Shown: piece by piece, positions 1 to 64,000 of the stretch
How positions within the stretch are numbered: position 1 is the first letter of the stretch
Layout of the letters: each line of letters begins with the position of its first letter
DNA from: an uncultured Dehalococcoidia bacterium
GTDB taxonomy: Bacteria; Chloroflexota; Dehalococcoidia; Lucifugimonadales; UBA3495
NCBI GenBank assembly: GCA_958296385.1
Contig: OY282494.1
Coordinates: forward strand, 1,037,416 to 1,101,415
Length of the DNA stretch: 64,000 nucleotides
Direction of reading: 5' to 3'
Translations under genes and position numbers: made by a program
Notes under the pieces: generated by a model
Seen by the model: the letters and a program-made list of their open reading frames with translations, nothing else
What the model was told of the DNA's origin: nothing
Database searches by the model: none

Positions 1-633
1 CCAAACCTGGTGCATCACGTCCGGCTCCCCTTTGGGCAAAGCGGGAAACGGCTCCGTCACCGACACCAGACTCCAGACCCCATCGGCCGCCATTTTGTCC
101 TGCTGTTCCTTAAACCCCAGCTCCACGTGAGCATCCGGACGCAGGCTGAACGTCACCAGCCCGCCGGGTTTAGTGACCCGGCACAGTTCGTCAAAAGCGT
201 GCGGCGGCGCGTGGCCCGGCGTAAATACCCCCACGCTAATCACCGCGTCGTAGGTATCCGACGGAAAGTCCAGCGCCTCGCCCAGCGTCATCTGCCGGAA
301 ATCGTTGTAGCACCCCTTGGCCCTGGCCTCCTCCAGCATCCCCTCCGAAAGGTCCATCGCGCAAATGTCGCTGAACCCCAGCCGTTGCAGCTCCACGCCA
401 ACCAGCCCGGTGCCGGCGCCGGCGTCCAGCACCTTGCTGGCGGCCGGCGCCGGCGTCTGTTCCGCCAGCACTTCGGCGGCCCGCCGGGGGCCAACCCAGG
501 CAAAGGTATCCTCCAAATCCTGGTCGTATTCCTTGGCCCACCAGTCGTACCGCTCCGCCAACTCGTCGTTATTGCGGGAGGAATAGATCCACTGGACGCG
601 CCCTTCCGAGTCCACGTTTTCCAAGTCAGGCAT
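1..633 (-). CDS. Class I SAM-dependent methyltransferase (C-terminus outside window)
   Basis: An ATG at 631-633 opens 211 minus-strand codons that run off base 1, so the C-terminus is missing. The AdoMet-binding motif I (VLDAGAGTGLVG) is at about residues 68-79, followed by a motif II acidic region (AMDLSEGML), a motif III-like AVISVGVF and a post-motif KPGGLV. The overall pattern is that of the METTL27/WBSCR27-like or BioC-like class I methyltransferases; the methyl acceptor cannot be read from the sequence. It is the third gene on the minus strand after panD and another methyltransferase, with a 99-bp gap to the latter, so all three are probably one transcript. The other minus-strand frames here are Arg/Gly-rich shadows without motifs. 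Confidence 0.85.
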   Translation of the reverse strand, partial: MPDLENVDSEGRVQWIYSSRNNDELAERYDWWAKEYDQDLEDTFAWVGPRRAAEVLAEQTPAPAASKVLDAGAGTGLVGVELQRLGFSDICAMDLSEGMLEEARAKGCYNDFRQMTLGEALDFPSDTYDAVISVGVFTPGHAPPHAFDELCRVTKPGGLVTFSLRPDAHVELGFKEQQDKMAADGVWSLVSVTEPFPALPKGEPDVMHQVW

Positions 634-660
634 TGCAGATTGCTCCAATTGATGCCGCCC

Positions 661-698
661 TTACTCCCCACGGCGGTGCTAGATGCGATTGGGAGTAA
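661..698. repeat. Short inverted repeat between the two methyltransferase genes
   Basis: TTACTCCC (661-668) and GGGAGTAA (691-698) are exact inverse complements separated by 22 nt. The stem is short and there is no strong U-run, so a processing or weak attenuation role is only possible, not shown. Confidence 0.3.
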
Positions 699-732
699 AG
701 GCGATGGGATAATTGCGGGCCGCCGCCGGCGC

Positions 733-1575
733 CTACTTCACGCAGAGATACTGCGCCCAGCCCAGCTCGTCGTTGCGCACGGCGGCCACCATCTTGAGAT
801 AGGCGTCCGACAAAGCGGCGAACCGTTCGGCCCGCGCGTCGTCGTCAGCCCCCGCCGCCATCTGCGACAGGCAGGAGTAGCTGCGGGCCAGATGCGCCGA
901 CAGGTCGCGCGCCTCCAGCACCCGGAACCCCGTTTCCCGCAGGGCCTCCATGTACGAGTAGAAGCTGAAGTCCGTGTCAAACAGCAGCCGGTCGTACACA
1001 AAAGTGCGCGCCTCGTCGCTGATGTCCGGCCTGGGCTTGATCAGGTCGTCAAACACCATCGTGCCGCCGGGCCGCAAAACCCGGTACGCTTCCTGCAAGG
1101 TCTTAACCTTGTCGGGAATGTGGTAGATGGTGGCCTGGCTCCAAACGTGGGTGAACGTCCCGTCGGCAAAAGGCAGGTCGGTGGCCGACGCCTTCTCAAA
1201 GTGCAGCTTCGCCGCCAGTTCGGGAACCGCACTCAGCGACTCAATGGCGTTGGCAATCCGCACGCCGCTGAGGTCAACCCCGGTCACGCTGGCGCCGGTG
1301 GTGCGGCACAGCCACGTTGCGGTGTTGCCGTTGCCGCAGCCCAAATCCAGCACCTGCGCCGCCGGGTCAATGCCGGCGTTGGCCAGCATCACGTCGTTAA
1401 GACGCAAGCAGGCCGCCATAAACCCGGCACGCACGTCGGTTGCGCCGTCGTCCGGGGCGTCAAAGACGCCCCAGTGCAGGCTGCCCGCCGAATCCCAGAA
1501 GGAACGGTACAGGGCGTCCTCAGCGTCGTAGTATTCTTCGGTCTCCCGCTCAGAAAATTCCCGCAGGTTCGGCAT
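733..1575 (-). CDS. SAM-dependent methyltransferase, small-molecule type, translationally coupled to panD
   Basis: A 280-residue class I methyltransferase. Motif I (VLDLGCGNG) is at residues 75-83, followed by TGVDLSG, the TDLPFADGTF segment and YRVLRPGG, which is the order seen in UbiE/SDMT-type small-molecule methyltransferases. The N-terminal SLHWGVF stretch resembles the lead-in of sarcosine/dimethylglycine N-methyltransferases, but that resemblance is by eye. I chose ATG 1573-1575, which has AAGGGG just upstream; a TTG at 1588-1590 would add five residues. The start lies inside the end of panD (26-nt overlap), so translation is probably coupled. The pairing of a beta-alanine-producing enzyme with this enzyme suggests the acceptor may be beta-alanine or a relative (inference). 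Confidence 0.9.
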   Translation of the reverse strand: MPNLREFSERETEEYYDAEDALYRSFWDSAGSLHWGVFDAPDDGATDVRAGFMAACLRLNDVMLANAGIDPAAQVLDLGCGNGNTATWLCRTTGASVTGVDLSGVRIANAIESLSAVPELAAKLHFEKASATDLPFADGTFTHVWSQATIYHIPDKVKTLQEAYRVLRPGGTMVFDDLIKPRPDISDEARTFVYDRLLFDTDFSFYSYMEALRETGFRVLEARDLSAHLARSYSCLSQMAAGADDDARAERFAALSDAYLKMVAAVRNDELGWAQYLCVK

Positions 1576-1927
1576 ACATGGCCCCTTCAATGTACTCGAG
1601 GAATCGGTTGTTCTCGTCGGTCAGAATCATCCGCGGCTCCACCGGATGGTCGGTGACTTCGTAGGACAGAATGACCAGGCAGTCCCCCTTGTGGCACAGG
1701 CGGGCGCCGGGCCCCTGCACGGAAATGGTGCCGCTGCCGCGCTCGCCGGGCAAAGCGTAAGTTTCCCAGCGGTGGCCGTTGTTCGCGTTGCAGATGACGA
1801 CCTTCTCGAACTCCCAGATGTCGGCTCGTTCCATCAGTTCGCGGTCAATGATGATGCTGCCGACGTATTCCAGGTTGGACCCGGTTACCCAGCAACGGTG
1901 AATTTTGGACCGTAAGACCTCGCGCAT
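1550..1927 (-). CDS. panD: Aspartate 1-decarboxylase
   Basis: Makes beta-alanine and CO2 from L-aspartate, a pyruvoyl enzyme of the cytoplasm usually serving pantothenate synthesis. The 125-residue protein has the family's length and landmarks: the HRCWVTGSNLEYVGS stretch with the self-cleavage Gly23-Ser24 that generates the pyruvoyl group, Lys8, Tyr21, and the NNGHRWETYA and GERGSG segments. The ATG at 1925-1927 has AAGGAG seven nt upstream; ORF extension to 1957 is not needed. No panB or panC is nearby; instead two methyltransferases follow, the first overlapping by 26 nt. Transcription probably starts about 445 nt upstream at the promoter at 2379-2407, leaving a long structured leader. Confidence 0.95.
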   Translation of the reverse strand: MREVLRSKIHRCWVTGSNLEYVGSIIIDRELMERADIWEFEKVVICNANNGHRWETYALPGERGSGTISVQGPGARLCHKGDCLVILSYEVTDHPVEPRMILTDENNRFLEYIEGAMYAEPAGIF

Positions 1928-2372
1928 AGTGTTCTCCTTTTCGTGTCTCGTGCCCACACGCCTGATGGCACGACAGACGGCAACCTACCGTGTTGCCGGT
2001 CTGCATGGGACGGGGCGGCCGGATGGTGCAGGCAGTCGGTATGCCGGCCTAAAGCGGCAGACTGCCTGGGCGTGCTTTCGTTAAGCCGACCCGATACAGG
2101 CGAGCTGATGGCGGGATGCTACGCCCGCCGCTCGATGTAGCTTGCCGCAGCTAGGGCTCGCAAGGGAGCCGGTGCTTGCTGCGAGCGCGGAACCGCCGCA
2201 TCTCTGCCAGGCATGATGTCCCGCTGATTAGAATGTCGGCGATTCGGCCCCGCACCCGGCGGGACTGCCTAGAATCGGGTTCCGACGATGTACCGTGCGC
2301 TGAAAGCGCGGCTGCACTCATTTGGCCTCCTTGCTTAAGGGCAGGTTGATGGGCGTGCAGACCTGCGTGTTT
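1928..2372 (-). ncRNA. Long structured leader or candidate ncRNA upstream of panD
   Basis: No convincing protein gene fills this stretch. Downstream of a consensus promoter the transcript would contain at least five perfect or near-perfect hairpins: 2235-2286 (outer stem 2235-2239/2282-2286, continuing 2240-2245/2272-2277, inner CCCGC/GCGGG at 2249-2253/2259-2263), 2156-2162/2180-2186, 2101-2105/2130-2134 with 2110-2115/2124-2129, 2029-2037/2060-2068 with 2042-2046/2055-2059, and about 1973-2012. A 56-codon ORF (2151-2321) with AAGGAGG four nt before its ATG sits inside; its composition looks non-coding, but it could be a leader peptide. It does not show the diagnostic sequences of tmRNA, RNase P RNA or SRP RNA that I know. 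Confidence 0.5.
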
Positions 2373-2378
2373 CAAGGC

Positions 2379-2407
2379 AGTCTAGCCCCGCCGTGATGCG
2401 GTGTCAA
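2379..2407 (-). promoter_or_regulatory. Sigma-70-type promoter for the panD leader
   Basis: On the minus strand TTGACA (2402-2407) is followed after 17 nt by TAGACT (2379-2384): a perfect -35 and a 4/6 -10 with ideal spacing. A start near 2372 is expected. Confidence 0.65.
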
Positions 2408-2704
2408 ATCCTAAAAAGCGGCCAAAACCGCTAATCGGTTACGAAAAGCGTATCATACCGCCGCTATTCCTTTACTCGTTGGCGAAAATAGCATTGATTA
2501 ATTGCGATTACGCCCCAGATTGTCAATCACGCGCATTGTCCGGCCCTACATAACAATGTTTCGCATACGCTGATATTATGTCTTGTAATTGCGGATGTTC
2601 AGAATCGCCGGGCCAGCATAGCGGCAAAACGCGCCGCCGGGTGTATCATCCCCTCAATCCACCAGCCGCCAGCGGCCCAGCTGCGCCGCACCGGGAGTTT
2701 CACT
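2408..2704. other. AT-richer intergenic DNA before the amidohydrolase
   Basis: This gene-free stretch is visibly lower in GC than its surroundings between about 2400 and 2600. It contains a small hairpin (AGCGG/CCGCT near 2417-2432) and several AT-rich hexamers, but I see no convincing promoter pair for the downstream plus-strand gene and no RNA gene. Confidence 0.4.
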
Positions 2705-4264
2705 ATGGTTGACTTGCTGCTTGCTAACGGAACCGTGATTGACGGCGCCGGCGCCCCCGGTTATCGCGCCAGCATCGCCGTTACCGGCGACACCCTCCGG
2801 ATAATCACCGGCGACACGTCGGCCATTGACGCCGGGCGCACCATCGACGCCACCGACTACGTCATCTGCCCCGGCTTTATCGATATGCACTCCCATTCCG
2901 ACTTGATGCTGCTGACCGAACCGGCCCACGAGGCCAAAATCCGCCAGGGCGTAACCACCGAGGCGCTAGGCATGGACGGCCTGTCCTACGCCCCGACGAC
3001 GCCCCGGGGCTTGGAGCAGATGCTGGTCTATCTGGCCGCCGTCAACGGCGCTCCCCCCGACGTGCGGTGGAGCAGCGTGGCCGATTTCCTGGCCCTGTTT
3101 GACGGCAACGCCGCCTGCAACGTGCTGCACTTTGTCCCCCACGCCGCCATCCGCGTCGCCGCCATGGGCTGGTCGTCCCGCCTGCCCACCGACGCCGAAC
3201 TTGCTCAGATGCAGGAATTGACCCGCCAGGGGATGCGCGACGGCGCCTTTGGATTTACCACCGGCCTGACCTACGCGCCCGGCGCGTACAGCGACACCGA
3301 CGAGCTGGCCGCCATCGCCAGCGCCGCCGCTGCGGAGGGCGGTTTCTACTGCACCCACGCCCGCTACACCCTGGGCGACCGCCTGCTGGACCCGTTCCGC
3401 GAGGCGCTGGAAATCGGACGACGCTCCGGCGCGCCGGTGCACATCTCCCACTACCACAGCCCGGTTGCCGGCCTGGGCCCGCAGATGACCGGCCTGGTGG
3501 ATGCGGCCCGCAACGCCGGCCAGGACGTCACTTTTGACCAGTACCCCTACCCGGCGGCCAGCACCATCCTGCACTCACTGCTGCCCTACTGGGTGCACGC
3601 CGGCGGCCCGCAAGCCCTGCTGGCCCGCATCGCCAACCCCAGCGTCCGCGCTATGATGGTGCGCGCCGTAGAGCCGCAGTGGGGCGGCCAGACGCTGGAC
3701 AACTACATCTTTGCCCACATCGCATCGGACAAAAACAAAGAGTGGGAAGGCCGCTCCCTGGAGGAACTGGCCCGGCACCGGGGCGGGCGCATGGTGGACG
3801 CCGTGTGCGACCTGCTGCTGGAGGAGGACTTGCAAGTCGCTTTCGTAGCCCGCACCGGCAACCTGGAAAACATCCGCGAAATTGCCACGCACCCAGCGCA
3901 AATGATTGGCACCGACGCCATCCTCACCGGCGGCCGCCCCAACCCCCGCACCTACGGCACCTACCCCTACGTACTGGCCCAATTCGTGCGCGGCGAAGGA
4001 TTATTCCCCCTCGAGGAAGCCATCCGCAAAATGACCCAGGCCCCCGCCCAGCGCCTCGGCCTAACCGACCGCGGCACCATCCGCAACGGCGCCAAAGCCG
4101 ACCTCGTCCTGCTAAACCCCCAACAAGTCAACACCCCAGCCACCTTTGAAGACCCGGCCCAGTACCCCATAGGCATTGACTACGTACTGGTCAACGGAAC
4201 GCCCGTAATCGACAACGGCCAGCACACCGGCGCCACGCCGGGGCGGGCCCTGCGGAGCAGGTAG
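2705..4264 (+). CDS. N-acyl-D-amino-acid deacylase-type amidohydrolase
   Basis: A 519-residue member of the amidohydrolase superfamily (D-aminoacylase/dihydroorotase-like, amidohydrolase family 3). The metal-binding HxH is in GFIDMHSHSD (His62 and His64), with later metal/active-site segments HISHYHS, FDQYPYPA and the GTDA aspartate. The C-terminal RNGAKADLVLLNP block is the family's small beta-sandwich. Known members remove acyl groups from N-acyl-D-amino acids; the exact substrate here is unknown. ATG at 2705 has GGGAG seven nt upstream. It stands alone: the upstream panD unit points away and the downstream toxin gene is convergent with a 21-bp gap. Likely cytoplasmic, as no signal peptide is seen. 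Confidence 0.9.
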   Translation: MVDLLLANGTVIDGAGAPGYRASIAVTGDTLRIITGDTSAIDAGRTIDATDYVICPGFIDMHSHSDLMLLTEPAHEAKIRQGVTTEALGMDGLSYAPTTPRGLEQMLVYLAAVNGAPPDVRWSSVADFLALFDGNAACNVLHFVPHAAIRVAAMGWSSRLPTDAELAQMQELTRQGMRDGAFGFTTGLTYAPGAYSDTDELAAIASAAAAEGGFYCTHARYTLGDRLLDPFREALEIGRRSGAPVHISHYHSPVAGLGPQMTGLVDAARNAGQDVTFDQYPYPAASTILHSLLPYWVHAGGPQALLARIANPSVRAMMVRAVEPQWGGQTLDNYIFAHIASDKNKEWEGRSLEELARHRGGRMVDAVCDLLLEEDLQVAFVARTGNLENIREIATHPAQMIGTDAILTGGRPNPRTYGTYPYVLAQFVRGEGLFPLEEAIRKMTQAPAQRLGLTDRGTIRNGAKADLVLLNPQQVNTPATFEDPAQYPIGIDYVLVNGTPVIDNGQHTGATPGRALRSR

Positions 4265-4285
4265 GACGGCGGCGCGCGCCGGACT

Positions 4286-4711
4286 TCACAACGGGTTGTG
4301 CCATTGCAGACCGGGAAACCGGCCAAAATCGGAATCGCCGGAGTGAACTACTGCCTGATATTCCATCGCCAACGCCGCGATGTGAGCGTCAGGTACCAGA
4401 TTCCCGCCGGCGCCCCCGGCAGCAAGATTCCGTTGCAAGTGCATGAGATGCTGTGCGCCCGGATTGAGCAGGATTACATGGTCGCAAGACAGCCAATCTC
4501 GAACATAGCCAACGGCTTGCGCCGGTGTAACCCCAATTGCCACCATCGTTGGGTTGGTCATCACTCTGATGAATCCGGTTATGACAATCCAGGGCAGGCC
4601 GACTTGCTCGGTGCCGTTCAGCAATGCTTCCCACCAACCCCGCGCCGCATCGTGGTGCGGTGCGCCGCCGTTATAAGCGTACACCAGCAGGTTGATGTCC
4701 GGCACAATCAC
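4286..4711 (-). CDS. VapC-like PIN-domain toxin
   Basis: A 141-residue PIN-domain protein of the VapC group, predicted metal-dependent RNase that acts in the cytoplasm and is held inactive by its antitoxin. Acidic residues at the expected places are Asp5 (VPDINLLVYA), Asp108 (NLVPDAHIAALA) and Asp126/Asp128 (SGDSDFGRFPGL). The conserved LPWIVITGFIRVMTNP segment matches the COG1848-type VapC proteins. Its ATG overlaps the stop of the upstream gene (ATGA, 4708-4711), the usual toxin-after-antitoxin arrangement. It is transcribed from the operator-bearing promoter at 5524-5552. Confidence 0.88.
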   Translation of the reverse strand: MIVPDINLLVYAYNGGAPHHDAARGWWEALLNGTEQVGLPWIVITGFIRVMTNPTMVAIGVTPAQAVGYVRDWLSCDHVILLNPGAQHLMHLQRNLAAGGAGGNLVPDAHIAALAMEYQAVVHSGDSDFGRFPGLQWHNPL

Positions 4712-5481
4712 TGCGACCTCTCCAATTTCGCCAGCAATTCCGCCATCTCAAGATCGGCGTGGATCTGCTTGAGATTTTCCGGGGTAACTCCGGGGGCCAG
4801 CCCGCCGTGGTTAGGAATAACCCGGAACCTGGGCTTTACCCCTAGAGGCTGCGGTTCAGACAAAAGATGCGGCGGCACTTCGGGCGCCGGGCGGTTCTCG
4901 CGTTCTGCCAGCCGTTCCTTACGGCGCGCCTCCCGGTATTCCTCCTTCTTTTGGCAAATTAATTCCCAAACGGCCTCCGTATATGCGTGCCAGGCATTCC
5001 CATATTCCTGCTCGGCGGAGCGCAGGTCGAATCCGCCGAGCTCCTCATACCAATCGAGGAAGTCATCGCTTTGCTGGTTTATCCGGCCAAAGAATTCGCG
5101 GTATCGGTCATCGAAGTCCTTTACTTTACCGGAATGAGGCTGCCACTCCCATGTCTGCCGATCATCTTTCCTCCTAATCTCCCGGCCATGGTGCAGGCGC
5201 TCCCAATCATGCCACTCTGCCACCTTCACCCAATCCGCTGCATCTTCGTAGCCGAGCTTTTCCCAGTTAACGTCAAGAACTGCTCTGAATTCCTGCTCTC
5301 GCCGTGTTATCCTGCTTACCGCCTCTTGGATGTCGTCATCATCAAGCCGGGCGCGCATATTTTCATAGTTCCTGACTTCCGCCTCCAGCGCATCCCGGCA
5401 AACCTGGGATACGTTCAGTCCCGGTTTCAGCGGCTTCAGTCGCCGCATCAGTTCGTTGGGGATGTTGACACCAATTCGCAT
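4708..5481 (-). CDS. Large antitoxin-like protein with N-terminal DNA-binding segment
   Basis: A 257-residue protein directly upstream of and overlapping the PIN toxin. Residues 1-45 (MRIGVNIPNEL..., then NVSQVCRDALEAEVRN) look like a ribbon-helix-helix/CcdA-type DNA-binding and dimerisation unit, as in antitoxins. The remaining 200 residues are charged and helical (many Trp, Glu and Arg; a Lys/Arg/Glu-rich helix near 175-205) and I do not recognise them. Usual VapB antitoxins are about 70-90 residues, so this is roughly three times longer. GGAGG precedes the ATG, and the gene starts just inside a perfect palindrome that is probably its own operator. Toxin neutralisation is inferred from position. 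Confidence 0.72.
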   Translation of the reverse strand: MRIGVNIPNELMRRLKPLKPGLNVSQVCRDALEAEVRNYENMRARLDDDDIQEAVSRITRREQEFRAVLDVNWEKLGYEDAADWVKVAEWHDWERLHHGREIRRKDDRQTWEWQPHSGKVKDFDDRYREFFGRINQQSDDFLDWYEELGGFDLRSAEQEYGNAWHAYTEAVWELICQKKEEYREARRKERLAERENRPAPEVPPHLLSEPQPLGVKPRFRVIPNHGGLAPGVTPENLKQIHADLEMAELLAKLERSQ

Positions 5482-5497
5482 TTTATCCTCCGCCAGG

Positions 5498-5542
5498 CAA
5501 TCGTATGTCGTATGCCTATATCAAGCATACGACATACGATTG
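5498..5542. promoter_or_regulatory. Perfect 18-bp inverted repeat, probable autoregulatory operator
   Basis: Arms 5498-5515 and 5525-5542 are exact inverse complements around a 9-nt spacer. Each arm contains the repeated submotif CGTATG-T-CGTATG, so four similar half-sites are present, as ribbon-helix-helix repressors prefer. It covers the -10 and spacer of the toxin-antitoxin promoter. Confidence 0.75.
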
Positions 5543-5552
5543 GCGATGTCAA
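5524..5552 (-). promoter_or_regulatory. Toxin-antitoxin promoter
   Basis: TTGACA (5547-5552), 17-nt spacer and TATGCT (5524-5529) on the minus strand. The -10 and most of the spacer lie inside the palindrome, which fits repression by the antitoxin or the complex. Confidence 0.65.
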
Positions 5553-5624
5553 ACACGCCTCATCCACAGGGGCAGTTCGTAGTTCGCGCGGCCGGCGCCC
5601 GCTTGCCGGCCGTCACTGGCCAAG

Positions 5625-6512
5625 TCAAGCGTCAGCAAAATAGTTCTCGTCCAGCTCTTTGAGCTCATAGACGGCTTTGGTTACTACGCCAACGCCGTAC
5701 TCAATCATCAACCGGGCCAATTTCGGCCCGTCAATCAGCAGGATGGTTTTGTTATTCCTGGCGGCGTCATCGGCAGACTGGCGGGCTGCCGGGCTAAAAC
5801 GGGATGTGGTGATGAACACGCCTTTGGTGGCGCCGTGCGGGTCGAGGCTGCCGGAGAAGTTGCGGATTTCCGGTTCACCGATTTGCGCGGTGTTCCAGCG
5901 TTTGGCCTGGACATATACCTTTTCAAACCCCAGCCGGTCCTGGGTTACAACGCCGTCAATGCCGCCATCGCGGCTGCGCCCGACCTGCCGGCCCCGCCCA
6001 TACCCCATTTTAACCAGCAGCTCAACCACCAGCGCCTCAAAGCGCTCGGGCGACACGGCTTTGACGCTTTCCAGCAATTCATCGGTCAGTATGGATTGGA
6101 GCTGTGCATGAGTAACTTCGATTTGCTCGTCCGGCGAAACATCGCCAGCAGACGGGGCTACGCTATCCGATGGCGAATCCTGTTCCCGCTCCACCACCAG
6201 CATATTGAGCTGCGCCTGGTCCAGCGATTCCGCGTGTTCCCGGAGATACTGCCGTCCTCGGTCAGTTATCCGGTAATGCCCGCGTCCGGGCGCGTCCAGG
6301 AGCCCGGCGCGTTTCAGCAAGTGCATCGAGTACCGCGTATGTTTATCAACCCGCAGCGCCCCGGAGGGAATCCGCTCTTGCAAGTCATCGTCGCTCAATG
6401 AGAGCATTGGAATCAGCTCGGCAAGAATTTCTTTGTAGGCCAACCTTCCTTCGGATTGAGCTGCAATCTCCAGGATAGGCCGCAGAAACGTCCGTTGTAG
6501 TGGGAGCGCCAT
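5625..6512 (-). CDS. mrr: Mrr-type restriction endonuclease
   Basis: A 295-residue protein with the two Mrr domains: an N-terminal winged-helix recognition domain (residues 1-90, with RYSMHLLKRAGLL and GHYRITDRGRQYL) and a C-terminal PD-(D/E)XK-like catalytic domain from about 145 (FEALVVELLVKMGYG, then GGIDGVV and VYVQAKRW, the last two carrying the acidic and QxK catalytic residues). Known Mrr enzymes cut methylated DNA in the cytoplasm. No modification methyltransferase gene is adjacent, consistent with a stand-alone methylation-dependent enzyme. The gene lies next to the toxin-antitoxin pair on the same strand but has its own upstream region. Confidence 0.9.
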   Translation of the reverse strand: MALPLQRTFLRPILEIAAQSEGRLAYKEILAELIPMLSLSDDDLQERIPSGALRVDKHTRYSMHLLKRAGLLDAPGRGHYRITDRGRQYLREHAESLDQAQLNMLVVEREQDSPSDSVAPSAGDVSPDEQIEVTHAQLQSILTDELLESVKAVSPERFEALVVELLVKMGYGRGRQVGRSRDGGIDGVVTQDRLGFEKVYVQAKRWNTAQIGEPEIRNFSGSLDPHGATKGVFITTSRFSPAARQSADDAARNNKTILLIDGPKLARLMIEYGVGVVTKAVYELKELDENYFADA

Positions 6513-6598
6513 TTTTCCAACTCATTGGCAAGATTAGTGCCCGCTGAGCAAGAAATCGCAGTATGACCCCTTGCAAAGTCAGTGTGCACTGAGCACCT

Positions 6599-6627
6599 AA
6601 CTTAGCGAAGTCGCCGCATAGCGTCAA
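6599..6627 (-). promoter_or_regulatory. Possible promoter for the Mrr gene
   Basis: TTGACG (6622-6627), 17 nt, TAAGTT (6599-6604) on the minus strand. The -35 is 5/6 but the -10 only 3/6; a start near 6592 would leave an 80-nt leader. Confidence 0.35.
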
Positions 6628-6672
6628 CAAACGTCGCTCCAAAACAAAACCGTCCAACAGCAAGCCGCCCGT

Positions 6673-6954
6673 TCAGACCAGCAAGTCGAGAAGTTCCGGG
6701 TATCTCTCAAACAGGTTGTCGGCATCCGCAGGGTCAACTTTGCTTTCCGCGCGCCACAGCGACATATCGCCCACGTGCAATGCGATTGCAGCCCGCTGTT
6801 GTTCGTCCAGCGCATCCCACGGTTTTAGTTGCCTCCCCAGCGGCTCCGTTTTGTTGAGAGCGTCATAAAGGAACCAGTCCGGGTCACTGTGCAGTTTTGA
6901 TAACGTTATTCTGGCGCAATCCGCCGGCGCCTTGCCATCGCAATTATCCGACAT
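6673..6954 (-). CDS. Small protein of unknown function
   Basis: A 93-residue acidic, probably helical protein that I do not recognise. It contains SDPDWFLYDAL, a WDALDEQQRAAIALHV helix and a C-terminal NLFERYPELLDLLV. The ATG at 6952-6954 has GGAGG eight nt upstream; an alternative ATG ten codons earlier is less well placed. The extended minus frame further upstream (toward 8283) is only the antisense of the acyl-CoA dehydrogenase gene. It lies between the Mrr gene (same strand) and the divergent acyl-CoA dehydrogenase gene; nothing in the context indicates its job. Confidence 0.65.
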   Translation of the reverse strand: MSDNCDGKAPADCARITLSKLHSDPDWFLYDALNKTEPLGRQLKPWDALDEQQRAAIALHVGDMSLWRAESKVDPADADNLFERYPELLDLLV

Positions 6955-7056
6955 AAAACCGCCCTCCGTTGGTTGGTGTTGCATTTGCCGTAACGCACCC
7001 AGCATACCGCTGCGGTTTTTATTCCGTCTATCGGCAAATGTCACTTTGATCCCCGG

Positions 7057-7085
7057 TTGCCCCATCCCCCGCCATAGGGCATAAT
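7057..7085 (+). promoter_or_regulatory. Probable promoter for the acyl-CoA dehydrogenase pair
   Basis: TTGCCC (7057-7062), 17 nt, CATAAT (7080-7085) on the plus strand. The -35 is 4/6 and the -10 is 5/6. A GC hairpin followed by TTTT (7114-7133) lies between this promoter and the start codon. Confidence 0.5.
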
Positions 7086-7113
7086 TGCGCCCGTCAATCG
7101 CATCATCATCCCG

Positions 7114-7133
7114 CCGGCCGGTGGGCCGGTTTT
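7114..7133 (+). other. Hairpin with short T-run just before the acyl-CoA dehydrogenase start
   Basis: CCGGCC (7114-7119) and GGCCGG (7124-7129) with a 4-nt loop, then TTTT. It looks like a minimal intrinsic terminator but lies only 10 nt before the ATG of the next gene in the same direction; it may be a weak attenuator or chance. Confidence 0.3.
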
Positions 7134-7143
7134 GAGGCTTGTT

Positions 7144-8376
7144 ATGGATTTTGAACCCCGTTATACCGCTGAGCAGGAAGCTTTTCGTACCGAAGTGCAG
7201 TCTTGGCTGGCCGAGAATATCCCCGGCGGCATCCGGCATCCGGCTGATTCTGCCGACTTGACTTTTGAGCAGTATCAGCTGCGCCGGGAGTTGGGGCGGC
7301 GGTTGGGCGATAAGGGCTGGCTGTGGCCGACTGCGCCGCAGGAGTACGGCGGCGGCGGGCTTACCGTTGACCATTCGGTGGTGCTGGAAGAGGAAATCGA
7401 CGGCTACAATCTGTCGCTGCCGCCGTACTACGACTCCGGCGGACGGCTGGGCGGCAACTCCATTCTGGTCTGGGGTTCCGAGGAGCAGAAGCAGGAATTT
7501 TTGCCCAAGATTTTCAAGGGCGAAATCCGCACCTGGCAGCTGTTGACCGAACCGGAGGCCGGTTCCGACTTGGCCAACGCCAAAGCCGCCGCCCGACGCG
7601 ACGGCGATGATTATGTCATCAACGGCCAGAAAGTCTATGTCGGCAGCGCCCACGGCTCCGATTATATGTGGACGATTACCTGCACCGACCCGGAGGGCGA
7701 CCGCCATCAGAACCTGAGCTGGTTTATGGTGCCGTCCGACCTGCCCGGCATCAGCGTCTTTCCGATGGACTTGCTGTCCTCGGCCGGCGAGTCCGGCGCC
7801 GGTTCCGGCGTCAAGAACATCGTTTATTTTGACAACGTGCGCGTGCCGGCCCGCAACCTCATCGGCGGCGAGAACGAGGGCTGGAAGGTTGCCACCACGC
7901 ACCTGGAGCTGGAACACGGCACCGGCGGCAAAATTGGCCGCAACTGGATTGTCGACCGCCTCTTTGACTACTGCAAGACCAACAACCGGCGCGGCCAGCC
8001 CCTGAGCAAAGACCCCGACGTGCGCGACCGCCTGGTTGACATCTACATTGACGCCGAGATTGGCCGCCTGTTCCAGCTGCGCAACTACTGGATGCGGCAC
8101 AGCGGCGCCAGCATCGCCTACGAAGGCCCGCAGGCGTCCTACTTCCGCAAGCAGTCCGGCCTGCGCATCGCCACCGGCATCCTGGACATCCTCGGCCCGG
8201 CGGCTCTCACCAAAGACGCGCAATGGGGCGCCGGCGAAGGCCACATCGAGTCCCACCAGCGCGCCGCCATCATCGCCCTGCATCCCGGCGGCACCACCGA
8301 CATCCAGAAGGTCATCATGGCCCGCCGCATCGGTATCGGCCGCCAGCAGCGGGAACGCGCCGGCGCCCTGGCGTAA
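7144..8376 (+). CDS. Acyl-CoA dehydrogenase family protein (first of a pair)
   Basis: A 410-residue acyl-CoA dehydrogenase, a flavoenzyme that introduces a 2,3-double bond in acyl-CoA thioesters and passes electrons to ETF. The N-terminal helical domain starts at MDFEPRYTAEQEAF; the middle beta domain has LLTEPEAGSDLA and NGQKVYVGSA; the C-terminal helical domain has LELEHGTGGKIGRN and RLFQLRNYW. ATG 7144 has GAGG nearby; a TTG at 7132 is in frame. The next gene, 54 bp downstream, is a second shorter family member; such adjacent pairs often form heteromeric enzymes acting on sterol side chains or branched acyl groups (established for actinobacterial FadE pairs, inferred here). Confidence 0.92.
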   Translation: MDFEPRYTAEQEAFRTEVQSWLAENIPGGIRHPADSADLTFEQYQLRRELGRRLGDKGWLWPTAPQEYGGGGLTVDHSVVLEEEIDGYNLSLPPYYDSGGRLGGNSILVWGSEEQKQEFLPKIFKGEIRTWQLLTEPEAGSDLANAKAAARRDGDDYVINGQKVYVGSAHGSDYMWTITCTDPEGDRHQNLSWFMVPSDLPGISVFPMDLLSSAGESGAGSGVKNIVYFDNVRVPARNLIGGENEGWKVATTHLELEHGTGGKIGRNWIVDRLFDYCKTNNRRGQPLSKDPDVRDRLVDIYIDAEIGRLFQLRNYWMRHSGASIAYEGPQASYFRKQSGLRIATGILDILGPAALTKDAQWGAGEGHIESHQRAAIIALHPGGTTDIQKVIMARRIGIGRQQRERAGALA

Positions 8377-8430
8377 CGCCCACCCGTCCAGCCGGAGCTA
8401 TCGGATAATCAGAACAGGAGCGACTAACCA

Positions 8431-9552
8431 ATGGACTTGGCCCTCACCGAAGAACAGGAAATGCTCAAGGCGGCGGTGCGCCGGTTTGTGGACACCGAGT
8501 ACCCCAAAGACGTACTGCTGGAAATGTCGGCCACCGGCCAGACGGCGCCCTCTGCGCCCTGGTCTAAACTGACCGCTACCGGCTGGCTGGGCATCATCAT
8601 TCCCGCCGAGTACGGCGGCGAAGGCGGCTCGTTCACCGACGCCGGCGTCCTCTTTGAGGAACTGGGGCGCGGCCCGGTGCCGGGGCCGCATTTCAGCAGC
8701 GGCGTGCTGGGCGCCCTGGCCATCCTGGAAGCCGGCACCGAGGAACAAAAGCGGGCCATCCTGCCCGACGTGGCCGCCGGCCGGCGCACCATCGCCCTGG
8801 CCGTCACCGAGGCCGATTACCAGTGGGACGAGGCCGACGTGCAGACCGTCGCCGTGGCCGACGGCGACGGCTACCGCATCTCCGGCAGCAAGGTGTTCGT
8901 CTTTGACGCCGCCGCCACTACCGACCTGATTTGCGCCGTGCGTACCGAGAACCGCCAGCACGTGGGCCTGGCCCTGGTGCCGGCCGACGCCCCCGGCGTT
9001 TCCATCCGCCGCCTGGAGGGGTTCGCCTGGAACCTGTCCGAAGTGCGGCTGGACGGCGTGCAAGTCGCCCGGTCAGCCGTGCTGGGCGGCCGTTTCGCCG
9101 GCGGCTGGGCCGCCCTGGAGCGCGCCGTCGCCGCCGCCATACCCCTGCTCTGCGCCTACCAGGTGGGCGGCTCCCAGCAGGTGTACGAAATGTCGGTGGA
9201 TTACAGCCGCACCCGCATCCAGTTCGGCACCCCCATTGGACGTTTCCAGCGAGTGCAAGACCACATCATCAACCTGGTCAACGAGCTGGACGCCGCCCGC
9301 TGGACGACCTACGAGGCGCTGTGGAAACTGGACACCGAACGCGCCGCCGCCGACAGCATCCACCTGGCCAAAGCCGTCAGCAGCGTGGCCTACTACAACG
9401 CCTGCAACCACGCCCACGAGGTACACGCCGGCGTGGGCAGCACCACCGAGTACGGCCTGACCCTGCACACCACCGCATCCCGCACGCTGTACCAATTCCT
9501 GGGCGACCCCAAATACCACCGCCGCCGCCTGGCCGACGCGCTGGATTTGTAA
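8431..9552 (+). CDS. Acyl-CoA dehydrogenase family protein (second of a pair)
   Basis: A 373-residue acyl-CoA dehydrogenase, probable partner of the preceding gene. It begins MDLALTEEQEMLKAAVRRF, has the IIIPAEYGGEGGS and VTEADYQWDE region of the middle domain in a degenerate form, QFGTPIGRFQRVQDH near residue 275, and the C-terminal GVGSTTEYGLTLHTTASR segment with a glutamate at the common catalytic position. The canonical TEP-GSD flavin-site motif present in the first gene is not conserved here, which fits a division of labour between subunits. AGGAG precedes the ATG. It converges on the thymidylate kinase gene with a 3-bp gap. Confidence 0.9.
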   Translation: MDLALTEEQEMLKAAVRRFVDTEYPKDVLLEMSATGQTAPSAPWSKLTATGWLGIIIPAEYGGEGGSFTDAGVLFEELGRGPVPGPHFSSGVLGALAILEAGTEEQKRAILPDVAAGRRTIALAVTEADYQWDEADVQTVAVADGDGYRISGSKVFVFDAAATTDLICAVRTENRQHVGLALVPADAPGVSIRRLEGFAWNLSEVRLDGVQVARSAVLGGRFAGGWAALERAVAAAIPLLCAYQVGGSQQVYEMSVDYSRTRIQFGTPIGRFQRVQDHIINLVNELDAARWTTYEALWKLDTERAAADSIHLAKAVSSVAYYNACNHAHEVHAGVGSTTEYGLTLHTTASRTLYQFLGDPKYHRRRLADALDL

Positions 9553-9555
9553 GCC

Positions 9556-10254
9556 CTAGTCGTCCCCCATCCCCACCAGCGTTTGCCGGATGCCGTCTTG
9601 CAGCGTCTCAAAAACCTCCCGGACGCTGGCACGCGCGTCAACCGTTACAAAGTCGTGCTGCTGCGCCAGCTCCCGAAAGACGTCCAGCAAGGCGCTCTGG
9701 TAGTTGATGAAGTTGTCCAGCAAATCCGGCCCCCGCAGGTAATCCTCCCCGGATTCCCAGTGGTCCAGCTGCCGGCTGGCCAGCACCCGTGGCAATAGAT
9801 GCTGGACGTCAACGTCCAGATAAAACACCCGGTCGGGAACGATGGCGAACTCAAACACGTCGTCAAGCCACCGGGCCGGCACGCCCCTGACCCGGGCCCG
9901 GGCAATGATGGAAAAGATGTAGCGGTCAACCAGCGCAACCATGCCCGCCCGCAGCGCTGGCACGATGCTTTTCTCCAGCCGGTCCCAAAAGTCGGTGGCG
10001 TAAAACAGGTTGAGCGTTATTGAGTCCAGCGTGTGGCCCCGCATGGCCCGGTCGATGCCGTTGGCGGCCAGTTCGGAGCGCCGGAACCCGGTATCCAGCA
10101 CGGCGTAGCCCTCCGCCTCCAGCCACTCTTTCAGCAGCGCAATCTGCGTGGAACGCCCCACGCCGTCGGTGCCCTCAATCACGATCAACCGGCCCGGCGT
10201 TGACTCATCGCCGGCGCCCGGCGGCGTGTGGCCGTAAAACTTGACGTCGTTCAT
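9556..10254 (-). CDS. Thymidylate kinase-like protein with Arg in the P-loop
   Basis: A 232-residue member of the dTMP kinase family, which phosphorylates dTMP to dTDP. The P-loop reads EGTDGVGRST (residues 27-36), with Arg34 where nearly all kinases have the catalytic Lys. The DRY motif (LVDRYIFS) and a LID-like region around 150-170 are present. It follows a second, canonical family member by 12 nt on the same strand. Either the Arg form is active on dTMP or another nucleotide, or this copy has been repurposed; sequence alone does not decide. I therefore assign no symbol. Confidence 0.8.
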   Translation of the reverse strand: MNDVKFYGHTPPGAGDESTPGRLIVIEGTDGVGRSTQIALLKEWLEAEGYAVLDTGFRRSELAANGIDRAMRGHTLDSITLNLFYATDFWDRLEKSIVPALRAGMVALVDRYIFSIIARARVRGVPARWLDDVFEFAIVPDRVFYLDVDVQHLLPRVLASRQLDHWESGEDYLRGPDLLDNFINYQSALLDVFRELAQQHDFVTVDARASVREVFETLQDGIRQTLVGMGDD

Positions 10255-10266
10255 CTGACAGCCGCC

Positions 10267-11091
10267 TTACCCCTCGTTGCTTGTCTGCGCCTCGATCTTG
10301 CGCGTCCCCGGCGCGCGGATGTAGCGCCCGCTCAGGCCGGCGCTGCCCAAAGCCTCCGGCACGCTTTGCCCGTGTATCGTCAAGATGCCGTCCAGCAGGG
10401 GCGCAACGTGTTCCCGCACCGCCCGCTGCTGCACCGCAATGGGCAGCGTAGCGTCAATCGTAATCAGGCCAAACTCGTCCGCAAGGTCGGCGTATTCGTC
10501 CAGCAAACGCCCCTGAAACTTGCGGAAAGAATCCTCCCGGCTGCCCGCCAGTCCCAAATCCCGGCCCGACTCGTAGTGCCCGATTTCCTCCCGTCCGATG
10601 CTGATACGACGGATTGACTCCTCCAGCGGCACCTTGAAGTAGAACGCCAGCGAGGGCCGCACCGCAAAGGAGTACACCCGCCGCAGCCAGTCCTGATTGA
10701 CGCCCCGCGCGGTGTCCCGGGCAAAGGCGGTGTACACGTAGCGGTCGGCCAGCACCACCGCGCCGGCCTTGAGCGCCGGCAGGATTTGCGTATGCACCCG
10801 GCTGGCAAAGTCGGCGGCGTGTATCAGGCTGAACGACATCGGCGTGAGCAGCCGCCCCTCTTTGCCCCGCCTGGTGGTGTTGCGGACGATGGGCGCCGAG
10901 TTCCACTCGGTGAATACCGTTACCAGATTCCGGCTGTTCAGCCACTTCGCCAGCAAGTCAATCTGCGTGCTTTTGCCCGAACCGTCAATGCCCTCCACGA
11001 TGATGAGGCGACCCGGATACTCCCCGTCGTCCGGGTGCTGCCCGTAACGCTTGCCCATCCGGAATCTCTGCGCAGCGTCCCCGTTAGTCAC
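10267..11091 (-). CDS. tmk: Thymidylate kinase
   Basis: A 274-residue dTMP kinase family protein. The P-loop is canonical (EGIDGSGKST, Lys40), the DR motif is LADRYVYTAFARD, and the EEIGHYESG segment lies where the LID is expected. It is longer than typical Tmk (about 210) through a 26-residue N-terminal lead and a C-terminal tail of about 35 residues. The start overlaps the stop of the upstream Ppx/GppA gene by 4 nt, and the paralogue with Arg P-loop follows, so the three genes are probably one operon. Function in dTTP synthesis is inferred from family. Confidence 0.85.
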   Translation of the reverse strand: MTNGDAAQRFRMGKRYGQHPDDGEYPGRLIIVEGIDGSGKSTQIDLLAKWLNSRNLVTVFTEWNSAPIVRNTTRRGKEGRLLTPMSFSLIHAADFASRVHTQILPALKAGAVVLADRYVYTAFARDTARGVNQDWLRRVYSFAVRPSLAFYFKVPLEESIRRISIGREEIGHYESGRDLGLAGSREDSFRKFQGRLLDEYADLADEFGLITIDATLPIAVQQRAVREHVAPLLDGILTIHGQSVPEALGSAGLSGRYIRAPGTRKIEAQTSNEG

Positions 11092-12722
11092 AATTCACCT
11101 CTCCCGATGTCAATAGCCGCAATGTCAATCGGCGCGTCAAAGGCCCGGTTCCAAAGACCGGCCGCCTCAGCGTCCGCCGCCGGCGACCACGCCGGGGTGC
11201 GGATGGACAGCCGGCAGCCATCCCCTCCGTCCTCGCCCGGATTCACGCTGCCGGAATCCACGCTGCCAGGATTCACGATGATTGAATCCGCCGGATATTC
11301 GGGCGGCAGGCGGCGGTCCACGGCGTCGGCAACCTGCAAGATTGCGGACGCCTGCCGTATCCGTCGCCGGTCGCCGCCGGTCAGCAGCCGCGACTTGCGA
11401 AACCTTGCCGGCAGTTTCTTTCTTTCGGCAACCAGCAGTATCGCCGCAATCTGCGCCGCCTCCCGGTGCGTAAATCCGGGCAAGTCCGTACTGGTAATTA
11501 TACTCGCCGCCAGGTTCAGCCGGTTGTAAAAATCCACGGCGTTTCCGATGTCCAGCAGCAGGGCGGCGCATTGCAGCGACTCGGTAAGCTGGCGATGCCG
11601 GCCGTCCCAGGCGGCGGCGGCAATCCGGCCGGCCAGCCCGGCCCGACGCTGCCCCCGCCACGAATAGCGGGGCGCAAATCGCTGCGCCAGGTCAGTCAAA
11701 GCCGCCATCCGCACCGACTTAACCGACGGCAGCCGGATTTGCTCCCGCGCCGCCAGCGTCCCCGGATTGCGGGCCAAACCCTCCCGCAGCCCCTGCCCGG
11801 ATATAAGGATGCCGGCGGCCCCGGCGTGCCGGGCCAGCGCATCAGCCACTATCGCCCCGCCCACGATGGACGGACTGCGCTCCGGATTCATCCCCGGCAT
11901 CACCGCCCGCTGCGCGCACGACGATTCAACCAGCCGCTGCGACAGCGCGGCCAATGCCTCCGCGTCAATTTCGTACCCGTGCATCCGCGTTACCGGATAA
12001 GGCTCCATACTGCGGGCCAGCCGCGCCAGCAGCCGCACCGACCCGCCGGAACCGGCCAGAACGCCCTCGCCGGACAGCGCCGGAATTGCGGCATCGGCCA
12101 GCACCCCGCCCACGTATTCGTAAGCGGCGCTAACGTCGGATGGCGCCGGCCGGTCGGTCAGCCGGAAACGGTTGGCGATACGCAGGCTGCCCAAAGGCAA
12201 CGTCGCCGCCGTTTGCAGCGTGCGGTCGGCAAAGCTGACAATCTCGGCGCTGCCGCCGCCAATGTCGGCCATCAAACCCCGTCCCACCGGCAGCCCGTGC
12301 ACCGCGCCCAGAAAGCAGTAAGCCGCCTCCTCCGCGCCCTCAATGATACGCAGCGGAATACCGAACTTGTCCGAAGCCGCATCGGTAATAACCTGTGCGT
12401 TGCCCGATTCCCGCAGCGCGGCGGTTGCGACGGCATGGATGGTTTTGATGCCGTAGCCCCGGGCCACCAGGGCAAAATCCTCCAGCGCGCCCACCGTATT
12501 GGCAATGCCCGTCGCATCCAGAAACCCGCCGCCGTCCAGGTGGCTCATCAGATTGAGCGTAACCCGCTGCTGCGCCACAATCTCCACGCTGCCGCCCGTA
12601 TTCACCCGCATCACCACCGCCCGCGCCGACCCGGAACCGATGTCAATGACGGCAGTATAAACGTCATCCCGCTGCAAGCTGTCGATAGACGGCCCGGCAT
12701 CCGGGTATTGCAGCCGGCTCAT
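11088..12722 (-). CDS. Ppx/GppA family phosphatase
   Basis: A 544-residue exopolyphosphatase/guanosine pentaphosphatase family protein of the actin-like ATPase superfamily. Phosphate-binding loops are visible: AVIDIGSGSARAVV near residue 27, HAVATAALRES near 118, ADIGGGSAEIVS near 175 and LAGSGGSVRLLA near 240. The C-terminal 200 residues are helical and HD-like, as in full-length Ppx (LLLDIGNAVDFYN, AAQIAAILLVAERK). Known enzymes degrade polyphosphate or convert pppGpp to ppGpp. It heads the operon with two thymidylate kinase-like genes (4-nt overlap). The start codon ATG 12720-12722 lies 82 bp from the divergent SDR gene. Confidence 0.9.
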   Translation of the reverse strand: MSRLQYPDAGPSIDSLQRDDVYTAVIDIGSGSARAVVMRVNTGGSVEIVAQQRVTLNLMSHLDGGGFLDATGIANTVGALEDFALVARGYGIKTIHAVATAALRESGNAQVITDAASDKFGIPLRIIEGAEEAAYCFLGAVHGLPVGRGLMADIGGGSAEIVSFADRTLQTAATLPLGSLRIANRFRLTDRPAPSDVSAAYEYVGGVLADAAIPALSGEGVLAGSGGSVRLLARLARSMEPYPVTRMHGYEIDAEALAALSQRLVESSCAQRAVMPGMNPERSPSIVGGAIVADALARHAGAAGILISGQGLREGLARNPGTLAAREQIRLPSVKSVRMAALTDLAQRFAPRYSWRGQRRAGLAGRIAAAAWDGRHRQLTESLQCAALLLDIGNAVDFYNRLNLAASIITSTDLPGFTHREAAQIAAILLVAERKKLPARFRKSRLLTGGDRRRIRQASAILQVADAVDRRLPPEYPADSIIVNPGSVDSGSVNPGEDGGDGCRLSIRTPAWSPAADAEAAGLWNRAFDAPIDIAAIDIGRGEL

Positions 12723-12736
12723 ATCGGATACTCAAG

Positions 12737-12760
12737 CCGCCGGCCGGCGGGTGCTATAAT
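12737..12760 (+). promoter_or_regulatory. Extended -10 promoter with adjoining palindrome, SDR gene
   Basis: TGCTATAAT at 12752-12760 is a perfect extended -10. The expected -35 region is poor, but a 14-bp perfect palindrome (12737-12750) lies exactly there and could be an activator or repressor site. Confidence 0.6.
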
Positions 12761-12803
12761 CCGGCCCGCAGATACGCAAACATGAACGTCAGGGGGATTA
12801 GTC

Positions 12804-13559
12804 ATGGCCAGGTTGGAAGGAAAAATCGCCATCGTTACCGGAGCCGCGCGCGGGATGGGCGAAGTGGAGGCGCGCCTGTTCGCCGAGGAGGGCGCAACCG
12901 TTGTCCTCTGCGATGTCTCCGACGCCGACGGCCAGCGTGTTGCCGACGACATTATATCCGCCGGCGCCGCTGCCGAATACGCCCATCTGAACGTAACCGA
13001 CGAGGACAACTGGCGCCAGGTCATCGCCGACACGGTGGGCAAGTTCGGCCGGCTGGACGTTCTGGTCAACAACGCCGGCATCTCCGGGTACGACGAGGAG
13101 GACAACCTGGGCACCACCACGTGGGATCGTCTTTTGGACATCAACGCCAAGGGCGTATTTCTGGGAATGAAACACGCCATCGGCGCGATGGAACAGCAGG
13201 ACGCCGGCGGCAGCATCGTCAACATATCGTCCATTTCCGGCATCGTCGGGCAGGATTTCATCCACATGGGCTACAACGCCTCCAAAGGCGCCGTGCGGCT
13301 GATGACCAAATCCGCCGCCGTGCGCTGGGCCGCCGCCGGCATCCGCGTCAATTCGGTACACCCCGGCCTGATGCCCGCCATGTCCGGCCCGCGCTCCGCC
13401 AGCCCAACCACCCGCGATGCAATGCTCGCCAACATCCCCATGCAACGCATCGGCCGCCGCGACGAAGTAGCCTACGCCGTGCTGTTCCTGGCCAGCGACG
13501 AAGCATCCTACGTCACCGGCGCCGAACTGGTGGTGGACGGCGGGTTCACGGCGCAGTAA
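12804..13559 (+). CDS. Short-chain dehydrogenase/reductase
   Basis: A 251-residue classical SDR oxidoreductase. The NAD(P)-binding TGAARGMG is at residues 12-19, Asp at the end of strand 2 (LCDVSD) suggests NAD preference, NNAG is at about 89-92, and the catalytic Ser (SSISG), Tyr and Lys (YNASKG) are in order. The C-terminal VTGAELVVDGGFTAQ is the usual closing block. Substrate unknown. It stands between the divergent Ppx operon and the convergent metH reactivation gene, and has its own extended -10 promoter. Confidence 0.93.
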   Translation: MARLEGKIAIVTGAARGMGEVEARLFAEEGATVVLCDVSDADGQRVADDIISAGAAAEYAHLNVTDEDNWRQVIADTVGKFGRLDVLVNNAGISGYDEEDNLGTTTWDRLLDINAKGVFLGMKHAIGAMEQQDAGGSIVNISSISGIVGQDFIHMGYNASKGAVRLMTKSAAVRWAAAGIRVNSVHPGLMPAMSGPRSASPTTRDAMLANIPMQRIGRRDEVAYAVLFLASDEASYVTGAELVVDGGFTAQ

Positions 13560-13589
13560 CGGGCGGCGGCCCAGCGGAGGCGAAAGGGC

Positions 13590-14498
13590 TTACGCCGGCA
13601 GCCCGGCGATTTCCCTTTCCAACCGCTCGATGTCCGCTTCGTCCAGATTGAAATACTTGGCGTCCGGATGATGGAACACCACCGCCGAAACCGAACCTTC
13701 CGGGTCCATCATATAGCCGTCGGTCAGCTCCACGCCGATGCTGCCCGTCACGTCCAGCAGCTGAAACAGTTTTGACTGATCCTCCAGCCGGGGGCAGGCC
13801 GGATACCCGAAAGAGTAACGCTTGCCCCGATACCGGGCCCGGAACAGGTTTTGCATCTCCGAGTCGTCGTTAACTTTCGTACCCGACGATTCGCCGATGT
13901 TCCACATACTGCGTATCCGCTTGTGCAGCAGCTCGGCAAACCCCTCTGCCGATTCAATGGCCAGCGCTTGCAGCGTGTGCGAGTCCAGATACCGCCCGCT
14001 GTCTTTCCAGCGTTCCGACAGCGCGCGCACCCCCGGCCCGACGGTGGTAGCAAACATCGCCAGATAGTCCACCGGCCCCGCGCCAACGGGCCGCGCGTAG
14101 TCGGCCAGGCACAACCCCTCTCGCCCGGCCTGCCGGCCAAAGTAAAACCGCTCCAGTTCAGATTGCCCATCCGGCCCGTAAATTACCAGCCACTGCCCGT
14201 CGGAACGGCACGGAAAGAACTTGAAAACCGCGCTGGCGGCGATGTCCGAACGCGACAGCACGATGTCCTCAACTTTCTGCACCTGCCGCCGCAGCTCAAC
14301 CGCTTTGGATTCGCCGTCGGCCAGCGCGTCGGCAAAGCGCCCCCGGTAGCCCAGATGCCGCACGTACAGCATCTGCGGGTTGATGTAGCCGAAAATCTCG
14401 TCCAGGTCGTAGTCGTTCAGGACGTGCAAGCGCAAGTCCGGCGGCTGCGGCGTGGTGTCCGGCGCTTTGACCGGAGCGTTGGTTCCCACGGCGCTCAT
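13590..14498 (-). CDS. Stand-alone methionine synthase reactivation (AdoMet-binding) domain
   Basis: A 302-residue protein matching the C-terminal activation domain of MetH, which binds S-adenosylmethionine for reductive remethylation of oxidised cob(II)alamin. The signature YRGKRYSFGYPACPRLED is at about residues 222-240, followed by the IGVELTDGYMMDPEGSVSA segment. In most bacteria this domain is fused to MetH. Here it is a separate gene starting 4 nt after the metH stop, with GGAG in the metH end as a possible ribosome site, so coupled translation is likely. It begins with a proline-rich linker-like 20 residues, as if cut from a fused ancestor. Confidence 0.9.
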   Translation of the reverse strand: MSAVGTNAPVKAPDTTPQPPDLRLHVLNDYDLDEIFGYINPQMLYVRHLGYRGRFADALADGESKAVELRRQVQKVEDIVLSRSDIAASAVFKFFPCRSDGQWLVIYGPDGQSELERFYFGRQAGREGLCLADYARPVGAGPVDYLAMFATTVGPGVRALSERWKDSGRYLDSHTLQALAIESAEGFAELLHKRIRSMWNIGESSGTKVNDDSEMQNLFRARYRGKRYSFGYPACPRLEDQSKLFQLLDVTGSIGVELTDGYMMDPEGSVSAVVFHHPDAKYFNLDEADIERLEREIAGLPA

Positions 14499-14502
14499 CC
14501 CT

Positions 14503-17133
14503 TTACTGGCTCCGGGCGGCGACTTCGGCCTGCAAGTCGGCGCTTTCGGCGGCCAGTCGCACCGTCATTCGTTCCCGCTCGTCGGCATCCTGTATGAGGT
14601 TGGCCAGCGCCAACCCGGTCATCGCATCCGGCGCGTAGGCCACCAGCCCGTCGTACTCCGGCGCAATCCGCAGGCGGGTAAATCGGTTGGACAGCGCGGC
14701 GCCGCCCACCAGCACCGGCACCCGGATGCCGGCCGCCCGAAAATCCTGCACCGTTTCCACCATCATCTGCGCCGACTTTACCAGCAGCCCCGACAGCCCC
14801 ACCATGTCCGGCCCGTGTTCCCGGCAGCCGGCAATCAGTTCCTGCGCCGCAACCTTGATGCCCAGATTGACCACGCGATAGCCGTTGTTAGACAGGATTA
14901 TCTCCACCAGATTTTTGCCGATGTCATGCACGTCGCCCCGTACCGTAGCCAGCAGCACCCGCCCCCGGGTCGCGGCGTCGGAGCGTTCCATATGCGGCTC
15001 CAGATGCGACACCGCAAACTTCATCGCCTCCGCCGACTGCAACACCTCCGCAACGATAAGCTGGTTGGCGTTGAACTGCCGTCCCACTTCGTCCATCCCG
15101 GCCATCAGCGGCCCGTTGATGATGTCCAGCGGTTCCCGTTCGGCCATCGCCAGGTCCAGGTCGTCGGCCAGCCCCTCTTTGCTGCCCTCAATAATGCACT
15201 GCGCCAGCCGGTCATCCAGCGGCAGCGCCAGCCGTTCCTCAACCGTCGCGCGGGGAGCGCGGTTGCGGAAATGCGCCGCAAACGCCGCCACCGGGTCAGC
15301 GCCCCGGTTCCAAATCAAATCCTCGGACAGCTGGCGCTCCTCCTCCGGTATGGTGGCGTACCGCTGCATCAGCTCCGAGTTGACGATGGCCATGTCCAGC
15401 CCGGCCTGCGTGCAGTGGTAGAGGAACACCGAGTTAAAAACTTCGCGGCCGGCGGCCGGCAGCCCGAAGGACACGTTGGAGATGCCCAGCACGGTTTTGG
15501 TGTTGGGCAGCGCCTCTTTAATCAGCCGCACCCCCTCGATGGTTTCCGCCGCCGAGCCGACGTAGTTCTCATCGCCGGTGCCGGCCGGGAACACCAGCGG
15601 GTCAAAGATGATGTCCTGCTCCGGCACGCCGTACTGCTCGGTAAGCAGCCCGTGCGAGCGCCGGGCCACCTCCAGCTTGCGTTCCCGCGTAATCGCCTGC
15701 GCCTGATTGGGGTCGTCGTCAATGCAGCCCACCACCAGCGCCGCCCCATACCGCCGCGCCAGCGGCACCACCTGCCGGAACCGCTCCTCACCATCCTCCA
15801 GGTTGATGGAGTTGATGATTGACTTGCCCTGCAACCGTTTCAGCGATTCCTCAATCACGGTAGCATCAGTAGAGTCCACCATAATAGGCGCCTTAACCCG
15901 GCGGTTGAGCTGGTCGAGAAAACGGATTACGTCCGTGATTTCATCCCGGTCCGGGTCTTGCAGGCAAACGTCCAGAACATGGGCGCCGTTGCGAACCTGC
16001 CGCCGTCCGACTTCGGCGGCCTCCTCAAACTTGTCGGCGCCAATCAGCCGCTTAAACCGCCGGCTGCCCAGCACGTTGGTGCGTTCACCCACGATTGTAG
16101 GCCGGGTATCCTCGTTAATCAGCACGGCCTCAATGCCGGACACGCGGGTTTCCAATTCCGGCCGTTCGCTGCGGGGCGCTTTGCCCTCCATTGCGGCGGC
16201 GATGCGGCGGATGTGTTCCGGGCCGGTGCCGCAGCAGCCGCCGGCCACGTTCAGCCAGCCGTTCTCCGCAAACCGGCCCAGCGTCGCCGCCAGCATCTCC
16301 GGGCTTTCGTTATAGTTGCCGTCTTCGTCGGGCAAGCCGGCGTTGGGCACGCACGCAATGTTGGTGCGGGACAAGCCGGCCAGCGTCCGAATATGGTCGG
16401 TCATAAACTCCGGGCCGGTGGCGCAGTTGAACCCCACCCACAGCAAATCCCGGTGCGCCAGCGACGTGTACAGCGCCTCCGCATCCTGCCCGGCCAGCAA
16501 AGTCCCCATCGGCTCAATCGTACCCTGCACCGCCACCGGCAAGACGGTATCCAGTTCGGCAAAGGCCCGGTCAATCCCCTCCAGCCCGGCCTTGACGTTG
16601 ATGGTGTCCTGGCTGGTTTCCAGCAGCAGCAGGTCGGCCCCGCCCTCGATTAGTCCGGCGGCCTGCTGGTGGTAATCGGCGGCCAGCTCGTCAAAGGTAA
16701 GCCCGCCGGTCACCGAGATTGTGCGCGTAGTCGGCCCCATTGCGCCGGCCACAAACCGGGGCTGCCCGGCATCCCGCCCGGCATCTTGCCCCGTGAACTC
16801 GGCGACAACCCGGCTGGCGATTGCGGCGGCCTCCCGGTTGATGCGCCGCGCGTGTTCCGCCAGGTCATACTCCCCCAGCACTACCGCCGTTGCCCCAAAG
16901 GTATTGGTCTCAATGATGTCGGCGCCGGCCTCCAGATAATCGCGATGAATGTCGGCAATCACGTTGGGCCGCGTGATGTTCAGATATTCGTTGCAGCCCT
17001 CGTAATCGGCGCCGCCAAAATCGTCGGGGCCCAAATCTCGCGCCTGAATCTGCGTACCCATCGCGCCGTCCATAACCAGAATCCGACGCGCCAGGGCCGC
17101 TTTCAGTGTATTGATTCGTTCGGTAATATCCAT
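14503..17133 (-). CDS. metH: Cobalamin-dependent methionine synthase, catalytic part
   Basis: An 876-residue MetH lacking only the reactivation domain. In order: the homocysteine/zinc domain (MDGAMGTQIQ near the N-terminus, VGFNCATGPEF, and the zinc ligands GGCCGTGPEHI), the pterin-binding methyltetrahydrofolate domain (GERTNVLGSRRF, DVCLQDPDRDE), the helical cap and the B12-binding domain with the GDVHDIGKNLV motif whose His ligates cobalt. It transfers the methyl group of methyl-THF to homocysteine. The full E. coli protein is about 1,227 residues; the missing C-terminal piece is the next gene. I chose ATG 17131-17133; a TTG 22 codons earlier lies in the promoter. metF is 32 kb away at 49681. 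Confidence 0.95.
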   Translation of the reverse strand: MDITERINTLKAALARRILVMDGAMGTQIQARDLGPDDFGGADYEGCNEYLNITRPNVIADIHRDYLEAGADIIETNTFGATAVVLGEYDLAEHARRINREAAAIASRVVAEFTGQDAGRDAGQPRFVAGAMGPTTRTISVTGGLTFDELAADYHQQAAGLIEGGADLLLLETSQDTINVKAGLEGIDRAFAELDTVLPVAVQGTIEPMGTLLAGQDAEALYTSLAHRDLLWVGFNCATGPEFMTDHIRTLAGLSRTNIACVPNAGLPDEDGNYNESPEMLAATLGRFAENGWLNVAGGCCGTGPEHIRRIAAAMEGKAPRSERPELETRVSGIEAVLINEDTRPTIVGERTNVLGSRRFKRLIGADKFEEAAEVGRRQVRNGAHVLDVCLQDPDRDEITDVIRFLDQLNRRVKAPIMVDSTDATVIEESLKRLQGKSIINSINLEDGEERFRQVVPLARRYGAALVVGCIDDDPNQAQAITRERKLEVARRSHGLLTEQYGVPEQDIIFDPLVFPAGTGDENYVGSAAETIEGVRLIKEALPNTKTVLGISNVSFGLPAAGREVFNSVFLYHCTQAGLDMAIVNSELMQRYATIPEEERQLSEDLIWNRGADPVAAFAAHFRNRAPRATVEERLALPLDDRLAQCIIEGSKEGLADDLDLAMAEREPLDIINGPLMAGMDEVGRQFNANQLIVAEVLQSAEAMKFAVSHLEPHMERSDAATRGRVLLATVRGDVHDIGKNLVEIILSNNGYRVVNLGIKVAAQELIAGCREHGPDMVGLSGLLVKSAQMMVETVQDFRAAGIRVPVLVGGAALSNRFTRLRIAPEYDGLVAYAPDAMTGLALANLIQDADERERMTVRLAAESADLQAEVAARSQ

Positions 17134-17170
17134 AATCCACAGCACAATTCCCCGCAAAGTTACCCCAACA

Positions 17171-17199
17171 AGGCTACCCGCAACCGTTGCCCCTGTCAA
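17171..17199 (-). promoter_or_regulatory. Promoter of the metH unit
   Basis: TTGACA (17194-17199), 17 nt, TAGCCT (17171-17176) on the minus strand. The -35 is perfect and the -10 weak (3/6); the leader would be about 30 nt, too short for a known cobalamin or SAM riboswitch. Confidence 0.5.
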
Positions 17200-17220
17200 A
17201 CCGCCATCGGGGTTTTGAGT

Positions 17221-17925
17221 ATGTTAGCATCTTATGCGATGAGCCGCGCCGCAGCAGTGAAACCGGGTATGACGCACCGCCAATCCTATTTAACCCGCAT
17301 CCGGGGCATTGATTTGCTGCCCGGCGAAACGGTGGGCGCCCTGCTGGACTGCCGGGCCGGGCTGCTTACGGAGCCCGGTTCCGGCAACCGCATCATCATC
17401 GCCACGAACCGGCGGGTTATTTCGGTTGCCCAAGGCCAGCGGGCCAGCGCAACCGAGATGTTCGCCGCCGCATCCGTCAGCGCAGTAGCCGTCCGCGACG
17501 AATCGCACCGCCGGCTGTCCGGCATCCAGGGGACAATGCTAATCATCGCCGGCGCGCTCATATACCTCGCCCTGGCCTACTGGCTGGTGGACAGATTGCC
17601 CGGCCCCATCATCCCGGTAATCAACCTCCACGTCGCCGCGGCGGCCCTGCTGCTGATTACCGTCATCGTAATCATCGCCGTCTGGCGCAGTATGTCGCAG
17701 CCGGCCGGCCGGTCAATGCAGCTGCGCGGCGCCAACTGGACGCTGGACGTTCCCACCGCAGCGCCCCGCGCCGACCTGCTGTCATTCGCCGGCGTACTGC
17801 TGGAAATGAGCGCGCTGCCGTCAGTATGCGCCTATTCCCCCGCCGCCATCGCCTCAGCGAGCGGAGCTCCAAACGGCAGCGACGGGTCAACGTCCAGCGA
17901 CAAATCGTCAACCTGCCCCCGTTGA
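17221..17925 (+). CDS. Membrane protein with N-terminal PH-like domain, unknown function
   Basis: A 234-residue protein. Residues 20-95 (from IRGIDLLPGETV through RIIIATNRRVISV) resemble a bacterial PH-like domain. Two hydrophobic helices follow (GTMLIIAGALIYLALAYW and VAAAALLLITVIVIIAVW, about residues 101-155), then a soluble tail ending in a Ser-rich segment. I do not recognise a named family. The last 94 nt overlap the 3' end of tsaD on the other strand, so the low-complexity tail may be under constraint from tsaD. ATG 17221 has GGGG eight nt upstream; later ATGs lack ribosome sites. Confidence 0.6.
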   Translation: MLASYAMSRAAAVKPGMTHRQSYLTRIRGIDLLPGETVGALLDCRAGLLTEPGSGNRIIIATNRRVISVAQGQRASATEMFAAASVSAVAVRDESHRRLSGIQGTMLIIAGALIYLALAYWLVDRLPGPIIPVINLHVAAAALLLITVIVIIAVWRSMSQPAGRSMQLRGANWTLDVPTAAPRADLLSFAGVLLEMSALPSVCAYSPAAIASASGAPNGSDGSTSSDKSSTCPR

Positions 17926-18938
17926 TATTGATAGTAAGCGCTGGCCGCAATCATCGCCCCGTTGTCGGTGCACAAAACCGGCGGCGGTATGACGGCCGGC
18001 AAAGCTGATTCGGCAAGCACGCGTTGGCGCAAACGGGCGTTGGCGGTAACGCCGCCCCCCAGCACCAGCCCCCGCGCCCCGTACCGCTGCGCCATATCCA
18101 GCAGCTTGGCGGTAAGCACGTCCACCACCGATTCCTGAAAGCCGGCGGCCAAACTTGCCACCATAAAGTCATGGCCGGCCCCGTCCGGTTCCGGATCCGG
18201 ATACAGCCCGGTTCGCTGGGCCCGGTGCAGCAGGGCCGTCTTGACGCCGCTGAAACTGAAATCCAGCGTGCCCCGCATCCACGCCCGGGGCAGGGGCGCC
18301 GCCAGCTGCTCCAGGTCGTCGTCGGTAAGGACATCCCGTTCCAGCCGCTCCAAACTCTCCGCGACTTTCTGAATTTCCGGGCCGCCGGGAAAGCCCAGGC
18401 CCAGCACGCGGGCCGCCTTGTCAAAAGCCTCGCCGGCCGCATCGTCGCGGGTGCGGCCCACCAGCCGGTAGCTGCCGTGCCCCTCCATCAAAATCAAATC
18501 GGTATGGCCGCCCGATGCCACCAGGCAAGCCAGCGGAAAGCCGGGTTCGTCGGCCGGCGATGCCCCCTGCGCTGCCAGCCACGCCGCATAGATATGCCCC
18601 TCCAGATGGTTCACCCCGATTAGCGGCACGTCCAGCGTCAGCGACAGCGCTTTAGCCGTGTTGACCCCGCTAATCAGCGCACCGGCCAGCCCGGGGCCGT
18701 GCGTAACCGCAACCGCGTCAACCTGCCCCAGCGTAATCTCCGCATCCGCCAGCGCCCGCTCCAAAGTCGGCTGCATATCCCGGATGTGCTGCCGCGAGGC
18801 CAGCTCCGGCACCACCCCCCCGTAGGGCGAATGGATGGCGGCCTGCGATGCCATGACGTTGGCCCGCAAAACGCGCCCGTCCTCAACAATCCCAACCGCA
18901 GTTTCGTCGCAGGAAGTTTCAATTCCAAGTATCAGCAT
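17832..18938 (-). CDS. tsaD: tRNA N6-adenosine threonylcarbamoyltransferase
   Basis: A 368-residue TsaD (Gcp/YgjD/Kae1), which transfers threonylcarbamoyl to A37 of ANN-decoding tRNAs with TsaB and TsaE. It opens MLILGIETSCDETAVG, the metal ligands His111 and His115 lie in VNHLEGHIYA, and the ASKT-fold loops VASGGHTDLIL and GGGVTANARLR are intact. The ATG at 18936-18938 gives the standard N-terminus; the reading frame upstream to 19319 is not conserved-looking and is rejected. The 3' end overlaps the convergent membrane protein gene by 94 nt. Confidence 0.95.
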   Translation of the reverse strand: MLILGIETSCDETAVGIVEDGRVLRANVMASQAAIHSPYGGVVPELASRQHIRDMQPTLERALADAEITLGQVDAVAVTHGPGLAGALISGVNTAKALSLTLDVPLIGVNHLEGHIYAAWLAAQGASPADEPGFPLACLVASGGHTDLILMEGHGSYRLVGRTRDDAAGEAFDKAARVLGLGFPGGPEIQKVAESLERLERDVLTDDDLEQLAAPLPRAWMRGTLDFSFSGVKTALLHRAQRTGLYPDPEPDGAGHDFMVASLAAGFQESVVDVLTAKLLDMAQRYGARGLVLGGGVTANARLRQRVLAESALPAVIPPPVLCTDNGAMIAASAYYQYQRGQVDDLSLDVDPSLPFGAPLAEAMAAGE

Positions 18939-19064
18939 AGCTCTGACAGGATAACACGAGAGCCCGATAGCCCGACGATGCCGGCAATCATTTTGATGAC
19001 ATCGGTAGCGTTTCGTCTTAGATGGTTTAATCAGCCCACCGCCCGCCATCCTGCCATTCCTGCC

Positions 19065-19083
19065 GTCATTCTGAGCGCAGCGA
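19065..19083. repeat. Fragment resembling a dispersed intergenic repeat
   Basis: The sequence around CATTCTGAGCGCAGCGA looks like a common word in dispersed intergenic repeats of GC-rich bacteria. A shorter match, CATTCTGA, recurs near 29612. Repeat status needs a genome-wide search. Confidence 0.35.
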
Positions 19084-19395
19084 TGTCCCAACGACGTAGC
19101 AACGCCCTTGACCTCCAAAAGATACGCCGTCCCCGTCAAAATCCCTCTCAAAATCCAAAAAATCAATGACGCTACCCCCTTGCCGAACGAATGTACGACT
19201 GGCATAATACCCCTATCGGGCAAATCAATCAACCCCCTATCCCCAGCCGTTTTCAGATAGAGAGCGCACCTGAGGAAGCGGGGACACCGCATCAAATCAA
19301 ACCACACCGCTAGCACCACCGCCGGAGATTCAAGTCAAAACGGCCAGTCAGCAAAATCGCAATCGGCAAGGGTAGTCCCGACCCCGCTTTCACGG

Positions 19396-19456
19396 CGCGG
19401 GCTGCCTCCGCAGGGTATCGAGCTTCAGCCCGCGTGCTGCCTCTCATTAGGGCAGG
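19396..19456. repeat. Inverted-repeat element (possible REP/MITE remnant)
   Basis: CGCGGGCTG (19396-19404) pairs with CAGCCCGCG (19426-19434), with a nested CTGC/GCAG, and a second hairpin CTGCC/GGCAG follows (19437-19455). No terminator U-run is present. Confidence 0.4.
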
Positions 19457-19684
19457 ACACGTAAAATGAAGGTCCAAAATAGTTGCGTACCAACCTCCGG
19501 CCGTAGGGCTGACAACGACTTGAATCTCCGACACCAACACCAAATCAACCGAACCCACCGCCCGATAAACGCCCGATACCGCACCGCCCGATACCAGCCA
19601 ACCAAAAACCCACTCCCAAAGGATGGCCTATCATGACTTGACCAAACCACCCGAAACGAAACGCTGCCGATGACATCCCGGAAC

Positions 19685-19713
19685 TTTACGCTGGCACGCC
19701 GCGGTGCTATTCT
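19685..19713 (+). promoter_or_regulatory. Probable promoter of the CNNM gene operon
   Basis: TTTACG (19685-19690), 17 nt, TATTCT (19708-19713), with TGC before the -10 giving an extended -10. It lies about 80 nt before the start codon. Confidence 0.5.
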
Positions 19714-19794
19714 TTCCGGGAATAATCTACATTCTTACAGGCCGCCCGTACACCGTTCCTTGGGCCGGGCCGCCGCTGGAGGTATCACGCCCCG

Positions 19795-21177
19795 ATGCTG
19801 GACATATCGTCCGACGGTTTATCAAATTGGGTCATTCTGTTGCAATCCGGAGAAATGAGCGGCGGGTTTTTCCTGCCGCTGGGCTGGCAAATCGCGCTGC
19901 TGGCCGTCAGTTTTCTGGGGGTTGCTTTCTTTACCAGCGCCGAAGCCGCGCTGATTGCGGTCAACAAAGTTCGCATCCGCTTCCTCAGCGAGCAGGGACA
20001 CCCGGCGGCCCAGGCGGTTGACCGGATTCTGCGCCAGCAGGAGAAGTTCTTTGCCACCATCCTGCTCAGCCAGAATGCGTTCACCATCTTTGCCACCGCC
20101 ATCGGCACGGCAATGGCCGCGCAGCTGCTGGGCGATTCCGGCTACGCCGCGCTGGTAACCACCCTCGTAATGACGGTGGTCATCTCCATATTCGGCGAAA
20201 TCACGCCCAAAACGGTAGCGGCAACCTACTCGGAGCGCTGGTCGCTAATCGCCGCCCGCCCCGTCATCCTGGTCGTCAACCTGTCAACCCCGTTCATCTA
20301 CTTCTTTACGGTAGCGCCCCGCCTGATTCACAAACTGCTGCGCACGCCGGATGACCGCTGGCAAACCGCCTTCACCGAGGGCGAGTTGCTGATGCTGATT
20401 GATATGTCCCGTCAGCAGGGGGAGATGGAATCGGACGAGGCGCAGCGCTTGCAGCGGGTGTTCCATTTCCGCGACCGCCGGTTGAGCGAGATTATGACGC
20501 CCCGCACCGAAATTGTCTGGATTGAGAAAGGCACCACCATGCGCCAGTTCCTGGAATTGTACGCCGAGAACAGCCATACCCGGTTCCCGGTCTATGAGGG
20601 CACGCAGGAAACCGTGCTTGGCGTCCTGTCCAACAAAGAAGTGCTAATCGCCCAGAGCGGCAGCGGAATCGGCATGGATGACCCGGTTACCGACACCATG
20701 CGCCAGGTGGATTTCATACCCGAAACCGTCACCATCTCCGATGCCTTTGACACGATGCAGGACAAACGCCTCTCCATGATGATGGTCACCAACGAGTACG
20801 GCGGCATCGCCGGCCTGGTCACCCTCAAACAGCTCACCGGCGTAATCGTCGGCACGATGGTTGACGACGACCCGCCATCCGAGGAGGCCGACGGCAGCCT
20901 GGTTCGCACCGACGACGGCGCCTTTGACGTGGACGGCGGTATGACAATCATCGAGATTAACGACCGTCTGGCCGACGACGGCATCACGCTGCCCGAAGGC
21001 GATTATCAAACCGTTGCCGGATTAGTCATCGCCCAGATTGGCGAGATTCCCAACGTGTCCGACAGCGTGCGCGCCGGGGAATTAACCATCACCGTCACCG
21101 AGATGGCCGGCGCGCGCATCGAGCAGGTTCGGCTGCAACGGACGACGCCGGACACGCCAGCGGGAGATTGCGGATGA
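19795..21177 (+). CDS. CNNM/HlyC-CorC family membrane protein with CBS domains
   Basis: A 460-residue inner-membrane protein of the CNNM-type (hemolysin/CorC) family, implicated in divalent cation (Mg/Co) efflux or homeostasis. The N-terminal CNNM domain spans about residues 25-190 with three to four membrane segments and FFTSAEAALIAVNKVRIR and GEITPKTVAA. A CBS pair follows (IMTPRTEIVWIE near 238; SMMMVTNEYGGIAGLVT near 325), then a C-terminal CorC_HlyC domain (DYQTVAGLVIAQIGEIP). GGAGG lies 12 nt before ATG 19795; ATG 19855 is an alternative start. The stop overlaps the next gene's start (ATGA). Confidence 0.92.
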   Translation: MLDISSDGLSNWVILLQSGEMSGGFFLPLGWQIALLAVSFLGVAFFTSAEAALIAVNKVRIRFLSEQGHPAAQAVDRILRQQEKFFATILLSQNAFTIFATAIGTAMAAQLLGDSGYAALVTTLVMTVVISIFGEITPKTVAATYSERWSLIAARPVILVVNLSTPFIYFFTVAPRLIHKLLRTPDDRWQTAFTEGELLMLIDMSRQQGEMESDEAQRLQRVFHFRDRRLSEIMTPRTEIVWIEKGTTMRQFLELYAENSHTRFPVYEGTQETVLGVLSNKEVLIAQSGSGIGMDDPVTDTMRQVDFIPETVTISDAFDTMQDKRLSMMMVTNEYGGIAGLVTLKQLTGVIVGTMVDDDPPSEEADGSLVRTDDGAFDVDGGMTIIEINDRLADDGITLPEGDYQTVAGLVIAQIGEIPNVSDSVRAGELTITVTEMAGARIEQVRLQRTTPDTPAGDCG

Positions 21178-21800
21178 AACTGCACCTGTTGCGCCACGGC
21201 GAAACCGACGTGAACGCCGCCGGCCGGCTGCAAGGCACCACCAACTCCACGCTGACCGACCGGGGCCGCCGCCAGGCCCACGACGCCGCCGTAGCCGGCC
21301 TGTCCTGGAACCCCGCCGCCATCTATTCCAGCCCCCTCTCCCGCGCCCGCCACGTCGCGGAGCGGCTGGCCGATTTCTGCGGACTGCCCGTAATCGACGA
21401 ACCCCGCATCGCCGAAATGGACATGGGCGACCTGGAGGGCATCACCGTCCAGCAAATGCGCGACGACTGGCCCAACCTCTACGCCGCCTGGCGACAGGAC
21501 GCCGCCAGCGTGACCATGCCCAGCGGCGAATCCCTCTACGACGTGCAGCGCCGGGCAATGGACGCTTTCGCCGACATCGACCGCCGCCACGACAGCGACG
21601 ACACCGTAGTTGCCGTAACCCACAACTTCACCATCCGCTGCATCGTCGCCGCCGTCATTGAGCTGCCCCTCTCCAACATCAACCACCTGGACTTGGCCCT
21701 GGGCAGCCGCACCACCGTCAACACCGGCGCGCGCGGCCGCCGGCTGAGCAGCTACAACGTCGTTGACCACCTGGCCCTGCCCAATCGCACCGGGTATTGA
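21174..21800 (+). CDS. Histidine phosphatase (phosphoglycerate mutase-like)
   Basis: A 208-residue member of the histidine phosphatase superfamily. The catalytic RHG motif is near the N-terminus (LHLLRHGETD, His8), with the second Arg in SSPLSRARHVA, the acidic residue in EMDMGDLEG, and the distal His in AVTHNFTIRC. Such proteins hydrolyse small phosphomonoesters such as alpha-ribazole phosphate or sugar phosphates; the substrate is not evident. It overlaps the CNNM gene by 4 nt and precedes tilS by 10 nt, forming a three-gene operon. Confidence 0.92.
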   Translation: MKLHLLRHGETDVNAAGRLQGTTNSTLTDRGRRQAHDAAVAGLSWNPAAIYSSPLSRARHVAERLADFCGLPVIDEPRIAEMDMGDLEGITVQQMRDDWPNLYAAWRQDAASVTMPSGESLYDVQRRAMDAFADIDRRHDSDDTVVAVTHNFTIRCIVAAVIELPLSNINHLDLALGSRTTVNTGARGRRLSSYNVVDHLALPNRTGY

Positions 21801-21810
21801 GGGAACCGAA

Positions 21811-23346
21811 TTGGGCCGGAACAAACGCAACCCGAAAACCCAACGGTGGTGGCCCACCACGCAAATGTACCTGCTAGGCCGAACCGCCATCCGCCGGGCC
21901 GGACTGCAAGCCGGCGATACCGTAGTAGTAGGCGTGTCCGGCGGCCCGGATTCCTGCGCTCTGATGCGGATGCTGTCCGTGTCCCGCAAATACGAGGGTT
22001 TCAAGTTGCAGCCCGCCCATCTGATTCACGACTTTCGCGGCCCGGAATCCTACGACGACGCCGCATTTGTACGCCGCCGGTGGCCCGATTGCATCGTAGA
22101 GGAAGTTGACGTAGCCGCTTACCAGCAGGAGCATCGCATCAGTTCCTTTGAGCAGGCGGCCCGCGATTTGCGCTACGCCTTTCTGGAACGCATAGCCCGG
22201 CAAACCGGCGCCCGTCTGGTAGCCCTGGGCCACACCGCCGATGACTTGGCGGAAACGGTGCTGCTCCACGTCGCCCGGGGCGCCGGCCTCCACGGCCTGC
22301 GCGGCATGAGCGAGTTTGACGACTGGCCCTATCCCAATGCCGGGCCAGATACCGGGCCGGACATCAGGGCAGACGCCGGCCTGAAAGTATGGCGGCCCAT
22401 GCTGGCAATGCGCCGCTCGCACACCATCGCCTACTGCCGGGCGCATCAGGTAGCGTTTCGCGATGACAGCACCAACTATATGCGGGAATTCGCCCGCAAC
22501 CGCCTCCGCCTGGACATCATGCCCACCCTGACCGAACAGCTGAACCCCCGCATCGTTGACGCCCTGGCCCGCCTGTCCCGCACCGCATCCACCCACGTAG
22601 ATTACGTCGAGCAGCAAGCCGACGCCCTATGGCCGGAAATCGCCCCCAACCCGGTCAACGAACACTGCGCCCTTTACCTTGACCGCAGCCGCCTGGCGTT
22701 GGCCCACCCGGCCTTGCAGCACATCATCCTGCGCCGCGCGTGGATTGCAGTCACCGGCCAGGAACGCCGGCTAACCGAACGCCATTTATCCGCAATGGCC
22801 TCGGCGGTTTCCGCCCCCACATTCGGCAAAACCGTCCCCCTCCCGCGCGGTTTCCGCCTAACCACGCAACGCGCTTGGGCGATGCTATCCCCGCCGGGAG
22901 CGCCGTCAACGGCTGCCTACCCGGAGTTGCGCCGCGAGTTTCGCCTCACCCTCCCGTGGGGCCCCATCGCCGAAGCAGTCACCAAACATGACGGCTGGGA
23001 AATCACGTGCCGGGCAGTCCAACTAAACGCAGACACCCCCTTAAACACGGGCAATCCATTGGCGGCCTACCTATCCCCGTCAGCGCTGGCCGAGGGCGCA
23101 ACCGTCCGCGCGTGGCAGCCCGGCGACCGCATCCAACCCCTGGGCATGGCCGGCCGCCGCAAGCTCCAGGACGTATTCACCGACGCCCGCATCGACAGGG
23201 AACAGCGACACCGCATCCCCCTGGTAGTAACGCCGCAAGGCATCGCCTGGGCCGTCGGCGTCCGACTGGCCAACTGGGCCGCCGTGCCGCGGGAACCGTC
23301 CGGCGCCCCAACCCCGGCTACTTTGATCAGTTTCCGGATGGGCTAA
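21811..23346 (+). CDS. tilS: tRNA(Ile)-lysidine synthase
   Basis: A 511-residue TilS, which converts C34 of tRNA-Ile(CAU) to lysidine using ATP. The PP-loop SGGPDS is at about residues 45-50, followed by LGHTADDLAETVLLHVARGAGLHGLRGM, a diagnostic stretch, and the FRDDSTNY and FARNRLR segments. The C-terminal TilS domain includes VRAWQPGDRIQPLGM and RKLQDVFTDARI. I chose TTG 21811, which has GAGGGA seven nt upstream; ATG 21865 is an alternative that still keeps the PP-loop. It is the last gene of the operon with the CNNM protein and phosphatase. Confidence 0.93.
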   Translation: MGRNKRNPKTQRWWPTTQMYLLGRTAIRRAGLQAGDTVVVGVSGGPDSCALMRMLSVSRKYEGFKLQPAHLIHDFRGPESYDDAAFVRRRWPDCIVEEVDVAAYQQEHRISSFEQAARDLRYAFLERIARQTGARLVALGHTADDLAETVLLHVARGAGLHGLRGMSEFDDWPYPNAGPDTGPDIRADAGLKVWRPMLAMRRSHTIAYCRAHQVAFRDDSTNYMREFARNRLRLDIMPTLTEQLNPRIVDALARLSRTASTHVDYVEQQADALWPEIAPNPVNEHCALYLDRSRLALAHPALQHIILRRAWIAVTGQERRLTERHLSAMASAVSAPTFGKTVPLPRGFRLTTQRAWAMLSPPGAPSTAAYPELRREFRLTLPWGPIAEAVTKHDGWEITCRAVQLNADTPLNTGNPLAAYLSPSALAEGATVRAWQPGDRIQPLGMAGRRKLQDVFTDARIDREQRHRIPLVVTPQGIAWAVGVRLANWAAVPREPSGAPTPATLISFRMG

Positions 23347-23379
23347 TACGGAGTTCCGCAATTTTCTACCCGTCATCCG

Positions 23380-23409
23380 TTAGCATCCGGCCATCCGCTG
23401 GCATATACT
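23380..23409 (+). promoter_or_regulatory. Promoter of accDA
   Basis: TTAGCA (23380-23385), 18 nt, TATACT (23404-23409). The -10 is 5/6, the -35 4/6; start expected near 23416, about 54 nt before the GTG. Confidence 0.5.
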
Positions 23410-23469
23410 GATACTCAAGGCTCCGGTAACTCAAAGGACTGGCAACTCAAAGCGTAAGGAGGGGTTCCC

Positions 23470-25314
23470 GTGCCGGTGCGGAATCTGACCAACTTTCTGG
23501 TTCACCTCTTCGGCGATGATGCCGGGCTGGGTGGGATGTACCTGTCGGCGGTGCAGGACCACTGCCTGCTGTGCCACGAGCGCATCAGCGACTCCGCCGC
23601 CTACCTGCAATACCGCGTTTGCCCCTACTGCCGGTTCCACTACACCCTGTCCGCCCGCGAACGCATCGAGCTGATTGCCGACCGACGGTCGTTCCGCGAG
23701 CAAAACCGCTACGTCCGTTCGGTGGCCCCCCTGGCTTTCTCCAACCGCACCCGCTATGACGAGCAGCTCACGGAGACCCAGGATCGCACCGGATTAACCG
23801 AGGCGGCCGTTACCGGAATCTGCAAAATCCAGGGCACTAGCGCAATGCTCATCGTGCTGGACTACGGCTTTATGGGCGGCAGCATGAGCAGCGTAGTGGG
23901 CGAGAAAGTGGCATTGGCCTTTGAGCTGGCCGCCCGCCGCAGCCTCCCGGTGGTGGCCGTAGTCACCGGCGGCGGCGCCCGCACGCAGGAGGGCGTCCTC
24001 TCCCTGATGCAAATGGCCAAAACGGTGGCGGCGGTCAACAAGCTGCGCGAGGCGCCAACCCCTTTCATCACCATCCTGGCCAACCCCTCCACCGGCCAGG
24101 CTTACGGCAGCTTTGCCAATCTCGCCGACGTCATCGTCGCCGAACCCGGCTCCGTAGTTGGCCTGTCCCCGATACGCACGATGATGGAAGCCACCGAACG
24201 CCAGCTGCCCCCCGACGTGCACACCGCCGAATACCACCTGCGGCGCGGCCTGCTGGACAACGTAATCAACCGCGAGCGGCTGCCGGAGCGGATTGGCCAG
24301 CTCCTCAAAATGCTGTGCGAACCCGCCACCCTGAAGCTGAGCCGCCGCGCCGTGAGCCGTCTGCAAGTCCCCGTCGCCGATGATACTGAGACGTGGGAGT
24401 CGCTGGACGCCGCCATTGACGATGAGCGGCCCGACGCCCTGTACTATATGCGCCATATGCTGGACGAGTTTTTCGAGATTTGCGGCGACCGGGTGAGCAG
24501 CGACAACCGCACCGTAGTCGGCGGCATCGGCCTGCTGCGCGGGCAGCCGGTGGTAACCATCGGGCAGCAGCGCCGGCACCCCCACGACACCGTTGACGGA
24601 CGCTACCACGTCCACCCGGACGGACTGCGCAAAGCCCAGCGGCTCATCCGACTGGCTACCCGTTTCAGCCTGCCCCTGATTTCCCTCATCGACTCCCAGG
24701 GCGCCGACCCCCGGCTGGAATCGGAGGAGCAGGGCATCGGCAACGCCGTCGCCGGCAGCCTGTCCCTGATGCTGGACGCGCCCACCCCGATAATCTCCGT
24801 CATCATCGGCGAGGCCGGCAATGAGGCGGCGCTGTCACTAGGCTTGTCCGACCGCATCCTGATGCAGCAGTACGCCATCTATTCGCCCATCTCCCTCCAG
24901 CACACCGTAGGCGGCCCGGCCCGGGAACGCTACCTGACCCGCGAGGCCGCCGAGGCCCTGATGCTCACCGCCCGCGATTGCCAGGAACTAGGCATCGTTG
25001 ACCAGGTAGTCAGAGAACCCGCCGAGGGCTCCCACAACGACCCCCGTACCGCCGCCGTTGACCTGGAGCTGGCCATCTACAAGCATCTGGCCGAGGCCAG
25101 CCGGCTTTCCACCAACAAGCTGCTCAAACAGCGCAACCGCAAGTTCCGGCAGATGGGCGAACTAAACCCCTTCGCCCAGCAAGCCATCCAGCAGGAAGTG
25201 GACGCTCTGATGCAGATGCAAATGGCCGGCGTCCCCGACAACGGCGCCGCTCTGGAGCCGGCGTTCACCGACCTGCCGGCGCTGGAGCCGGGGCAAATCC
25301 AGCAGAGCGGCTAG
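23470..25314 (+). CDS. accDA: Fused acetyl-CoA carboxylase carboxyltransferase (beta-alpha)
   Basis: A 614-residue fusion of AccD and AccA, the carboxyltransferase half of acetyl-CoA carboxylase that makes malonyl-CoA for fatty acid synthesis. The AccD half has a four-Cys zinc ribbon (Cys32, Cys35, Cys51, Cys54) and the GGGARTQEGVLSLMQM and GQAYGSFANLADV segments; the AccA half begins at about residue 300 with RPDALYYMRHMLDEFFEICGDR and has ISLIDSQGADP and IIGEAGNEAALSLG. E. coli keeps these as two proteins. The GTG start is preceded by AAGGAGG, an excellent ribosome site. The stop TAG shares a CTAG with the convergent ApbC gene stop. Confidence 0.93.
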   Translation: MPVRNLTNFLVHLFGDDAGLGGMYLSAVQDHCLLCHERISDSAAYLQYRVCPYCRFHYTLSARERIELIADRRSFREQNRYVRSVAPLAFSNRTRYDEQLTETQDRTGLTEAAVTGICKIQGTSAMLIVLDYGFMGGSMSSVVGEKVALAFELAARRSLPVVAVVTGGGARTQEGVLSLMQMAKTVAAVNKLREAPTPFITILANPSTGQAYGSFANLADVIVAEPGSVVGLSPIRTMMEATERQLPPDVHTAEYHLRRGLLDNVINRERLPERIGQLLKMLCEPATLKLSRRAVSRLQVPVADDTETWESLDAAIDDERPDALYYMRHMLDEFFEICGDRVSSDNRTVVGGIGLLRGQPVVTIGQQRRHPHDTVDGRYHVHPDGLRKAQRLIRLATRFSLPLISLIDSQGADPRLESEEQGIGNAVAGSLSLMLDAPTPIISVIIGEAGNEAALSLGLSDRILMQQYAIYSPISLQHTVGGPARERYLTREAAEALMLTARDCQELGIVDQVVREPAEGSHNDPRTAAVDLELAIYKHLAEASRLSTNKLLKQRNRKFRQMGELNPFAQQAIQQEVDALMQMQMAGVPDNGAALEPAFTDLPALEPGQIQQSG

Positions 25315-26132
25315 GCTTCCCGACCCAGCGCTTTCAGGCTGCTGCGGAGCTGCTCGGCAACGGCGGCGTACTCACCGCTAACCGCATCGTCAACCAGCAC
25401 GGTAGGCCGGCTGGTATCCCGATACGACCCGCTCAGCGACATACTCCCCAGAAACGGCGCGTCAATATCCTCCGCCAGCTGCCGCCCGGCGCCCTCCCCG
25501 AAAATAGCGCCGGAGTAGTTCTCAACGATACCGACGACGTTCAGGTTGAGCTTGCGTATCATGTTGATACAGCGTTTGGCGTCAATAATCGCCAAGTCCT
25601 GCGGCGTGCTCACCACCACAAACCCGTCCATCGGCAGCGTCTGCATCACGGTAAGCGGCGAATCCGACGTGCCCGGCGGCAGGTCAACAATCAGATAGTC
25701 CAGCTCGCCCCAATCAGTCGCTTGGAGAAACTGGTTGATGGCGTTGTGAATCATCGGGCCCCGCCAGATAATCGCCTCGTCCTCGTTCTCCTGAAAGAAC
25801 GCCATTGAAACGACCTTGACGCCGTGGCACTCGGCCGGCGAAATCTGCCCGTCCTGATAGTCGGGCTTGTCGCGCACGCCCATCACCCGCGTAACGTTGG
25901 GGCAGTCAATGTCCACGTCCAGCAGGCCCACCCTTTCGCCCTGCGCGGCCAGCGTAGTCGCCAGGTTGCAGGCTACGGTAGTCTTGCCCACGCCGCCCTT
26001 GCCGCTATAGACGCCGACCGTCGTCCGCACGGCCGACAGTCGGTCGGTGATTTGCCGCTTCTGCTCCCATTGGCGCCGGATTTGCTGGAGGCGTGCCGCC
26101 TGCTGTGGATTAGCCTGCTGTGGCGTTGACAT
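25311..26132 (-). CDS. Mrp/ApbC-type P-loop ATPase lacking the CxxC motif
   Basis: A 273-residue ParA/MinD-family ATPase of the Mrp/NBP35 iron-sulfur carrier group. It has the deviant Walker A YSGKGGVGKTT near residue 43, DVDIDCPNV, and DLPPGTSDSPLTV. The usual CPxC cluster-binding motif after the VENxS segment is absent: the text runs ENYSGAIFGEGAGR with no cysteine. The DUF59 protein usually fused to or paired with Mrp is the next gene upstream (32 bp), which supports a role in iron-sulfur protein maturation. The 3' end meets accDA tail to tail with both stop codons on one CTAG. Confidence 0.9.
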   Translation of the reverse strand: MSTPQQANPQQAARLQQIRRQWEQKRQITDRLSAVRTTVGVYSGKGGVGKTTVACNLATTLAAQGERVGLLDVDIDCPNVTRVMGVRDKPDYQDGQISPAECHGVKVVSMAFFQENEDEAIIWRGPMIHNAINQFLQATDWGELDYLIVDLPPGTSDSPLTVMQTLPMDGFVVVSTPQDLAIIDAKRCINMIRKLNLNVVGIVENYSGAIFGEGAGRQLAEDIDAPFLGSMSLSGSYRDTSRPTVLVDDAVSGEYAAVAEQLRSSLKALGREA

Positions 26133-26164
26133 ATCACTCCGTTTGGCGCGCGGCCAGTGTTTGA

Positions 26165-26473
26165 CTAGATGCCCAGCATATTGCGGGCTTCCTCGCTGAT
26201 TAGGTCCGGCGACCAGGGCGGGTCGAAAGTCAGCTCAATGTTCACTTCCTCGACCCCCTCCACGTCCTGCACGGCCCACTCGGCCTGCTGTGCGATGTGC
26301 GGGCCCATCCCGCAGCCGGGGAACGTCAGCGTCATCTGGACGAAAACGTCGTTGGCGTCGCTAACCTGCACATCGTAGATCAGGCCCAAGTCCACCACGT
26401 TAACGGGGATTTCCGGGTCATAAACCGTGCGCAGGGCTTCGTACACTTCTTCAGAATTTACCGTTGCGGGCAT
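26165..26473 (-). CDS. MIP18/DUF59 iron-sulfur assembly protein
   Basis: A 102-residue DUF59/MIP18-type protein (SufT/PaaD-like), linked to iron-sulfur cluster assembly and metal insertion. The family's core is intact: ALRTVYDPEIPVNVVDLGLIYDV, then MTLTFPGCGMGPHI with the conserved Cys, and the C-terminal FDPPWSPDLISEEAR. ATG 26471-26473 has GGAGG seven nt upstream; the longer ORF start at 26509 is less likely. It lies 32 bp upstream of the Mrp-type ATPase on the same strand, the usual partnership. Confidence 0.93.
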   Translation of the reverse strand: MPATVNSEEVYEALRTVYDPEIPVNVVDLGLIYDVQVSDANDVFVQMTLTFPGCGMGPHIAQQAEWAVQDVEGVEEVNIELTFDPPWSPDLISEEARNMLGI

Positions 26474-26563
26474 TAGCGGCCTCCTATCGGCGCGTTCAGG
26501 TTGACTCATTATAGGGCTTGGGCAAAGGATTAAGCAATTTTGTCGGCCATTCGGAGCGCATCA

Positions 26564-27007
26564 TCACACGCCCCGGGCCGGCGCTGGCGGCCAGGTGTCA
26601 AAGAGCGCCAGCTGCTGCGGCCCTTGCCGGCGCACTTCCTGATACGACGAACACCAGCGCGGTATCGCCCGCCGCGCGGCGTGCCCCTCAAAAACCGCCC
26701 CGTGCCCCTGGTAGCGGTGCGCCGACCAGAGCCAGGCGTGCAGCAGCTCGTGGGCCAGGATGCCCTCAATCCCCCGCCGCCCGCAGCGTTGCAGCCGCGG
26801 CTCCGACAAGCCAATCAGCCACCGCCCGTCCGGGTAGCAAAAGCAGCGCCCCCCCGTAGCCGACAGCCGCTCCAGCACCACCGAACCCGGCGGTATGTCC
26901 AGCTCATCCAGCCAATGCCGCCGGGCCACGTCCTCAATCCAGTCCAGATTGGTGAGGACAATACCCTTTGGGCTGGGCCAGTCCGGGTTAGTCGTTGCCA
27001 TAGCCAT
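26564..27007 (-). CDS. SprT-like zinc metalloprotease-fold protein
   Basis: A 147-residue protein with the zinc protease motif HExxH in GILAHELLHAWLW (about residues 83-95) and a downstream HGAVFEGHAA. This matches the SprT-like/MtfA-like gluzincin group that handles DNA-protein crosslinks or other proteins; the exact role is unknown. It lies 21 bp after the quinone oxidoreductase gene on the same strand and upstream of the DUF59/ApbC pair. Two ATGs six nt apart (27005-27007 and 26999-27001) could serve as start. Confidence 0.75.
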   Translation of the reverse strand: MAMATTNPDWPSPKGIVLTNLDWIEDVARRHWLDELDIPPGSVVLERLSATGGRCFCYPDGRWLIGLSEPRLQRCGRRGIEGILAHELLHAWLWSAHRYQGHGAVFEGHAARRAIPRWCSSYQEVRRQGPQQLALFDTWPPAPARGV

Positions 27008-27028
27008 CAGATTTGCCGGGCCGTACCC

Positions 27029-27994
27029 TTACGGTGTTAAAATGACCTTGCCGGTGGTGGCCCGGCCGGCCAGTTGGCGATGCGCCTCCGCAGCCTCAGC
27101 CAGCGGGAAAGTATGCTCCACCCGGAGTTTCAGCTCCCCCGATTTTACCCAGCCCAGCACGGCGCCGGCCCGCGTTTCCAGTTCGGCCCGGTTCCGGGTA
27201 TAGTCACCCAGGCCCGGCCGGGTCAGAAACTTGGAACCGTTGCCCAGCACGCGCGGGTCAATTGGCGGCACCGCTCCGCTGGCCTGCCCGTACAGCGCCA
27301 TACAGCCGCGCGGCGCCAGCGCTGCCACGCTCTGGTCAAAGGTATCCTTCCCCACGGCGTCAAACACGGCCTGCAAGCCGGCGCCGTCGGTCGCTTTGGC
27401 AATCTCCGCCGCAAAATCCTGCTCCGTGTACAAAATCACGTGGTCGGCGCCCGCGCCCCTGGCCAGTTCCGCTTTGGCCTCGGTGGACACGGTGGAATAA
27501 ACGTAAGCCCCCCGCATCTTGCACATCTGAATCAGCAGCAGCCCCACGCCCCCGGCGCCGGAATGAACCAGCACCCGGTCGCCGGCCTGCACCGGGTAAG
27601 TATCGTGGCACAGGTAATGCGCCGTCATCCCTTGCAGCATCGCGGCGGCGCCGTCGCGCACCGATAGTCCATCCGGCATCTTGATCAGACGCCAGGCCGG
27701 AACCAGGGCCTGCTCGGCGTAAGAACCGGGGTGGCTGCAATAAGCCACCGCATCCCCAACGGCCACGTCCGTAACGCCATCCCCCACCGCACGCACCACG
27801 CCGGCGCCCTCCACCCCGGCAACCCAGGGCAGGCCGGGCGGGTTGACGCCCTCACGACTGTAAATGTCGGTAAAGTTGACGCCCACCGCCTGTATCTCCA
27901 CCACCGCCTGCTCCGGGCCCGGAGTCGGGTCAGGCAGGTCAACGTATTGGAGTACCTCCGGGCCGCCGTATTCGGTAATCTGTATCGCTTTCAT
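27029..27994 (-). CDS. NADPH:quinone oxidoreductase-like (zeta-crystallin type)
   Basis: A 321-residue medium-chain dehydrogenase/reductase without catalytic zinc. N-terminal GroES-like domain: MKAIQITEYGGPEVLQ, VGVNFTDIYSREG; the nucleotide-binding domain has VHSGAGGVGLLL near residue 150 and ADHVILYTEQDF. These are the features of quinone reductase/QOR proteins, which reduce quinones or alpha,beta-unsaturated carbonyls with NADPH. GAGGGG precedes the ATG at 27992-27994. First gene of a minus-strand run that continues with the SprT-like protein. Confidence 0.9.
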   Translation of the reverse strand: MKAIQITEYGGPEVLQYVDLPDPTPGPEQAVVEIQAVGVNFTDIYSREGVNPPGLPWVAGVEGAGVVRAVGDGVTDVAVGDAVAYCSHPGSYAEQALVPAWRLIKMPDGLSVRDGAAAMLQGMTAHYLCHDTYPVQAGDRVLVHSGAGGVGLLLIQMCKMRGAYVYSTVSTEAKAELARGAGADHVILYTEQDFAAEIAKATDGAGLQAVFDAVGKDTFDQSVAALAPRGCMALYGQASGAVPPIDPRVLGNGSKFLTRPGLGDYTRNRAELETRAGAVLGWVKSGELKLRVEHTFPLAEAAEAHRQLAGRATTGKVILTP

Positions 27995-28106
27995 TTAACG
28001 TTCCCCTCCGTCCGCAACAGGATAGCACAGCTGCCATGCATCTTAAGCGGGCGTTTCATCCCGGCGCAAGGGCGCGGGCGTCACCAATTTTGGCAAACCC
28101 GGCAAA

Positions 28107-28135
28107 TTGCCGGCGCCCGCTGCGGGTGGTATAAT
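28107..28135 (+). promoter_or_regulatory. Promoter of the greA-like gene
   Basis: TTGCCG (28107-28112), 17 nt, perfect TATAAT (28130-28135). The start codon TTG lies about 42 nt past the expected start of transcription. Confidence 0.7.
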
Positions 28136-28183
28136 TTCGGCGCATTTCACAGCCAGAATTGGCGCCCCAATCGGAGGAATCAG

Positions 28184-28999
28184 TTGACCAGCGAACCTCA
28201 AATTTCGATTGCAGAAGCCATCAATATATTCGTAAGTCATCTGAAAGACAGCAAAACGGCAATGACCGGGCAGCAGGAATTGCTGCGATTCCAGGCCCGC
28301 GTTGGCAAGGACAAGCCCATTGCCGGCCTGCACGCCATTGAGGTTGGCGATTACGCCAAGTGGACTACCGAGAACGTTGAGGACCCGGCCATCCGGCTGG
28401 ACCCGGTCAAGAAGTTCCTCGCCTTTGCGAACCGCCGCAACTGGACGGAAATCAGCCTGGCCCGCTACGCCGCCGCGCCCCGTCGCAACCGCCGCCGGGC
28501 GCAGAACCCCGGCCAATCGGTAGCCGGCAGCACCCCCACCGCCCGCCTGAGCGCCGAACGACACATTGAGTTGCAGGCCGAGCTGGAGCGATTGCGCAAC
28601 GAAGTTCCCCGCATCCGCGACGCCATCCGCCTGGCCCGCGCCGACGGCGACGTCCGCGAGAACGCCCCCCTGGACGCCGCCCGCGAGCAGCAGCAACTGG
28701 TAGAACGCCGCATCCGCCAGCTGGAGAACGACTTGGCCCGCGTCGAGATTGTTGACGCCGCCAACGCCGACACCGAGCGCGTCAGCATCGGCTCCCGCGT
28801 AACCCTGCAAGACCTGGGGACGCGTCAGCAGCGCGTCTTTACCCTGGTTGACGTGCGCGAAGCCGACGTAGCGGCTGGCAAAATCTCCACCGTATCCCCT
28901 ATCGGCCAGGCGCTGATGGGCAAGATGGCCAGCGAGGAAGTAACCATCAGCACCCCCCGCGGTTCCGTCCAGTACCGCATTGAGGGCATCGGCGGGTAG
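28184..28999 (+). CDS. greA: GreA-type transcription cleavage factor with extra N-terminal domain
   Basis: A 271-residue protein. Residues 120-190 form the Gre coiled coil, with the acidic tip GDVRENAPLDAAREQQ (Asp156, Glu159) that enters the RNA polymerase channel; residues 190-271 are the FKBP-like C-terminal domain (VSIGSRVTLQDLG, ISTVSPIGQALMGK). Gre factors rescue backtracked polymerase by stimulating transcript cleavage. The first 95 residues are extra and look like a small helical core-binding domain as in tyrosine recombinases (AINIFVSHLKDS, LDPVKKFLAFANRR), joined by an Arg-rich linker. Usual GreA is about 158 residues. TTG 28184 is the start, with GGAGGA five nt upstream. Confidence 0.88.
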   Translation: MTSEPQISIAEAINIFVSHLKDSKTAMTGQQELLRFQARVGKDKPIAGLHAIEVGDYAKWTTENVEDPAIRLDPVKKFLAFANRRNWTEISLARYAAAPRRNRRRAQNPGQSVAGSTPTARLSAERHIELQAELERLRNEVPRIRDAIRLARADGDVRENAPLDAAREQQQLVERRIRQLENDLARVEIVDAANADTERVSIGSRVTLQDLGTRQQRVFTLVDVREADVAAGKISTVSPIGQALMGKMASEEVTISTPRGSVQYRIEGIGG

Positions 29000-29050
29000 C
29001 CGACGGCCGGCGCAACCCAAGTCTTGCCGGCCGCCGGATTGCGTCTGCGT

Positions 29051-29515
29051 CTAGTTCAGCTCCGCAACCGCCTGCAAAATGGTTGCCGGGTCCGGCAGAG
29101 TCCCCGGCTGGTAAGTCTCCCGGTAGCGGATGACGCCCTCCCGGTCAACGATAATCACGGCACGGGTTCCGGCGCCCCGTTCCTCGTTCCAAAGGTCGTA
29201 AGCGCGGGTAACCTGCCCTTTGGGATGCCAGTCCGACAACTCCGGGTAAGGCAGCCCCCCCATCGAGGTTGTCCAGGCCCGATGGGCCGCCACGTGGTCG
29301 CAGCTGATGCCCAAAACCTGAGCATTCTGCTCCTCAAACTGCGCATTGAGACGCCGGAACGACGTCGCCTGGTCAGTTCAACCGCCGGTAAAATCCAGCA
29401 CGTGAAACGAAAGCACCACGCTGTTAGCGCCGCGATAACTGCTCAGCGTAACATCGCCATGATGCGGAGAGGAAAGCGTGAAATCAGCGGCAACATCGCC
29501 AATCTGGCCGGGCAT
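29051..29515 (-). CDS. Selenocysteine-containing peroxiredoxin (in-frame UGA)
   Basis: A 154-residue redoxin/AhpE-type peroxiredoxin if UGA at 29378-29380 is read as selenocysteine 46. Upstream is MPGQIGDVAADFTL and SFHVLDFTGG; the TGA follows in the exact place of the peroxidatic Cys of the TxxC motif (T-G-G-U). The same frame continues without break through TDQATSFRRLN, VLGISCDHVAAHRAW and RAVIIVDREGVIRY to TAG. A hairpin at 29350-29366 starts 11 nt past the UGA, with a loop beginning with G 17 nt past it, as bacterial SECIS elements require. AGGAG precedes the ATG at 29513-29515. Peroxiredoxins reduce peroxides in the cytoplasm. The alternative is a sequencing error or nonsense mutation of TGC/TGT. 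Confidence 0.82.
29350..29366 (-). promoter_or_regulatory. Candidate bacterial SECIS hairpin
   Basis: On the coding (minus) strand GACGTC pairs with GGCGTC (one G-U) around the loop GTTCC; the stem extends by a further G-C if the loop is closed to three nt. An outer AACTG/CAGTT pairing brackets it. The loop begins with G and lies 17 nt 3' of the UGA, within the known bacterial SECIS range. Confidence 0.6.
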
Positions 29516-29570
29516 CTGAAACTCCTGAAACCTGCAAACTAGCCCCCGCCCGCAAGCGAAAACCGCCGGA

Positions 29571-29576
29571 ATTATA
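29571..29576 (-). promoter_or_regulatory. Probable -10 element for the peroxiredoxin gene
   Basis: Perfect TATAAT on the minus strand, about 55 nt upstream of the ATG. No good -35 is visible at 16-18 nt. Confidence 0.4.
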
Positions 29577-29615
29577 CCCCATCCCCCAACACAACGGAAC
29601 ACTCCAAACGTCATT

Positions 29616-29644
29616 CTGAATACCATCGCCCCCCGTGCTATACT
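29616..29644 (+). promoter_or_regulatory. Probable promoter of the metallo-beta-lactamase gene
   Basis: Extended -10 TGCTATACT (29636-29644) with a weak CTGAAT at the -35 position (17-nt spacer). The start codon GTG lies about 42 nt downstream of the expected start. Confidence 0.45.
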
Positions 29645-29692
29645 CCCCGCCGTTGCCTTGCGCTGCGCCGCACTACGCTACGGGGTTAATCT

Positions 29693-30706
29693 GTGAACGT
29701 TGTTTTTGACAGAGGGGTTTATCTGCCCGGCCTGGATTTGTGGCTGGACGCCCTGCGCAAGCAGGATTTTGCCGTCATCTCCCACGCCCATTCCGACCAC
29801 ACCGCCCGCCACGCCCGCCCCGTCCTGACCCCCAACACGCAGCTGCTGCTGTCCGAGTACCTCCGCAAATCGCAGTCGGTTACCCTGGAATACGGCGAAC
29901 CGCTGGACGCCAGCGACTACTCCATAACCCTGCATCCGGCCGGCCATTGCCTCGGTTCGGCGCAAGCGCTGGTTACGCAGCGTTCCGACGGCGCGCGCCT
30001 GCTGTACACCGGCGACATACGCGTCCAGCCCTCCCCCATCAACGAGCCGCTGGAAACCGTATCCTGCGACACATTGGTCATCGAAAGCACCTACGGCCGC
30101 CCCGATTACGTCTTTCCCCCGCAGGCCGACGCCGTAGCCAACGCCGTGCGGGTGCTAACCGCCTGGCTGGAGCAGGGCGCGCTGCCCGTAGCATTGGGCT
30201 GGCGTTTGGGCAAGGCTCAGGAGATTTTGCATCATCTATTGAGCGCCGGTTTCCGCGTAGCCTGTGAGGATGGCATTTATGACGTCGCCCGCAAGTACGA
30301 GGATGGCGGCGTGACATTCCCCGGCCCTTACCGCATTTTTGACGGAACTGCCGCCGATGATGAGGTGCTGCTGTTCCCCCCCGGACGCAAGAGCCGCGAG
30401 TACATCAGCCAGCATCGCCCGCCGGGCCGCCCCGTGCGCTACCTGGAGGTAACCGGCTGGGCCGCCGGCAGCGGCCGCCGTCCCTGGGGCAGCGGCCGCC
30501 CCGGCGACGCCAGCCTCCCTTACAGCGACCACGCCGATTTCAACGACCTGATTGCCTACGTGCAGGCCGTTCACCCCCGGCGTATATTCACCGTGTTCGG
30601 CTTTCCCGACCTGGCGGAACGCCTGCGCCGCATGGGATACGCCGCCGTGCATCTCGGCAAAAACGCCACCGCCGCCGACCGCGAGTACCAGATGCCGCTG
30701 CTGTGA
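29693..30706 (+). CDS. Metallo-beta-lactamase-fold exonuclease-like protein
   Basis: A 337-residue metallo-beta-lactamase-fold protein of the mRNA 3'-end processing/ligase-associated exonuclease group. The metal motif HxHxDH is in ISHAHSDHTA near residue 30, the second His in HPAGHCLGSAQAL, the Asp in LLYTGDIRV, and the SYSDHADFND-like block (PYSDHADF) near the C-terminus. The RLGKAQEILHHLL segment resembles the ligase-associated DNA exonuclease family. No DNA ligase or helicase gene is adjacent, so the partner is unknown. Start is GTG 29693. It converges on leuA with a strong hairpin between. Confidence 0.85.
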   Translation: MNVVFDRGVYLPGLDLWLDALRKQDFAVISHAHSDHTARHARPVLTPNTQLLLSEYLRKSQSVTLEYGEPLDASDYSITLHPAGHCLGSAQALVTQRSDGARLLYTGDIRVQPSPINEPLETVSCDTLVIESTYGRPDYVFPPQADAVANAVRVLTAWLEQGALPVALGWRLGKAQEILHHLLSAGFRVACEDGIYDVARKYEDGGVTFPGPYRIFDGTAADDEVLLFPPGRKSREYISQHRPPGRPVRYLEVTGWAAGSGRRPWGSGRPGDASLPYSDHADFNDLIAYVQAVHPRRIFTVFGFPDLAERLRRMGYAAVHLGKNATAADREYQMPLL

Positions 30707-30726
30707 ATCGTTCCTATCACATCAAA

Positions 30727-30756
30727 GAATCCCCCGGCCCAAGGGCCAGGGGATTC
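30727..30756. terminator. Bidirectional terminator hairpin between convergent genes
   Basis: GAATCCCC (30727-30734) with GGGGATTC (30749-30756), continued by GGCCC/GGGCC around an AA loop, gives a 13-bp stem with one mismatch. On the minus strand it is followed by TTTGATG. It separates the exonuclease gene and leuA. Confidence 0.7.
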
Positions 30757-30788
30757 CACGTCGGCTAACCGTCTTTCCTCTTGCCGAA

Positions 30789-32357
30789 TTAGTCCGGTGT
30801 CGTGCCCACTGCCGGCAGGCTTTCCGCATCGTCGGCCGCCAGCATCCGGTTCACCGCGCTGAGGTAGGCTTGCGCGCTGGCCACGATTATGTCCGTTGAC
30901 GCGCTGCGCCCGGAGAACATACGCCCCCCGTTCTCAATCCGCATCGTCACCGAACCCACCGAGTCCAGCCCCTCGGTCACCGCCTGCACCTGGAAATCGG
31001 CCAGCGTAGTCGTGCAGCCCACCACGCGGTCAATCGCCCGGCACACGGCGTCCACCGGGCCGTTGCCGGTTGACGCATCGGTGGCAATCCGGCCCTCCGG
31101 CCCCACCAGCCGCACCGTAGCGGTGGGGATGTCCTTGTCCCCGCTGCTAAAGTGCACCGTGTCCAGCGCGTAGGTAATCGGTTCCGACGCCGTGCGATTT
31201 TCCTCGTCCATCAGGATTTCCAAATCCCGGTCCGTTATCTCGCTTTTCTTGTCGGCCAGCTCCAGGAACCGCTGGTAAATGCTGGTGACTTCCTCCCGGT
31301 CCAGCGAGTACCCCAGCGCCTCCAGCCGGGCTTGCAGGCCGGCCCGGCCGCTGAGCTTGCCCAGCACCAGCTGCACGTCCGGCGGCAGCCCTACCCGCTC
31401 CGGGCTCATCACTTCGTAAGTAGAGCGGTCTTTCAGCACGCCGTCCTGGTGGATGCCGGAGGCGTGCCGGAACGCGTTCTCGCCCACAATGGCCTTGTTC
31501 GCCTGCACGCTCATCCCCGTGATGCGGCTCACCAGCCGGCTGGTGGGGTAAATCTGCGTGGTATCCACGTTCAGCGCCACGCCGAACAAATCCTTGCGCG
31601 TGTCCAGCGCCATTATGATTTCTTCCAGCGACGCGTTGCCGGCCCGCTCCCCGATGCCGTTGATGCAGCCCTCCACCTGCCGCGCGCCCACCTCAATGGC
31701 CGCCAGACTGTTGGAAACCGCCAGCCCCAGGTCGTTGTGGCAGTGTACCGACAGGGTGACGCCGTCAATGCCCGGAACGTTCTGCTGGATGTCCCGCAGC
31801 ATATCCTGAAAGTCCGACGGAATGGCGTACCCCACCGTGTCCGCAACGTTGATGGTAACGGCGCCGGCCTTGATAACCTCTTCCAGCATCCGGTACAGAT
31901 AATCCGGATTGGTGCGGGTGGCGTCCATCGGCGAGAACTCAACGTCTTCGCAGTAGGACTTGGCCCGTGCCACCATATCCACCGCCATCGTCATCACGTC
32001 TTCCCGGTCTTTCCGCAGCTGGTGCATCTGATGGATTTCCGAGGACGACAGAAAGACGTGGATGCGGGGGCGCTCGGAATCCTTAATGGCGTTCCACGCG
32101 GCGTCAACGTCGCCGGCTACGGCGCGGGACAGCGAGCAGATGACCGGGCCCCGAACCTCGCGGGCGATGCGCTGTACGGCCTGAAAGTCGCCGGGCGAAC
32201 TGGCCGCAAAGCCGGCCTCAATGATGTCAACCTTGAGCCGGGCCAGCTGGCGGGCAATCTGGATTTTCTCATCCACCGTCATTCCGATGCCGGCCGACTG
32301 TTCGCCATCCCGCAGCGTCGTGTCCAAAAACTTTACTTGTGCTGTCATTGCAGTCAT
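30789..32357 (-). CDS. leuA: 2-isopropylmalate synthase
   Basis: A 522-residue LeuA, the first enzyme of the leucine branch, condensing acetyl-CoA with 2-oxoisovalerate. The N-terminal TIM barrel has [12 protein letters not shown] at residues 10-21, the metal-binding HCHNDLGLA and the [14 protein letters not shown] segments; the C-terminal regulatory domain (from about residue 395, [15 protein letters not shown], ending in AVNRMLA) is where leucine binds for feedback inhibition in known enzymes. The ATG at 32355-32357 is preceded by GGAA; a second ATG follows at codon 4. It is last in the ilvB-ilvN-ilvC-leuA series, separated from ilvC by 242 nt that hold a leader ORF and hairpins. Confidence 0.97.
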
Positions 32358-32412
32358 GGTGTTGTTCCTTTCCCTCCGGGGGGTAATTCTGCAAACTCTG
32401 GCGTTGAATACT

Positions 32413-32437
32413 TGGCCCGCCCGCTACGACCGGGCCA
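32413..32437 (-). other. Hairpin overlapping the leader ORF stop, upstream of leuA
   Basis: TGGCCCG (32413-32419) and CGGGCCA (32431-32437) pair around an 11-nt loop that contains the stop codon of the leader ORF. No U-run follows, so it is not a standard intrinsic terminator. Confidence 0.45.
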
Positions 32438-32537
32438 GCGGGGAAAGGACGGGCAGGCACACGCAGTCCACCGCAACCGGCCCCGCCAAGACCGGACTGC
32501 GATGGTGAACTGCTCTACACAGTACCTCCATGCCCAT
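32424..32537 (-). CDS. Possible leader peptide upstream of leuA (37 codons)
   Basis: A 37-residue ORF in the ilvC-leuA gap: ATG 32535-32537 is preceded by AGGAGGTGA, a near-perfect ribosome site, at ideal distance. It contains seven Val and five Leu, in runs such as AVDCVCLPVLSPLA, and ends at TAG 32424-32426 inside a hairpin. A second 8-bp inverted repeat (32462-32469/32494-32501) lies within the ORF. This arrangement resembles leader-peptide attenuation control of branched-chain operons. No homologue is recognised; the alternative is a chance ORF with a good ribosome site. Confidence 0.5.
   Translation of the reverse strand: MGMEVLCRAVHHRSPVLAGPVAVDCVCLPVLSPLARS
32462..32501 (-). repeat. 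8-bp inverted repeat inside the leuA leader
   Basis: CGCAGTCC (32462-32469) and GGACTGCG (32494-32501) are exact inverse complements, with a nested CCGG/CCGG pairing between them. It could alternate with the 32413-32437 hairpin. Confidence 0.5.
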
Positions 32538-32599
32538 ACGTCACCTCCTGATTATCGTCCGACTGATTATCGTCGGCGATTCCCGTCCGGCAAACGCCG

Positions 32600-33610
32600 T
32601 TACTCGATTTCCCGCGGGTTCAGCCACGGCATAATCTCCCGCAGCCCCCGGCCCACTTCGTGGATGCGGCTGGTGCGCGCTTCCTGGCGCAGCCGCAGGA
32701 AGTTGTGCCGCCCCTCGTCGCACTCCGCCATCCATTCCTGCGCGAATGAACCGCTCTGGATGTCGTCAAGCACCCGGTGCATATTCGCCCGCACGGTGTC
32801 GTCCACCACCCGGCCCCCGCGCGTCAAGTCCCCATACTCGGCGGTGTCGCTCACCGAGTACCGCATATAGTTGAACCCGCCCTGCTGGATGAGGTCAACT
32901 ATCATCTTGAGCTCGTGCAGGCACTCAAAGTACGCGATTTCCGGCGGATAGCCCCGCTCCACCAGCGTCTCAAACGCCATGTTGATCAGCGCCGTAACGC
33001 CGCCGCACAGCACCGACTGCTCGCCAAACAGGTCGCTCTCCGTTTCGTCCTTGAAAGTAGTTTCCAGCACCCCGGCCTTGGCGCACCCGATACCGGCGGC
33101 ATAGGCCAGCCCGATATTCTTGGCGTTGCCCGTAGCATCCTGATGCACCGCCAGCAGGCACGGCACCCCGATGCCCTCTTGCACAAAATGCTCCCGCATC
33201 CGGTGGCCCGGCGCCTTGGGCGCAATCATCATCACGTCCACCGACGGCGGCGGCACCACGAATTCGTAGTGAATCGTGAACCCGTGCGCGAACATCATCG
33301 CCTTGCCGGGCCCCAGATTCGGCGCAATCTCATCCCGATAAACGTCCTTCTGAACGTGGTCCGGAATTGCCACCATAATCACGTCGGAGGCTTTGGTAAC
33401 CTCGGCAACGCTGTCCACGGCCAGCCCCGCGTCGCGGGCCGCCTGCCGGCTGGCGCTGCCCTCGTACAGGCCCACCATCACGTTAACGCCGCTGTCGTGC
33501 AGGTTCAGCGCGTGGGCGTGCCCCTGGCTGCCGTACCCAATAATGCCCACCGTCTTGCCGTTCAGCACGGAGAGGTCGGCGTCCTTTTCGGTGTAGATGT
33601 TAACTGCCAT
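32600..33610 (-). CDS. ilvC: Ketol-acid reductoisomerase (NADP+)
   Basis: A 336-residue class I IlvC, which isomerises and reduces acetolactate or acetohydroxybutyrate with NADPH and Mg2+. The Rossmann loop [15 protein letters not shown] is near residues 23-37; the catalytic region has [22 protein letters not shown] and the acidic [12 protein letters not shown] and [14 protein letters not shown] metal-site segments. Length is that of the class I short form. It lies 84 bp after ilvN and before the leuA leader on the minus strand. Confidence 0.97.
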
Positions 33611-33694
33611 TCTCGTAGTCCTTTGGTAAGGGTTGCGGTGATTTTCGCTTGCGATAGGTTTCGTTAGTAGTGAGTTGCGATCGAGATGACGCCG

Positions 33695-34294
33695 TTAGAC
33701 GCCCTCGTAGTGGCCCGGCTGGAACCGCGCGCCGGCGACGGCGAACCCGTTGCGGCTGGCCTGGTCAAACTCCGCGCCCACGTCGTCGCTGACCCGCCCG
33801 TCCGTCTTGCCCCGCACCATGGCCACCCGCCCGGTACGCATCAGCTCCAGAATCCCAAACGGACGCAGCAAATCGTAGAGCGCGTCGATTTTATCCTCTT
33901 CCCCGGTCGTTTCGATGACCAGCGACCGCGTGCCCACGTCAACGACTTTGGCCCGGAACAGGTTGGCCATCTCCAGTATCTCGCTCCGGTTTGACGGCGT
34001 AGCCCGCACCTTGATGAGCGCCAGCTCGCGGGCCACCACGTCCTCGGATGTGATGTTGGACACCTTCACCACGTCCACCAGCTTGTCCAGCTGCCGGGTA
34101 GCCTGCTCCACGGTGTACTGGTCGCCGGTCACCACAAAAGTAAGCCGGGAAAGCCCTTTCTGCTCGCTGGCGCCCACCGCCAGGCTGGCGATGTTGAACC
34201 CCCGCCGCCGGAACAGGCTGGCCAGCCGCGTCAGGACGCCCGGCCGATCCTGCACCAGCGCGATGATAGTGTGCTGGTCGCTATGCTGATTCAA
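33695..34294 (-). CDS. ilvN: Acetolactate synthase small (regulatory) subunit
   Basis: A 199-residue IlvN/IlvH regulatory subunit. The ACT domain begins IIALVQDRPGVLTRLASLFRRRGFNIASLAVG, which binds valine in known enzymes; the C-terminal domain (residues 85-165) has ELALIKVRA and GILELMRTGRVAMVRG. A 25-residue tail ending GARFQPGHYEGV is longer than usual. It overlaps the 3' end of ilvB by 14 nt, so translation is probably coupled and subunit stoichiometry maintained. Confidence 0.96.
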   Translation of the reverse strand: MNQHSDQHTIIALVQDRPGVLTRLASLFRRRGFNIASLAVGASEQKGLSRLTFVVTGDQYTVEQATRQLDKLVDVVKVSNITSEDVVARELALIKVRATPSNRSEILEMANLFRAKVVDVGTRSLVIETTGEEDKIDALYDLLRPFGILELMRTGRVAMVRGKTDGRVSDDVGAEFDQASRNGFAVAGARFQPGHYEGV

Positions 34295-35987
34295 CGCCCA
34301 CCCCCTGGCTGTTGGGCTCTTCCAACATCTCGTTCACCGACTCGCCGGCCGGTATCATCGGAAACACGAACTCATCCTCTTTGACCACAAAGTCCACCAC
34401 CACCGGCCCCGGCGTTTCCATCGCTTCCTCAATTGCGCCGGCCACCTCATCCTGCCTGGTTACCCGGATGCCCCGGATTCCGTAGGCTTCGGCCAGCTTT
34501 ACGAAGTCGGGATTGCCGCTGTAAATCGTGGCAAAGAAATCCTTTTCGTAAAAGAAATCCTGCCACTGCCGCACCATCCCCAGCGAACCGTTGTTCAGGA
34601 TGGCGTACTTGACGTCAATGTTGTTTTCGGCGGCCGTCGCCAAATCGCACAGCGTCATCTGGAAGCCGCCGTCGCCGGCAATTGACCACACGGTCTTGTC
34701 CGGCCGCCCCACCTTTGCGCCCAGCGCCGCCGGCACCTCAAACCCCATCGCCCCGCTGCCGCCCGACGTAATCAGCGAGTTCGGCTCCCGGTAGCCATAG
34801 TGCTGCGCCGCCCACATCTGATGCTGGCCCACGCCGGTAACGATGATGGAATCGCCGCCGGTAATGTCCGACAGTTCCTTAAGCACCTGCTGCGGCAGCA
34901 GCTCATCCGACTTGCGGATGAACAGCGACGGATGCTCGTTGCGCAGCCGGTCCGTTTCCTGCACCCAGTCCAGATGCACGTTGGAATTGACCATCGGTAT
35001 CAGCGCGCGCAGGGACAATTTAAGATCGCCCAGCACCGGAACATCGGCAATGACGTTCTTGTTGAACTCCGACGGGTCAACGTCGCAATGGATGATTTTG
35101 GCATTAGGCGCAAAGTCGGCGATGCGTCCGGTAACCCGGTCGTCAAAGCGCGCCCCCAGCGAAACCACCAAATCCGCGCGGTCAATCGCCAGGCTCGCAT
35201 ACGCCATCCCGTGCATCCCCGGCATCCCCAGGTTCAGCACGTGGTCCGTCGGCAGCGCCCCAATCCCCAGCAGCGTAGTAATTACCGGAATCTGCGCCTT
35301 CTCCGCCAGCTGCCGCAGCTCGTCCCAGGCCCGCGAAATCAGCACCCCGTGCCCGGCCATAATAATCGGCCGCTGCGCCTCGTTGATGAGACTGGCCGCC
35401 GCCGCCACCTGCTGCGGCTCCGGCGCCCCCGGCGGCGTGTAGCCCGGCAGGTCAACCTCATCAGGCCATACAAACTCGATTTTCTCCCCGGCCAGCACGT
35501 CCTTTGGAATGTCAATCAGCACCGGGCCGGGCCGTCCGGTGCGGGCGATGTAAAACGCTTCCTTGATGGCCGGCGCAATGTCCCGCACGTCCATCACCAA
35601 GTAGTTGTGCTTGGTAACCGGCAGCGTAATCCCCGTAATGTCGGTTTCCTGAAACGCATCCCGCCCGATAGCGGCCCGCGGCACCTGCCCGGTGATGCAA
35701 ACGATGGGCACCGAATCCATTTGCGCCGACGCCAGCCCGGTTACCAGGTTGGTCGCCCCGGGCCCGGAGGTAGCCGAGCAAACGCCCACCTTGCCCGTAG
35801 CGCGGGAATACCCGTCGGCCGCCATCGCCGCCGCCTGCTCGTGCCGCACCAGAATATGGCGCAAACCGGGGTAAGCCGACAACGCCCCGTAAAACGGCAG
35901 CACCGCCCCGCCGGGCAGCCCAAAGATAGTGTCCACCCCCTCCTGCAATAGGCTTTCGCAAACGATTTGCGCGCCGGTCAATTCCAT
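34281..35987 (-). CDS. ilvB: Acetolactate synthase large (catalytic) subunit
   Basis: A 568-residue TPP- and FAD-dependent acetolactate synthase, joining two pyruvates or pyruvate and 2-oxobutyrate. The start is MELTGAQIVCESLLQEGVDTIFGLPGG (written here in order only as a landmark region); the catalytic Glu lies in VRHEQAAAMAADGYSRA, and the TPP motif begins GDGGFQMTLCDLATA and ends with NN. ATG 35985-35987 has GGAGAGG upstream; the longer frame to 36071 enters the T-box terminator and is rejected. First gene of the operon, directly downstream of a leucine-type T-box. Confidence 0.95.
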   Translation of the reverse strand: MELTGAQIVCESLLQEGVDTIFGLPGGAVLPFYGALSAYPGLRHILVRHEQAAAMAADGYSRATGKVGVCSATSGPGATNLVTGLASAQMDSVPIVCITGQVPRAAIGRDAFQETDITGITLPVTKHNYLVMDVRDIAPAIKEAFYIARTGRPGPVLIDIPKDVLAGEKIEFVWPDEVDLPGYTPPGAPEPQQVAAAASLINEAQRPIIMAGHGVLISRAWDELRQLAEKAQIPVITTLLGIGALPTDHVLNLGMPGMHGMAYASLAIDRADLVVSLGARFDDRVTGRIADFAPNAKIIHCDVDPSEFNKNVIADVPVLGDLKLSLRALIPMVNSNVHLDWVQETDRLRNEHPSLFIRKSDELLPQQVLKELSDITGGDSIIVTGVGQHQMWAAQHYGYREPNSLITSGGSGAMGFEVPAALGAKVGRPDKTVWSIAGDGGFQMTLCDLATAAENNIDVKYAILNNGSLGMVRQWQDFFYEKDFFATIYSGNPDFVKLAEAYGIRGIRVTRQDEVAGAIEEAMETPGPVVVDFVVKEDEFVFPMIPAGESVNEMLEEPNSQGVGVESA

Positions 35988-36070
35988 TATCGGCCTCTCC
36001 TGCGATGTGTTCAGACGATGCGCCGTCCGCGCCAGTGCGTCAGCGCCAGCCGGACGGGTCAATTTGGGCA

Positions 36071-36101
36071 AAAATAAACCCCGACCCCGAAGGGACGGGT
36101 T
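36071..36101 (-). terminator. T-box intrinsic terminator
   Basis: On the minus strand AACCCG-T-CCC, loop TTCG, GGG-T-CGGGGTT, then TTTATTTTT. It competes with the antiterminator formed by the T-box sequence just upstream. Confidence 0.85.
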
Positions 36102-36357
36102 ACAGGGCCCGCGGTACCACCCTTCTTTTCCACGTGCCGGAATCCATCAACTAATCCGTATGACGGAACCCACCACTCGGAACGCTTTTGTACAAGGCCG
36201 GTATCGGGGCTGACCCGCCTGTCCTACCCACGCCAATTGCGCTTCAGTCAGGACGCTCCGGGGCGAGTTCGGGAATTACGGCCACCGACTTTCACCAACC
36301 GTCGGCTCTCTACCGGCCTGCCACCCCCTACTACTCCCCATCACCGCGACAATTCTG
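36071..36357 (-). promoter_or_regulatory. T-box riboswitch, leucine-specific by specifier
   Basis: Minus-strand leader with the hallmark T-box sequence AGGGTGGTACCGCG (36109-36123), whose TGGT would pair with an ACCA-ended uncharged tRNA. Stem I landmarks are a GGGGAGTAGTA loop near its base and GGTTGGTGAAAG-type distal elements. The specifier position (GAA-CTC-GCC, 36265-36267) reads CTC, a leucine codon. It ends in a terminator (36071-36101). Uncharged tRNA-Leu would favour antitermination and expression of ilvB-ilvN-ilvC-leuA. Confidence 0.9.
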
Positions 36358-36363
36358 CCGTAC

Positions 36364-36392
36364 AGGTTAACATTCGCCGGCAAAAGTGTCAA
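36364..36392 (-). promoter_or_regulatory. Promoter of the ilv-leu T-box leader
   Basis: TTGACA (36387-36392), 17 nt, TAACCT (36364-36369). Perfect -35, weak -10; start near 36357 fits the beginning of T-box stem I. Confidence 0.55.
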
Positions 36393-36399
36393 TGCCCGC

Positions 36400-36420
36400 C
36401 CAGGCCCGCGCGGGAAGGGG
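36400..36420. other. Pivot of plus-strand GC skew
   Basis: Left of this point the plus strand is C-rich even in plus-strand genes (for example 29693-30706); right of it the plus strand is G-rich even across minus-strand genes (for example 57801-59636 and 61411-63659). The switch falls between the divergent promoters at 36364-36392 and 36457-36484, at the palindrome CCCGCGCGGG. No DnaA-box cluster is seen. Confidence 0.6.
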
Positions 36421-36456
36421 GATTGCCGGGTGCAAGGTTGCGGGGTGCCGGTTTAA

Positions 36457-36484
36457 TTGACAGGCGGGCCGCAGGGGGCATAAT
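36457..36484 (+). promoter_or_regulatory. Promoter of the unknown helical protein gene
   Basis: TTGACA (36457-36462), 16 nt, CATAAT (36479-36484). The ATG lies about 73 nt beyond the expected start. Confidence 0.6.
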
Positions 36485-36563
36485 GGGGGCGCTGGCCGCC
36501 CGGCGGCACCGTAATTGGAACCCGACATCGTAATCGTACTGGAATCGGATTGGAATTAGCGTT

Positions 36564-37409
36564 ATGCCTGCTGCCCGCCCGCTGCGTATCCCGACTAAGG
36601 CCCGACTGCGACGGGAGTTTTTGAAGCGCAAGCTGCCGATACCGGAGCTGCTGAGCTTTATGGAGTTCGTGGCTAATCGGGAGAAGAGCATTTTTTTCGC
36701 GTACACCCTGGCGTCGGAGTTATCGCGCATCGCCACGATGCGGTCTGACCTGAAAATCAAGTATCTGGACAATCTGATGGAGGAGGTCAACTTTCCGCGC
36801 TGGATGCGGGAGGAGATTAATCTGGTCATCGACTTGATAGAGCCGCCGCCGGATTACGTGGAGGCGGCGGAAAGGGTGATTACGTCGCTGGCGAATCTGA
36901 CCGGGGTGATGGTGAGGCCGAACGCGCGGCGGGAGCCGGTGCGAGCGGGGGTTCATCAGGACGTGGTGGCGGCGTTCCAGACGGTGCGGGGGCGGTTTGT
37001 GTACGACGTGGCGCACGCTTTTATCGGTTACAGCGCGGCGCACATCAGCGTTGAGGAGGAGTTTTTGGACTTCGCCATAACGCGTATCATCGAGCGGCTG
37101 GAAGAGTTTGGCCGGATTGCCGTTATGTGCAACGACGCTTTGCAAACGAACACCGGCTGGCTGGAGGAAACGGCCACGCGGGTGCAGGTAATCGGCCTGC
37201 TGAATGAGTCCAAAGTGCGGGATAAGGCGGTGCAGGACCGGGTGGACAATCAGGAGGAAGTGGGGCGGGAGCGGATTATACTGGCGACGATTGACGAGCT
37301 GATAATTACGCACTGCGAGCAGGCGATGCTGGAACGCACCAACGAGTTGCAGACGATTGCCTTTTGGCGGGAAGTGTTAATGCAGGCGCCGGGAGAGGAT
37401 TCCGGGTAG
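36564..37409 (+). CDS. Helical protein of unknown function
   Basis: A 281-residue, largely alpha-helical, charged protein without signal peptide or membrane segment. I do not recognise a family. Visible features: a basic N-terminus (residues 1-25, KARLRREFLKRKLPIPELL), a FMEFVANREKSIFFAYTLA helix, a central ALITRIIERLEEF-like amphipathic region, and repeated Glu/Asp-rich helices in the second half. ATG 36564 is chosen as the first in frame; the ribosome site is weak (GGAAT). It is the first gene right of the GC-skew pivot, diverges from the ilv-leu operon, and converges with the surface protein gene across a strong hairpin. Confidence 0.8.
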   Translation: MPAARPLRIPTKARLRREFLKRKLPIPELLSFMEFVANREKSIFFAYTLASELSRIATMRSDLKIKYLDNLMEEVNFPRWMREEINLVIDLIEPPPDYVEAAERVITSLANLTGVMVRPNARREPVRAGVHQDVVAAFQTVRGRFVYDVAHAFIGYSAAHISVEEEFLDFAITRIIERLEEFGRIAVMCNDALQTNTGWLEETATRVQVIGLLNESKVRDKAVQDRVDNQEEVGRERIILATIDELIITHCEQAMLERTNELQTIAFWREVLMQAPGEDSG

Positions 37410-37419
37410 ATAGATAGGG

Positions 37420-37456
37420 GCGGGCGCGCCTCCCGGATGATGGAGGGCGCGCCCGC
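37420..37456. terminator. Strong hairpin between convergent genes
   Basis: GCGGGCGCGCC (37420-37430) pairs with GGCGCGCCCGC (37446-37456), with TCC/GGA continuing the stem. No U-run on either side, so termination may need Rho or act as an RNA stabiliser. Confidence 0.6.
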
Positions 37457-37484
37457 AGTGATGGGGCGATGATGGCGATTGCCG

Positions 37485-40400
37485 CTATCCGGCGCGCCGC
37501 CGCATCAGCAGGGCGATGCCGCCGCCGATGATGGCCAGGGCTACTACGGCGATTATGCCGATTAGCAGCCAGGGCGCGCCGCCTCCGGTGGTTTGCTCAC
37601 CAACAGCCGTCGTTCCGGTTTCGGAAACGGCCGGCGTTAGCGTTGCCGTCTTGGACTGCTCATCTACCCGAACCGTTACCTCAGACTGACTATCCGGGGC
37701 TACGATGGGCAGCTGCAAGTCCTGCGTTGCGCCGGGTGCGACGGTTAGCGTTTGGCGTTGGACTACCTCGCCGGCGATTTCCAGCGCCAGTTGGTACTCG
37801 GTGGCTACCGCTCCGGGGTTGGTTACCGGGAACTCTACCGTCAGGCCGCTGCCGGGTTGCGGGTTAGCGTTGCTGAACGTAATGTCTCCGATTACGGCCG
37901 GCTGCGGAACGATGGCCGCTACCGGGGGCGGTTGGGTTGGCGGTGCAGCCGTCGGCGGGGCCGGGGCCAGCGTTGGGGCCGGTGTCGGCATCGCTGTTGG
38001 CGCCGGTGTAGGTGTTGGCCGGACGGGGGCCGTCGTCGGTACTGCCGTTGGCATTGCGGTTGGCGCCGGGGTTGGTGTGGCCGGTGCCGGCGTTGGCGTC
38101 GGCTTGGGGGTTGGGGTGGGCGTTGGCTTGGGCGTGGTGCCGCCGCCGGAGCTGCTGCCGCCGCCGCCGCCGGAGCCGCCGCCGCTGGGCGTGCCGGCGC
38201 CGGTCGTCGGTTCCTCGTCGTCGTCGTCATCCTCCTCGTCGGGCGGCGCTACTGTTGGCGTTGGGGCGGCGGTTAGGCGGCCGCTGATGAACGGCGAGAG
38301 GCTGCGTACCGTGCCGCAGACTTGGGTGCCGCGCACGGTGGTTCCTACCGTCCGCCAGCTGCCCGACGTGTAGTGCATCAGCAGGGGCGGGTTGCTGCCG
38401 GAGGCCGGCAGCGGCAGGCAGATTTCCAGGCCGTCCGGCGGCAGCGTTAGCGCCGCCGTGGTCGTCCCCGTCCGGGCCGCCGCAATGTCCACCAGCGTAT
38501 TCCGGTCCAGGGTGTAGCCGGAGCGGCCGCCGGGGTAAGTTGGCAGGCTGAACGTTAGGGTTGCGGGCTCGCCCAGGCCATCCCCCAGCGTCTTGACGGT
38601 TATCATCCCGTCCGGGATGCCGTCCGCGCTGTCCAGCGTATGCGTGACGATGCCGCCGATGTCGTAGGTTGCGGATTCGCCGGGCGGCGGCGCGCTGAAC
38701 TTGATCAGGGTTGACGACGCGTTGCCCAGCTCATCGTAGAGCAGCAGCGGCAGCGCCGCAGCAGGGCTGGCCACGCCCCGGATGGTGGGAGTGTGCGTCA
38801 GACTGGACGCCGCGTGCTCCGTGCCGCTGTTCACCGCCGTGCTGACCGTTATCGTCTTGGCGACGTTGTAGAGGCCGGTCGTAAAGGTGATGCTCGGCAA
38901 GTCAACGGTGACGCCGGGGATGTCGGTGGTGATGGCGATGGTGGTGTCAGCCGGGGGCTCGGCATCCAATACCACCGTGTACGTGGTGCCGGTGCCCTCC
39001 TCTATGGACCGGCTGGTTGGCGCAAAGGTGATGCCCGGCGCGGTGGTGTCGAGGACGCTTACGGATACGCTGGTCGCGTCGCCGGCGCCGTAGCCGGTTC
39101 CGGTGGGCGTGTGCGTTATGGTGTCGGTGTTGTCGGCAAGGTCGGCGTCGGACACCGGCTTGACCGTTACCCTCTGCGGCGTATTCCAGTTGCCGGCGTT
39201 GAACGTTAGGGACGCCGGGGTGGTGGTTGCTTTGCCGTCGGTATTAGCGATGGCGACGGTTACCGTGCCGGAGGGCTGGCGGCTCAGCGCAACGGTGTAG
39301 GTTGCGCCGGCGGCGTCGCCCTCGGTTACGGTCACCCCGACGGGGTTGAAAGCGAAAGCGCGCCCCTGCCGGTAAAGCTCCAGGCCGTCGTATTGCAGCG
39401 CCGGGTATTCGCTGACGGTGCCGAAGTTCCAGGGGTCGTCGGTTCCGGTAGTAAGGTCGTTGTCGGCATCGGCGTTGTCAATGTCCACCTCCCATCCGGA
39501 GTAGATGCCGGTAGTTCCGTAGGCGATGGGCGCTTGCAGCTGCGCGGTGGTTTGGCCCGTGCCGGCGCCGCTGCCCGTGATGGCGCTGGTGTCGGTGTCC
39601 CAATAGCTGGCGGTTATCGCGGCGTCGCTGGGCAGGTTGCCGGCCAGCCCGCCCCGATTGCCGCTCGTGCCGACCGTAACCGTCCCGATGGCGTAAGACG
39701 CCGTGATGCTGGGCGCGGTGCCGGTCAGCCGGCCGGCCAGTCCGCCGACGTAAGAGCCGGCGCCCGTGCCGCCGGACACTGCGCCGGCGGCGTAGCTGGC
39801 GGTTACCGCGCCGCCGTTCAGCAACCCAACCAGGCCGCCGGCGCGCACCGACGTGGCGGCAGCATCGGCCGTTACCGATGCTCTGGAATAGCTGGCCCGC
39901 ACCGTGCCATAGGTAAAGCCCACCAGCCCGCCGACGCTCTTGGCCGCGCTGCCGGCGTTGCTGGAGGTCACGCTGCCGGTGGACCAGACGGACGTTACCG
40001 TTCCGGTGGCGCCCAGCGTGCCCGCCAGCGCGCCGATGGCGGTACTGTCCCGGGCCCCGGTTACGCTGGCGTTGGGCAGTCCCACGCCGCTGACGGCCCC
40101 GGAAAGCGTGCCAAACAGGCCCACGGTGACGACGTCCGTGCCGGCGTTGACGTGCAGGTTGGAGAGGGTATGGTTGTTGCCGACGAGCGTACCGCTGAAC
40201 GGCGCAGAGTCGGTGCCGATGGGCGTCCAGCCGGCGCCGCCGTTGTGATACGCGTCGTCGGTCCGGGTGGCGGCATCGCCGGTGTTAAAGTCCAGGTTTT
40301 GCAGCAGCTCGTAGCCCGTGCAGGCGGCCGGGCAGCCCATCCCCGTCGTCAGGCCGGGGAACGCCGCCCCGTACTGGACGGCGCCCGCCCCAATCACGGC

Positions 40401-42140
40401 CCCATCGCCGTTCAGGTCATAGCGGATGGCGTCCAGCTGGGCCAGCGTCTTGACGTCAATCAGATTGTTGTTGTCGTCGTCGTAGTCTTTGGTGGCCGTC
40501 CCGCCGCGGAGCCGATAGATGCCGGCGGCGTCCCGGCCGTATTGCAGGGTGGGGTAGTCGGATGCGCCGCCGAAGTACCAGGGGTCATCGCCCCCGGTTA
40601 CGCCGTCAACGCTCACGTTCCAGTTCTCGTAAATGCCGGTGTAGTCGATGGGCGTTTGCAATGCCACGGTAGTCTGACCGCCGGTGATGCCGCTGGTGTC
40701 GGAGTCCCAATAGCTGTTGCTCTGTGTGGCGGTGCTGCTAAAAACCCCGGCCAGCCCGCCGACGGTGGCGCCCGTGCCGGACGAAACCCGCCCCGTTGCG
40801 TAAGACGCCGTTATGACGGCGGAGCTGCTGTCCGCCTGGCCGACCAGGCCGCCGACGAAAGAATCGGAGGCGGTACCGGCAGATACCTCGCCCGTGGCAT
40901 AGCTGGCCGTCACTGTGGCGCCGTTCAACTGCCCCACCAGGCCGCCGGCGTACACCGTCGGGGTTGTGGATGCGCTCACCGACGCCGCGGAATAACTGGC
41001 CCGCACTGCGCCGCTGGGAGCAGTGCCCACCAGCCCGCCGAGGATTATACGATTGGAGGAAGTATTAGTAGCAGTCACGCTGCCGCTTGACCAGCAGGAA
41101 GTCACCGTCCCGCCGCTCCCCGAGGACGCGGCCAGTTCGCCGGCCAGGGCGCCCAGGCGGACGCCGAGGGCGCCGGCCGTCACTCTGGCGTTGGACAGGC
41201 CCACCCCGGAGATATTGCCGCCGATGACCCGACTGAACATCCCCACGCGATTGCCGCTGGCGGCGTTGACGTTCAGGTTGGATATGGTATGGCCGTTGCC
41301 GTTAAAGGTGGACGTGTAAGTGCCGATGGGCATCCAGTTGGCATAGGGCGCGTCGGCCACGTCATCGCCGTTGGTGTCAAAGTCCAGGTCGTTCAGCAGC
41401 TCGTAGCCGGCGCAGGTAGTGCGGCAGCCCATGCGTCCGGTGGCGCCGGCCTCGCGGTTCGGAAAAGCGGCGTTGTAAGCGGTAAGCGCCGCTCCGGTGC
41501 CGGGGTCGCCGTCGCCGTTCAGGTCATGGCGGATGGCGTTGAGCTGGGCCAGCGTGGTGATGTCGATGAAGTTGTCGTCATCGGCGTCGTAGTCGGTAAA
41601 AGGAGCGTCAACCTTGTGCGACGCCTGGGCTGTAGTCAGGGCCCCGGTGATGCTGGGGCTGCCGTGGTCATGTGCGCTAAGCACGCAGCCGCCGTGATCG
41701 GAGGTACGCCAGTCGCCGGAGATGGCGTTGGCGGCCACGGTAATGCCGTCGGTGTCCACGTCGCCGGCAACGACCGTATAAGAGAAGGCAACACGGGTTG
41801 AGCTGGCGGTGGTCGGGGTGGCGCTGCGGTTGCTGGAGCCAATGGTGACCGCGAGTGCGCCGTTGGTGTGGGCAGTGACGCAATGATTGCCGAAATCCAC
41901 CTCCAGGGTGATGGTATCGCCTAATCCGTAGGTGTCATCCGGGCCGGCGTCGCTGGTGATGACGACGGAAAAGGCCTCGAAAGTGCCGGTGGCCGCGGCG
42001 GGCGCAGCCTGCGGCAGCAGCCAGCCGGCAGTCAGCCCGGCCAGCACGACAAACAGGGCCAGAGCAGCGCCGGCCAGGGCGATGGAGATGCGGATGCGGC
42101 GGCGGCCCATCATTCTACCCCCCCCCCCCCGAGTATTCAT
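37485..42140 (-). CDS. Giant GLUG-repeat surface protein with C-terminal membrane anchor
   Basis: A 1,551-residue exported protein. A basic N-terminus (MGRRRIRIS) and hydrophobic helix (about 16-43) form the signal. Two related halves, near 183-545 and 548-900, each start with an Asp-rich segment (DITTLAQLNAIRHDLNGDG type) and carry GLUG repeats (GGLVGQLNGATVTASYATG). Near 930 is a Calx-beta-like domain (VTVTEGDAAGATYTVALSR), then further beta domains, an acidic run, a Gly/Ser run and a Pro-Thr linker (about 1300-1415), a CARDB-like domain and a C-terminal helix ending LLMRRRAG. Probable adhesin or cell-wall protein. The ATG at 42138-42140 is followed by a 13-G tract; ATGs at 42111-42113 and 42108-42110 just after it are alternative starts. 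Confidence 0.88.
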   Translation of the reverse strand: MNTRGGGGRMMGRRRIRISIALAGAALALFVVLAGLTAGWLLPQAAPAAATGTFEAFSVVITSDAGPDDTYGLGDTITLEVDFGNHCVTAHTNGALAVTIGSSNRSATPTTASSTRVAFSYTVVAGDVDTDGITVAANAISGDWRTSDHGGCVLSAHDHGSPSITGALTTAQASHKVDAPFTDYDADDDNFIDITTLAQLNAIRHDLNGDGDPGTGAALTAYNAAFPNREAGATGRMGCRTTCAGYELLNDLDFDTNGDDVADAPYANWMPIGTYTSTFNGNGHTISNLNVNAASGNRVGMFSRVIGGNISGVGLSNARVTAGALGVRLGALAGELAASSGSGGTVTSCWSSGSVTATNTSSNRIILGGLVGTAPSGAVRASYSAASVSASTTPTVYAGGLVGQLNGATVTASYATGEVSAGTASDSFVGGLVGQADSSSAVITASYATGRVSSGTGATVGGLAGVFSSTATQSNSYWDSDTSGITGGQTTVALQTPIDYTGIYENWNVSVDGVTGGDDPWYFGGASDYPTLQYGRDAAGIYRLRGGTATKDYDDDNNNLIDVKTLAQLDAIRYDLNGDGAVIGAGAVQYGAAFPGLTTGMGCPAACTGYELLQNLDFNTGDAATRTDDAYHNGGAGWTPIGTDSAPFSGTLVGNNHTLSNLHVNAGTDVVTVGLFGTLSGAVSGVGLPNASVTGARDSTAIGALAGTLGATGTVTSVWSTGSVTSSNAGSAAKSVGGLVGFTYGTVRASYSRASVTADAAATSVRAGGLVGLLNGGAVTASYAAGAVSGGTGAGSYVGGLAGRLTGTAPSITASYAIGTVTVGTSGNRGGLAGNLPSDAAITASYWDTDTSAITGSGAGTGQTTAQLQAPIAYGTTGIYSGWEVDIDNADADNDLTTGTDDPWNFGTVSEYPALQYDGLELYRQGRAFAFNPVGVTVTEGDAAGATYTVALSRQPSGTVTVAIANTDGKATTTPASLTFNAGNWNTPQRVTVKPVSDADLADNTDTITHTPTGTGYGAGDATSVSVSVLDTTAPGITFAPTSRSIEEGTGTTYTVVLDAEPPADTTIAITTDIPGVTVDLPSITFTTGLYNVAKTITVSTAVNSGTEHAASSLTHTPTIRGVASPAAALPLLLYDELGNASSTLIKFSAPPPGESATYDIGGIVTHTLDSADGIPDGMITVKTLGDGLGEPATLTFSLPTYPGGRSGYTLDRNTLVDIAAARTGTTTAALTLPPDGLEICLPLPASGSNPPLLMHYTSGSWRTVGTTVRGTQVCGTVRSLSPFISGRLTAAPTPTVAPPDEEDDDDDEEPTTGAGTPSGGGSGGGGGSSSGGGTTPKPTPTPTPKPTPTPAPATPTPAPTAMPTAVPTTAPVRPTPTPAPTAMPTPAPTLAPAPPTAAPPTQPPPVAAIVPQPAVIGDITFSNANPQPGSGLTVEFPVTNPGAVATEYQLALEIAGEVVQRQTLTVAPGATQDLQLPIVAPDSQSEVTVRVDEQSKTATLTPAVSETGTTAVGEQTTGGGAPWLLIGIIAVVALAIIGGGIALLMRRRAG
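42118..42130. repeat. Homopolymer of 13 C (13 G in coding sense)
   Basis: Exactly 13 C residues on the plus strand. With 13 the upstream ATG (42138-42140) is in frame with the long ORF; a change of one would put it out of frame. The tract also lies four nt before a second ATG, where it would act as the ribosome-binding site. Confidence 0.9.
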
Positions 42141-42260
42141 GCTGTTAAACCTGTGCAACGGATTGCGTCCAAACCGGGGCAGCATCGGCAAAACCTCCAA
42201 AGCAGTCACAATGCAGAGCAGCGCAACATCCAACCCAAGCCACCCTGCACACAGCCTAAC

Positions 42261-42290
42261 ATTTTAGCACAAACCCGCCGGCCAACCCAA
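42261..42290 (-). promoter_or_regulatory. Probable promoter of the surface protein gene
   Basis: TGC plus TAAAAT (42261-42269) is an extended -10; TTGGGT (42285-42290) lies 18 nt upstream on the minus strand. The leader would be about 115 nt. Confidence 0.45.
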
Positions 42291-42316
42291 CGCCGGCGCC
42301 GGCAGATTAGCCGGAA

Positions 42317-43120
42317 TTAACCGTTGCGGAGCTGCCGCAGCTCCGCCTCCAACTCCCGATTGCGCGCCTCAGCCTCCTCGGTGCGGGCTTCGGATTCGAG
42401 TCGGGCAGCGCGCTCCTGCTCCGCGCGGGCCTCAGCCTGGAGGCGGGCCTCCCGCTCATCGAGCAGCGTCGGGATGTGCTGCCCGGTTTCCGGGTCGTAC
42501 CAGCCCAACAAACCCTGCTCCCCCTGCACCCGCTCCCACCGCAGGTATAGGTTCAGCACGGCGCTGTATCCCTGCAAAGAACCATCCGGCAGTTCCTCAA
42601 TGGGGATGGGCTCGTAGTGGTCGCCTACCAGCCGGTCGCCGGCCAGCTTGGTGCGGTGAAACGCCCCCGTTTCGTCAAAACGCCAGTACTCCGGGATGCC
42701 CAACGCGGCGTACTCTACCCGCTTTTGCAACACGTCAACGCTGGCCGTACTTACCGAAGCAACCTCCATCACAAAATCCGGCGGCTTGCCCTGCTCCGTG
42801 ATTAGATAACCTCCGGTAGCCTTGTAAGCGGCCGGATTCACGTCAAAAGCGATGAGCAAATCAGGCCGGCGCAGTCCGGTAGTGCCGGGGCGAGGCCCGT
42901 AGGCCAGCCAAAAATCGGCGGTTACCAGAGTCGTATCCGGGTTGCCCAGGTACTGGATTAGATGGTAGCTGCTACCCGTCTGGTGCAGCTGTATGTAGTT
43001 AGTCATCTCATCAGGCTCACGTTGGGGCGGCTCCGGAAAGCGGAAACGGACCGGGGCTGGCGGTGGCGCGGACGTTGGCGGTGGCGGCGTTTTGGCGGCG
43101 GCGATGGTGGCGGTAGTCAT
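42317..43120 (-). CDS. Uma2-family (DUF820) putative endonuclease, copy 1
   Basis: A 267-residue Uma2/DUF820 protein, a PD-(D/E)XK nuclease-fold family common in cyanobacteria and Chloroflexota. Landmarks are LRRPDLLIAFDV, the catalytic-type PPDFVMEVASVST, and YAALGIPEYWRFDETG. The N-terminal 30 residues are Pro-rich; the last 60 form a Glu/Arg/Ala coiled coil. It is a tandem copy of the next gene (43247-44017), with long stretches nearly identical at the DNA level. Activity in vivo is not established for the family in general. Confidence 0.88.
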   Translation of the reverse strand: MTTATIAAAKTPPPPTSAPPPAPVRFRFPEPPQREPDEMTNYIQLHQTGSSYHLIQYLGNPDTTLVTADFWLAYGPRPGTTGLRRPDLLIAFDVNPAAYKATGGYLITEQGKPPDFVMEVASVSTASVDVLQKRVEYAALGIPEYWRFDETGAFHRTKLAGDRLVGDHYEPIPIEELPDGSLQGYSAVLNLYLRWERVQGEQGLLGWYDPETGQHIPTLLDEREARLQAEARAEQERAARLESEARTEEAEARNRELEAELRQLRNG

Positions 43121-43246
43121 ACTGAACCTCTGGAACCCGGCAGGACGGGCTGTTGCGCCGGATGGGACACGATGCTTGCAGCGTATTATAACGGGCTTTT
43201 GCGGCAGGCAGATGCGGATGCTGATGCGAGGGTTGGTTACCGGCCG

Positions 43247-44017
43247 CTACTCCCCGCGCAGCCGCCGGTTTTCCTCCTCCAACTCGCGAACCCGGGCTTC
43301 GGCGCTGTCAGCACGGGCCTCAGCCTGCTCAGTGCGTGATTCGGCCTGGAGGCGGGCGTTGCGCTCGTTGTCAAACGTCGGGATGTGCTGGCCGGTTTCC
43401 GGGTCGTACCAGCCCAGTCCGCCGGGTTCTGCCCGGAGGTACAGGTTCAGCACTGCGCTGTAGCCTTGCAAAGAACCGTCGGGCAATTCCTCAATGGGGA
43501 TGGGTTCGTAGTGGTCGCCTACCAGCCGGTCGCCGGCCAGGCGGGTGTGGTGAAACTCGCCTGTTTCGTCAAAGCGCCAGTACTCCGGGATGCCCAACGC
43601 GGCGTAGTCGGCCGGCTTTTGATCCACGTCTACGCGGGCGGTGCTTTTCGATGCTACCTCCAGCACAAAGTCCGGGGGCTTGCCCTGCTCTGAGATTAGA
43701 TAGCCTCCGGTGGCAAAGTAAGCCGCCGGGTCGACGTCAAAGGCGATTAGCAAATCGGGGCAGCGCAGGCCGAGGGTGCCGGGGCGGGGGCCGCGGGCAA
43801 GCCAAAAGTCGGCGCCCACCAGGGTGGTATCCCGGTTGCCCAGGTGCCGGCTGAGATGCAGGGGGCTGCCCACCAAGTGCACATATTGGTAATTAGTCAT
43901 TGCCTCATCAAGCTCACGTTCGGGCGGGTCTGGGAACCGGAAACGGGCCGGGGTTGGTGCTGGCGGCGTTTTGACGGCGATGGGGGTGATGGTATTTGCG
44001 ATAGTAGTAGTGGTCAT
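43247..44017 (-). CDS. Uma2-family (DUF820) putative endonuclease, copy 2
   Basis: A 256-residue paralogue of the preceding copy with the same order of motifs: LRCPDLLIAFDV, PPDFVLEVASKST, YAALGIPEYWRFDETGEF and the block YEPIPIEELPDGSLQGYSAVLNLYLR. The C-terminal coiled coil is shorter. The 126-bp gap between the copies and the near identity of, for example, 42591-42650 and 43487-43545 indicate a recent tandem duplication. Start ATG 44015-44017 is preceded by GAGG. leuB diverges on the other side. Confidence 0.88.
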   Translation of the reverse strand: MTTTTIANTITPIAVKTPPAPTPARFRFPDPPERELDEAMTNYQYVHLVGSPLHLSRHLGNRDTTLVGADFWLARGPRPGTLGLRCPDLLIAFDVDPAAYFATGGYLISEQGKPPDFVLEVASKSTARVDVDQKPADYAALGIPEYWRFDETGEFHHTRLAGDRLVGDHYEPIPIEELPDGSLQGYSAVLNLYLRAEPGGLGWYDPETGQHIPTFDNERNARLQAESRTEQAEARADSAEARVRELEEENRRLRGE

Positions 44018-44109
44018 GCTGAACCTCGGGGGTTTGGGGGGGGGTGCGGTGGGGCTTATTATAGCGGGGTTTTGCGGTTGCTATTATTCCACTGCTGCCA
44101 TTGGGGTGT

Positions 44110-44138
44110 TTGATACCGGGGGGTTGGTTGGTTATACT
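44110..44138 (+). promoter_or_regulatory. Promoter of leuB
   Basis: TTGATA (44110-44115), 17 nt, TATACT (44133-44138): both hexamers 5/6 with ideal spacing; the ATG follows about 53 nt after the expected start. Confidence 0.65.
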
Positions 44139-44197
44139 AGCCGACGGCCCGTTAGGGACTGTGCTGTCTATGGTGATGGCGGATTTGGAGTTTTGGT

Positions 44198-45289
44198 ATG
44201 GATTTTAACATCGCCGTTTTGAGTGGCGACGGGATTGGGCCGGAGGTTACGGCGGAGGGCGTGCGGGCGCTGGAGGCGGTGGGGCGGGCTTTTGGGCATC
44301 GCTTTACGCTGCAATATGGCGACGTGGGCGGGGTTTCTATTGACCGCTTTGGCGTGGCGCTTACTGATGACGTGCGGGGCCTGGCCTCGGATGCCGATGC
44401 GGTGCTGTTTGGCGCGGTGGGCGGGCCGAAGTGGGATGATCCGGCGGCGGCGACGCGGCCGGAGGATGGTTTGCTGGCGCTGCGGGCGCATCTGGGGGTG
44501 TTCGCCAACATCCGGCCGGTTAAGGTCTATCCGGAGTTGACGGCTTCCAGCGTGCTCAAGCCGCACGTTTTGGAGGGGGTGGATATGGTGGTGGTGCGGG
44601 AGCTGACGGGGGGGCTGTATTACGCGCTGCCCAAAGGCCGCTCGGAAACGCCGCAGGGGGTGGTGGGCGTGGATACGATGCGCTACTCCGAGGCGGAGAT
44701 TGAACGGGTGCTGCGGGTGGGGTTTGAGCTGGCCCGGGGACGCCGCAACAAGCTGACATCGGTGGACAAGGCTAACGTGCTGGAGACATCGCGGCTCTGG
44801 CGCACGGTGGCTACTCGTTTGGCGTCCGAATACCCGGACGTGGAGCTGGAGCACGTGCTGGTGGATGCCTGCGCGATGCAGCTGGTGCTGCATCCGTCGT
44901 CTTACGACGTGATTGTTGCGGAGAATACTTTTGGGGATATTTTGACCGACGAGGCGGCGATACTGGCGGCGTCGATGGGGCTGCTGCCGTCGGCGAGTTT
45001 GTCGGGGGTGCCGCAGGCGGGGATGCGGACGCCGGGGTTTTATGAGCCGATTCACGGCACGGCGCCGGACATCGCAGGGCAGGGCATTGCCAATCCGTGC
45101 GGGTCAATACTCAGCGCGGCGATGATGCTGCGGTACTCGCTGGGGCTTACCGAGGAGGCGGCGGCGATGGAGCGGGCGGTGCAGTCGGTGTTAGCGCAGG
45201 GGTATCGCACTGCGGATATTGCGGCCGGCGGGGATACGGCTACGGGCACCGTGCAGATGGGTGAGCTGATAGCGCAGGCTGTCGGATAG
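44198..45289 (+). CDS. leuB: 3-isopropylmalate dehydrogenase
   Basis: A 363-residue LeuB, oxidising and decarboxylating 3-isopropylmalate with NAD+. The start LSGDGIGPEVTAEGVRAL, the GAVGGPKWDDP segment, the RELTGGLYYALPKG substrate region and the DACAMQLVLHPSSYDVIVAENTFGDILTDEA metal/NAD region (quoted only as landmarks in short form elsewhere) are all intact, as is the C-terminal HGTAPDIAGQGIANP block. It is 12 kb from the ilvBNC-leuA operon with its own promoter; leuC and leuD are not in the window. GGAG lies nine nt before the ATG. Confidence 0.97.
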   Translation: MDFNIAVLSGDGIGPEVTAEGVRALEAVGRAFGHRFTLQYGDVGGVSIDRFGVALTDDVRGLASDADAVLFGAVGGPKWDDPAAATRPEDGLLALRAHLGVFANIRPVKVYPELTASSVLKPHVLEGVDMVVVRELTGGLYYALPKGRSETPQGVVGVDTMRYSEAEIERVLRVGFELARGRRNKLTSVDKANVLETSRLWRTVATRLASEYPDVELEHVLVDACAMQLVLHPSSYDVIVAENTFGDILTDEAAILAASMGLLPSASLSGVPQAGMRTPGFYEPIHGTAPDIAGQGIANPCGSILSAAMMLRYSLGLTEEAAAMERAVQSVLAQGYRTADIAAGGDTATGTVQMGELIAQAVG

Positions 45290-45333
45290 GGTCGGTCGGA
45301 TAAAGGCAAACGGACAGGGCAGGCGGAGCGATT

Positions 45334-46401
45334 GTGTTTAATTTGCTGGGGAGCGTCGGGCTGACCGTCGCGATACTGGTGTTTCTGGCCAGCGCGGTTG
45401 CGGTGGTGTTTCTGGGCGTGCAGCTGGCGAAGTATGGGGACGCGCTGGCGACGTTGACGGGGTGGGGGCGGCTGTTCGTGGGGAGCATTCTGGTGGCGCT
45501 GGCGACATCGCTGCCGGAGCTGTCCAACAACATTACCGCCGTGCAGATTGACAATCCGGAGCTGGCGCTGGGCAACGTGGTGGGCGCCAACATGGTCAAT
45601 ATGTTCACGATGGCGATGGTGGCATTGGTGTTTGGCGGGCGGCGGTTTTTGCAGCGGGTGGCGCCGGAGCAGGGGTATCTCATCGTGCTGGCGGCGGCGT
45701 TGACCGGGCTGGCGGTGCTGTTTGCGGCGATACAGAATGGCGTCAACGTGTGGCAAATCGGGCTGTCGTCCATCATCCTGCTGGTGGTGTACACCGCCGG
45801 GATGTGGATAGTGTACAAGCGGCGGCCGGCGGACGCTGACGGGGGCGAGGAGGAGGACACGGGGATAACGCTGAGCCGGGCGTGGGTGATGTTCGGGCTG
45901 GTGTCGGTGGGGGTGATTATCGCCGGGGTGTTTCTGGCGCAGAGCGTGGACCGGGTGGCCGACTTGACGGGCATATCGTCGGGAGTGCTGGGGATTCTGG
46001 CGGTGTCCATCGTTACGACGATGCCGGAGGCGTCGGCGACGGTGGCGGCGGCGCGGATGGGGGCGGCGGATTTGGGGGTGGCCGGGCTGTACGGCAGCTG
46101 TGTGTTCAACGTGACGATTTTGTCGTTTGCGGATCCGTTTTACCGCAACGGCATCGTGCTGAACAACCCGCAGCCGGAGCATTTTGTGGCCGGGATAATC
46201 GCGGTGGCGCTGATACTGTGGGGCGGGCTGCTGCTGTGGGGGCGGAACCGGCTGCCGCAGCCGGCGATTATCGCGGGGCTGGCGCTGATGGCGGGGGTGT
46301 ACCTGGTGGGGGCGCTTTGGGTTGCGCTGCTGGGCGCGCCGGGCGGCGAAACGGCCGCCGGGGCGATGACGTCGGGGGCCTGGGGGCTGGCGACGGGGTG
46401 A
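45334..46401 (+). CDS. Calcium/sodium:cation exchanger-type membrane protein
   Basis: A 355-residue CaCA-superfamily transporter with about ten membrane segments and two internal homologous halves. The first alpha-repeat is GSILVALATSLPELSNNITA near residue 50; the second, near 225, is LAVSIVTTMPEASATVAAA. These repeats form the ion-binding sites of YrbG/NCX-like exchangers. A short acidic cytoplasmic loop (DADGGEEEDTG) separates the halves and could sense ions. Start GTG 45334 has GGAG upstream. It follows leuB by 44 bp and may be co-transcribed. Confidence 0.9.
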   Translation: MFNLLGSVGLTVAILVFLASAVAVVFLGVQLAKYGDALATLTGWGRLFVGSILVALATSLPELSNNITAVQIDNPELALGNVVGANMVNMFTMAMVALVFGGRRFLQRVAPEQGYLIVLAAALTGLAVLFAAIQNGVNVWQIGLSSIILLVVYTAGMWIVYKRRPADADGGEEEDTGITLSRAWVMFGLVSVGVIIAGVFLAQSVDRVADLTGISSGVLGILAVSIVTTMPEASATVAAARMGAADLGVAGLYGSCVFNVTILSFADPFYRNGIVLNNPQPEHFVAGIIAVALILWGGLLLWGRNRLPQPAIIAGLALMAGVYLVGALWVALLGAPGGETAAGAMTSGAWGLATG

Positions 46402-46428
46402 TGCGTCGGGGTCTGGGTTAAGTCCGGG

Positions 46429-46917
46429 TTAGATGGGGGCGCCGGGGTAGCGGGCCAGTTCGATAAAGGCGGCGGCGGCGTCATCCCAGGCGTACAGGGC
46501 GGCTTCTACTACCTGTCGGTCGTCAATGCCTACTACGAGTTGCTGCACGGGGTAGGCCGGGCCGTCGCCCCAGGGGCTGGTGGCTACGGCGCGGTCGGTG
46601 TCGGAAAGGTAGGCGCGGCCGTTGGGGTGGGAGTGGTAGATGATGCGGGCGGGGGCGTCGGAATCGAGGCTTTGGTTGAGGGCCAGGAGGTCGGCGGTGT
46701 TGAATACGTAGGCGGATTCCGCCGTGCGGTCGGCGGCGGTGGGATGCGTGCCGGACGCCTGGGCGTTGACGGCGGGGCGGATGCCGGCTACGGCGGGGCC
46801 ATCGGCCGGGCCGGTGAGCCAGCCGCAGCACTCGGCGGGGTAGGCGTTTCGGGCCTGCCGGTACACCGATTCCAGGATGGCGGCGGGAATTTGCAGCGGA
46901 TTGTTCAAATTTGCCAT
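46429..46917 (-). CDS. JAMM/Mov34-type metallopeptidase (M67 family)
   Basis: A 162-residue JAB/MPN-domain protein. The zinc motif is IIYHSHPNGRAYLSDTD (HxH, then Ser and Asp at the expected spacing), with the catalytic Glu in AYPAECCGWLTG. Bacterial relatives cleave small sulfur-carrier or ubiquitin-like proteins, for example in cysteine or cofactor synthesis; no carrier gene is adjacent. ATG 46915-46917 has AAGGGGG upstream; the extension to 47004 lacks one. Confidence 0.88.
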   Translation of the reverse strand: MANLNNPLQIPAAILESVYRQARNAYPAECCGWLTGPADGPAVAGIRPAVNAQASGTHPTAADRTAESAYVFNTADLLALNQSLDSDAPARIIYHSHPNGRAYLSDTDRAVATSPWGDGPAYPVQQLVVGIDDRQVVEAALYAWDDAAAAFIELARYPGAPI

Positions 46918-47113
46918 GGGAACCCCCTTGTTACGAATTTCGTTCACGTGATATGCTGTTTCTAACGTAAATGCCGGTTGCGCCGTAATAGTTCGGTAAC
47001 ACAATTGCGATATACTGACATTGTGAAATCAGGCTAGCCGGTCAAATCGGTTATCGCCGACAGGAAAAGAGCAGGAACTGGACACGAACCGGACAGGGAA
47101 CGGGATAGAGGAA

Positions 47114-47374
47114 ATGACCACCGCGACTCGCAAATCATTGAAGCTGAAGGCTTGCCCGCGCTGCGGCGGCGACGTATGCCGTATGCGTGACACGTTTGGA
47201 GTTTATCACCAGTGCGCCCAATGCGGGCGGGAGATTCGCCCGGTGGTGAGTATGCCGCTGGCTGGCGATCTGGACAACCATCGTTCGGACAATCCGCATC
47301 TGGACAACGGGCAGACGATGGGCGCCGGGGCCGCCGTGAATCCGACCGAACGGAAAGGGAAGCTGATGGTGTGA
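47114..47374 (+). CDS. Small zinc-ribbon protein, copy 1
   Basis: An 86-residue protein with a four-cysteine zinc ribbon: KACPRCGGDVCRM and YHQCAQCGREIRP, about 22 residues apart, followed by a polar tail. No family name known to me. GGGA lies about eight nt before the ATG. A related gene (47619) follows, separated by a strong intrinsic terminator, so the two are separate transcripts. A DNA/RNA-binding or metal-sensing role is only a guess. Confidence 0.8.
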   Translation: MTTATRKSLKLKACPRCGGDVCRMRDTFGVYHQCAQCGREIRPVVSMPLAGDLDNHRSDNPHLDNGQTMGAGAAVNPTERKGKLMV

Positions 47375-47408
47375 ATCAGCGCAGAGCGAACAAGAACCCT
47401 GAGGAAGT

Positions 47409-47443
47409 GGCCTCGGTCTTGTCGCCGAGGCCGCTTTTATTTT
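47409..47443 (+). terminator. Intrinsic terminator after zinc-ribbon copy 1
   Basis: GGCCTCGG (47409-47416) pairs exactly with CCGAGGCC (47425-47432) around an 8-nt loop, followed by GCTTTTATTTT. Confidence 0.9.
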
Positions 47444-47618
47444 GGGGGCGGCGGGTTGGCGGCAGCGGATTGGGAGCTTGGATTGGGCGCAAGGGGACGG
47501 GAAACGGGAATCGGAACGGGGGGCGGGCGGCGTTCACAATTTCTTTAAAGGTAATGGCTAGTATCGAACTCGGACAAAGCAAGGAATCGGGCCAGCGGGC
47601 CCGACAGGAGAGACGGAA

Positions 47619-47858
47619 ATGGCAGAGAATGTTCGCGTTCAGGATCGTATCCAGCGGGTGCGGCGGCGTCGGGTGATGCTGCGGCAGTGTCCGCACTGCG
47701 GCGGCGACGTGCGGATGGTGCGGGACATCTACGGGTCTTACCGGCAGTGCTTCCAGTGCAGCCGGGAGATTCAGCCCGACCAGCTCAAAATGCCGACGGG
47801 CGAGCCGATGCTGACGCCGGGGACGAATCCGCTTGAGGATGAACTCGTAGCGGCCTGA
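47619..47858 (+). CDS. Small zinc-ribbon protein, copy 2
   Basis: A 79-residue paralogue of copy 1: RQCPHCGGDVRMVRDIYGSYRQCFQCSREIQP shows the same four-Cys ribbon (quoted in parts: CPHCGGD and CFQCSREI). The N-terminus is more basic (RIQRVRRRRV), which could contact nucleic acid. GGAGA lies seven nt before the ATG. A terminator hairpin (47884-47922) follows. Confidence 0.82.
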   Translation: MAENVRVQDRIQRVRRRRVMLRQCPHCGGDVRMVRDIYGSYRQCFQCSREIQPDQLKMPTGEPMLTPGTNPLEDELVAA

Positions 47859-47883
47859 CGGCGGCGGCGATAAGTGACTGACG

Positions 47884-47922
47884 GCGGGGTTCCGGACGCG
47901 TGCCGGAGCCCCGCTGACTTTT
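47884..47922. terminator. Terminator hairpin between convergent genes
   Basis: GCGGGG (47884-47889) with CCCCGC (47909-47914) and nested CCGG/CCGG, then TGACTTTT on the plus strand. Confidence 0.7.
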
Positions 47923-48406
47923 ACAGGCGGCGGTAGTAGCGGGAGTTGCCGTCGTTGCGCTGCTGGACGAAGGCGGCGTACTGGCGGACGGATTCCTCCT
48001 GGGCGGGGGTTTGGATGGAGCCGGGGCGCAGCTGGCGGATGTAGTCGATGGACTCGTTGGCGTCCCAGCCGGTGTTGACGAGGTAGGCGGCGAGGATGGT
48101 GCCGGTGCGCCCGATGCCGGCGGCGCAGGTTACGACGGTGGGGCGTTCCCAAGTTTCGATTTGCTGCTCGATAAAGGAAACGATGCGGTCAATCTGCTCG
48201 ACCGGGGGCGCGCCGAAATCGGGGACGGGGTCGAATAGCTCGACGAAACCCCAGGGTTCGGCGGAGATGGTGTCGGCTTCCATGCGGACGATGGCGGTGA
48301 CGTCGTTCCGCTCGAAGTAGATTAGATGGCGGCGGTCGGTGGGGCCCATGGAGCCAGCCAGGGCGCCGGGGAGAATCCAACTGAAATTGCGAAAGCTCTC
48401 TTGCAT
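47921..48406 (-). CDS. Dual-specificity/tyrosine-type protein phosphatase
   Basis: A 161-residue cysteine phosphatase. The active-site loop CX5R is TCAAGIGRTGT at about residues 94-104, with a general-acid Asp candidate in LFDPVPDFGAP upstream. The opening NFSWILPGALAGSM resembles the DSP23/CDKN3-type bacterial enzymes. Substrate unknown. ATG 48404-48406 has GGAG nearby; it is 13 nt downstream of the DUF167 gene, so co-transcribed. Confidence 0.88.
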   Translation of the reverse strand: MQESFRNFSWILPGALAGSMGPTDRRHLIYFERNDVTAIVRMEADTISAEPWGFVELFDPVPDFGAPPVEQIDRIVSFIEQQIETWERPTVVTCAAGIGRTGTILAAYLVNTGWDANESIDYIRQLRPGSIQTPAQEESVRQYAAFVQQRNDGNSRYYRRL

Positions 48407-48419
48407 CGGGGCTCCGAAA

Positions 48420-48758
48420 TTATTGGTCAGGGGTGGTTGCTCCGGTAGTTTGGGTTCCGGGATGGGCGGCGTCAAGGATGGTTTGCAGCCGGCGGTTTAG
48501 TTCGTCGCCGTCCAGTCCGGCAATCAGGGCAACTTTATCACGGGAGGCGAAACCGCGCACGATGCGGACGTCATTGCGGGGGAGGTTGAGGCTGGCGGCC
48601 AGCAGGTCGATTACGGCGGTGTTGGCTTTGCCGCGCTCCGGGGGGACGGCGATGCGCAGGCGGAGGGCGTCGCCGTGCCAGCCGGCAATCTCAGAACGGC
48701 GGGCGCCGGGCTGGACGCGCAGCAGCAAAGAGGTTTCAAGAGGCACGGACGTCAACAC
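48420..48758 (-). CDS. DUF167 (YggU) family protein
   Basis: A 112-residue DUF167/YggU protein of unknown biochemical role. The family core is present: LRVQPGARRSEIAGWHGDALRLRI, PPERGKANTAVIDLLAASL, and the VRGFASRDKVALIAGL closing block. There is no ATG near the natural N-terminus; GTG 48756-48758 fits and would be nearly leaderless relative to the promoter below. The phosphatase gene follows by 13 nt. Confidence 0.85.
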   Translation of the reverse strand: MLTSVPLETSLLLRVQPGARRSEIAGWHGDALRLRIAVPPERGKANTAVIDLLAASLNLPRNDVRIVRGFASRDKVALIAGLDGDELNRRLQTILDAAHPGTQTTGATTPDQ

Positions 48759-48770
48759 GCTGGGCAGTCT

Positions 48771-48800
48771 GGTATAGTAAAGTCGCACGGCGCGGCACAA
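48771..48800 (-). promoter_or_regulatory. Promoter of the DUF167-phosphatase unit, overlapping a divergent -10
   Basis: TTGTGC (48795-48800), 18 nt, TATACC (48771-48776) on the minus strand. The same bases contain TATAGT (48773-48778) on the plus strand for the enoyl-CoA hydratase gene, so the two promoters may exclude each other. Confidence 0.45.
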
Positions 48801-48825
48801 CGCGCCGCAATATCGGAGGTTGTCT

Positions 48826-49605
48826 ATGGAGTATAGCAGTATCGCGCTTGAGGCGGGAGACCGGGTGGCCACGCTGCGGCTGAATCGCCCGGATGCTCTG
48901 AACGCTTTGAGTCCGGAGCTGCTGGCCGAGTTCTCTGATGCGGTGGCCGCAGTGCGGGAGGATGAGTCGGTCAAGGCGCTGGTGGTGCGGGGGGCGGGCC
49001 GGGGGTTTTGCGCCGGGGCGGATTTGATTTACTTTGACCGGGTGTTTGACGAGATGGGACTGCTGCCGGAGTACGTGCGGGCGCTGAACGGGGCGTTTTT
49101 TGCGCTGGAGGAGCTGCCGATTCCGACGGTGGCAGTGGTACACGGGTACGCGCTGGCCGGGGGGTTGGAGCTGATGATGGCGTGCGATATGGCAATCGTC
49201 GCGGAGGATGCGCGGATTGGGGACCAGCACGCCAACTTTGGGCTGATTCCCGGCGGCGGCTCAACGCAGCGGCTGCCCCGGCGGGTGGGGATGCCCCGGG
49301 CGATGGAACTGCTGACTACCGGGCGGTGGCTGTCGGGGAGCGAGGCGGTGGAGTGGGGACTAGCGCTGCGGTGCGCGCCGGCGGAGTTTCTGGAGTCTGA
49401 ACTGGAAACGCTGCTGGACGGGCTGCGGGGCAAAAGCCGCGCCGGGCTGGGGCTGATGAAATCGCTGGCCCGCAGCAGCCAGGACTTGCCGCTGCGGGAC
49501 GGCGTAGCGCTGGAAGGGGCGACTTTCACCCACGTGTTCGCCACGTCAACGCACCCGCGCGAGGGGATTCAGGCGTTCAAGGAAAAGCGGCAGCCGGAGT
49601 TTTAA
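48826..49605 (+). CDS. Enoyl-CoA hydratase/isomerase family protein
   Basis: A 259-residue crotonase-fold protein acting on acyl-CoA substrates. Landmarks: ATLRLNRPDALNALS, the oxyanion-hole loop GAGRGFCAGADL, and VAVVHGYALAGGLELMMACD, then ANFGLIPGGGSTQRLPR with a candidate Glu/Asp region. The reaction (hydration, isomerisation or other) cannot be fixed. GGAGG lies six nt before ATG 48826. First gene of a plus-strand run leading to metF, acpS and nnr. Confidence 0.9.
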   Translation: MEYSSIALEAGDRVATLRLNRPDALNALSPELLAEFSDAVAAVREDESVKALVVRGAGRGFCAGADLIYFDRVFDEMGLLPEYVRALNGAFFALEELPIPTVAVVHGYALAGGLELMMACDMAIVAEDARIGDQHANFGLIPGGGSTQRLPRRVGMPRAMELLTTGRWLSGSEAVEWGLALRCAPAEFLESELETLLDGLRGKSRAGLGLMKSLARSSQDLPLRDGVALEGATFTHVFATSTHPREGIQAFKEKRQPEF

Positions 49606-49680
49606 CCGTTCAATCGGGCGCAAGTCAAGCGGGCGCAAATTTGCCGCCGGTGATGCTGTATCAGATAAAGGATAGTCGGT

Positions 49681-50559
49681 TTGAAAATCAGGGACATACT
49701 GGATAACAAGCGTACCGTGTCGTTTGAGTTCTTTCCGCCGCGGGAGGCGGAGGCGGTGGACGGGGTGGTGGACGTGATAAAGGGGTTGCAGCGATTTAAC
49801 CCCGACTTTGTGTCGGTTACCTACGGGGCCGGCGGAGGGACGCGGGCCTATACCGAGGAAATTACGCTGCGGCTGCGGCGGGAGACCAGCCTGGAGGTGA
49901 TGGCGCATCTGACCTGCGTTGCGCAAAGCCGGGGCGAGGTGCACGGGGTGCTGGAGCGGCTCAATGCGGCGGGGGTCGGGAACGTGATTGCGCTGCGGGG
50001 CGACCGGCCGGCTGACGCGTCGTTAACTACGCCGGGGGCCGACGAGTTTGCTCACGCTACGGAGCTAATCACGCACATCCGCGACAACTTTGACTTTGGC
50101 ATCGCCGCAGCGTGCTATCCGGAGGGGCATACGGAATCTACCGACGCGGATGCCGACTTGCAGTACGTTCGGATGAAGCAGGACTTGGGCGCCGACTTTC
50201 TCATAACGCAGCTGTTTTACGACAACAGGCATTTTTACGACCTGCTGGAACGGGCGGACAAAGCCGGTATCAACCTGCCGATTGTGCCGGGGGTGCTGCC
50301 GATATTGAGCACGGCGCAAATCCGCAGATTTACGCAGCTGTGCGGGGCAACGATTCCGGCCGAGCTGGACGCTCAGTTGGAACGGTACGCCGAGGACAAC
50401 CGGGCGGTGCGGGAAATTGGGGTTGAATATGCAACCCGGCAAGTGCAAGACTTGTGGGCTAACGGGGTGCCGGGCGTCCATTTCTACGTCCTGAACCGTG
50501 CTTACTCAATAACGCAGATACTGGAAACGCTGAATCTGGACGGACATCGGGGCGACTGA
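49681..50559 (+). CDS. metF: 5,10-methylenetetrahydrofolate reductase
   Basis: A 292-residue MetF, an FAD enzyme that reduces methylene-THF to methyl-THF, the substrate of MetH. The TIM-barrel landmarks are VSFEFFPPREAEA with the catalytic Glu, FVSVTYGAGGGTR, NVIALRGDRP, AACYPEGH and ITQLFYDN. TTG 49681 is the start with AAAGGA eight nt upstream. It is followed by acpS after 4 nt, suggesting an operon for cofactor and house-keeping functions. Confidence 0.95.
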   Translation: MKIRDILDNKRTVSFEFFPPREAEAVDGVVDVIKGLQRFNPDFVSVTYGAGGGTRAYTEEITLRLRRETSLEVMAHLTCVAQSRGEVHGVLERLNAAGVGNVIALRGDRPADASLTTPGADEFAHATELITHIRDNFDFGIAAACYPEGHTESTDADADLQYVRMKQDLGADFLITQLFYDNRHFYDLLERADKAGINLPIVPGVLPILSTAQIRRFTQLCGATIPAELDAQLERYAEDNRAVREIGVEYATRQVQDLWANGVPGVHFYVLNRAYSITQILETLNLDGHRGD

Positions 50560-50563
50560 AACT

Positions 50564-51010
50564 ATGCTGAGCACCGGCGTTGACCTGATTGAGATTGACC
50601 GGGTGGCGGGGACGCTGGAACGGTATGGCGAACGCTTTTTGCGGCGGATATTTACGCCGGGGGAGATTGCGTACTGCCGGGGGCGGGCGCCGAATCTGGC
50701 GGCCCGGTTTGCGGCGAAAGAGGCGGTCATGAAGTGTCTTGGGACGGGGTTTCGCGGGGTCGGCTGGCGGGACGTGGAGGTGGTGCGCGCGCCAAGCGGG
50801 GCGCCGAGTCCACGACTGCACGGCCGGGCTTTGCGGCGAGCGGAACGGCTGGGGGTGACGGAAATCGGCATCAGCCTGTCGCACTCGCGGGGGTTTGCGA
50901 TGGCGTTTGCGGTGGCACACCGGCCGGATACGGCGGAATCAATCGCCAGCAACGCGGCTACACTTTGGGGGGAATTGACTGCGCCGCAGATGCCGGGTGG
51001 GTTGTTGTGA
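50564..51010 (+). CDS. acpS: Holo-acyl-carrier-protein synthase
   Basis: A 148-residue AcpS, which moves phosphopantetheine from CoA to apo-ACP. The Mg-binding GVDLIEIDRV at residues 5-14 and the RFAAKEAVMKCLGTG block are standard, with ISLSHSRGFAMAFAV near residue 103. About 25 C-terminal residues (from AHRPDTAESIAS) exceed the usual length and overlap toward the next gene. It overlaps nnr by GTGA. Confidence 0.94.
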   Translation: MLSTGVDLIEIDRVAGTLERYGERFLRRIFTPGEIAYCRGRAPNLAARFAAKEAVMKCLGTGFRGVGWRDVEVVRAPSGAPSPRLHGRALRRAERLGVTEIGISLSHSRGFAMAFAVAHRPDTAESIASNAATLWGELTAPQMPGGLL

Positions 51011-52608
51011 AAGTTGTTACGGTGGCCCAAATGCAGGCTCTGGAGGCGGCGTCGGAGCAAGCCGGGGTTAGTACGGATGCGCTGATGGAGAACGCGGGGC
51101 TGGCCGGCGCGGAACGTATCCAGGAGCAGATGGGGGGCGTGGTCGGGCGGGAGGTGCTGGCGCTGATCGGGCCGGGCAACAACGGGGCGGATGGGCTGGT
51201 AATCGCCCGGCATCTGCGCCGCTGGGGGGCAGAGGTTTGCTGCTACGTGGTGCGGGGGCGTCCGGTTGATGATCCGAAAATGGCCGATGCGCTGAGCTAT
51301 GGCGTGAGCGTGCGGGATGCTGATGATGACCCGGATTTGGCGATGCTCAATGCGCAGCTATCACGCGCGGCGGTGGTGGTTGATGCAATCCTGGGGGCGG
51401 GGCGTTACCGTCCGCTGGAGGGGGCGGTGGCAGGGGTTGCGGCATCAGTCAACCGCCATCGCCGGGAGAACGGGGGGCCGCCGGTTATTGCTATTGACTT
51501 GCCTACCGGGGTCAATCCGGATACGGGCGCGGCGGATGGCAATACTATCACCGCTGATGTGACGCTGGCTCTGGGCTGTCCAAAAGTGGGGATTGCTAAC
51601 TTTCCCGGCGCCGGGTACGCCGGGGCAATTGAGATATTGAGCATCGGGATGCCGGCGGGGGTGGTGGACGATGCCGGGTTGGATACGGACTGGATGACGG
51701 GGGCGGCGGCGGGGGGGCTGCTGCCGGCGCGGCCGTTGGATTCGCACAAGGGGACGTTTGGGCATCTGCTGGTGGTAGCGGGCAGCCGGCAGTTTGTGGG
51801 GGCGGCGGCGCTGGCGTGCCAGGCGGCGCACCGGGTGGGGGCGGGGCTGGTTACAGCGGCAACGCCGGCATCGGTGTATCCAATCGTTGCGGGCAAGCTC
51901 ACGGAAACTATCCACTTGCCGCTGCCGGAGGATGGCGAGGGCCGGATTGGCGCCGCGGCGGCCGGGGTCATCCGAGGGCGAATGGGCGGGTACTCGGCGC
52001 TGGCGGTGGGGTGCGGGATGGGGATGTCCGATGGGACTGCGGAGTTTGTGCGGCGGCTGCTGCTTGATGGGGGTGATGGGCCTGGGGCGCCATCGGTGAT
52101 TGATGCGGACGGGTTGAACAATCTGGCCCGATGGGGGGATTGGTCGGATGGACTTAAAGGGGAGGCGATACTGACGCCGCATCCGGGGGAGATGGCTACG
52201 CTGACCGGGCAATCTACCGCATCAGTGCAGGCTAATCGTCTGGATATTGCCCGCGAATGGGCGGAACGCTGGGGGCAAACCGTGCTGCTCAAAGGGGCGC
52301 ATAGTGTCGTGGCATCACCGGATACGTCGGGGCGGCGGTGCGTGCTGCCTTTTGCTAATCCGGCGCTGGCCGGCGGGGGGACGGGGGACGTGCTGACCGG
52401 GATTATCGGGGGGCTGCTGGCGCAGGGGGTGTCGGGGTACGATGCGGCGAGGCTGGGGGGGTATTTGCACGGGGCGGCCGGCGCGGCGGCGCGGCGGCAG
52501 CGGGGCGATGCCGGGGTGATTGCCAGCGACTTGCTGGATTGGCTGCCGGCGGTGATGCGGGATTTGCGGCGGGGGGTGTTAGGCGGGGCGGGTATTAAAA
52601 GGAAGTGA
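51007..52608 (+). CDS. nnr: Bifunctional NAD(P)H-hydrate epimerase/dehydratase
   Basis: A 533-residue Nnr, which repairs hydrated NAD(P)H. N-terminal YjeF_N epimerase domain (about 1-215): QMQALEAASEQAGVS, LIGPGNNGADGLVIAR, VVDAILGAG, IDLPTGVNPDTG. C-terminal carbohydrate-kinase-like dehydratase domain: DSHKGTFGHLLVVAGS, LTPHPGEMATL, and the diagnostic NPALAGGGTGDVLTGIIGG. GTG 51007 overlaps the acpS stop, and acpS-nnr adjacency is common in bacteria. Confidence 0.95.
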   Translation: MKVVTVAQMQALEAASEQAGVSTDALMENAGLAGAERIQEQMGGVVGREVLALIGPGNNGADGLVIARHLRRWGAEVCCYVVRGRPVDDPKMADALSYGVSVRDADDDPDLAMLNAQLSRAAVVVDAILGAGRYRPLEGAVAGVAASVNRHRRENGGPPVIAIDLPTGVNPDTGAADGNTITADVTLALGCPKVGIANFPGAGYAGAIEILSIGMPAGVVDDAGLDTDWMTGAAAGGLLPARPLDSHKGTFGHLLVVAGSRQFVGAAALACQAAHRVGAGLVTAATPASVYPIVAGKLTETIHLPLPEDGEGRIGAAAAGVIRGRMGGYSALAVGCGMGMSDGTAEFVRRLLLDGGDGPGAPSVIDADGLNNLARWGDWSDGLKGEAILTPHPGEMATLTGQSTASVQANRLDIAREWAERWGQTVLLKGAHSVVASPDTSGRRCVLPFANPALAGGGTGDVLTGIIGGLLAQGVSGYDAARLGGYLHGAAGAAARRQRGDAGVIASDLLDWLPAVMRDLRRGVLGGAGIKRK

Positions 52609-52616
52609 GTTTTGAT

Positions 52617-53042
52617 ATGGGGGCGGTTACGGAACAGCAGGCCCGGATTTTGGCGGCTACTGCGGTGGGGCATCTGGCTACTGCGGATGCGGACGGGCGG
52701 CCGCACGTGGTGCCGTTTTGCTTTGCTTACGTTGGCGGGTGCATCTACTCGGCGCTGGACGGCAAGCCTAAGGGGGTGGCGCTGACGCGGCTGCGGCGGG
52801 TGCGGAACATTCTGGCCAATCCGCAGGTGTCGGTGGTGCTGGATCATTACGAGGAGGACTGGTCGCGTCTGTGGTATCTGCTCATCGCGGGGCGGGCGGA
52901 GTTGATTGAGGACGGGGCGGAATACGAGGGGGCGCTGGCGGCGCTGCGGGAGAAGTATCCGCAGTACCGGGCGATGGGGCTGGAGGGGAATCCGGTTATC
53001 AGGATTGCGCCGGAACGGGTTACGGGGTGGAACGGGGAGTGA
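52617..53042 (+). CDS. PPOX-class probable F420-dependent oxidoreductase
   Basis: A 141-residue split-barrel flavin/F420-binding protein resembling the TIGR03668 group. It shows ATAVGHLATADADGRPHVVPFCF, then SALDGKPKG, RVRNILANPQVSVVLDHYEEDWSRLWYLLI and the C-terminal IRIAPERVTGW. Cofactor F420 is common in Chloroflexota and Actinobacteria; the substrate is unknown. I prefer ATG 52617 with GGAAGTGA as ribosome site; GTG 52605, which overlaps the nnr stop, is the alternative. Confidence 0.87.
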   Translation: MGAVTEQQARILAATAVGHLATADADGRPHVVPFCFAYVGGCIYSALDGKPKGVALTRLRRVRNILANPQVSVVLDHYEEDWSRLWYLLIAGRAELIEDGAEYEGALAALREKYPQYRAMGLEGNPVIRIAPERVTGWNGE

Positions 53043-53133
53043 CCGGGGGCTTATTGACCCTTTGGGCTGATGGGCCTAGAATGCCGGCTATTCAATTTGG
53101 CGCACGGTCTGGGGTGCGGTGGGCAAGGATACT

Positions 53134-53847
53134 ATGACGCAACTGGTGTTTATTCACGGGCCGGGGGCTGGCGGGTGTGCGGCGTCTTACGTCAATCAGC
53201 TGGAGTATTATCCGGGGAGTTTGGCGCCGGATTTGCCGGGGCATTTGGATGGGTCTCCCTGTGGCAGCGTGGAGCGTTATACGGACTGGCTGCGGGGGTG
53301 GCTGCACGGGCAGGGGATTACCGGGGATTTGGCGCTCTGCGGGTTCACGCTGGGGGCTTGCGTGGCTTTGCAGTATGCGCTGGATTATCCGGATGAGGTG
53401 GCGGGGCTGGCTTTGATGACGATTGCGATGCGGCCCAAGCAGCGGCGGCCGGAGGACTTGCAGTTTCGGTTGGACGCTGCCGAGAATCCGGACGTTTATG
53501 AGCAGTGGCTGGGGATGATGGACGGGATAATGCACTTTATCGAGCCGGGGCTGCGGGCGGAACTGCTGCAAAAGCATCGGGAGGTGGGGCCGCTGGCGCA
53601 GTACCGGGATTTGGTGGTGATTGACCGCTTTGACGTGCGGGATCGCATCCATACGCTCAAGGCGCCGCTGCTGCTGATTCAGGGGGTTGACGACCCGCTG
53701 GCGACGGGAGAGTACGAATCGGAAATCCATCGGGCGGTGCCCGGTTCCAAACTGATACGGATGAAAGAGGCCGGCCACTTTCCAATGGTGGAGAGGCCGG
53801 TTGAAGTGAACGAGGCAATCGACGAGTTTCTGGCCGGCATTGTCTAA
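53134..53847 (+). CDS. Alpha/beta-hydrolase with Thr at the nucleophile position
   Basis: A 237-residue alpha/beta-hydrolase-fold protein. The oxyanion HGPGAGG is near residues 8-14, the acid is in QGVDDPLATG, and the His in EAGHFPMVERP. The nucleophile elbow reads CGFTLGAC, so Thr72 replaces the usual Ser of GxSxG. Either Thr acts as nucleophile or the protein is not a standard esterase. ATG 53134 has AAGGA just upstream. It precedes a TPP-dependent enzyme by 69 bp. Confidence 0.82.
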   Translation: MTQLVFIHGPGAGGCAASYVNQLEYYPGSLAPDLPGHLDGSPCGSVERYTDWLRGWLHGQGITGDLALCGFTLGACVALQYALDYPDEVAGLALMTIAMRPKQRRPEDLQFRLDAAENPDVYEQWLGMMDGIMHFIEPGLRAELLQKHREVGPLAQYRDLVVIDRFDVRDRIHTLKAPLLLIQGVDDPLATGEYESEIHRAVPGSKLIRMKEAGHFPMVERPVEVNEAIDEFLAGIV

Positions 53848-53916
53848 CGGGCCGGTAATGGGCCGGCAGCACGCCGGGGATGCGACGTTGCCATTGCACA
53901 CGGGAGGACATCTATC

Positions 53917-55563
53917 GTGGACGGAGTTACCGCAGTAGCGAACATTTTGAAGATGGAGGGGGTGGAGTGGATTGGCGTTATGCCGTCCAATCCGCTGATT
54001 GAGGCGGCGGCGATCGCCGGCATCCGGCCGGTGGTGTGCCGGCAGGAACGCACCGGGGTGCATATGGCCGACGGGTTCTCGCGGGTCAACAACGGCAAGA
54101 AGACGGGGATATTTCTGGCGCAGAACGGGCCGGGGGCGGAGAACGCTTTTGGCGGGGTGGCGCAGGCTTACGCCGATTCGGTGCCGATTCTGGTGCTGCC
54201 GGCCGGGGTGGCCCGCAAGCGGGTTGGGGTGGAGCCGAACTTTCATCCGGTGCGGGCGTATGAGTCCATTACCAAGTGGGCGGCGCACGTGAACTATGCG
54301 GACCGGGTGCCGGAGCTGATGCGGCAGGCGTTCACCAAGCTGCGGTCGGGCAAGCCGGGGCCGGTGCTGCTGGAGATTCCGCAAGACCTGGCGGCGGACG
54401 AAATCAGCGAAGAAGATTTTGACTATATTCCGCCGGGGCATATGCGGACGGCGGCGGACCCGGCGGCGATTGAGGCCGGGGTGCGTGGTCTGATGTCGGC
54501 GCAACGTCCGGTCATTATGGCAGGGCAAGGGGTGATGTACGCGGAGGCGACGGACGAGTTGCTGGAGCTGGCCGAGTTTCTGCAAATTCCGGTGCTGACT
54601 ACGCTGGAGGGCAAGAGCGCGTTTCCGGAGAATCACCCGCTGTCGCTGGGCGTGGGCGGCTCCAGCCAGACCGGGCCGGTGCATCGTTTTCTCAGCAATG
54701 CGGACGTGGTGTTTGGCGTGGGGGTGAGTTTTACCAAGAGCAGCTTTACGGTGCCGATACCGGAGGGCAAGACGCTGATACATCTGACCAACGGGGACGG
54801 CGACATCAACAAGGATTACCGGGCGCAGTACCCGATTCTGGGGGATGCCAAGCTGGCGCTGCGGCAGTTTATCGACGCGCTGAAAGCGCAGGGGGTGTCG
54901 GCGCGGGCGGCCAATCAGGAACTGGCCGACGAGATTGCGGCCAGCCGGGAGGCGTGGCTGGCGGAGTGGATGCCCCGGCTGACCAGCGACGAGATGCCGC
55001 TGAATCCGTACCGGGTGGTGTGGGACATTATGCACACCGTTGACCTGGACAACACCATCGTTACGCACGAGTCGGGCAGTCCGCGGGAGCAGGTTTCGCC
55101 GTTCTGGGAAGCGCGCGCGCCGCGCAGCTTTATCGGCTGGGGCAAGTCAACGCAGCTGGGGTACAGCCTGGGGCTGGCGATGGGGGCCAAGATGGCGGCG
55201 CCGGAGAAAATGGTCATCAACTTTATGGGGGATGCCGCCTTTGGGATGGTGGGGCTGGACGTGGAGACGGCGGTGCGGGCGAACATTCCCATCACAACGG
55301 TGGTGATGAACAACTCGACGATGGCGATTTACCCGGACAGCCGGATACCGACGGCGGTGGAGCGTTACGGGCTGAAAGACCTGAGCGGGGATTTTTACCA
55401 GGTGGCACTGGCGCTGGGGGCTTACGCCGAGCAGATTCACACGCCGGAGGAAATCAAGCCGGCGATGCAGCGGGCGATGGAGGCTAACGCCAACGGGCGG
55501 CCGGCGCTGCTGGAGTTCATCACCAAAGAGGAGGCTACTTTCTCCAAGTTCCGGTTTGACTAG
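53917..55563 (+). CDS. Thiamine-diphosphate-dependent enzyme, acetolactate-synthase-like
   Basis: A 548-residue TPP enzyme of the acetolactate synthase/benzoylformate decarboxylase superfamily. The catalytic Glu44 is in VVCRQERTGVHMADGFSR, the central domain has RPVIMAGQGVMYAEA, and the C-terminal TPP motif begins GDAAFGMVGLDVETAVRA and ends VVMNN; the usual GDG is GDA. It differs from IlvB at 34281-35987, so a distinct 2-oxo acid is likely its substrate. GTG 53917 has GGGAGGA nine nt upstream. It lies between the hydrolase and radC, all in one direction. Confidence 0.88.
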   Translation: MDGVTAVANILKMEGVEWIGVMPSNPLIEAAAIAGIRPVVCRQERTGVHMADGFSRVNNGKKTGIFLAQNGPGAENAFGGVAQAYADSVPILVLPAGVARKRVGVEPNFHPVRAYESITKWAAHVNYADRVPELMRQAFTKLRSGKPGPVLLEIPQDLAADEISEEDFDYIPPGHMRTAADPAAIEAGVRGLMSAQRPVIMAGQGVMYAEATDELLELAEFLQIPVLTTLEGKSAFPENHPLSLGVGGSSQTGPVHRFLSNADVVFGVGVSFTKSSFTVPIPEGKTLIHLTNGDGDINKDYRAQYPILGDAKLALRQFIDALKAQGVSARAANQELADEIAASREAWLAEWMPRLTSDEMPLNPYRVVWDIMHTVDLDNTIVTHESGSPREQVSPFWEARAPRSFIGWGKSTQLGYSLGLAMGAKMAAPEKMVINFMGDAAFGMVGLDVETAVRANIPITTVVMNNSTMAIYPDSRIPTAVERYGLKDLSGDFYQVALALGAYAEQIHTPEEIKPAMQRAMEANANGRPALLEFITKEEATFSKFRFD

Positions 55564-55581
55564 CTCAGATTCGGACAGATA

Positions 55582-56532
55582 GTGACACTTGCCCGTAGCG
55601 CAATCGCCGGCCGTCGTTTTAGACTGGTCGGCGATTACTTTGGCGGGGGTGGAAAGGTGGTAGTTAATCGGACGGCACGGGTGGAGAGTCTGGAGGATTT
55701 TGAGGCTGACCTGGCGCGGATTGCGGCCGGGGGCAGTGGGTTGGCGGTGCTGCCAGCGGAGATTTGCCGGGCCGGGGACGCGGGCTATCCGGGCGCGGGT
55801 TATCCGGCGGTGGATGTTGAACCGGAGGGGGCGCCGGACGAGCCGACGATTCTGGACTTGCCAAGCGACCAGCGTCCGCGGGAACGGCTGCGGGATTCGG
55901 GGGCGACGACGCTGAGCGACGCCGAGCTGCTGGCCATCCTGCTGCGTACCGGCGTGGTGGGGGAGAACGCAGTTACGATGGGGATGCGGGTGATTGCCGA
56001 GTTTGACGGGCTGGCGGGGTTATCGCGCGCGGAGTATGGGGAGCTGCGGCGGCAGCGGGGGGTCAGCGACGCGAAAGCTTGCCAGGTGATGGCGGCGCTG
56101 GAACTGGGGCGGCGCATTGCCGCACTGCCGCCGGCCAACCGTCCGCAAATATCCTGCCCCAGGGACGTGGCTAATCTGATTGCGCCGGAGCTGTCAAGGC
56201 TGGACCAGGAACATCTGCTGGTGCTGCTGCTGAATACGCGCAATCACGTGCTGCTGAAACGTACCATTTACGTGGGAACGGTGAACAGCAGCGCAGTGCG
56301 TCCGGCGGAAGTGCTGCGTCCGGCAGTCCGGGAGAACGCTCCGGCAATCATTATTGCCCATAATCATCCCTCCGGGGATCCGACGCCAAGCCCGGAGGAT
56401 GCGGCGGTGACCCGGGATATGGTGGCGGCCGGCAAGCTGCTGAATATAGAGGTGCTGGACCATCTGGTAATCGGCGACGGGGGGAATTTCGTTAGTATGA
56501 AAGAGCAGGGGCTGGGGTTTGACGGGGCGTAA
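55582..56532 (+). CDS. RadC/JAB-domain DNA repair-like protein with N-terminal extension
   Basis: A 316-residue RadC family protein. The HhH-like region has PRERLRDSGATTLSDAELLAILLRTG, and the JAB metal motif is AIIIAHNHPSGDPTPSPED. The first 85 residues are extra compared with usual RadC (about 220 residues) and include a GGGGKVVVNRT segment and a Gly/Pro-rich stretch. The GTG start at 55582 is uncertain; later GTGs near 55657 would shorten the extension. Despite the name, RadC's role in repair is not proven. It follows the TPP enzyme by 18 bp. Confidence 0.88.
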   Translation: MTLARSAIAGRRFRLVGDYFGGGGKVVVNRTARVESLEDFEADLARIAAGGSGLAVLPAEICRAGDAGYPGAGYPAVDVEPEGAPDEPTILDLPSDQRPRERLRDSGATTLSDAELLAILLRTGVVGENAVTMGMRVIAEFDGLAGLSRAEYGELRRQRGVSDAKACQVMAALELGRRIAALPPANRPQISCPRDVANLIAPELSRLDQEHLLVLLLNTRNHVLLKRTIYVGTVNSSAVRPAEVLRPAVRENAPAIIIAHNHPSGDPTPSPEDAAVTRDMVAAGKLLNIEVLDHLVIGDGGNFVSMKEQGLGFDGA

Positions 56533-56613
56533 GTTCGCCGCCGGGTTCCGGGCCGGGCGGGTGATTACGTGGGACAATGGGGCAAAATCGGCATTGACCG
56601 GAGGGATTATCGG

Positions 56614-56946
56614 ATGAGCGACTACTTTTTGGACGTGGCGAGCCGGGGGTATAAGGAACTGGCGCCGGGGGCGCAGACGCGTACTTTCTGGGGGAATCAG
56701 ATGCTGTTCTCGCTGGTGGAGGTGGAGGCCGGGGCGCTGGTGCCGTTGCACACGCACCCGCACGAGCAGGGGGGCATCATCGTGTCGGGGGAGCTGGAGA
56801 TGGGGATTGGCGGCGAGGTGAAGGTGCTTAAGCCGGGCGATATGTACATCATCCCCGGCGGCGTGGAGCATTACGCGCAGGGGCGGGAAAGCCGGGCCGT
56901 GGCGCTGGATATATTCAGCCCGGTGCGGGAGGAGTTCAAGTATTAG
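56614..56946 (+). CDS. Small cupin-domain protein
   Basis: A 110-residue single-domain cupin. The metal-binding motifs are PLHTHPHEQGGIIVSGELE (His-His-Glu) and MYIIPGGVEHYAQ (His). GGAGG lies nine nt before ATG 56614. Such proteins bind metal or act as small dioxygenases or isomerases; nothing here fixes the role. The 3' end meets hemD with a 4-bp gap. Confidence 0.9.
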   Translation: MSDYFLDVASRGYKELAPGAQTRTFWGNQMLFSLVEVEAGALVPLHTHPHEQGGIIVSGELEMGIGGEVKVLKPGDMYIIPGGVEHYAQGRESRAVALDIFSPVREEFKY

Positions 56947-56950
56947 GGGG

Positions 56951-57784
56951 TCAAGTTGCATCCCCGGCGAAATGGTTGGCTACGGCTAGTACCAGGTTGC
57001 CCATGTGGGGGTGTTCGGGTTCTATGTCAACGGCGATGTTGGATTCTTGCAGCTTGCGGGTGCATACCGGGCCTACTGAGGCTACGGCTACGCGGCTTTG
57101 CAGGCTGGCGCGCAGGGATTGTTCGCATCCGGCAGCGGCGGCGATGGCCAGCAGGTTGGGGACTTGGGGGCGGCTGGTGAAGGCCAGGGCGTCAACGTTG
57201 CCGCTTTCCATTTCGGCGATCAGGGAGAGGACGGGGGCGTGTTCGGTGGGCAGTCCCCAATCGTAGAGTACGAGTTCGCGGTAGTGGGCGCCTTGCTGAC
57301 GCAGGTAGGCGGGGAGTTCGGAGTCGGGGCCGCCGTAGCGCTGTACGATTACGCTGCGGTTGTGCAGGGGGAGGGGGAGGGCAGACATTGCGGCGGTGAG
57401 GTCTGCGGAGGTGAACGGCTCCGGGGGCATTACGTGAATGGGAATCTTGTTGCGGCGTAAGACGCGGGCCGGTTTGGGGCTGCGGGCGACGACGGTGAGA
57501 TTGCGCAGGGCCTCGGTGAATTGGTCATGCACGCCCATTGTGATGGCGGTTTGCATCATGGCTTGCGCGCCGACGCCGGTCAGGAAAATGGCGACGTCAA
57601 CGCGGCCGTCGCAGACGTCGTTGATGGCTTGTTGCACTTCCGGGCTGTCAGTCCGGTAGTGTTCCTGCAAGACCGGGGCGGCCAGCGGAACGCCGCCGTG
57701 CCGCCGGATGAGGCCGGCCATCTCGTCGGACATACGGGCCTCGACGAAAGCCAGAACGCGTCCGTTGAGGGATGCGGTTGTCAT
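56951..57784 (-). CDS. hemD: Uroporphyrinogen-III synthase-like protein
   Basis: A 277-residue HemD-family protein, which closes hydroxymethylbilane to uroporphyrinogen III, the precursor of siroheme, haem and cobalamin. The family is poorly conserved; visible features are the start GRVLAFVEARMSDEMAGLI, IFLTGVGAQAM near residue 65, LVLYDWGLPTEHAPVL and the AFTSRPQVPNLLAIA segment with VASVGPVCTRKLQESNI near the end. It follows the siroheme-dependent reductase by 16 nt on the same strand, which supports a role in making its cofactor. Confidence 0.85.
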   Translation of the reverse strand: MTTASLNGRVLAFVEARMSDEMAGLIRRHGGVPLAAPVLQEHYRTDSPEVQQAINDVCDGRVDVAIFLTGVGAQAMMQTAITMGVHDQFTEALRNLTVVARSPKPARVLRRNKIPIHVMPPEPFTSADLTAAMSALPLPLHNRSVIVQRYGGPDSELPAYLRQQGAHYRELVLYDWGLPTEHAPVLSLIAEMESGNVDALAFTSRPQVPNLLAIAAAAGCEQSLRASLQSRVAVASVGPVCTRKLQESNIAVDIEPEHPHMGNLVLAVANHFAGDAT

Positions 57785-57800
57785 GGAAGGCGTAACGGGG

Positions 57801-59636
57801 CTAGACGGCGCACTCGCCCTCGCCGCGCTCCAGCACGTACTGGTTGGTACGTTCCCAATCGAAGTACATCTCGCCGCCGGCCTCGGATTCGTGGCCGATT
57901 TCCTGGGCGCGGGCGGCTACCGCCGTTACGTCGTCAAGGCCCACGCGGTCGAGAAAGTCGTTGAACCGTTCGCCGTTGTGAGCGCGGTTGTCCTGGTAAT
58001 AAGTGACAATCTCTTTGAGGACGGAGGGAACCAGTTTGGCGGGGACTTTAATCTTGGGGACGCGGGTTCCGATGCGGGAATCCTCAACGCGGTTATCACC
58101 GTAGTTGCCGCCGAGGAACAGTTCGTAGGCGGGAATCTGCTTGCCGTCAACGCCCTTGACGGCGGCGCCGTGGAAGCCGATGTTGGCGATGTGGTGGAGG
58201 CCGCAACCGTTGGGGCAGCCGCTCATCTTGATGCGGATGTCCTGGACGCCGGGGTCGTCGGTGAGGCCGTTCCAGGTTTGCATCTCGGTGCGGAGGGCCT
58301 GGGCCAGGCCCATGGAGGCGGTGATGCCGAGTTTGCAGCTGTCGGTGCCGGGGCAGGACACTACGTTGGTGATGTGGCTGTGGCCGGGTTCGGCCAGGTC
58401 AAGGGCTTGCAGGGCTTGCCAAACGTCGGGCAAGTATCCGGTGGGCACCCAGCGCAGCACCAGATTTTGCTCTTGCGTGGTGCGGATTTTGCCGCCGGTG
58501 TACCGGCGGACGATGCTCGCGAGGCCGCGGAATTGTTCGGGGGAAAGGTCGCCGCGGACGGGTTTGACGTTGACGACGTGGTAGCCGTCCTGCCGCTGGG
58601 GTTCTACGTTGGTGTCCAGCCAGCGCCGGTACTCCGGGCTGCCGTCATTGCCATTGGGCGAGGCGGGCGGCGCGGGCGGGGTTTCGCGCTGGATTTCCTC
58701 AGCCGTCATCAGGGGTCGGAAATCTATGGGGCCGATGTTGGCAAGTTCGGCGTCAACCATGGCGCGGAATTCGTCAAGGCCGATGCGGTCGATTAGCACT
58801 TTGAGGCGGGCCATCATGCGGTTTTTGCGGAGGATGTCGGCGTTGTTGAATACCGTCCAGATGGCCAGGGCGACGCGGAGGTAGTCATCCTCGGAAACCC
58901 ATTCGTAGAGGGGTTTGGCGAGGCGGGGCATTATGGAGGTGCCGCCGCCGCAATAGACCTTGAAGCCTTTGCGCGGCTCGCCATCGATGGTTTGGTACCG
59001 GGATACGAAAGTGAGGTCTTGCACGGCGGCGGCTACTTCGTCGCGCTTGTCGTTGCCGGTGAAGGCGGACTTGAACTTGCGGGGGAAGTTTTGCGTGATG
59101 GGGTGGCGGGCGCCAAAGCGGACGTAGGCGGTTAGATATGGCGTGGGGTCGAAGGTTTCGTCGGGGCTGACGCCGGCGGTGGGGGAGCCGACGACGTTGC
59201 GGACGGTGTTGCCGCAGGCTTCGCGGGTGGAGAGGCCAACCTGGCCCAGCAGCCGCAGGGCGGCCGACGTTTCCTCCAGGGGGATGTGGTGGAACTGGAT
59301 GTTCTCGCGGGTAGTGATGTGGCCTTTCTGCAAGGGGGCGTAATGCTCGGCGACGTCGGCCAGGGCTTCCAGCATGGCGACGGAGGCGATGCCGCCGGGG
59401 AGCTTGACGCGAATCATCTGCACGTCGGCCTGGCGCTGACCGTACACGCCTTGCCGCAGGCGGAACGGGGTAAAGACGGTGTTGTCAAGCTCGCCGACGC
59501 GGAAACGCGCGACTTCGGCGTCAAAGCGCTGGATTTCATCCTCCATAAAGGGGATGATGCCGGGCGCGTCAGGGGCCAGACGCATACTGGAGGCGTGGAT
59601 TTCCTGCTGGTCGGGAGACTGGGGCTGGGTGGTCAA
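57801..59636 (-). CDS. Siroheme nitrite/sulfite reductase (ferredoxin type)
   Basis: A 611-residue nitrite/sulfite reductase with two half-repeats and siroheme plus 4Fe-4S. The cluster cysteines are in CPGTDSCKLG (about 427-433) and SGCPNGCGLH (about 472-476). The N-terminal half has RLRQGVYGQRQ and HITTRENIQFHHIP; the second half has RRYTGGKIRTTQEQNLVLRWV. Whether nitrite or sulfite is the substrate is not fixed by these motifs. TTG 59634-59636 is the start, with AGGAGG five nt upstream; a long terminator-bearing leader precedes it. hemD follows by 16 nt. Confidence 0.93.
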   Translation of the reverse strand: MTTQPQSPDQQEIHASSMRLAPDAPGIIPFMEDEIQRFDAEVARFRVGELDNTVFTPFRLRQGVYGQRQADVQMIRVKLPGGIASVAMLEALADVAEHYAPLQKGHITTRENIQFHHIPLEETSAALRLLGQVGLSTREACGNTVRNVVGSPTAGVSPDETFDPTPYLTAYVRFGARHPITQNFPRKFKSAFTGNDKRDEVAAAVQDLTFVSRYQTIDGEPRKGFKVYCGGGTSIMPRLAKPLYEWVSEDDYLRVALAIWTVFNNADILRKNRMMARLKVLIDRIGLDEFRAMVDAELANIGPIDFRPLMTAEEIQRETPPAPPASPNGNDGSPEYRRWLDTNVEPQRQDGYHVVNVKPVRGDLSPEQFRGLASIVRRYTGGKIRTTQEQNLVLRWVPTGYLPDVWQALQALDLAEPGHSHITNVVSCPGTDSCKLGITASMGLAQALRTEMQTWNGLTDDPGVQDIRIKMSGCPNGCGLHHIANIGFHGAAVKGVDGKQIPAYELFLGGNYGDNRVEDSRIGTRVPKIKVPAKLVPSVLKEIVTYYQDNRAHNGERFNDFLDRVGLDDVTAVAARAQEIGHESEAGGEMYFDWERTNQYVLERGEGECAV

Positions 59637-59817
59637 GGTGTCCTCCTCAGGGTGCGGCAATAAAAAAACCCATCGTCGGCGCTGGCCGAGGCGATGGGGG
59701 CGAAATAACGGGCTGAAAGTGGTTAAAATCAGGTTCAGCCTGCCCCCCTTTTGGGGGTACAGGTACAAGAGCACGCGGGGGCGTGGAAACGGGTCAATTT
59801 GCAATTACTGTGCATTT
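59637..59817 (-). promoter_or_regulatory. Attenuator-type leader of the siroheme reductase operon
   Basis: A 180-nt untranslated leader between a strong promoter and the TTG start. It carries CCTG-CCCCC/GGGGG-CAGG (59733-59757 region), GGCTGAA/TTCAGCC which shares bases with it, and then an intrinsic terminator (59662-59698). Mutually exclusive pairings ahead of a terminator are typical of riboswitches. I do not recognise a known aptamer class. Confidence 0.6.
59662..59698 (-). terminator. Strong intrinsic terminator inside the reductase leader
   Basis: On the minus strand CCCATCG-CC-TCGGC, loop, GCCGA-CGATGGG followed by TTTTTTT: 12 paired bases with one 2-nt bulge. It lies 26 nt before the start codon, so it must be bypassed for expression. 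Confidence 0.9.
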
Positions 59818-59821
59818 GCAA
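59797..59821. repeat. Direct repeat at the reductase transcription start
   Basis: ATTTGCAA occurs at 59797-59804 and 59814-59821, 17 bp apart, between the -10 and the leader. Possible regulator half-sites. Confidence 0.5.
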
Positions 59822-59823
59822 AA

Positions 59824-59852
59824 ACTATACAATTGAGGTCGGGAATTGTCAA
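59824..59852 (-). promoter_or_regulatory. Strong promoter of the siroheme reductase operon
   Basis: TTGACA (59847-59852), 17 nt, TATAGT (59824-59829) on the minus strand: perfect -35 and 5/6 -10. Confidence 0.8.
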
Positions 59853-59892
59853 CAGGGGCAGACGGGCCGGATGACGGCGCGGGACGGCGGGG

Positions 59893-60573
59893 TTAGCGCA
59901 GGGAGCGGTCGGAGTTGCGGGCGCGGTTGCTGGCGGTGTGGCCGGATACGAGCCAGATGCAGCGTTCGGCGATGTTGGTGGCCCGGTCGGCGATGCGCTC
60001 CAGGTCGTGGGCGACCCAGAGGAGGTAGGTGGCGCGCTGGATGGTGCGGGGGTCCTGGAGCATATAGACGAGCAGTTCGTGGTAAATCTGGTCGTAAAGG
60101 TCATCTACGGCGTCGTCGTTGTCGCACACCTGACGGGCCTGCCATTCGTCGCGTTCGGCGAAAGCCTGGAGGCTGTCGTTGAGCATATTCAGGGCCAGGT
60201 CGGCCATGCGGGGGATGTCAATGAGGGGTTTGAGCAGGGGTTCCTGGTACATACGCAGGCAGATTTTGGCGATGCCTTCGGCGTAATCGCCCATGCGCTC
60301 CAGCTCAACGCCGACGTGGACGATGGACATGAGGGTACGCAAGTCGCGGGCGGCGGGCTGCTGGGTGGCAATCAGGCCAACGCACTTGCTTTCCAGCTCG
60401 TCTTGCAGGTTGTCGATGGCGTCGTCGTTCTGGATGACCTGCCGGGCCATGTCGGGGTCGCGTTCCTGCAAGGCGTGGAGGGCCTGGCGGGTGGTTTCCT
60501 CGACCATGCGGCCCATCTCGCTTAAGTCGGATTGCAGCAAATCCAGGTTGCGGTCGAATTCTGACCTTAGCAT
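59893..60573 (-). CDS. phoU: Phosphate transport regulator PhoU
   Basis: A 226-residue PhoU with two tandem three-helix PhoU repeats. Landmarks are ERDPDMARQVIQNDDAIDNLQDELE, VGVELERMGDYAEGIAKI and the second-half ERDEWQARQVCDNDDAVDDLYDQI and AHDLERIADRATNIAERC, with acidic metal sites. It modulates PstSCAB and the phosphate sensor kinase in known systems. Last gene of pstC-pstA-pstB-phoU on the minus strand, 39 bp after pstB. Confidence 0.96.
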   Translation of the reverse strand: MLRSEFDRNLDLLQSDLSEMGRMVEETTRQALHALQERDPDMARQVIQNDDAIDNLQDELESKCVGLIATQQPAARDLRTLMSIVHVGVELERMGDYAEGIAKICLRMYQEPLLKPLIDIPRMADLALNMLNDSLQAFAERDEWQARQVCDNDDAVDDLYDQIYHELLVYMLQDPRTIQRATYLLWVAHDLERIADRATNIAERCIWLVSGHTASNRARNSDRSLR

Positions 60574-60612
60574 GGCGATGCCTCTATTGCTGTGTTGGGC
60601 CGCCGGCGGCGG

Positions 60613-61404
60613 TTATCCGATGCGGCCGGTGATGTAGGCTTCGGTGCGTTCATCGGTGGGGTTGGTGAACATACGGGAGGTTTCGTCGAACTCGACGAGG
60701 TGGGCAACCCGGTGCTCATCCGGCATCAGCAGGGCGGTTTTGTCGGAAACGCGGCCGGCCTGCTGCATATTGTGGGTTACGATGACGATGGTGTAGCGCT
60801 TTTTGAGTTCCTGCATCAGTTCCTCGATGGCGAGGGTTGCGATGGGGTCCAGTGCGGAGCAGGGTTCGTCCATGAGGATTACGCTGGGTTGGACGGCGAG
60901 GGCGCGGGCGATGCAGAGGCGCTGCTGCTGGCCGCCGGAGAGGGTGAGGCCGGACTCTTTGAGGCGGTCTTTGACTTCCTCCCAAAGGGCGGCGGCGCGC
61001 AGGGATTCCTCTACGATGTCATCCAGCCGGCCGTTAAAGCCGTTGATGCGGGGGCCAAAGGCTACGTTGTCGTAAATGGACTTGGAGAAGGGGTTGGGGC
61101 GCTGGAACACCATGCCAATCTGGTAGCGAATCTGCGTGGGGTCGGAACCGGGGGCGTAGAGGTCGTAATCGCCAAACCAAATCTTGCCGTCCATGCGGAA
61201 AGCGGGGATGAGGTCGTTCATCCGGTTGACGCAGCGCAGGAGGGTGCTCTTGCCGGCGCCGCTGGGGCCGATGATGGCGGTAACCTCATGCTCCGGCACG
61301 GCCATGTCAACGTTGGTGATGACCTTGTTGGCGCCGTAATAAGCGGTTACGCCCTCAAAGCGCAGGGCGTGGCGGACGGCGACGGGTTCGGCGGCGGTGG
61401 TCAT
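60613..61404 (-). CDS. pstB: Phosphate ABC transporter ATP-binding protein
   Basis: A 263-residue PstB. Walker A is [19 protein letters not shown] (about residues 43-61), the Q-loop follows with [10 protein letters not shown], the signature is [17 protein letters not shown], and Walker B is [13 protein letters not shown], then [16 protein letters not shown] hydrolysis here drives phosphate uptake through PstA-PstC. It lies 6 nt after pstA. Confidence 0.97.
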
Positions 61405-61410
61405 TGTGGG

Positions 61411-62337
61411 CTACCCCCGGTGTTTGCCTTGCAGATAGTTGCGGAGGATGATGGCGGCGCCGTTCATTCCCAGCAGCAGAATGAGCAGGACGATGATACC
61501 GGCGGCGGCCAGCATATGGAACTCCTCTTGCGGCTTGGAAATCCAGACGTAAATCTGGATGGGCAGTACGGTGAAACGGTCGAGGGGGGAGGTGGGGGCG
61601 AAGGGTACGAAAGAGAGGGCGCCCATGATGACGAGGGGGGCGGCTTCGCCCATGGCGCGGCTGACGGCGAGGATGATGCCGGTGAGGACGCCGGGCATGG
61701 CCTGGGGGAGGACAAGCCGCCAGACGACTTGCCAGCGGGTGGCGCCCAAAGCGTAACCGCCCTCGCGCACCGACGGGGGGACGGCGCGGATGGCCTCTTG
61801 CGACGACACGATTACGACGGGCATGATAAGCAGGGCCAGCGTTAGGCCGGCGGCGGTTACGTTCTTGCCTTTGGCGGCGGATTCGGGGTCAATCCAGACG
61901 AAAAAAGCGACGAATATGGCGAGGCCCAGGATGCCGTACACGATGGAGGGGACGGCGGCGAGGTTCTGGATGTTAATCTGAATGAGCTCATCAATGCGGC
62001 GGCCGCCGGCGTATTCCTCCAGGTAGATGGCGGCGGCGACGCCGACGGTGAACGAGACTATTATGCAGATGCTCATTACCCAGACGGTGCCGATGATGGC
62101 GGGCCAGAGGCCGGAGGCGATGGCCTTGCTGGAGGGTATATCGGTAAGCAGGGTGCGGATGGAGCTGCCGTCCAGGTTGAGCCAGCCGATGGCATCGGAA
62201 AGCACGCTGTACAGCAGGGCGGCCAGCATCAGCAGGCTGACCAGCACGGCGCCAACGCATAGCGACTGGAACAGCGTCGCGCTGCGGCGGCGTTTGGCCA
62301 GTTTGCGGCGGTAGGGCGTCAGGTTGGAGGCGGCCAT
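61411..62337 (-). CDS. pstA: Phosphate ABC transporter permease PstA
   Basis: A 308-residue inner-membrane permease with six predicted helices. It has IVSFTVGVAAAIYLEEYAGG, the EAA-type loop SVREGGYALGATRWQVVWRLVLPQAMPG that contacts the ATPase (quoted in part), and the SRAMGEAAPLVIMGA segment characteristic of PstA. The ATG overlaps the pstC stop by one base (TAATG), so translation is coupled. Confidence 0.96.
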   Translation of the reverse strand: MAASNLTPYRRKLAKRRRSATLFQSLCVGAVLVSLLMLAALLYSVLSDAIGWLNLDGSSIRTLLTDIPSSKAIASGLWPAIIGTVWVMSICIIVSFTVGVAAAIYLEEYAGGRRIDELIQINIQNLAAVPSIVYGILGLAIFVAFFVWIDPESAAKGKNVTAAGLTLALLIMPVVIVSSQEAIRAVPPSVREGGYALGATRWQVVWRLVLPQAMPGVLTGIILAVSRAMGEAAPLVIMGALSFVPFAPTSPLDRFTVLPIQIYVWISKPQEEFHMLAAAGIIVLLILLLGMNGAAIILRNYLQGKHRG

Positions 62338-63659
62338 TATTCGTACACCTCGCGGAACCGGGTAACGACGGCCTGGCTGAGCAGGTTCATAATCAGGGTG
62401 ATGACAAAGAGGGTGATGCCGACGGCGAACAGGGCCTGGAACTGCGCGGTGCCGGGGATGGCGTTGTCGCTGAAATTGGTCGTGGCCATGAACCCGGTCA
62501 TGGTGTTGACCGGGTCGAGGGGGTTGAACGTGAGGGAGTCGTTCTGGCCGGCGGCGATGAATACAATCATGGTTTCGCCGACGGCGCGGGACATGGCGAG
62601 GATGAAAGCGGCGACGATGCCGGACAGGGCGGCGGGAACTACGACGCGGGTGGATACTTCCACTTTGGTTGCGCCCAATGCGTAGGCGCCCTCGCGCAGG
62701 GATTGGGGCACGGCACGCAGGGCGTCCTCGCTGAGGCTGGATACCATGGGGACAATCATGATGCCCATTACGATGGCGGCGGACAGGGCGTTGAAAATGC
62801 CGATTTCAACGCCGATGGTTTCGGCAAAGGCGCGCAGCAGGGGGGTTATAAAGAACAGGGCGAAAAATCCGTACACGACGGTGGGGACGCCGGCCAGGAC
62901 TTCAAGGATGGGCTTGGTGATGGCGCGCATCCGAGGGGGGGCGTATTCGCTGAGAAAGATGGCGCTGAGCAGGCCCAGGGGGACGGCGACGGCCATGGCG
63001 AGGACGGCAATCATGGTGGTGCCGACGAGCAGGGGCCAGATGCCGTAGGAACGGGGCACCAGCAGGGTGCGCCACTTGGTGTCGGTAAAGAAGCGATGCC
63101 ACTGCACCGATTCAGGGACGGCGAAAGAACCCGTTTGGATGCCGGGGCCCGGGACGGCGTTGCTCACTGCGTGGACGGTTACCTTGTAAGAACGGCCGGG
63201 GTTGGGGTTGGCGATGACGCAGGAAGTTCGCTCCGGGGTTAAGGTTTGGCAGTCCGACAAGTCGGTTGCCAGAGTGGGGAGTATGGATACGCGGTAGCCG
63301 GTGGGCGCTGCGCCGTCGGTGGGGGGCGTCCAGTCGACGTAAATCAGGGGGTCGGTGGTAGCGCGGACGGTCAGGGTGGGGACGATGCCGGGGGCCAGGG
63401 GGCCGGTGGCTATGGCGTCTGTGCCGGCGGCAACGGCGTTGGCTGCGCCGGTAGCGTGGGCCTCAAGGGGTTTGGTTTCGTAGAAATCGGCGGTGAAGAA
63501 CTGGACGCCCTGGTAAAGCAGGACGGCGACGATGGCGACGGTGGTGAAGACGGAAACCGAGGCTAAAAGAAAAAGCACCCACCGAATGATACGTTCCAGT
63601 AGGTGCTTGCCAGCGCGGGAGGCGGCGATGGGTTGACCGGCCGAGGGGGTTGCGCTCAC
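62337..63659 (-). CDS. pstC: Phosphate ABC transporter permease PstC with inserted FN3-like domain
   Basis: A 440-residue PstC, longer than the usual 300-320. After TM1 ([20 protein letters not shown]) comes an insertion at about residues 90-177 with a fibronectin-III-like pattern ([19 protein letters not shown], then [11 protein letters not shown]), placed in the extracytoplasmic loop. The permease core then follows: [40 protein letters not shown] and [17 protein letters not shown] chose GTG 63657-63659 with GGAGG ten nt upstream; TTG 63711-63713 is an alternative. pstS is not in the window. Confidence 0.9.
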
Positions 63660-63790
63660 TGCCGGCTTGCCTCCGAGTATTTTGTCAAAGGGCAAAATCG
63701 GTTCACCTGGCAAAAAAGCGCTGCAAAACGCGGGGATGTCAGCCGAAAGGCGGGCGTGGCAGAGGCCGACGCCGCCGATGTCGTGGGATT

Positions 63791-63820
63791 ATAATAGCCG
63801 GGCCGGGGGCAGTCTGGCAA
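63791..63820 (-). promoter_or_regulatory. Probable promoter of the pst operon
   Basis: TTGCCA (63815-63820), 18 nt, TATTAT (63791-63796) on the minus strand; an overlapping TATAAT is at 63788-63793. No clear Pho box was found. Confidence 0.5.
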
Positions 63821-63924
63821 GCCGTTTGGATTGGATATTCAGTATAGAATGTTGCGATAAAACCGGCGGGCCGGGGCCGTGGCTGGCACATCTAAATCAG
63901 GCTATGGCGATGCGAGGATGGACA

Positions 63925-64000
63925 TTGAGTGAACGATTGCAGTTGAGCGTGGTTGACCAGTCGCCGATGCGGGAGGGCAGCAGCGCGGGGGTAGCGCTGC
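63925..64000 (+). CDS. Luciferase-like (LLM class) flavin/F420 monooxygenase, N-terminus only
   Basis: Only the first 25 codons are inside the window. After TTG 63925 the text LQLSVVDQSPMREGSSAGVAL matches the very conserved opening of LLM-class oxidoreductases (LSVLDQSPxxEG). GAGGA lies seven nt upstream; ATG 63904 and ATG 63910 are alternative starts in the same frame. Diverges from the pst operon. Confidence 0.75.
   Translation, partial: MSERLQLSVVDQSPMREGSSAGVAL

Follow-up and report, generated by a model that had tools for sequence, protein, structure and literature searches.

The question raised by this locus, which belongs to a bacterium of the SAR202 group, is whether a peroxiredoxin reading frame with a TGA codon at its catalytic cysteine position encodes a selenoprotein or is a broken or differently read gene. 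The initial annotation of the window (the whole 64,000-nucleotide stretch of DNA that was analysed) took it for a real selenocysteine (Sec) peroxiredoxin, and that reading is supported by the Sec machinery of the genome, by a homologue column that holds only TGA or Cys codons, and by selection on the part of the gene downstream of the TGA. We put the probability that this is a genuine selenoprotein gene of a known kind at about 95%. We infer Sec insertion from the Sec machinery and an RNA structure signal, and peroxidase activity, with its cycle of peroxide attack and reduction, from the chemistry of AhpE.

The reading frame and its in-frame TGA

Translation of the minus-strand frame from 29515 to 29051 bore out the description of it as open but for one TGA, which is codon 46 (29380-29378) in the context DFTGGUTDQATSFRR when TGA is read as U. 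Peroxiredoxin homology had been claimed on both sides of this codon, and the Pfam AhpC-TSA domain does extend across it, covering residues 5-131 (E 1.7e-33; 115.6 bits, cut-off 26). Residue U46 lies opposite the peroxidatic Cys of Mycobacterium tuberculosis AhpE, in agreement with the proposal that the UGA occupies the catalytic Cys of a TxxC motif. A frame split by TGA is in itself nothing unusual in this GC-rich window, where 214 TGA-split open frames were counted, most of them chance frames to judge by their codon-position composition; the evidence beyond chance comes from the homology on both sides of the TGA and the conservation of the codon at its column, not from the split frame itself. 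Features of the locus are collected in Table 1.

Table 1. Coordinates of the predicted Sec-peroxiredoxin gene and its signals within the window.
Feature	Position	Strand	Basis
Sec-peroxiredoxin gene (AhpE-like), 154 aa with U46	29051..29515	-	AhpC-TSA across the TGA; AhpE top match in sequence and fold
Start ATG; stop TAG	29515; 29053-29051	-	Translation with TGA = U
UGA codon, predicted Sec, peroxidatic position of T-G-G-U	29378..29380	-	69 TGA and 10 TGC/TGT among 79 homologues
Shine-Dalgarno-like AGGAG, six bases 5' of the ATG	29522..29526	-	Sequence reading
Predicted SECIS hairpin core of this species, GACGUCG-UUC-CGGCGUC	29350..29366	-	Pair probability, synonymous-codon shuffles; not conserved in relatives
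SECIS region, first 48 nt past the UGA, with more RNA structure in Sec-type homologues than coding constraint explains	29330..29377	-	Synonymous-codon shuffles

The Sec-peroxiredoxin gene keeps its neighbours, a GreA-like gene downstream, a metallo-hydrolase upstream and a quinone oxidoreductase, within the genus and to some extent in the family. At 28160-28999 (plus strand) the window encodes an elongation factor of the GreA/GreB type whose N-terminus is extended by about 125 residues; by eye this extension resembles an integrase SAM-like domain, and it gave no Pfam match.

Selenocysteine machinery and distribution in the order

The genome that contains the window is a single contig of 3.3 Mb, in which profile searches recovered SelA (536 bits, cut-off 268), SelB (357 bits, cut-off 242), SelD (374 bits, cut-off 125) and one tRNA-Sec above the gathering score (66.4 bits), also called by ARAGORN, with the anticodon TCA (UCA in RNA). 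The initial annotation had implied that selA, selB, selC and selD would lie elsewhere in the genome, and had named their absence as evidence against a selenoprotein; all four were found, selA, selB and selD above curated cut-offs. The SelD gene (G000:C1:1766127-1767047, L012) has one in-frame TGA of its own, in the context HCAGUAAK, and its product is a candidate selenoprotein too.

Among 197 genomes of the same order, relatives of the Sec-peroxiredoxin gene were found in 164, and copies with exactly one in-frame TGA in at least 136, a lower bound among the matches listed. The machinery is similarly widespread, with selA in 170 and tRNA-Sec in 167 of the 197 genomes. At least one of the two was present in 133 of the 136 genomes with a TGA-type peroxiredoxin, the exceptions (G155, G169 and G183) being metagenome-assembled genomes that are 60, 87 and 66% complete, and both were absent from 12 of the 61 genomes without a listed TGA-type copy. 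The association is significant (Fisher P 6.7e-5), a value that is optimistic because the genomes are related and phylogeny was left uncorrected.

Codon conservation and selection downstream of the UGA

Alignment of 79 distinct homologues, the comparison that had been proposed to look for Cys or U at this column, gave TGA in 69, TGC or TGT in 10, and no other codon. Against congeners of 82-86% identity, the part of the gene downstream of the UGA had a dN of 0.06-0.10 and a dS of 1.2-2.5 or saturated, and where dN/dS could be computed it was 0.02-0.08, with dS near saturation. The upstream part had a similar dN. Purifying selection past the UGA indicates that the downstream part is translated.

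These observations bear directly on the two readings in which no Sec is made. Were the gene a pseudogene, or the TGA a sequencing error, the codon would be a nonsense mutation or a miscalled TGC or TGT, from which it is a single base away, and the many other TGA-split frames in the window show how readily such frames occur. We consider this the least probable of the alternatives, and close to negligible, since the same TGA recurs in the 69 homologues across many independent assemblies, the downstream frame, which might have been found decayed in relatives, is instead under strong selection, and the genome holds Sec machinery. Nearly as improbable is a UGA decoded by a different tRNA, for Trp or Cys, or through an altered genetic code: Cys does stand at this column in other homologues, and UGA read as Cys would also give a working enzyme, but the column is without Trp, the adjoining gene at 29693-30706 uses TGA as an ordinary stop, and tRNA-Sec, SelA, SelB and SelD are all encoded in the genome.

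RNA structure after the UGA

A SECIS-like hairpin of 6-7 bp, with a G-first loop 17 nt after the UGA, had been described in the window gene. The hairpin is there: read as 7 bp it has a UUC loop that begins 18 nt after the UGA, and read as 6 bp it has a G-first GUUCC loop that begins at 17 nt. It is also the dominant predicted fold in the window sequence, with pair probabilities of 0.68-0.78. This particular hairpin is not conserved in relatives, where different hairpins stand in for it: 57% of its pairs form within the genus and 43-48% in the other groups. An alternative pairing, at offsets 16-20/44-48 and 23-27/37-41 from the U of the UGA, forms at 82-83% in the genus and family, a count that is weak evidence taken alone because the pairs lie partly in codons fixed by the protein.

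RNAalifold returned no consensus structure for the pooled alignment, probably because hairpin registers differ between clades, and a shuffle test was therefore used in which synonymous codons were permuted within each gene, so that protein and codon usage were kept. This test is stronger evidence than the pair count of the alternative hairpin. For the 48 nt after the UGA the mean z was -1.78 over the 69 Sec genes (84% below -1), compared with -0.56 for the 48 nt after codon 46 in the 10 Cys genes; most other segments of the gene gave z near 0. This excess of structure in the Sec forms speaks for a selected SECIS element. In the window gene by itself the 45-nt signal was modest (P 0.08, or 0.04 with the UGA included), and the 17-nt hairpin core gave z -4.5 and P 0.004, for a segment that the initial annotation had picked beforehand, the P being uncorrected for this selection.

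In each of the 69 Sec forms a hairpin is predicted whose loop lies 17-30 nt past the UGA, and a G stands in the first two positions of only 33 of these loops. A SECIS hairpin after the UGA is thus predicted throughout the Sec forms. Either close relatives have come to differ in its fold, or one of them has been predicted wrongly. It is conceivable, and in our judgement rather unlikely, that Sec is inserted in the window gene through another fold, as in its relatives, and not through the hairpin first described; the better pairing of the alternative across genus and family speaks for this, but in the window sequence the probability of that alternative is approximately 0. In the preferred reading, that of a Sec-decoded gene, SelB and Sec-tRNA(UCA) would recognise a coding-region hairpin just after the UGA, and Sec would be inserted in place of termination.

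Protein family and active site

The predicted protein appears to be a member of the peroxiredoxin superfamily (AhpC-TSA) by homology and modelled fold over the whole domain. Among solved structures M. tuberculosis AhpE is the closest to it (E 5e-29; the next molecule, 8e-17), and an AlphaFold2 model (mean pLDDT 96.5 from 43 aligned sequences) superimposes on AhpE with a TM score of 0.94 and an rmsd of 1.2 Å at 38% identity. The first twelve PDB fold matches to the model were all AhpE. Sequence and model comparisons thus place the protein in the AhpE subfamily, AhpE being the closest among solved peroxiredoxins.

The initial annotation had called the protein PrxU-type, a label that proved wrong: it scored 55.6 bits against the PrxU profile NF040737 (cut-off 270), and AhpE was the best match in both sequence and fold. 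PrxU, which was reportedly described from Eubacterium acidaminophilum, is likewise a peroxiredoxin with Sec as its catalytic residue, but it is longer (a profile of 233 positions) and belongs to another subfamily.

The gene would thus encode an AhpE-like (1-Cys-type) peroxiredoxin in which Sec replaces the peroxidatic Cys. Residue 46 lies at the start of helix 44-55 in the model, and T43, U46 and R118 do not vary in the Sec forms. A selenolate at the N-terminus of this helix, beside T43 and R118, would attack the peroxide and become a selenenic acid, to be reduced in turn by an outside thiol or redoxin. C72 was considered as an obligatory resolving Cys and rejected, as only 48 of the 68 Sec forms and 5 of the 10 Cys forms have Cys there. 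Since this Cys is frequent without being general, the most likely mechanism is that of a 1-Sec peroxiredoxin, with an external thiol or redoxin as reductant.

The canonical motif PxxxT(S)xxC/U is incomplete in the window protein, which has T43 and U46 and lacks the Pro, hence the name AhpE-like variant. The alignment to AhpE is gapless at this place, and the residue is V39 (residues 39-42 at 29392-29403, minus strand). Of the 68 Sec forms from the order, 59 have Val or Ile at position 39 and seven have Pro; elsewhere in the phylum, the Sec forms of other classes and families include several with Pro and others with Ala or Val. Given Val in place of the motif Pro, peroxidase activity should not be taken for granted. 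The same genome encodes a Cys paralogue (G000:C1:1106288-1106755; AFFPGAFTGVCTTEMC) about 39 kb from the gene and outside the window, which has the motif Pro and no internal stop.

Relation to known selenoproteins

Peroxiredoxins with the motif TxxU are an established bacterial selenoprotein family, with 12 genes in 2006 (PMC1794560), 43 in Sargasso Sea data (PMC1088965) and 253 in GOS data (PMC2398784), and they are entered in reviews of 2022 and 2026 (PMC9312934, PMC13188914). The window protein resembles this family in having Sec at the peroxidatic TxxC position, the domain pfam00578, and a hairpin after the UGA. The later review describes PxxxTxxU as highly conserved in Sec-peroxiredoxins (PMC13188914), a pattern from which the SAR202 forms depart, with Val for the motif Pro in the window protein. 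M. tuberculosis AhpE (Rv2238c; structures 1xxu and 5c04), a 1-Cys enzyme similar in sequence and fold as described above, differs in having Cys and the motif Pro, and has F37 where the window protein has H38. It is reduced by mycoredoxin-1 and mycothiol (PMC4360819).

Our literature search found no paper that joins SAR202 with selenoproteins, and none that places TxxU peroxiredoxins in SAR202 or in the AhpE subfamily. A study with SAR202 bins among its material reported an enrichment of SelA and SelB in the bins of sponge symbionts (PMC5649159), and the marine peroxiredoxin sequences of published surveys may well include SAR202 copies. Sec-peroxiredoxins with TxxU are thus a long-described and abundant marine family, and knowledge of Sec decoding itself is unchanged by our finding; new are the AhpE-like subfamily, its occurrence across most of the SAR202 order, the substitution of the motif Pro, and a SECIS hairpin that has apparently turned over. 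A predicted selenium-dependent AhpE-like peroxidase would apparently occur in most of an uncultured bacterial order, in a gene that ordinary gene callers are expected to split at the UGA.

A more far-reaching picture, which we offer tentatively and do not favour, is that SAR202 kept the Sec codon order-wide while rebuilding the SECIS hairpin between close relatives and dispensing with a near-universal active-site Pro. If this were true, the Pro was perhaps lost because selenium chemistry no longer needs it.

Exchange between Sec and Cys forms

Sec and Cys forms are mixed across the phylum, and the well supported branches of a 78-protein tree require that Sec and Cys were exchanged at least twice. 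The five Cys forms of one family (f24; L081-L085) were placed among Sec forms with weak support, and selA and tRNA-Sec are kept in four of the five f24 genomes with a Cys peroxiredoxin. This placement, the Val or Ile that all five have at position 39, and the retained machinery together suggest a reversion from Sec to Cys with the machinery still in place, for a clade whose position in the tree is weakly supported. The homologues form a large natural collection of both types, with Cys lineages that have Sec machinery among them, and allow tests of the conditions under which Sec pays, of the pace of SECIS turnover, and of the role of the motif Pro in a selenoenzyme.

Copies of the TGA type, with 59-67% identity, also occurred in contigs labelled Proteobacteria, Entotheonella and Armatimonadetes (L073-L075, L079), by either horizontal transfer or wrong binning. 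One further homologue (G552:C120:7620-8051) contains one TGA and two TAG codons and is probably a decaying copy.

Follow-up and report, generated by a model that had tools for sequence, protein, structure and literature searches.

A predicted cysteine-responsive transcription attenuator with a probably leaderless leader ORF upstream of a NirA-type reductase gene in SAR202-type Chloroflexota

A siroheme reductase gene of an uncultured Dehalococcoidia bacterium follows a long leader that contains an intrinsic terminator, raising the question of which signal might control read-through into the gene. The window analyzed here is the whole 64,000-nucleotide stretch of DNA that carries this locus. 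The reductase gene (57801–59636, minus strand, TTG start) encodes a NirA-type siroheme sulfite/nitrite reductase of 611 aa that matches PF01077 and PF03460. Its best NCBIfam match is the NirA family protein, with a score below the NCBIfam cut-off, and the sequence alone therefore does not decide between nitrite and sulfite reduction. A gene for a HemD-type uroporphyrinogen-III synthase (56951–57784, minus strand, PF02602) starts 16 nt downstream of the reductase gene and probably belongs to the same operon; genes for PhoU and an ABC ATPase are located upstream of the leader on the same strand. All leader elements lie on the minus strand, from the promoter at 59852–59824 down to the TTG at 59636. 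A fold of the plus strand of 59637–59852 was discarded as irrelevant because the reductase gene is encoded on the opposite strand.

The initial annotation described a leader of about 180 nt upstream of the reductase, which is present, and proposed that it is a new riboswitch. Its promoter, which had been called perfect, is of the sigma-70 type (TTGACA-17-TATAGT, 59824–59852) and is the best-scoring one within 14 kb, but it matches the consensus at 11 rather than all 12 positions. A cysteine-rich short ORF at 59815–59735 had been overlooked. This ORF, MHSNCKLTRFHAPACSCTCTPKRGAG, consists of 26 codons, from an ATG at 59815 to a TGA stop at 59737–59735, with Cys codons at 59803–59801, 59773–59771, 59767–59765, and 59761–59759, and its C-S-C-T-C stretch reaches into the first hairpin, on its 5′ side. 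The ATG is located only 8 nt downstream of the −10 box; the ORF is therefore probably leaderless, with a transcript predicted to start at about the ATG.

The conservation of the ORF was analyzed in a family set of 29 leaders, comprising that of the window and those in front of 28 other orthologues from the same family. Relatives with 82–85% identical reductases are metagenome-assembled genomes named, for example, SAR202 cluster bacterium or Dehalococcoidia bacterium. The promoter is near-identical in the relatives within the genus and takes the form TTGACA-17/18-TAnnnT within the family. All 29 leaders contain a start codon 6–9 nt past the −10 box (27 ATG, 2 GTG) that opens an ORF of 16–26 codons with 3–6 Cys codons, the last of which directly precede the switch. 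Outside the genus the typical ORF end is C-x-C-P-P-T-stop, and the ORF of the window is longer and more diverged than that of the sister species. In the alignment of the genus, 7, 10, and 13 out of 21 columns are variable at codon positions 1, 2, and 3, respectively, and the Cys frame contains no stops and nine fully conserved residues, compared with five and seven in the other two frames. Four additional family leaders (L060, L061, L063, and L065) also carry a Cys ORF.

Beyond the family, a Cys ORF was found in 12 out of 19 other families of the order and was clearly absent from five, with two families ambiguous (judged partly by eye). Around the cysteines of these distant leaders the sequence varies freely, and Cys is the sole conserved residue. 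A strict scan (promoter, start codon 5–11 nt after it, 7–32 codons, at least two Cys) was positive for 42 out of 52 reductase leaders of the order (29/29 in the family and 13/23 in the rest of the order) and for none of the 25 reductase genes from elsewhere in the phylum (P = 1.6e-12, Fisher's exact test, with related leaders treated as independent). The background of the same scan in other windows from the same loci was 25 out of 976. A pattern of promoter, leaderless ATG, and three Cys codons was positive in 22 out of 36 genomes and identified the reductase locus in each of the 22, with a single extra match elsewhere (in G003), and the reversed pattern gave no match in the 36 genomes. A pattern of consecutive Cys codons had four matches, three of which are known reductase leaders and the fourth is L116 in G048. 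One locus (L081 in G039) carries a longer multi-cysteine ORF, GACFCTCRCTCSEQGCCACSSS, on the reductase strand approximately 45–230 nt into the locus and approximately 400 nt before the reductase, which may encode either a leader peptide or a small protein.

The full terminator with its run of seven Ts was confirmed, as was the clean ribosome site in front of the TTG. The hairpin (CCCATCG..CGATGGG, 59669–59698, −18.9 kcal/mol) is followed by the T-tract at 59662–59668, which ends 25 nt upstream of the TTG, and the Shine–Dalgarno sequence AGGAGG of the reductase gene (59642–59647) is left uncovered by the hairpin. A terminator hairpin is present at all 29 family loci, 28 of which were identified automatically and one (L006, whose T-run is imperfect) manually, at a distance of 29–111 nt upstream of the start of the reductase match. 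Overall, it is 95.8% paired across the relatives and four pairs have changes in both partners (17 cells of this kind); none of 500 shuffles reached this covariation, either in cells or in score. These observations bear on the possibility that the same cysteine leader peptide acts mainly on translation and that the hairpin is an ineffective terminator. Weak T-tracts in some leaders (L006) would fit such control, for which the mycobacterial polycysteine leaders offer a reported precedent (cited in PMC13236596, PMC9094748), but a strongly covarying hairpin with a T-run at nearly every family locus, placed at this distance from the reductase and leaving the ribosome site of the window free, makes it very improbable. 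Termination of transcription is thus the preferred mode of control.

Three complementary segments precede or overlap the terminator. Segment 1 (CCTGTACCCCC, 59753–59763), defined from the sequence and the alignment of the relatives, overlaps the last Cys codon and forms the 5′ side of hairpin 1:2. Segment 2 (GGGGGGCAGG, 59739–59748) is the partner of either segment 1 or segment 3, and segment 3 (GCCCCC, 59696–59701) forms the 3′ side of the antiterminator and overlaps the 5′ arm of the terminator. Folding places an intervening hairpin (GGCTGAA..TTCAGCC, 59711–59740) between segments 2 and 3. In the window, GGGGGGC (59748–59742) is complementary to the upstream CCCCC (59757–59753) or to GCCCCC (59701–59696). 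The relatives have the same arrangement: segment 1 (CCUGUCCCCC) lies inside the ORF and is followed by segment 2 (GGGGGCAGG), whereas segment 3 (CCUGCGCCC) overlaps the 5′ arm of the terminator. Their exclusive states are 1:2 together with the terminator or 2:3.

The mutually exclusive pairings proposed in the initial annotation are thus present, but their significance comes from the relatives. The leader of the window folds better than shuffled sequences (z = −2.76), and its antiterminator complementarity taken alone is not significant (P = 0.39–0.55). In a set of 58 leaders, segments 2 and 3 are more complementary than in composition-matched shuffles (Fisher test, 5e-23), and the 13 order-level leaders alone give the same result (4e-10), with the caveat that this test counts related leaders as independent. 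In the alignment, 1:2 is paired in 89% compared with 40–61% in slid controls, and 2:3 in 91% compared with 45–58%. Covariation across homologous reductase leaders, suggested earlier as a check, is strong in the terminator and almost absent from the 1:2 and 2:3 pairings, as expected when segment 2 has to suit two partners. Folds were also computed with the ribosome placed on the final Cys codon, at a stage when the 3′ arm of the terminator has not yet been transcribed. Segment 2 then paired with the terminator arm in 29 out of 29 leaders, assuming a ribosome front edge of 13 nt, which lets the free RNA begin at segment 2. Equilibrium folds with a stalled ribosome do not discriminate between the states, as the terminator wins in nearly all cases, and the decision for antitermination must therefore be made cotranscriptionally. 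Taken together, the terminator and the exclusive pairings support the earlier suggestion of conditional read-through, which is predicted here from sequence.

A structured leader that contains a terminator and can pair in alternative ways would also be compatible with a riboswitch in which a sulfur or nitrogen metabolite or siroheme drives the terminator and the Cys-rich ORF is incidental. As had been reported, no known class is recognized in the leader: Rfam gave no match above the gathering threshold, and the best match at a permissive threshold (anti-hemB, 14.3 bits, E = 0.69) is at the level of chance. The missing match leaves room for a new class, but the RNAalifold consensus contains hairpin 1 and the terminator only and no aptamer fold, and the stretch that separates segments 2 and 3 is variable. 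Conservation instead falls on the Cys-codon ORF and the three complementary segments, which are enough for ribosome-mediated attenuation, and distant families change the sequence yet keep the leaderless Cys ORF. A riboswitch with an incidental ORF is therefore extremely unlikely; the proposed link to sulfur metabolism stands, whereas ligand binding is not supported by a separate conserved aptamer fold.

The hallmarks of trp-type attenuation are codons for the regulated amino acid in a leader ORF, a conserved terminator, a matching antiterminator, and a matching pathway. At this locus the Cys codons are clustered, the leader contains a terminator and a predicted exclusive antiterminator, and the genes suit the cysteine pathway. 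The leader is thus very probably a ribosome-mediated transcription attenuator of the trp type, sensing Cys-tRNACys and controlling assimilatory sulfite reduction. In the mechanism proposed, of which the transcription start, translation, stalling, and the direction of control are inferred rather than seen in the sequence, the transcript would begin at about the leader ATG and the ribosome would load onto the nascent 5′ end without a Shine–Dalgarno sequence, as suggested by the promoter spacing; the predicted leaderless start would make loading possible from the moment the RNA appears. With ample charged tRNACys the ribosome would run through, segment 2 would pair with segment 1 or stay covered, and the terminator would form and end transcription upstream of the reductase. 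When Cys-tRNA is scarce, the ribosome would stall on the last Cys codons and cover segment 1, so that segment 2 could pair with segment 3, block the 5′ arm of the terminator, and allow the polymerase to read through. Cysteine scarcity during protein synthesis would thus most likely turn the reductase on, and the quantity sensed is most likely charged tRNACys and not a free metabolite or siroheme.

A Cys-rich nascent peptide might alternatively sense metal, thiol, or redox state, or its C-x-C-P-P end might arrest the ribosome, with tRNACys charging playing no part. Copper-responsive Cys-rich leaders are a precedent for sensing by a peptide, and C-x-C-x-C and the C-P-P-T end are kept in most family leaders. 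The C-P-P-T end is not retained across the order, however (ends such as CCR, CCCSL, CCCQTKT, and CACRCGP), and its proline codons occupy the same position as RNA segment 1. Both controlled operons, the second of which is described below, suit sulfur assimilation and cysteine synthesis and not metal handling. Sensing by the peptide itself is accordingly rated very unlikely, and tRNACys charging is retained as the most likely signal.

Further sites were searched with a covariance model (R1) built from the reductase leaders and run on the family genomes and on 301 genomes of the phylum. In most family genomes R1 gave a second match besides the reductase leader, and in 28 of them, among the matches fetched, this site is located upstream of a gene for a ThiF/MoeB-type adenylyltransferase. 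In the two operons that were read further (G010 and G032; supported by a profile match for G010), the ThiF-type gene is followed by cysteine synthase. The second-site leaders are Cys ORFs closely after a promoter (e.g., MYRIRQERFCTCTCPRT), and their position before a ThiF–cysteine synthase operon indicates cysteine independently of the reductase. In one other family, a third Cys leader (CCCTC; ending MCCCTCPP) precedes a gene for a TauE/SafE-type exporter that is directly downstream of the reductase gene (L141, 4721–5739, minus strand, G047). In the genome of the window, the ThiF-type gene (at 2382668; L143, G000:C1:2382668) has no Cys leader, which leaves the reductase leader as the only one found there. 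A cysH-type PAPS reductase (PF01507), considered as a regulon partner, is absent from 13 out of 14 genomes of the genus (G000–G013), which keep the sulfite reductase. Among the 301 phylum genomes, R1 had four matches outside the genome of the window (E values from 7e-5 to 9e-4), none of which proved to be such a leader on inspection. The low-scoring R1 matches L133–L135 and L137 are inside or beside unrelated genes and were rejected.

Charging of tRNA can also be read without a leader ORF, as in T-box leaders (RF00230), which bind uncharged tRNA directly; the leader ORF distinguishes the reductase leader from these. A cmscan search of the window identified a T-box, a full one, only at 36088–36353 (minus strand, 106 bits), before ilvB, and none at the reductase leader. 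The genes after the T-box resemble the large and small subunits of acetolactate synthase (34281–36071 and 33695–34294) and ketol-acid reductoisomerase (32600–33610). With a T-box and a Cys leader in one window, amino-acid genes of this genome are probably controlled both by T-boxes and by leader peptides.

Each ingredient of the system has a precedent, as cysteine attenuators, leaderless Cys ORFs, and leaderless attenuators are all known. The uORFC-8-2 motif of the Rhodobacterales, located before cysS, is a proposed case of ribosome-mediated attenuation with tandem Cys codons and an intrinsic terminator (PMC8632094). It resembles the reductase leader in its Cys codons and terminator but precedes a cysteinyl-tRNA synthetase gene in alphaproteobacteria and has a different sequence and structure, and the excerpt of that report used here describes no leaderless start. 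Cysteine leader ORFs were predicted in the Actinobacteria in 2005, without conserved terminators (PMC1262725), and mycobacterial polycysteine leaderless ORFs have been reported to act as cysteine-responsive attenuators (Canestrari 2020, doi 10.1111/mmi.14498; see PMC13236596, PMC9094748). As predicted for the reductase leader, the mycobacterial ORFs are short and leaderless, contain Cys codons, precede cysteine operons, and reportedly respond to cysteine. That system belongs to another phylum and is described as translation attenuation, whereas the reductase leader contains a conserved, covarying terminator. In Sinorhizobium meliloti the trpL transcript starts directly with the ATG of its leader ORF, and antiterminator and terminator are mutually exclusive (PMC7298713), similar to the leaderless ORF predicted here and its exclusive pairings; trpL differs in its Trp codons, its control of trpE, and its unrelated sequence. 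A search of the open literature returned no prior report of a cysteine attenuator in the Chloroflexota, which does not prove that none exists. What appears to be new, relative to the searchable literature, is the host group, the set of genes controlled, and the way in which the elements are combined.

Overall, the SAR202-type Chloroflexota are likely to possess a cysteine regulon, comprising the NirA-type reductase, the ThiF–cysteine synthase operon, and in one lineage a TauE-type exporter, that is controlled by leaderless Cys leaders with terminators, a combination whose origin is separate from that of the mycobacterial and rhodobacterial Cys leaders, with an ambiguous reductase assigned to sulfur assimilation. 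Since the gene is under a putative cysteine attenuator, the reductase is most likely an assimilatory sulfite reductase that feeds cysteine synthesis, which points to a function for an enzyme whose annotation is ambiguous between the reduction of nitrite and that of sulfite. A specific and readily testable mechanism thereby takes the place of the riboswitch proposal, and short cysteine ORFs right after promoters can be used to find further switches of this kind. The leaders point to a small regulon for cysteine in marine and sponge-associated bacteria, which are largely uncultured.
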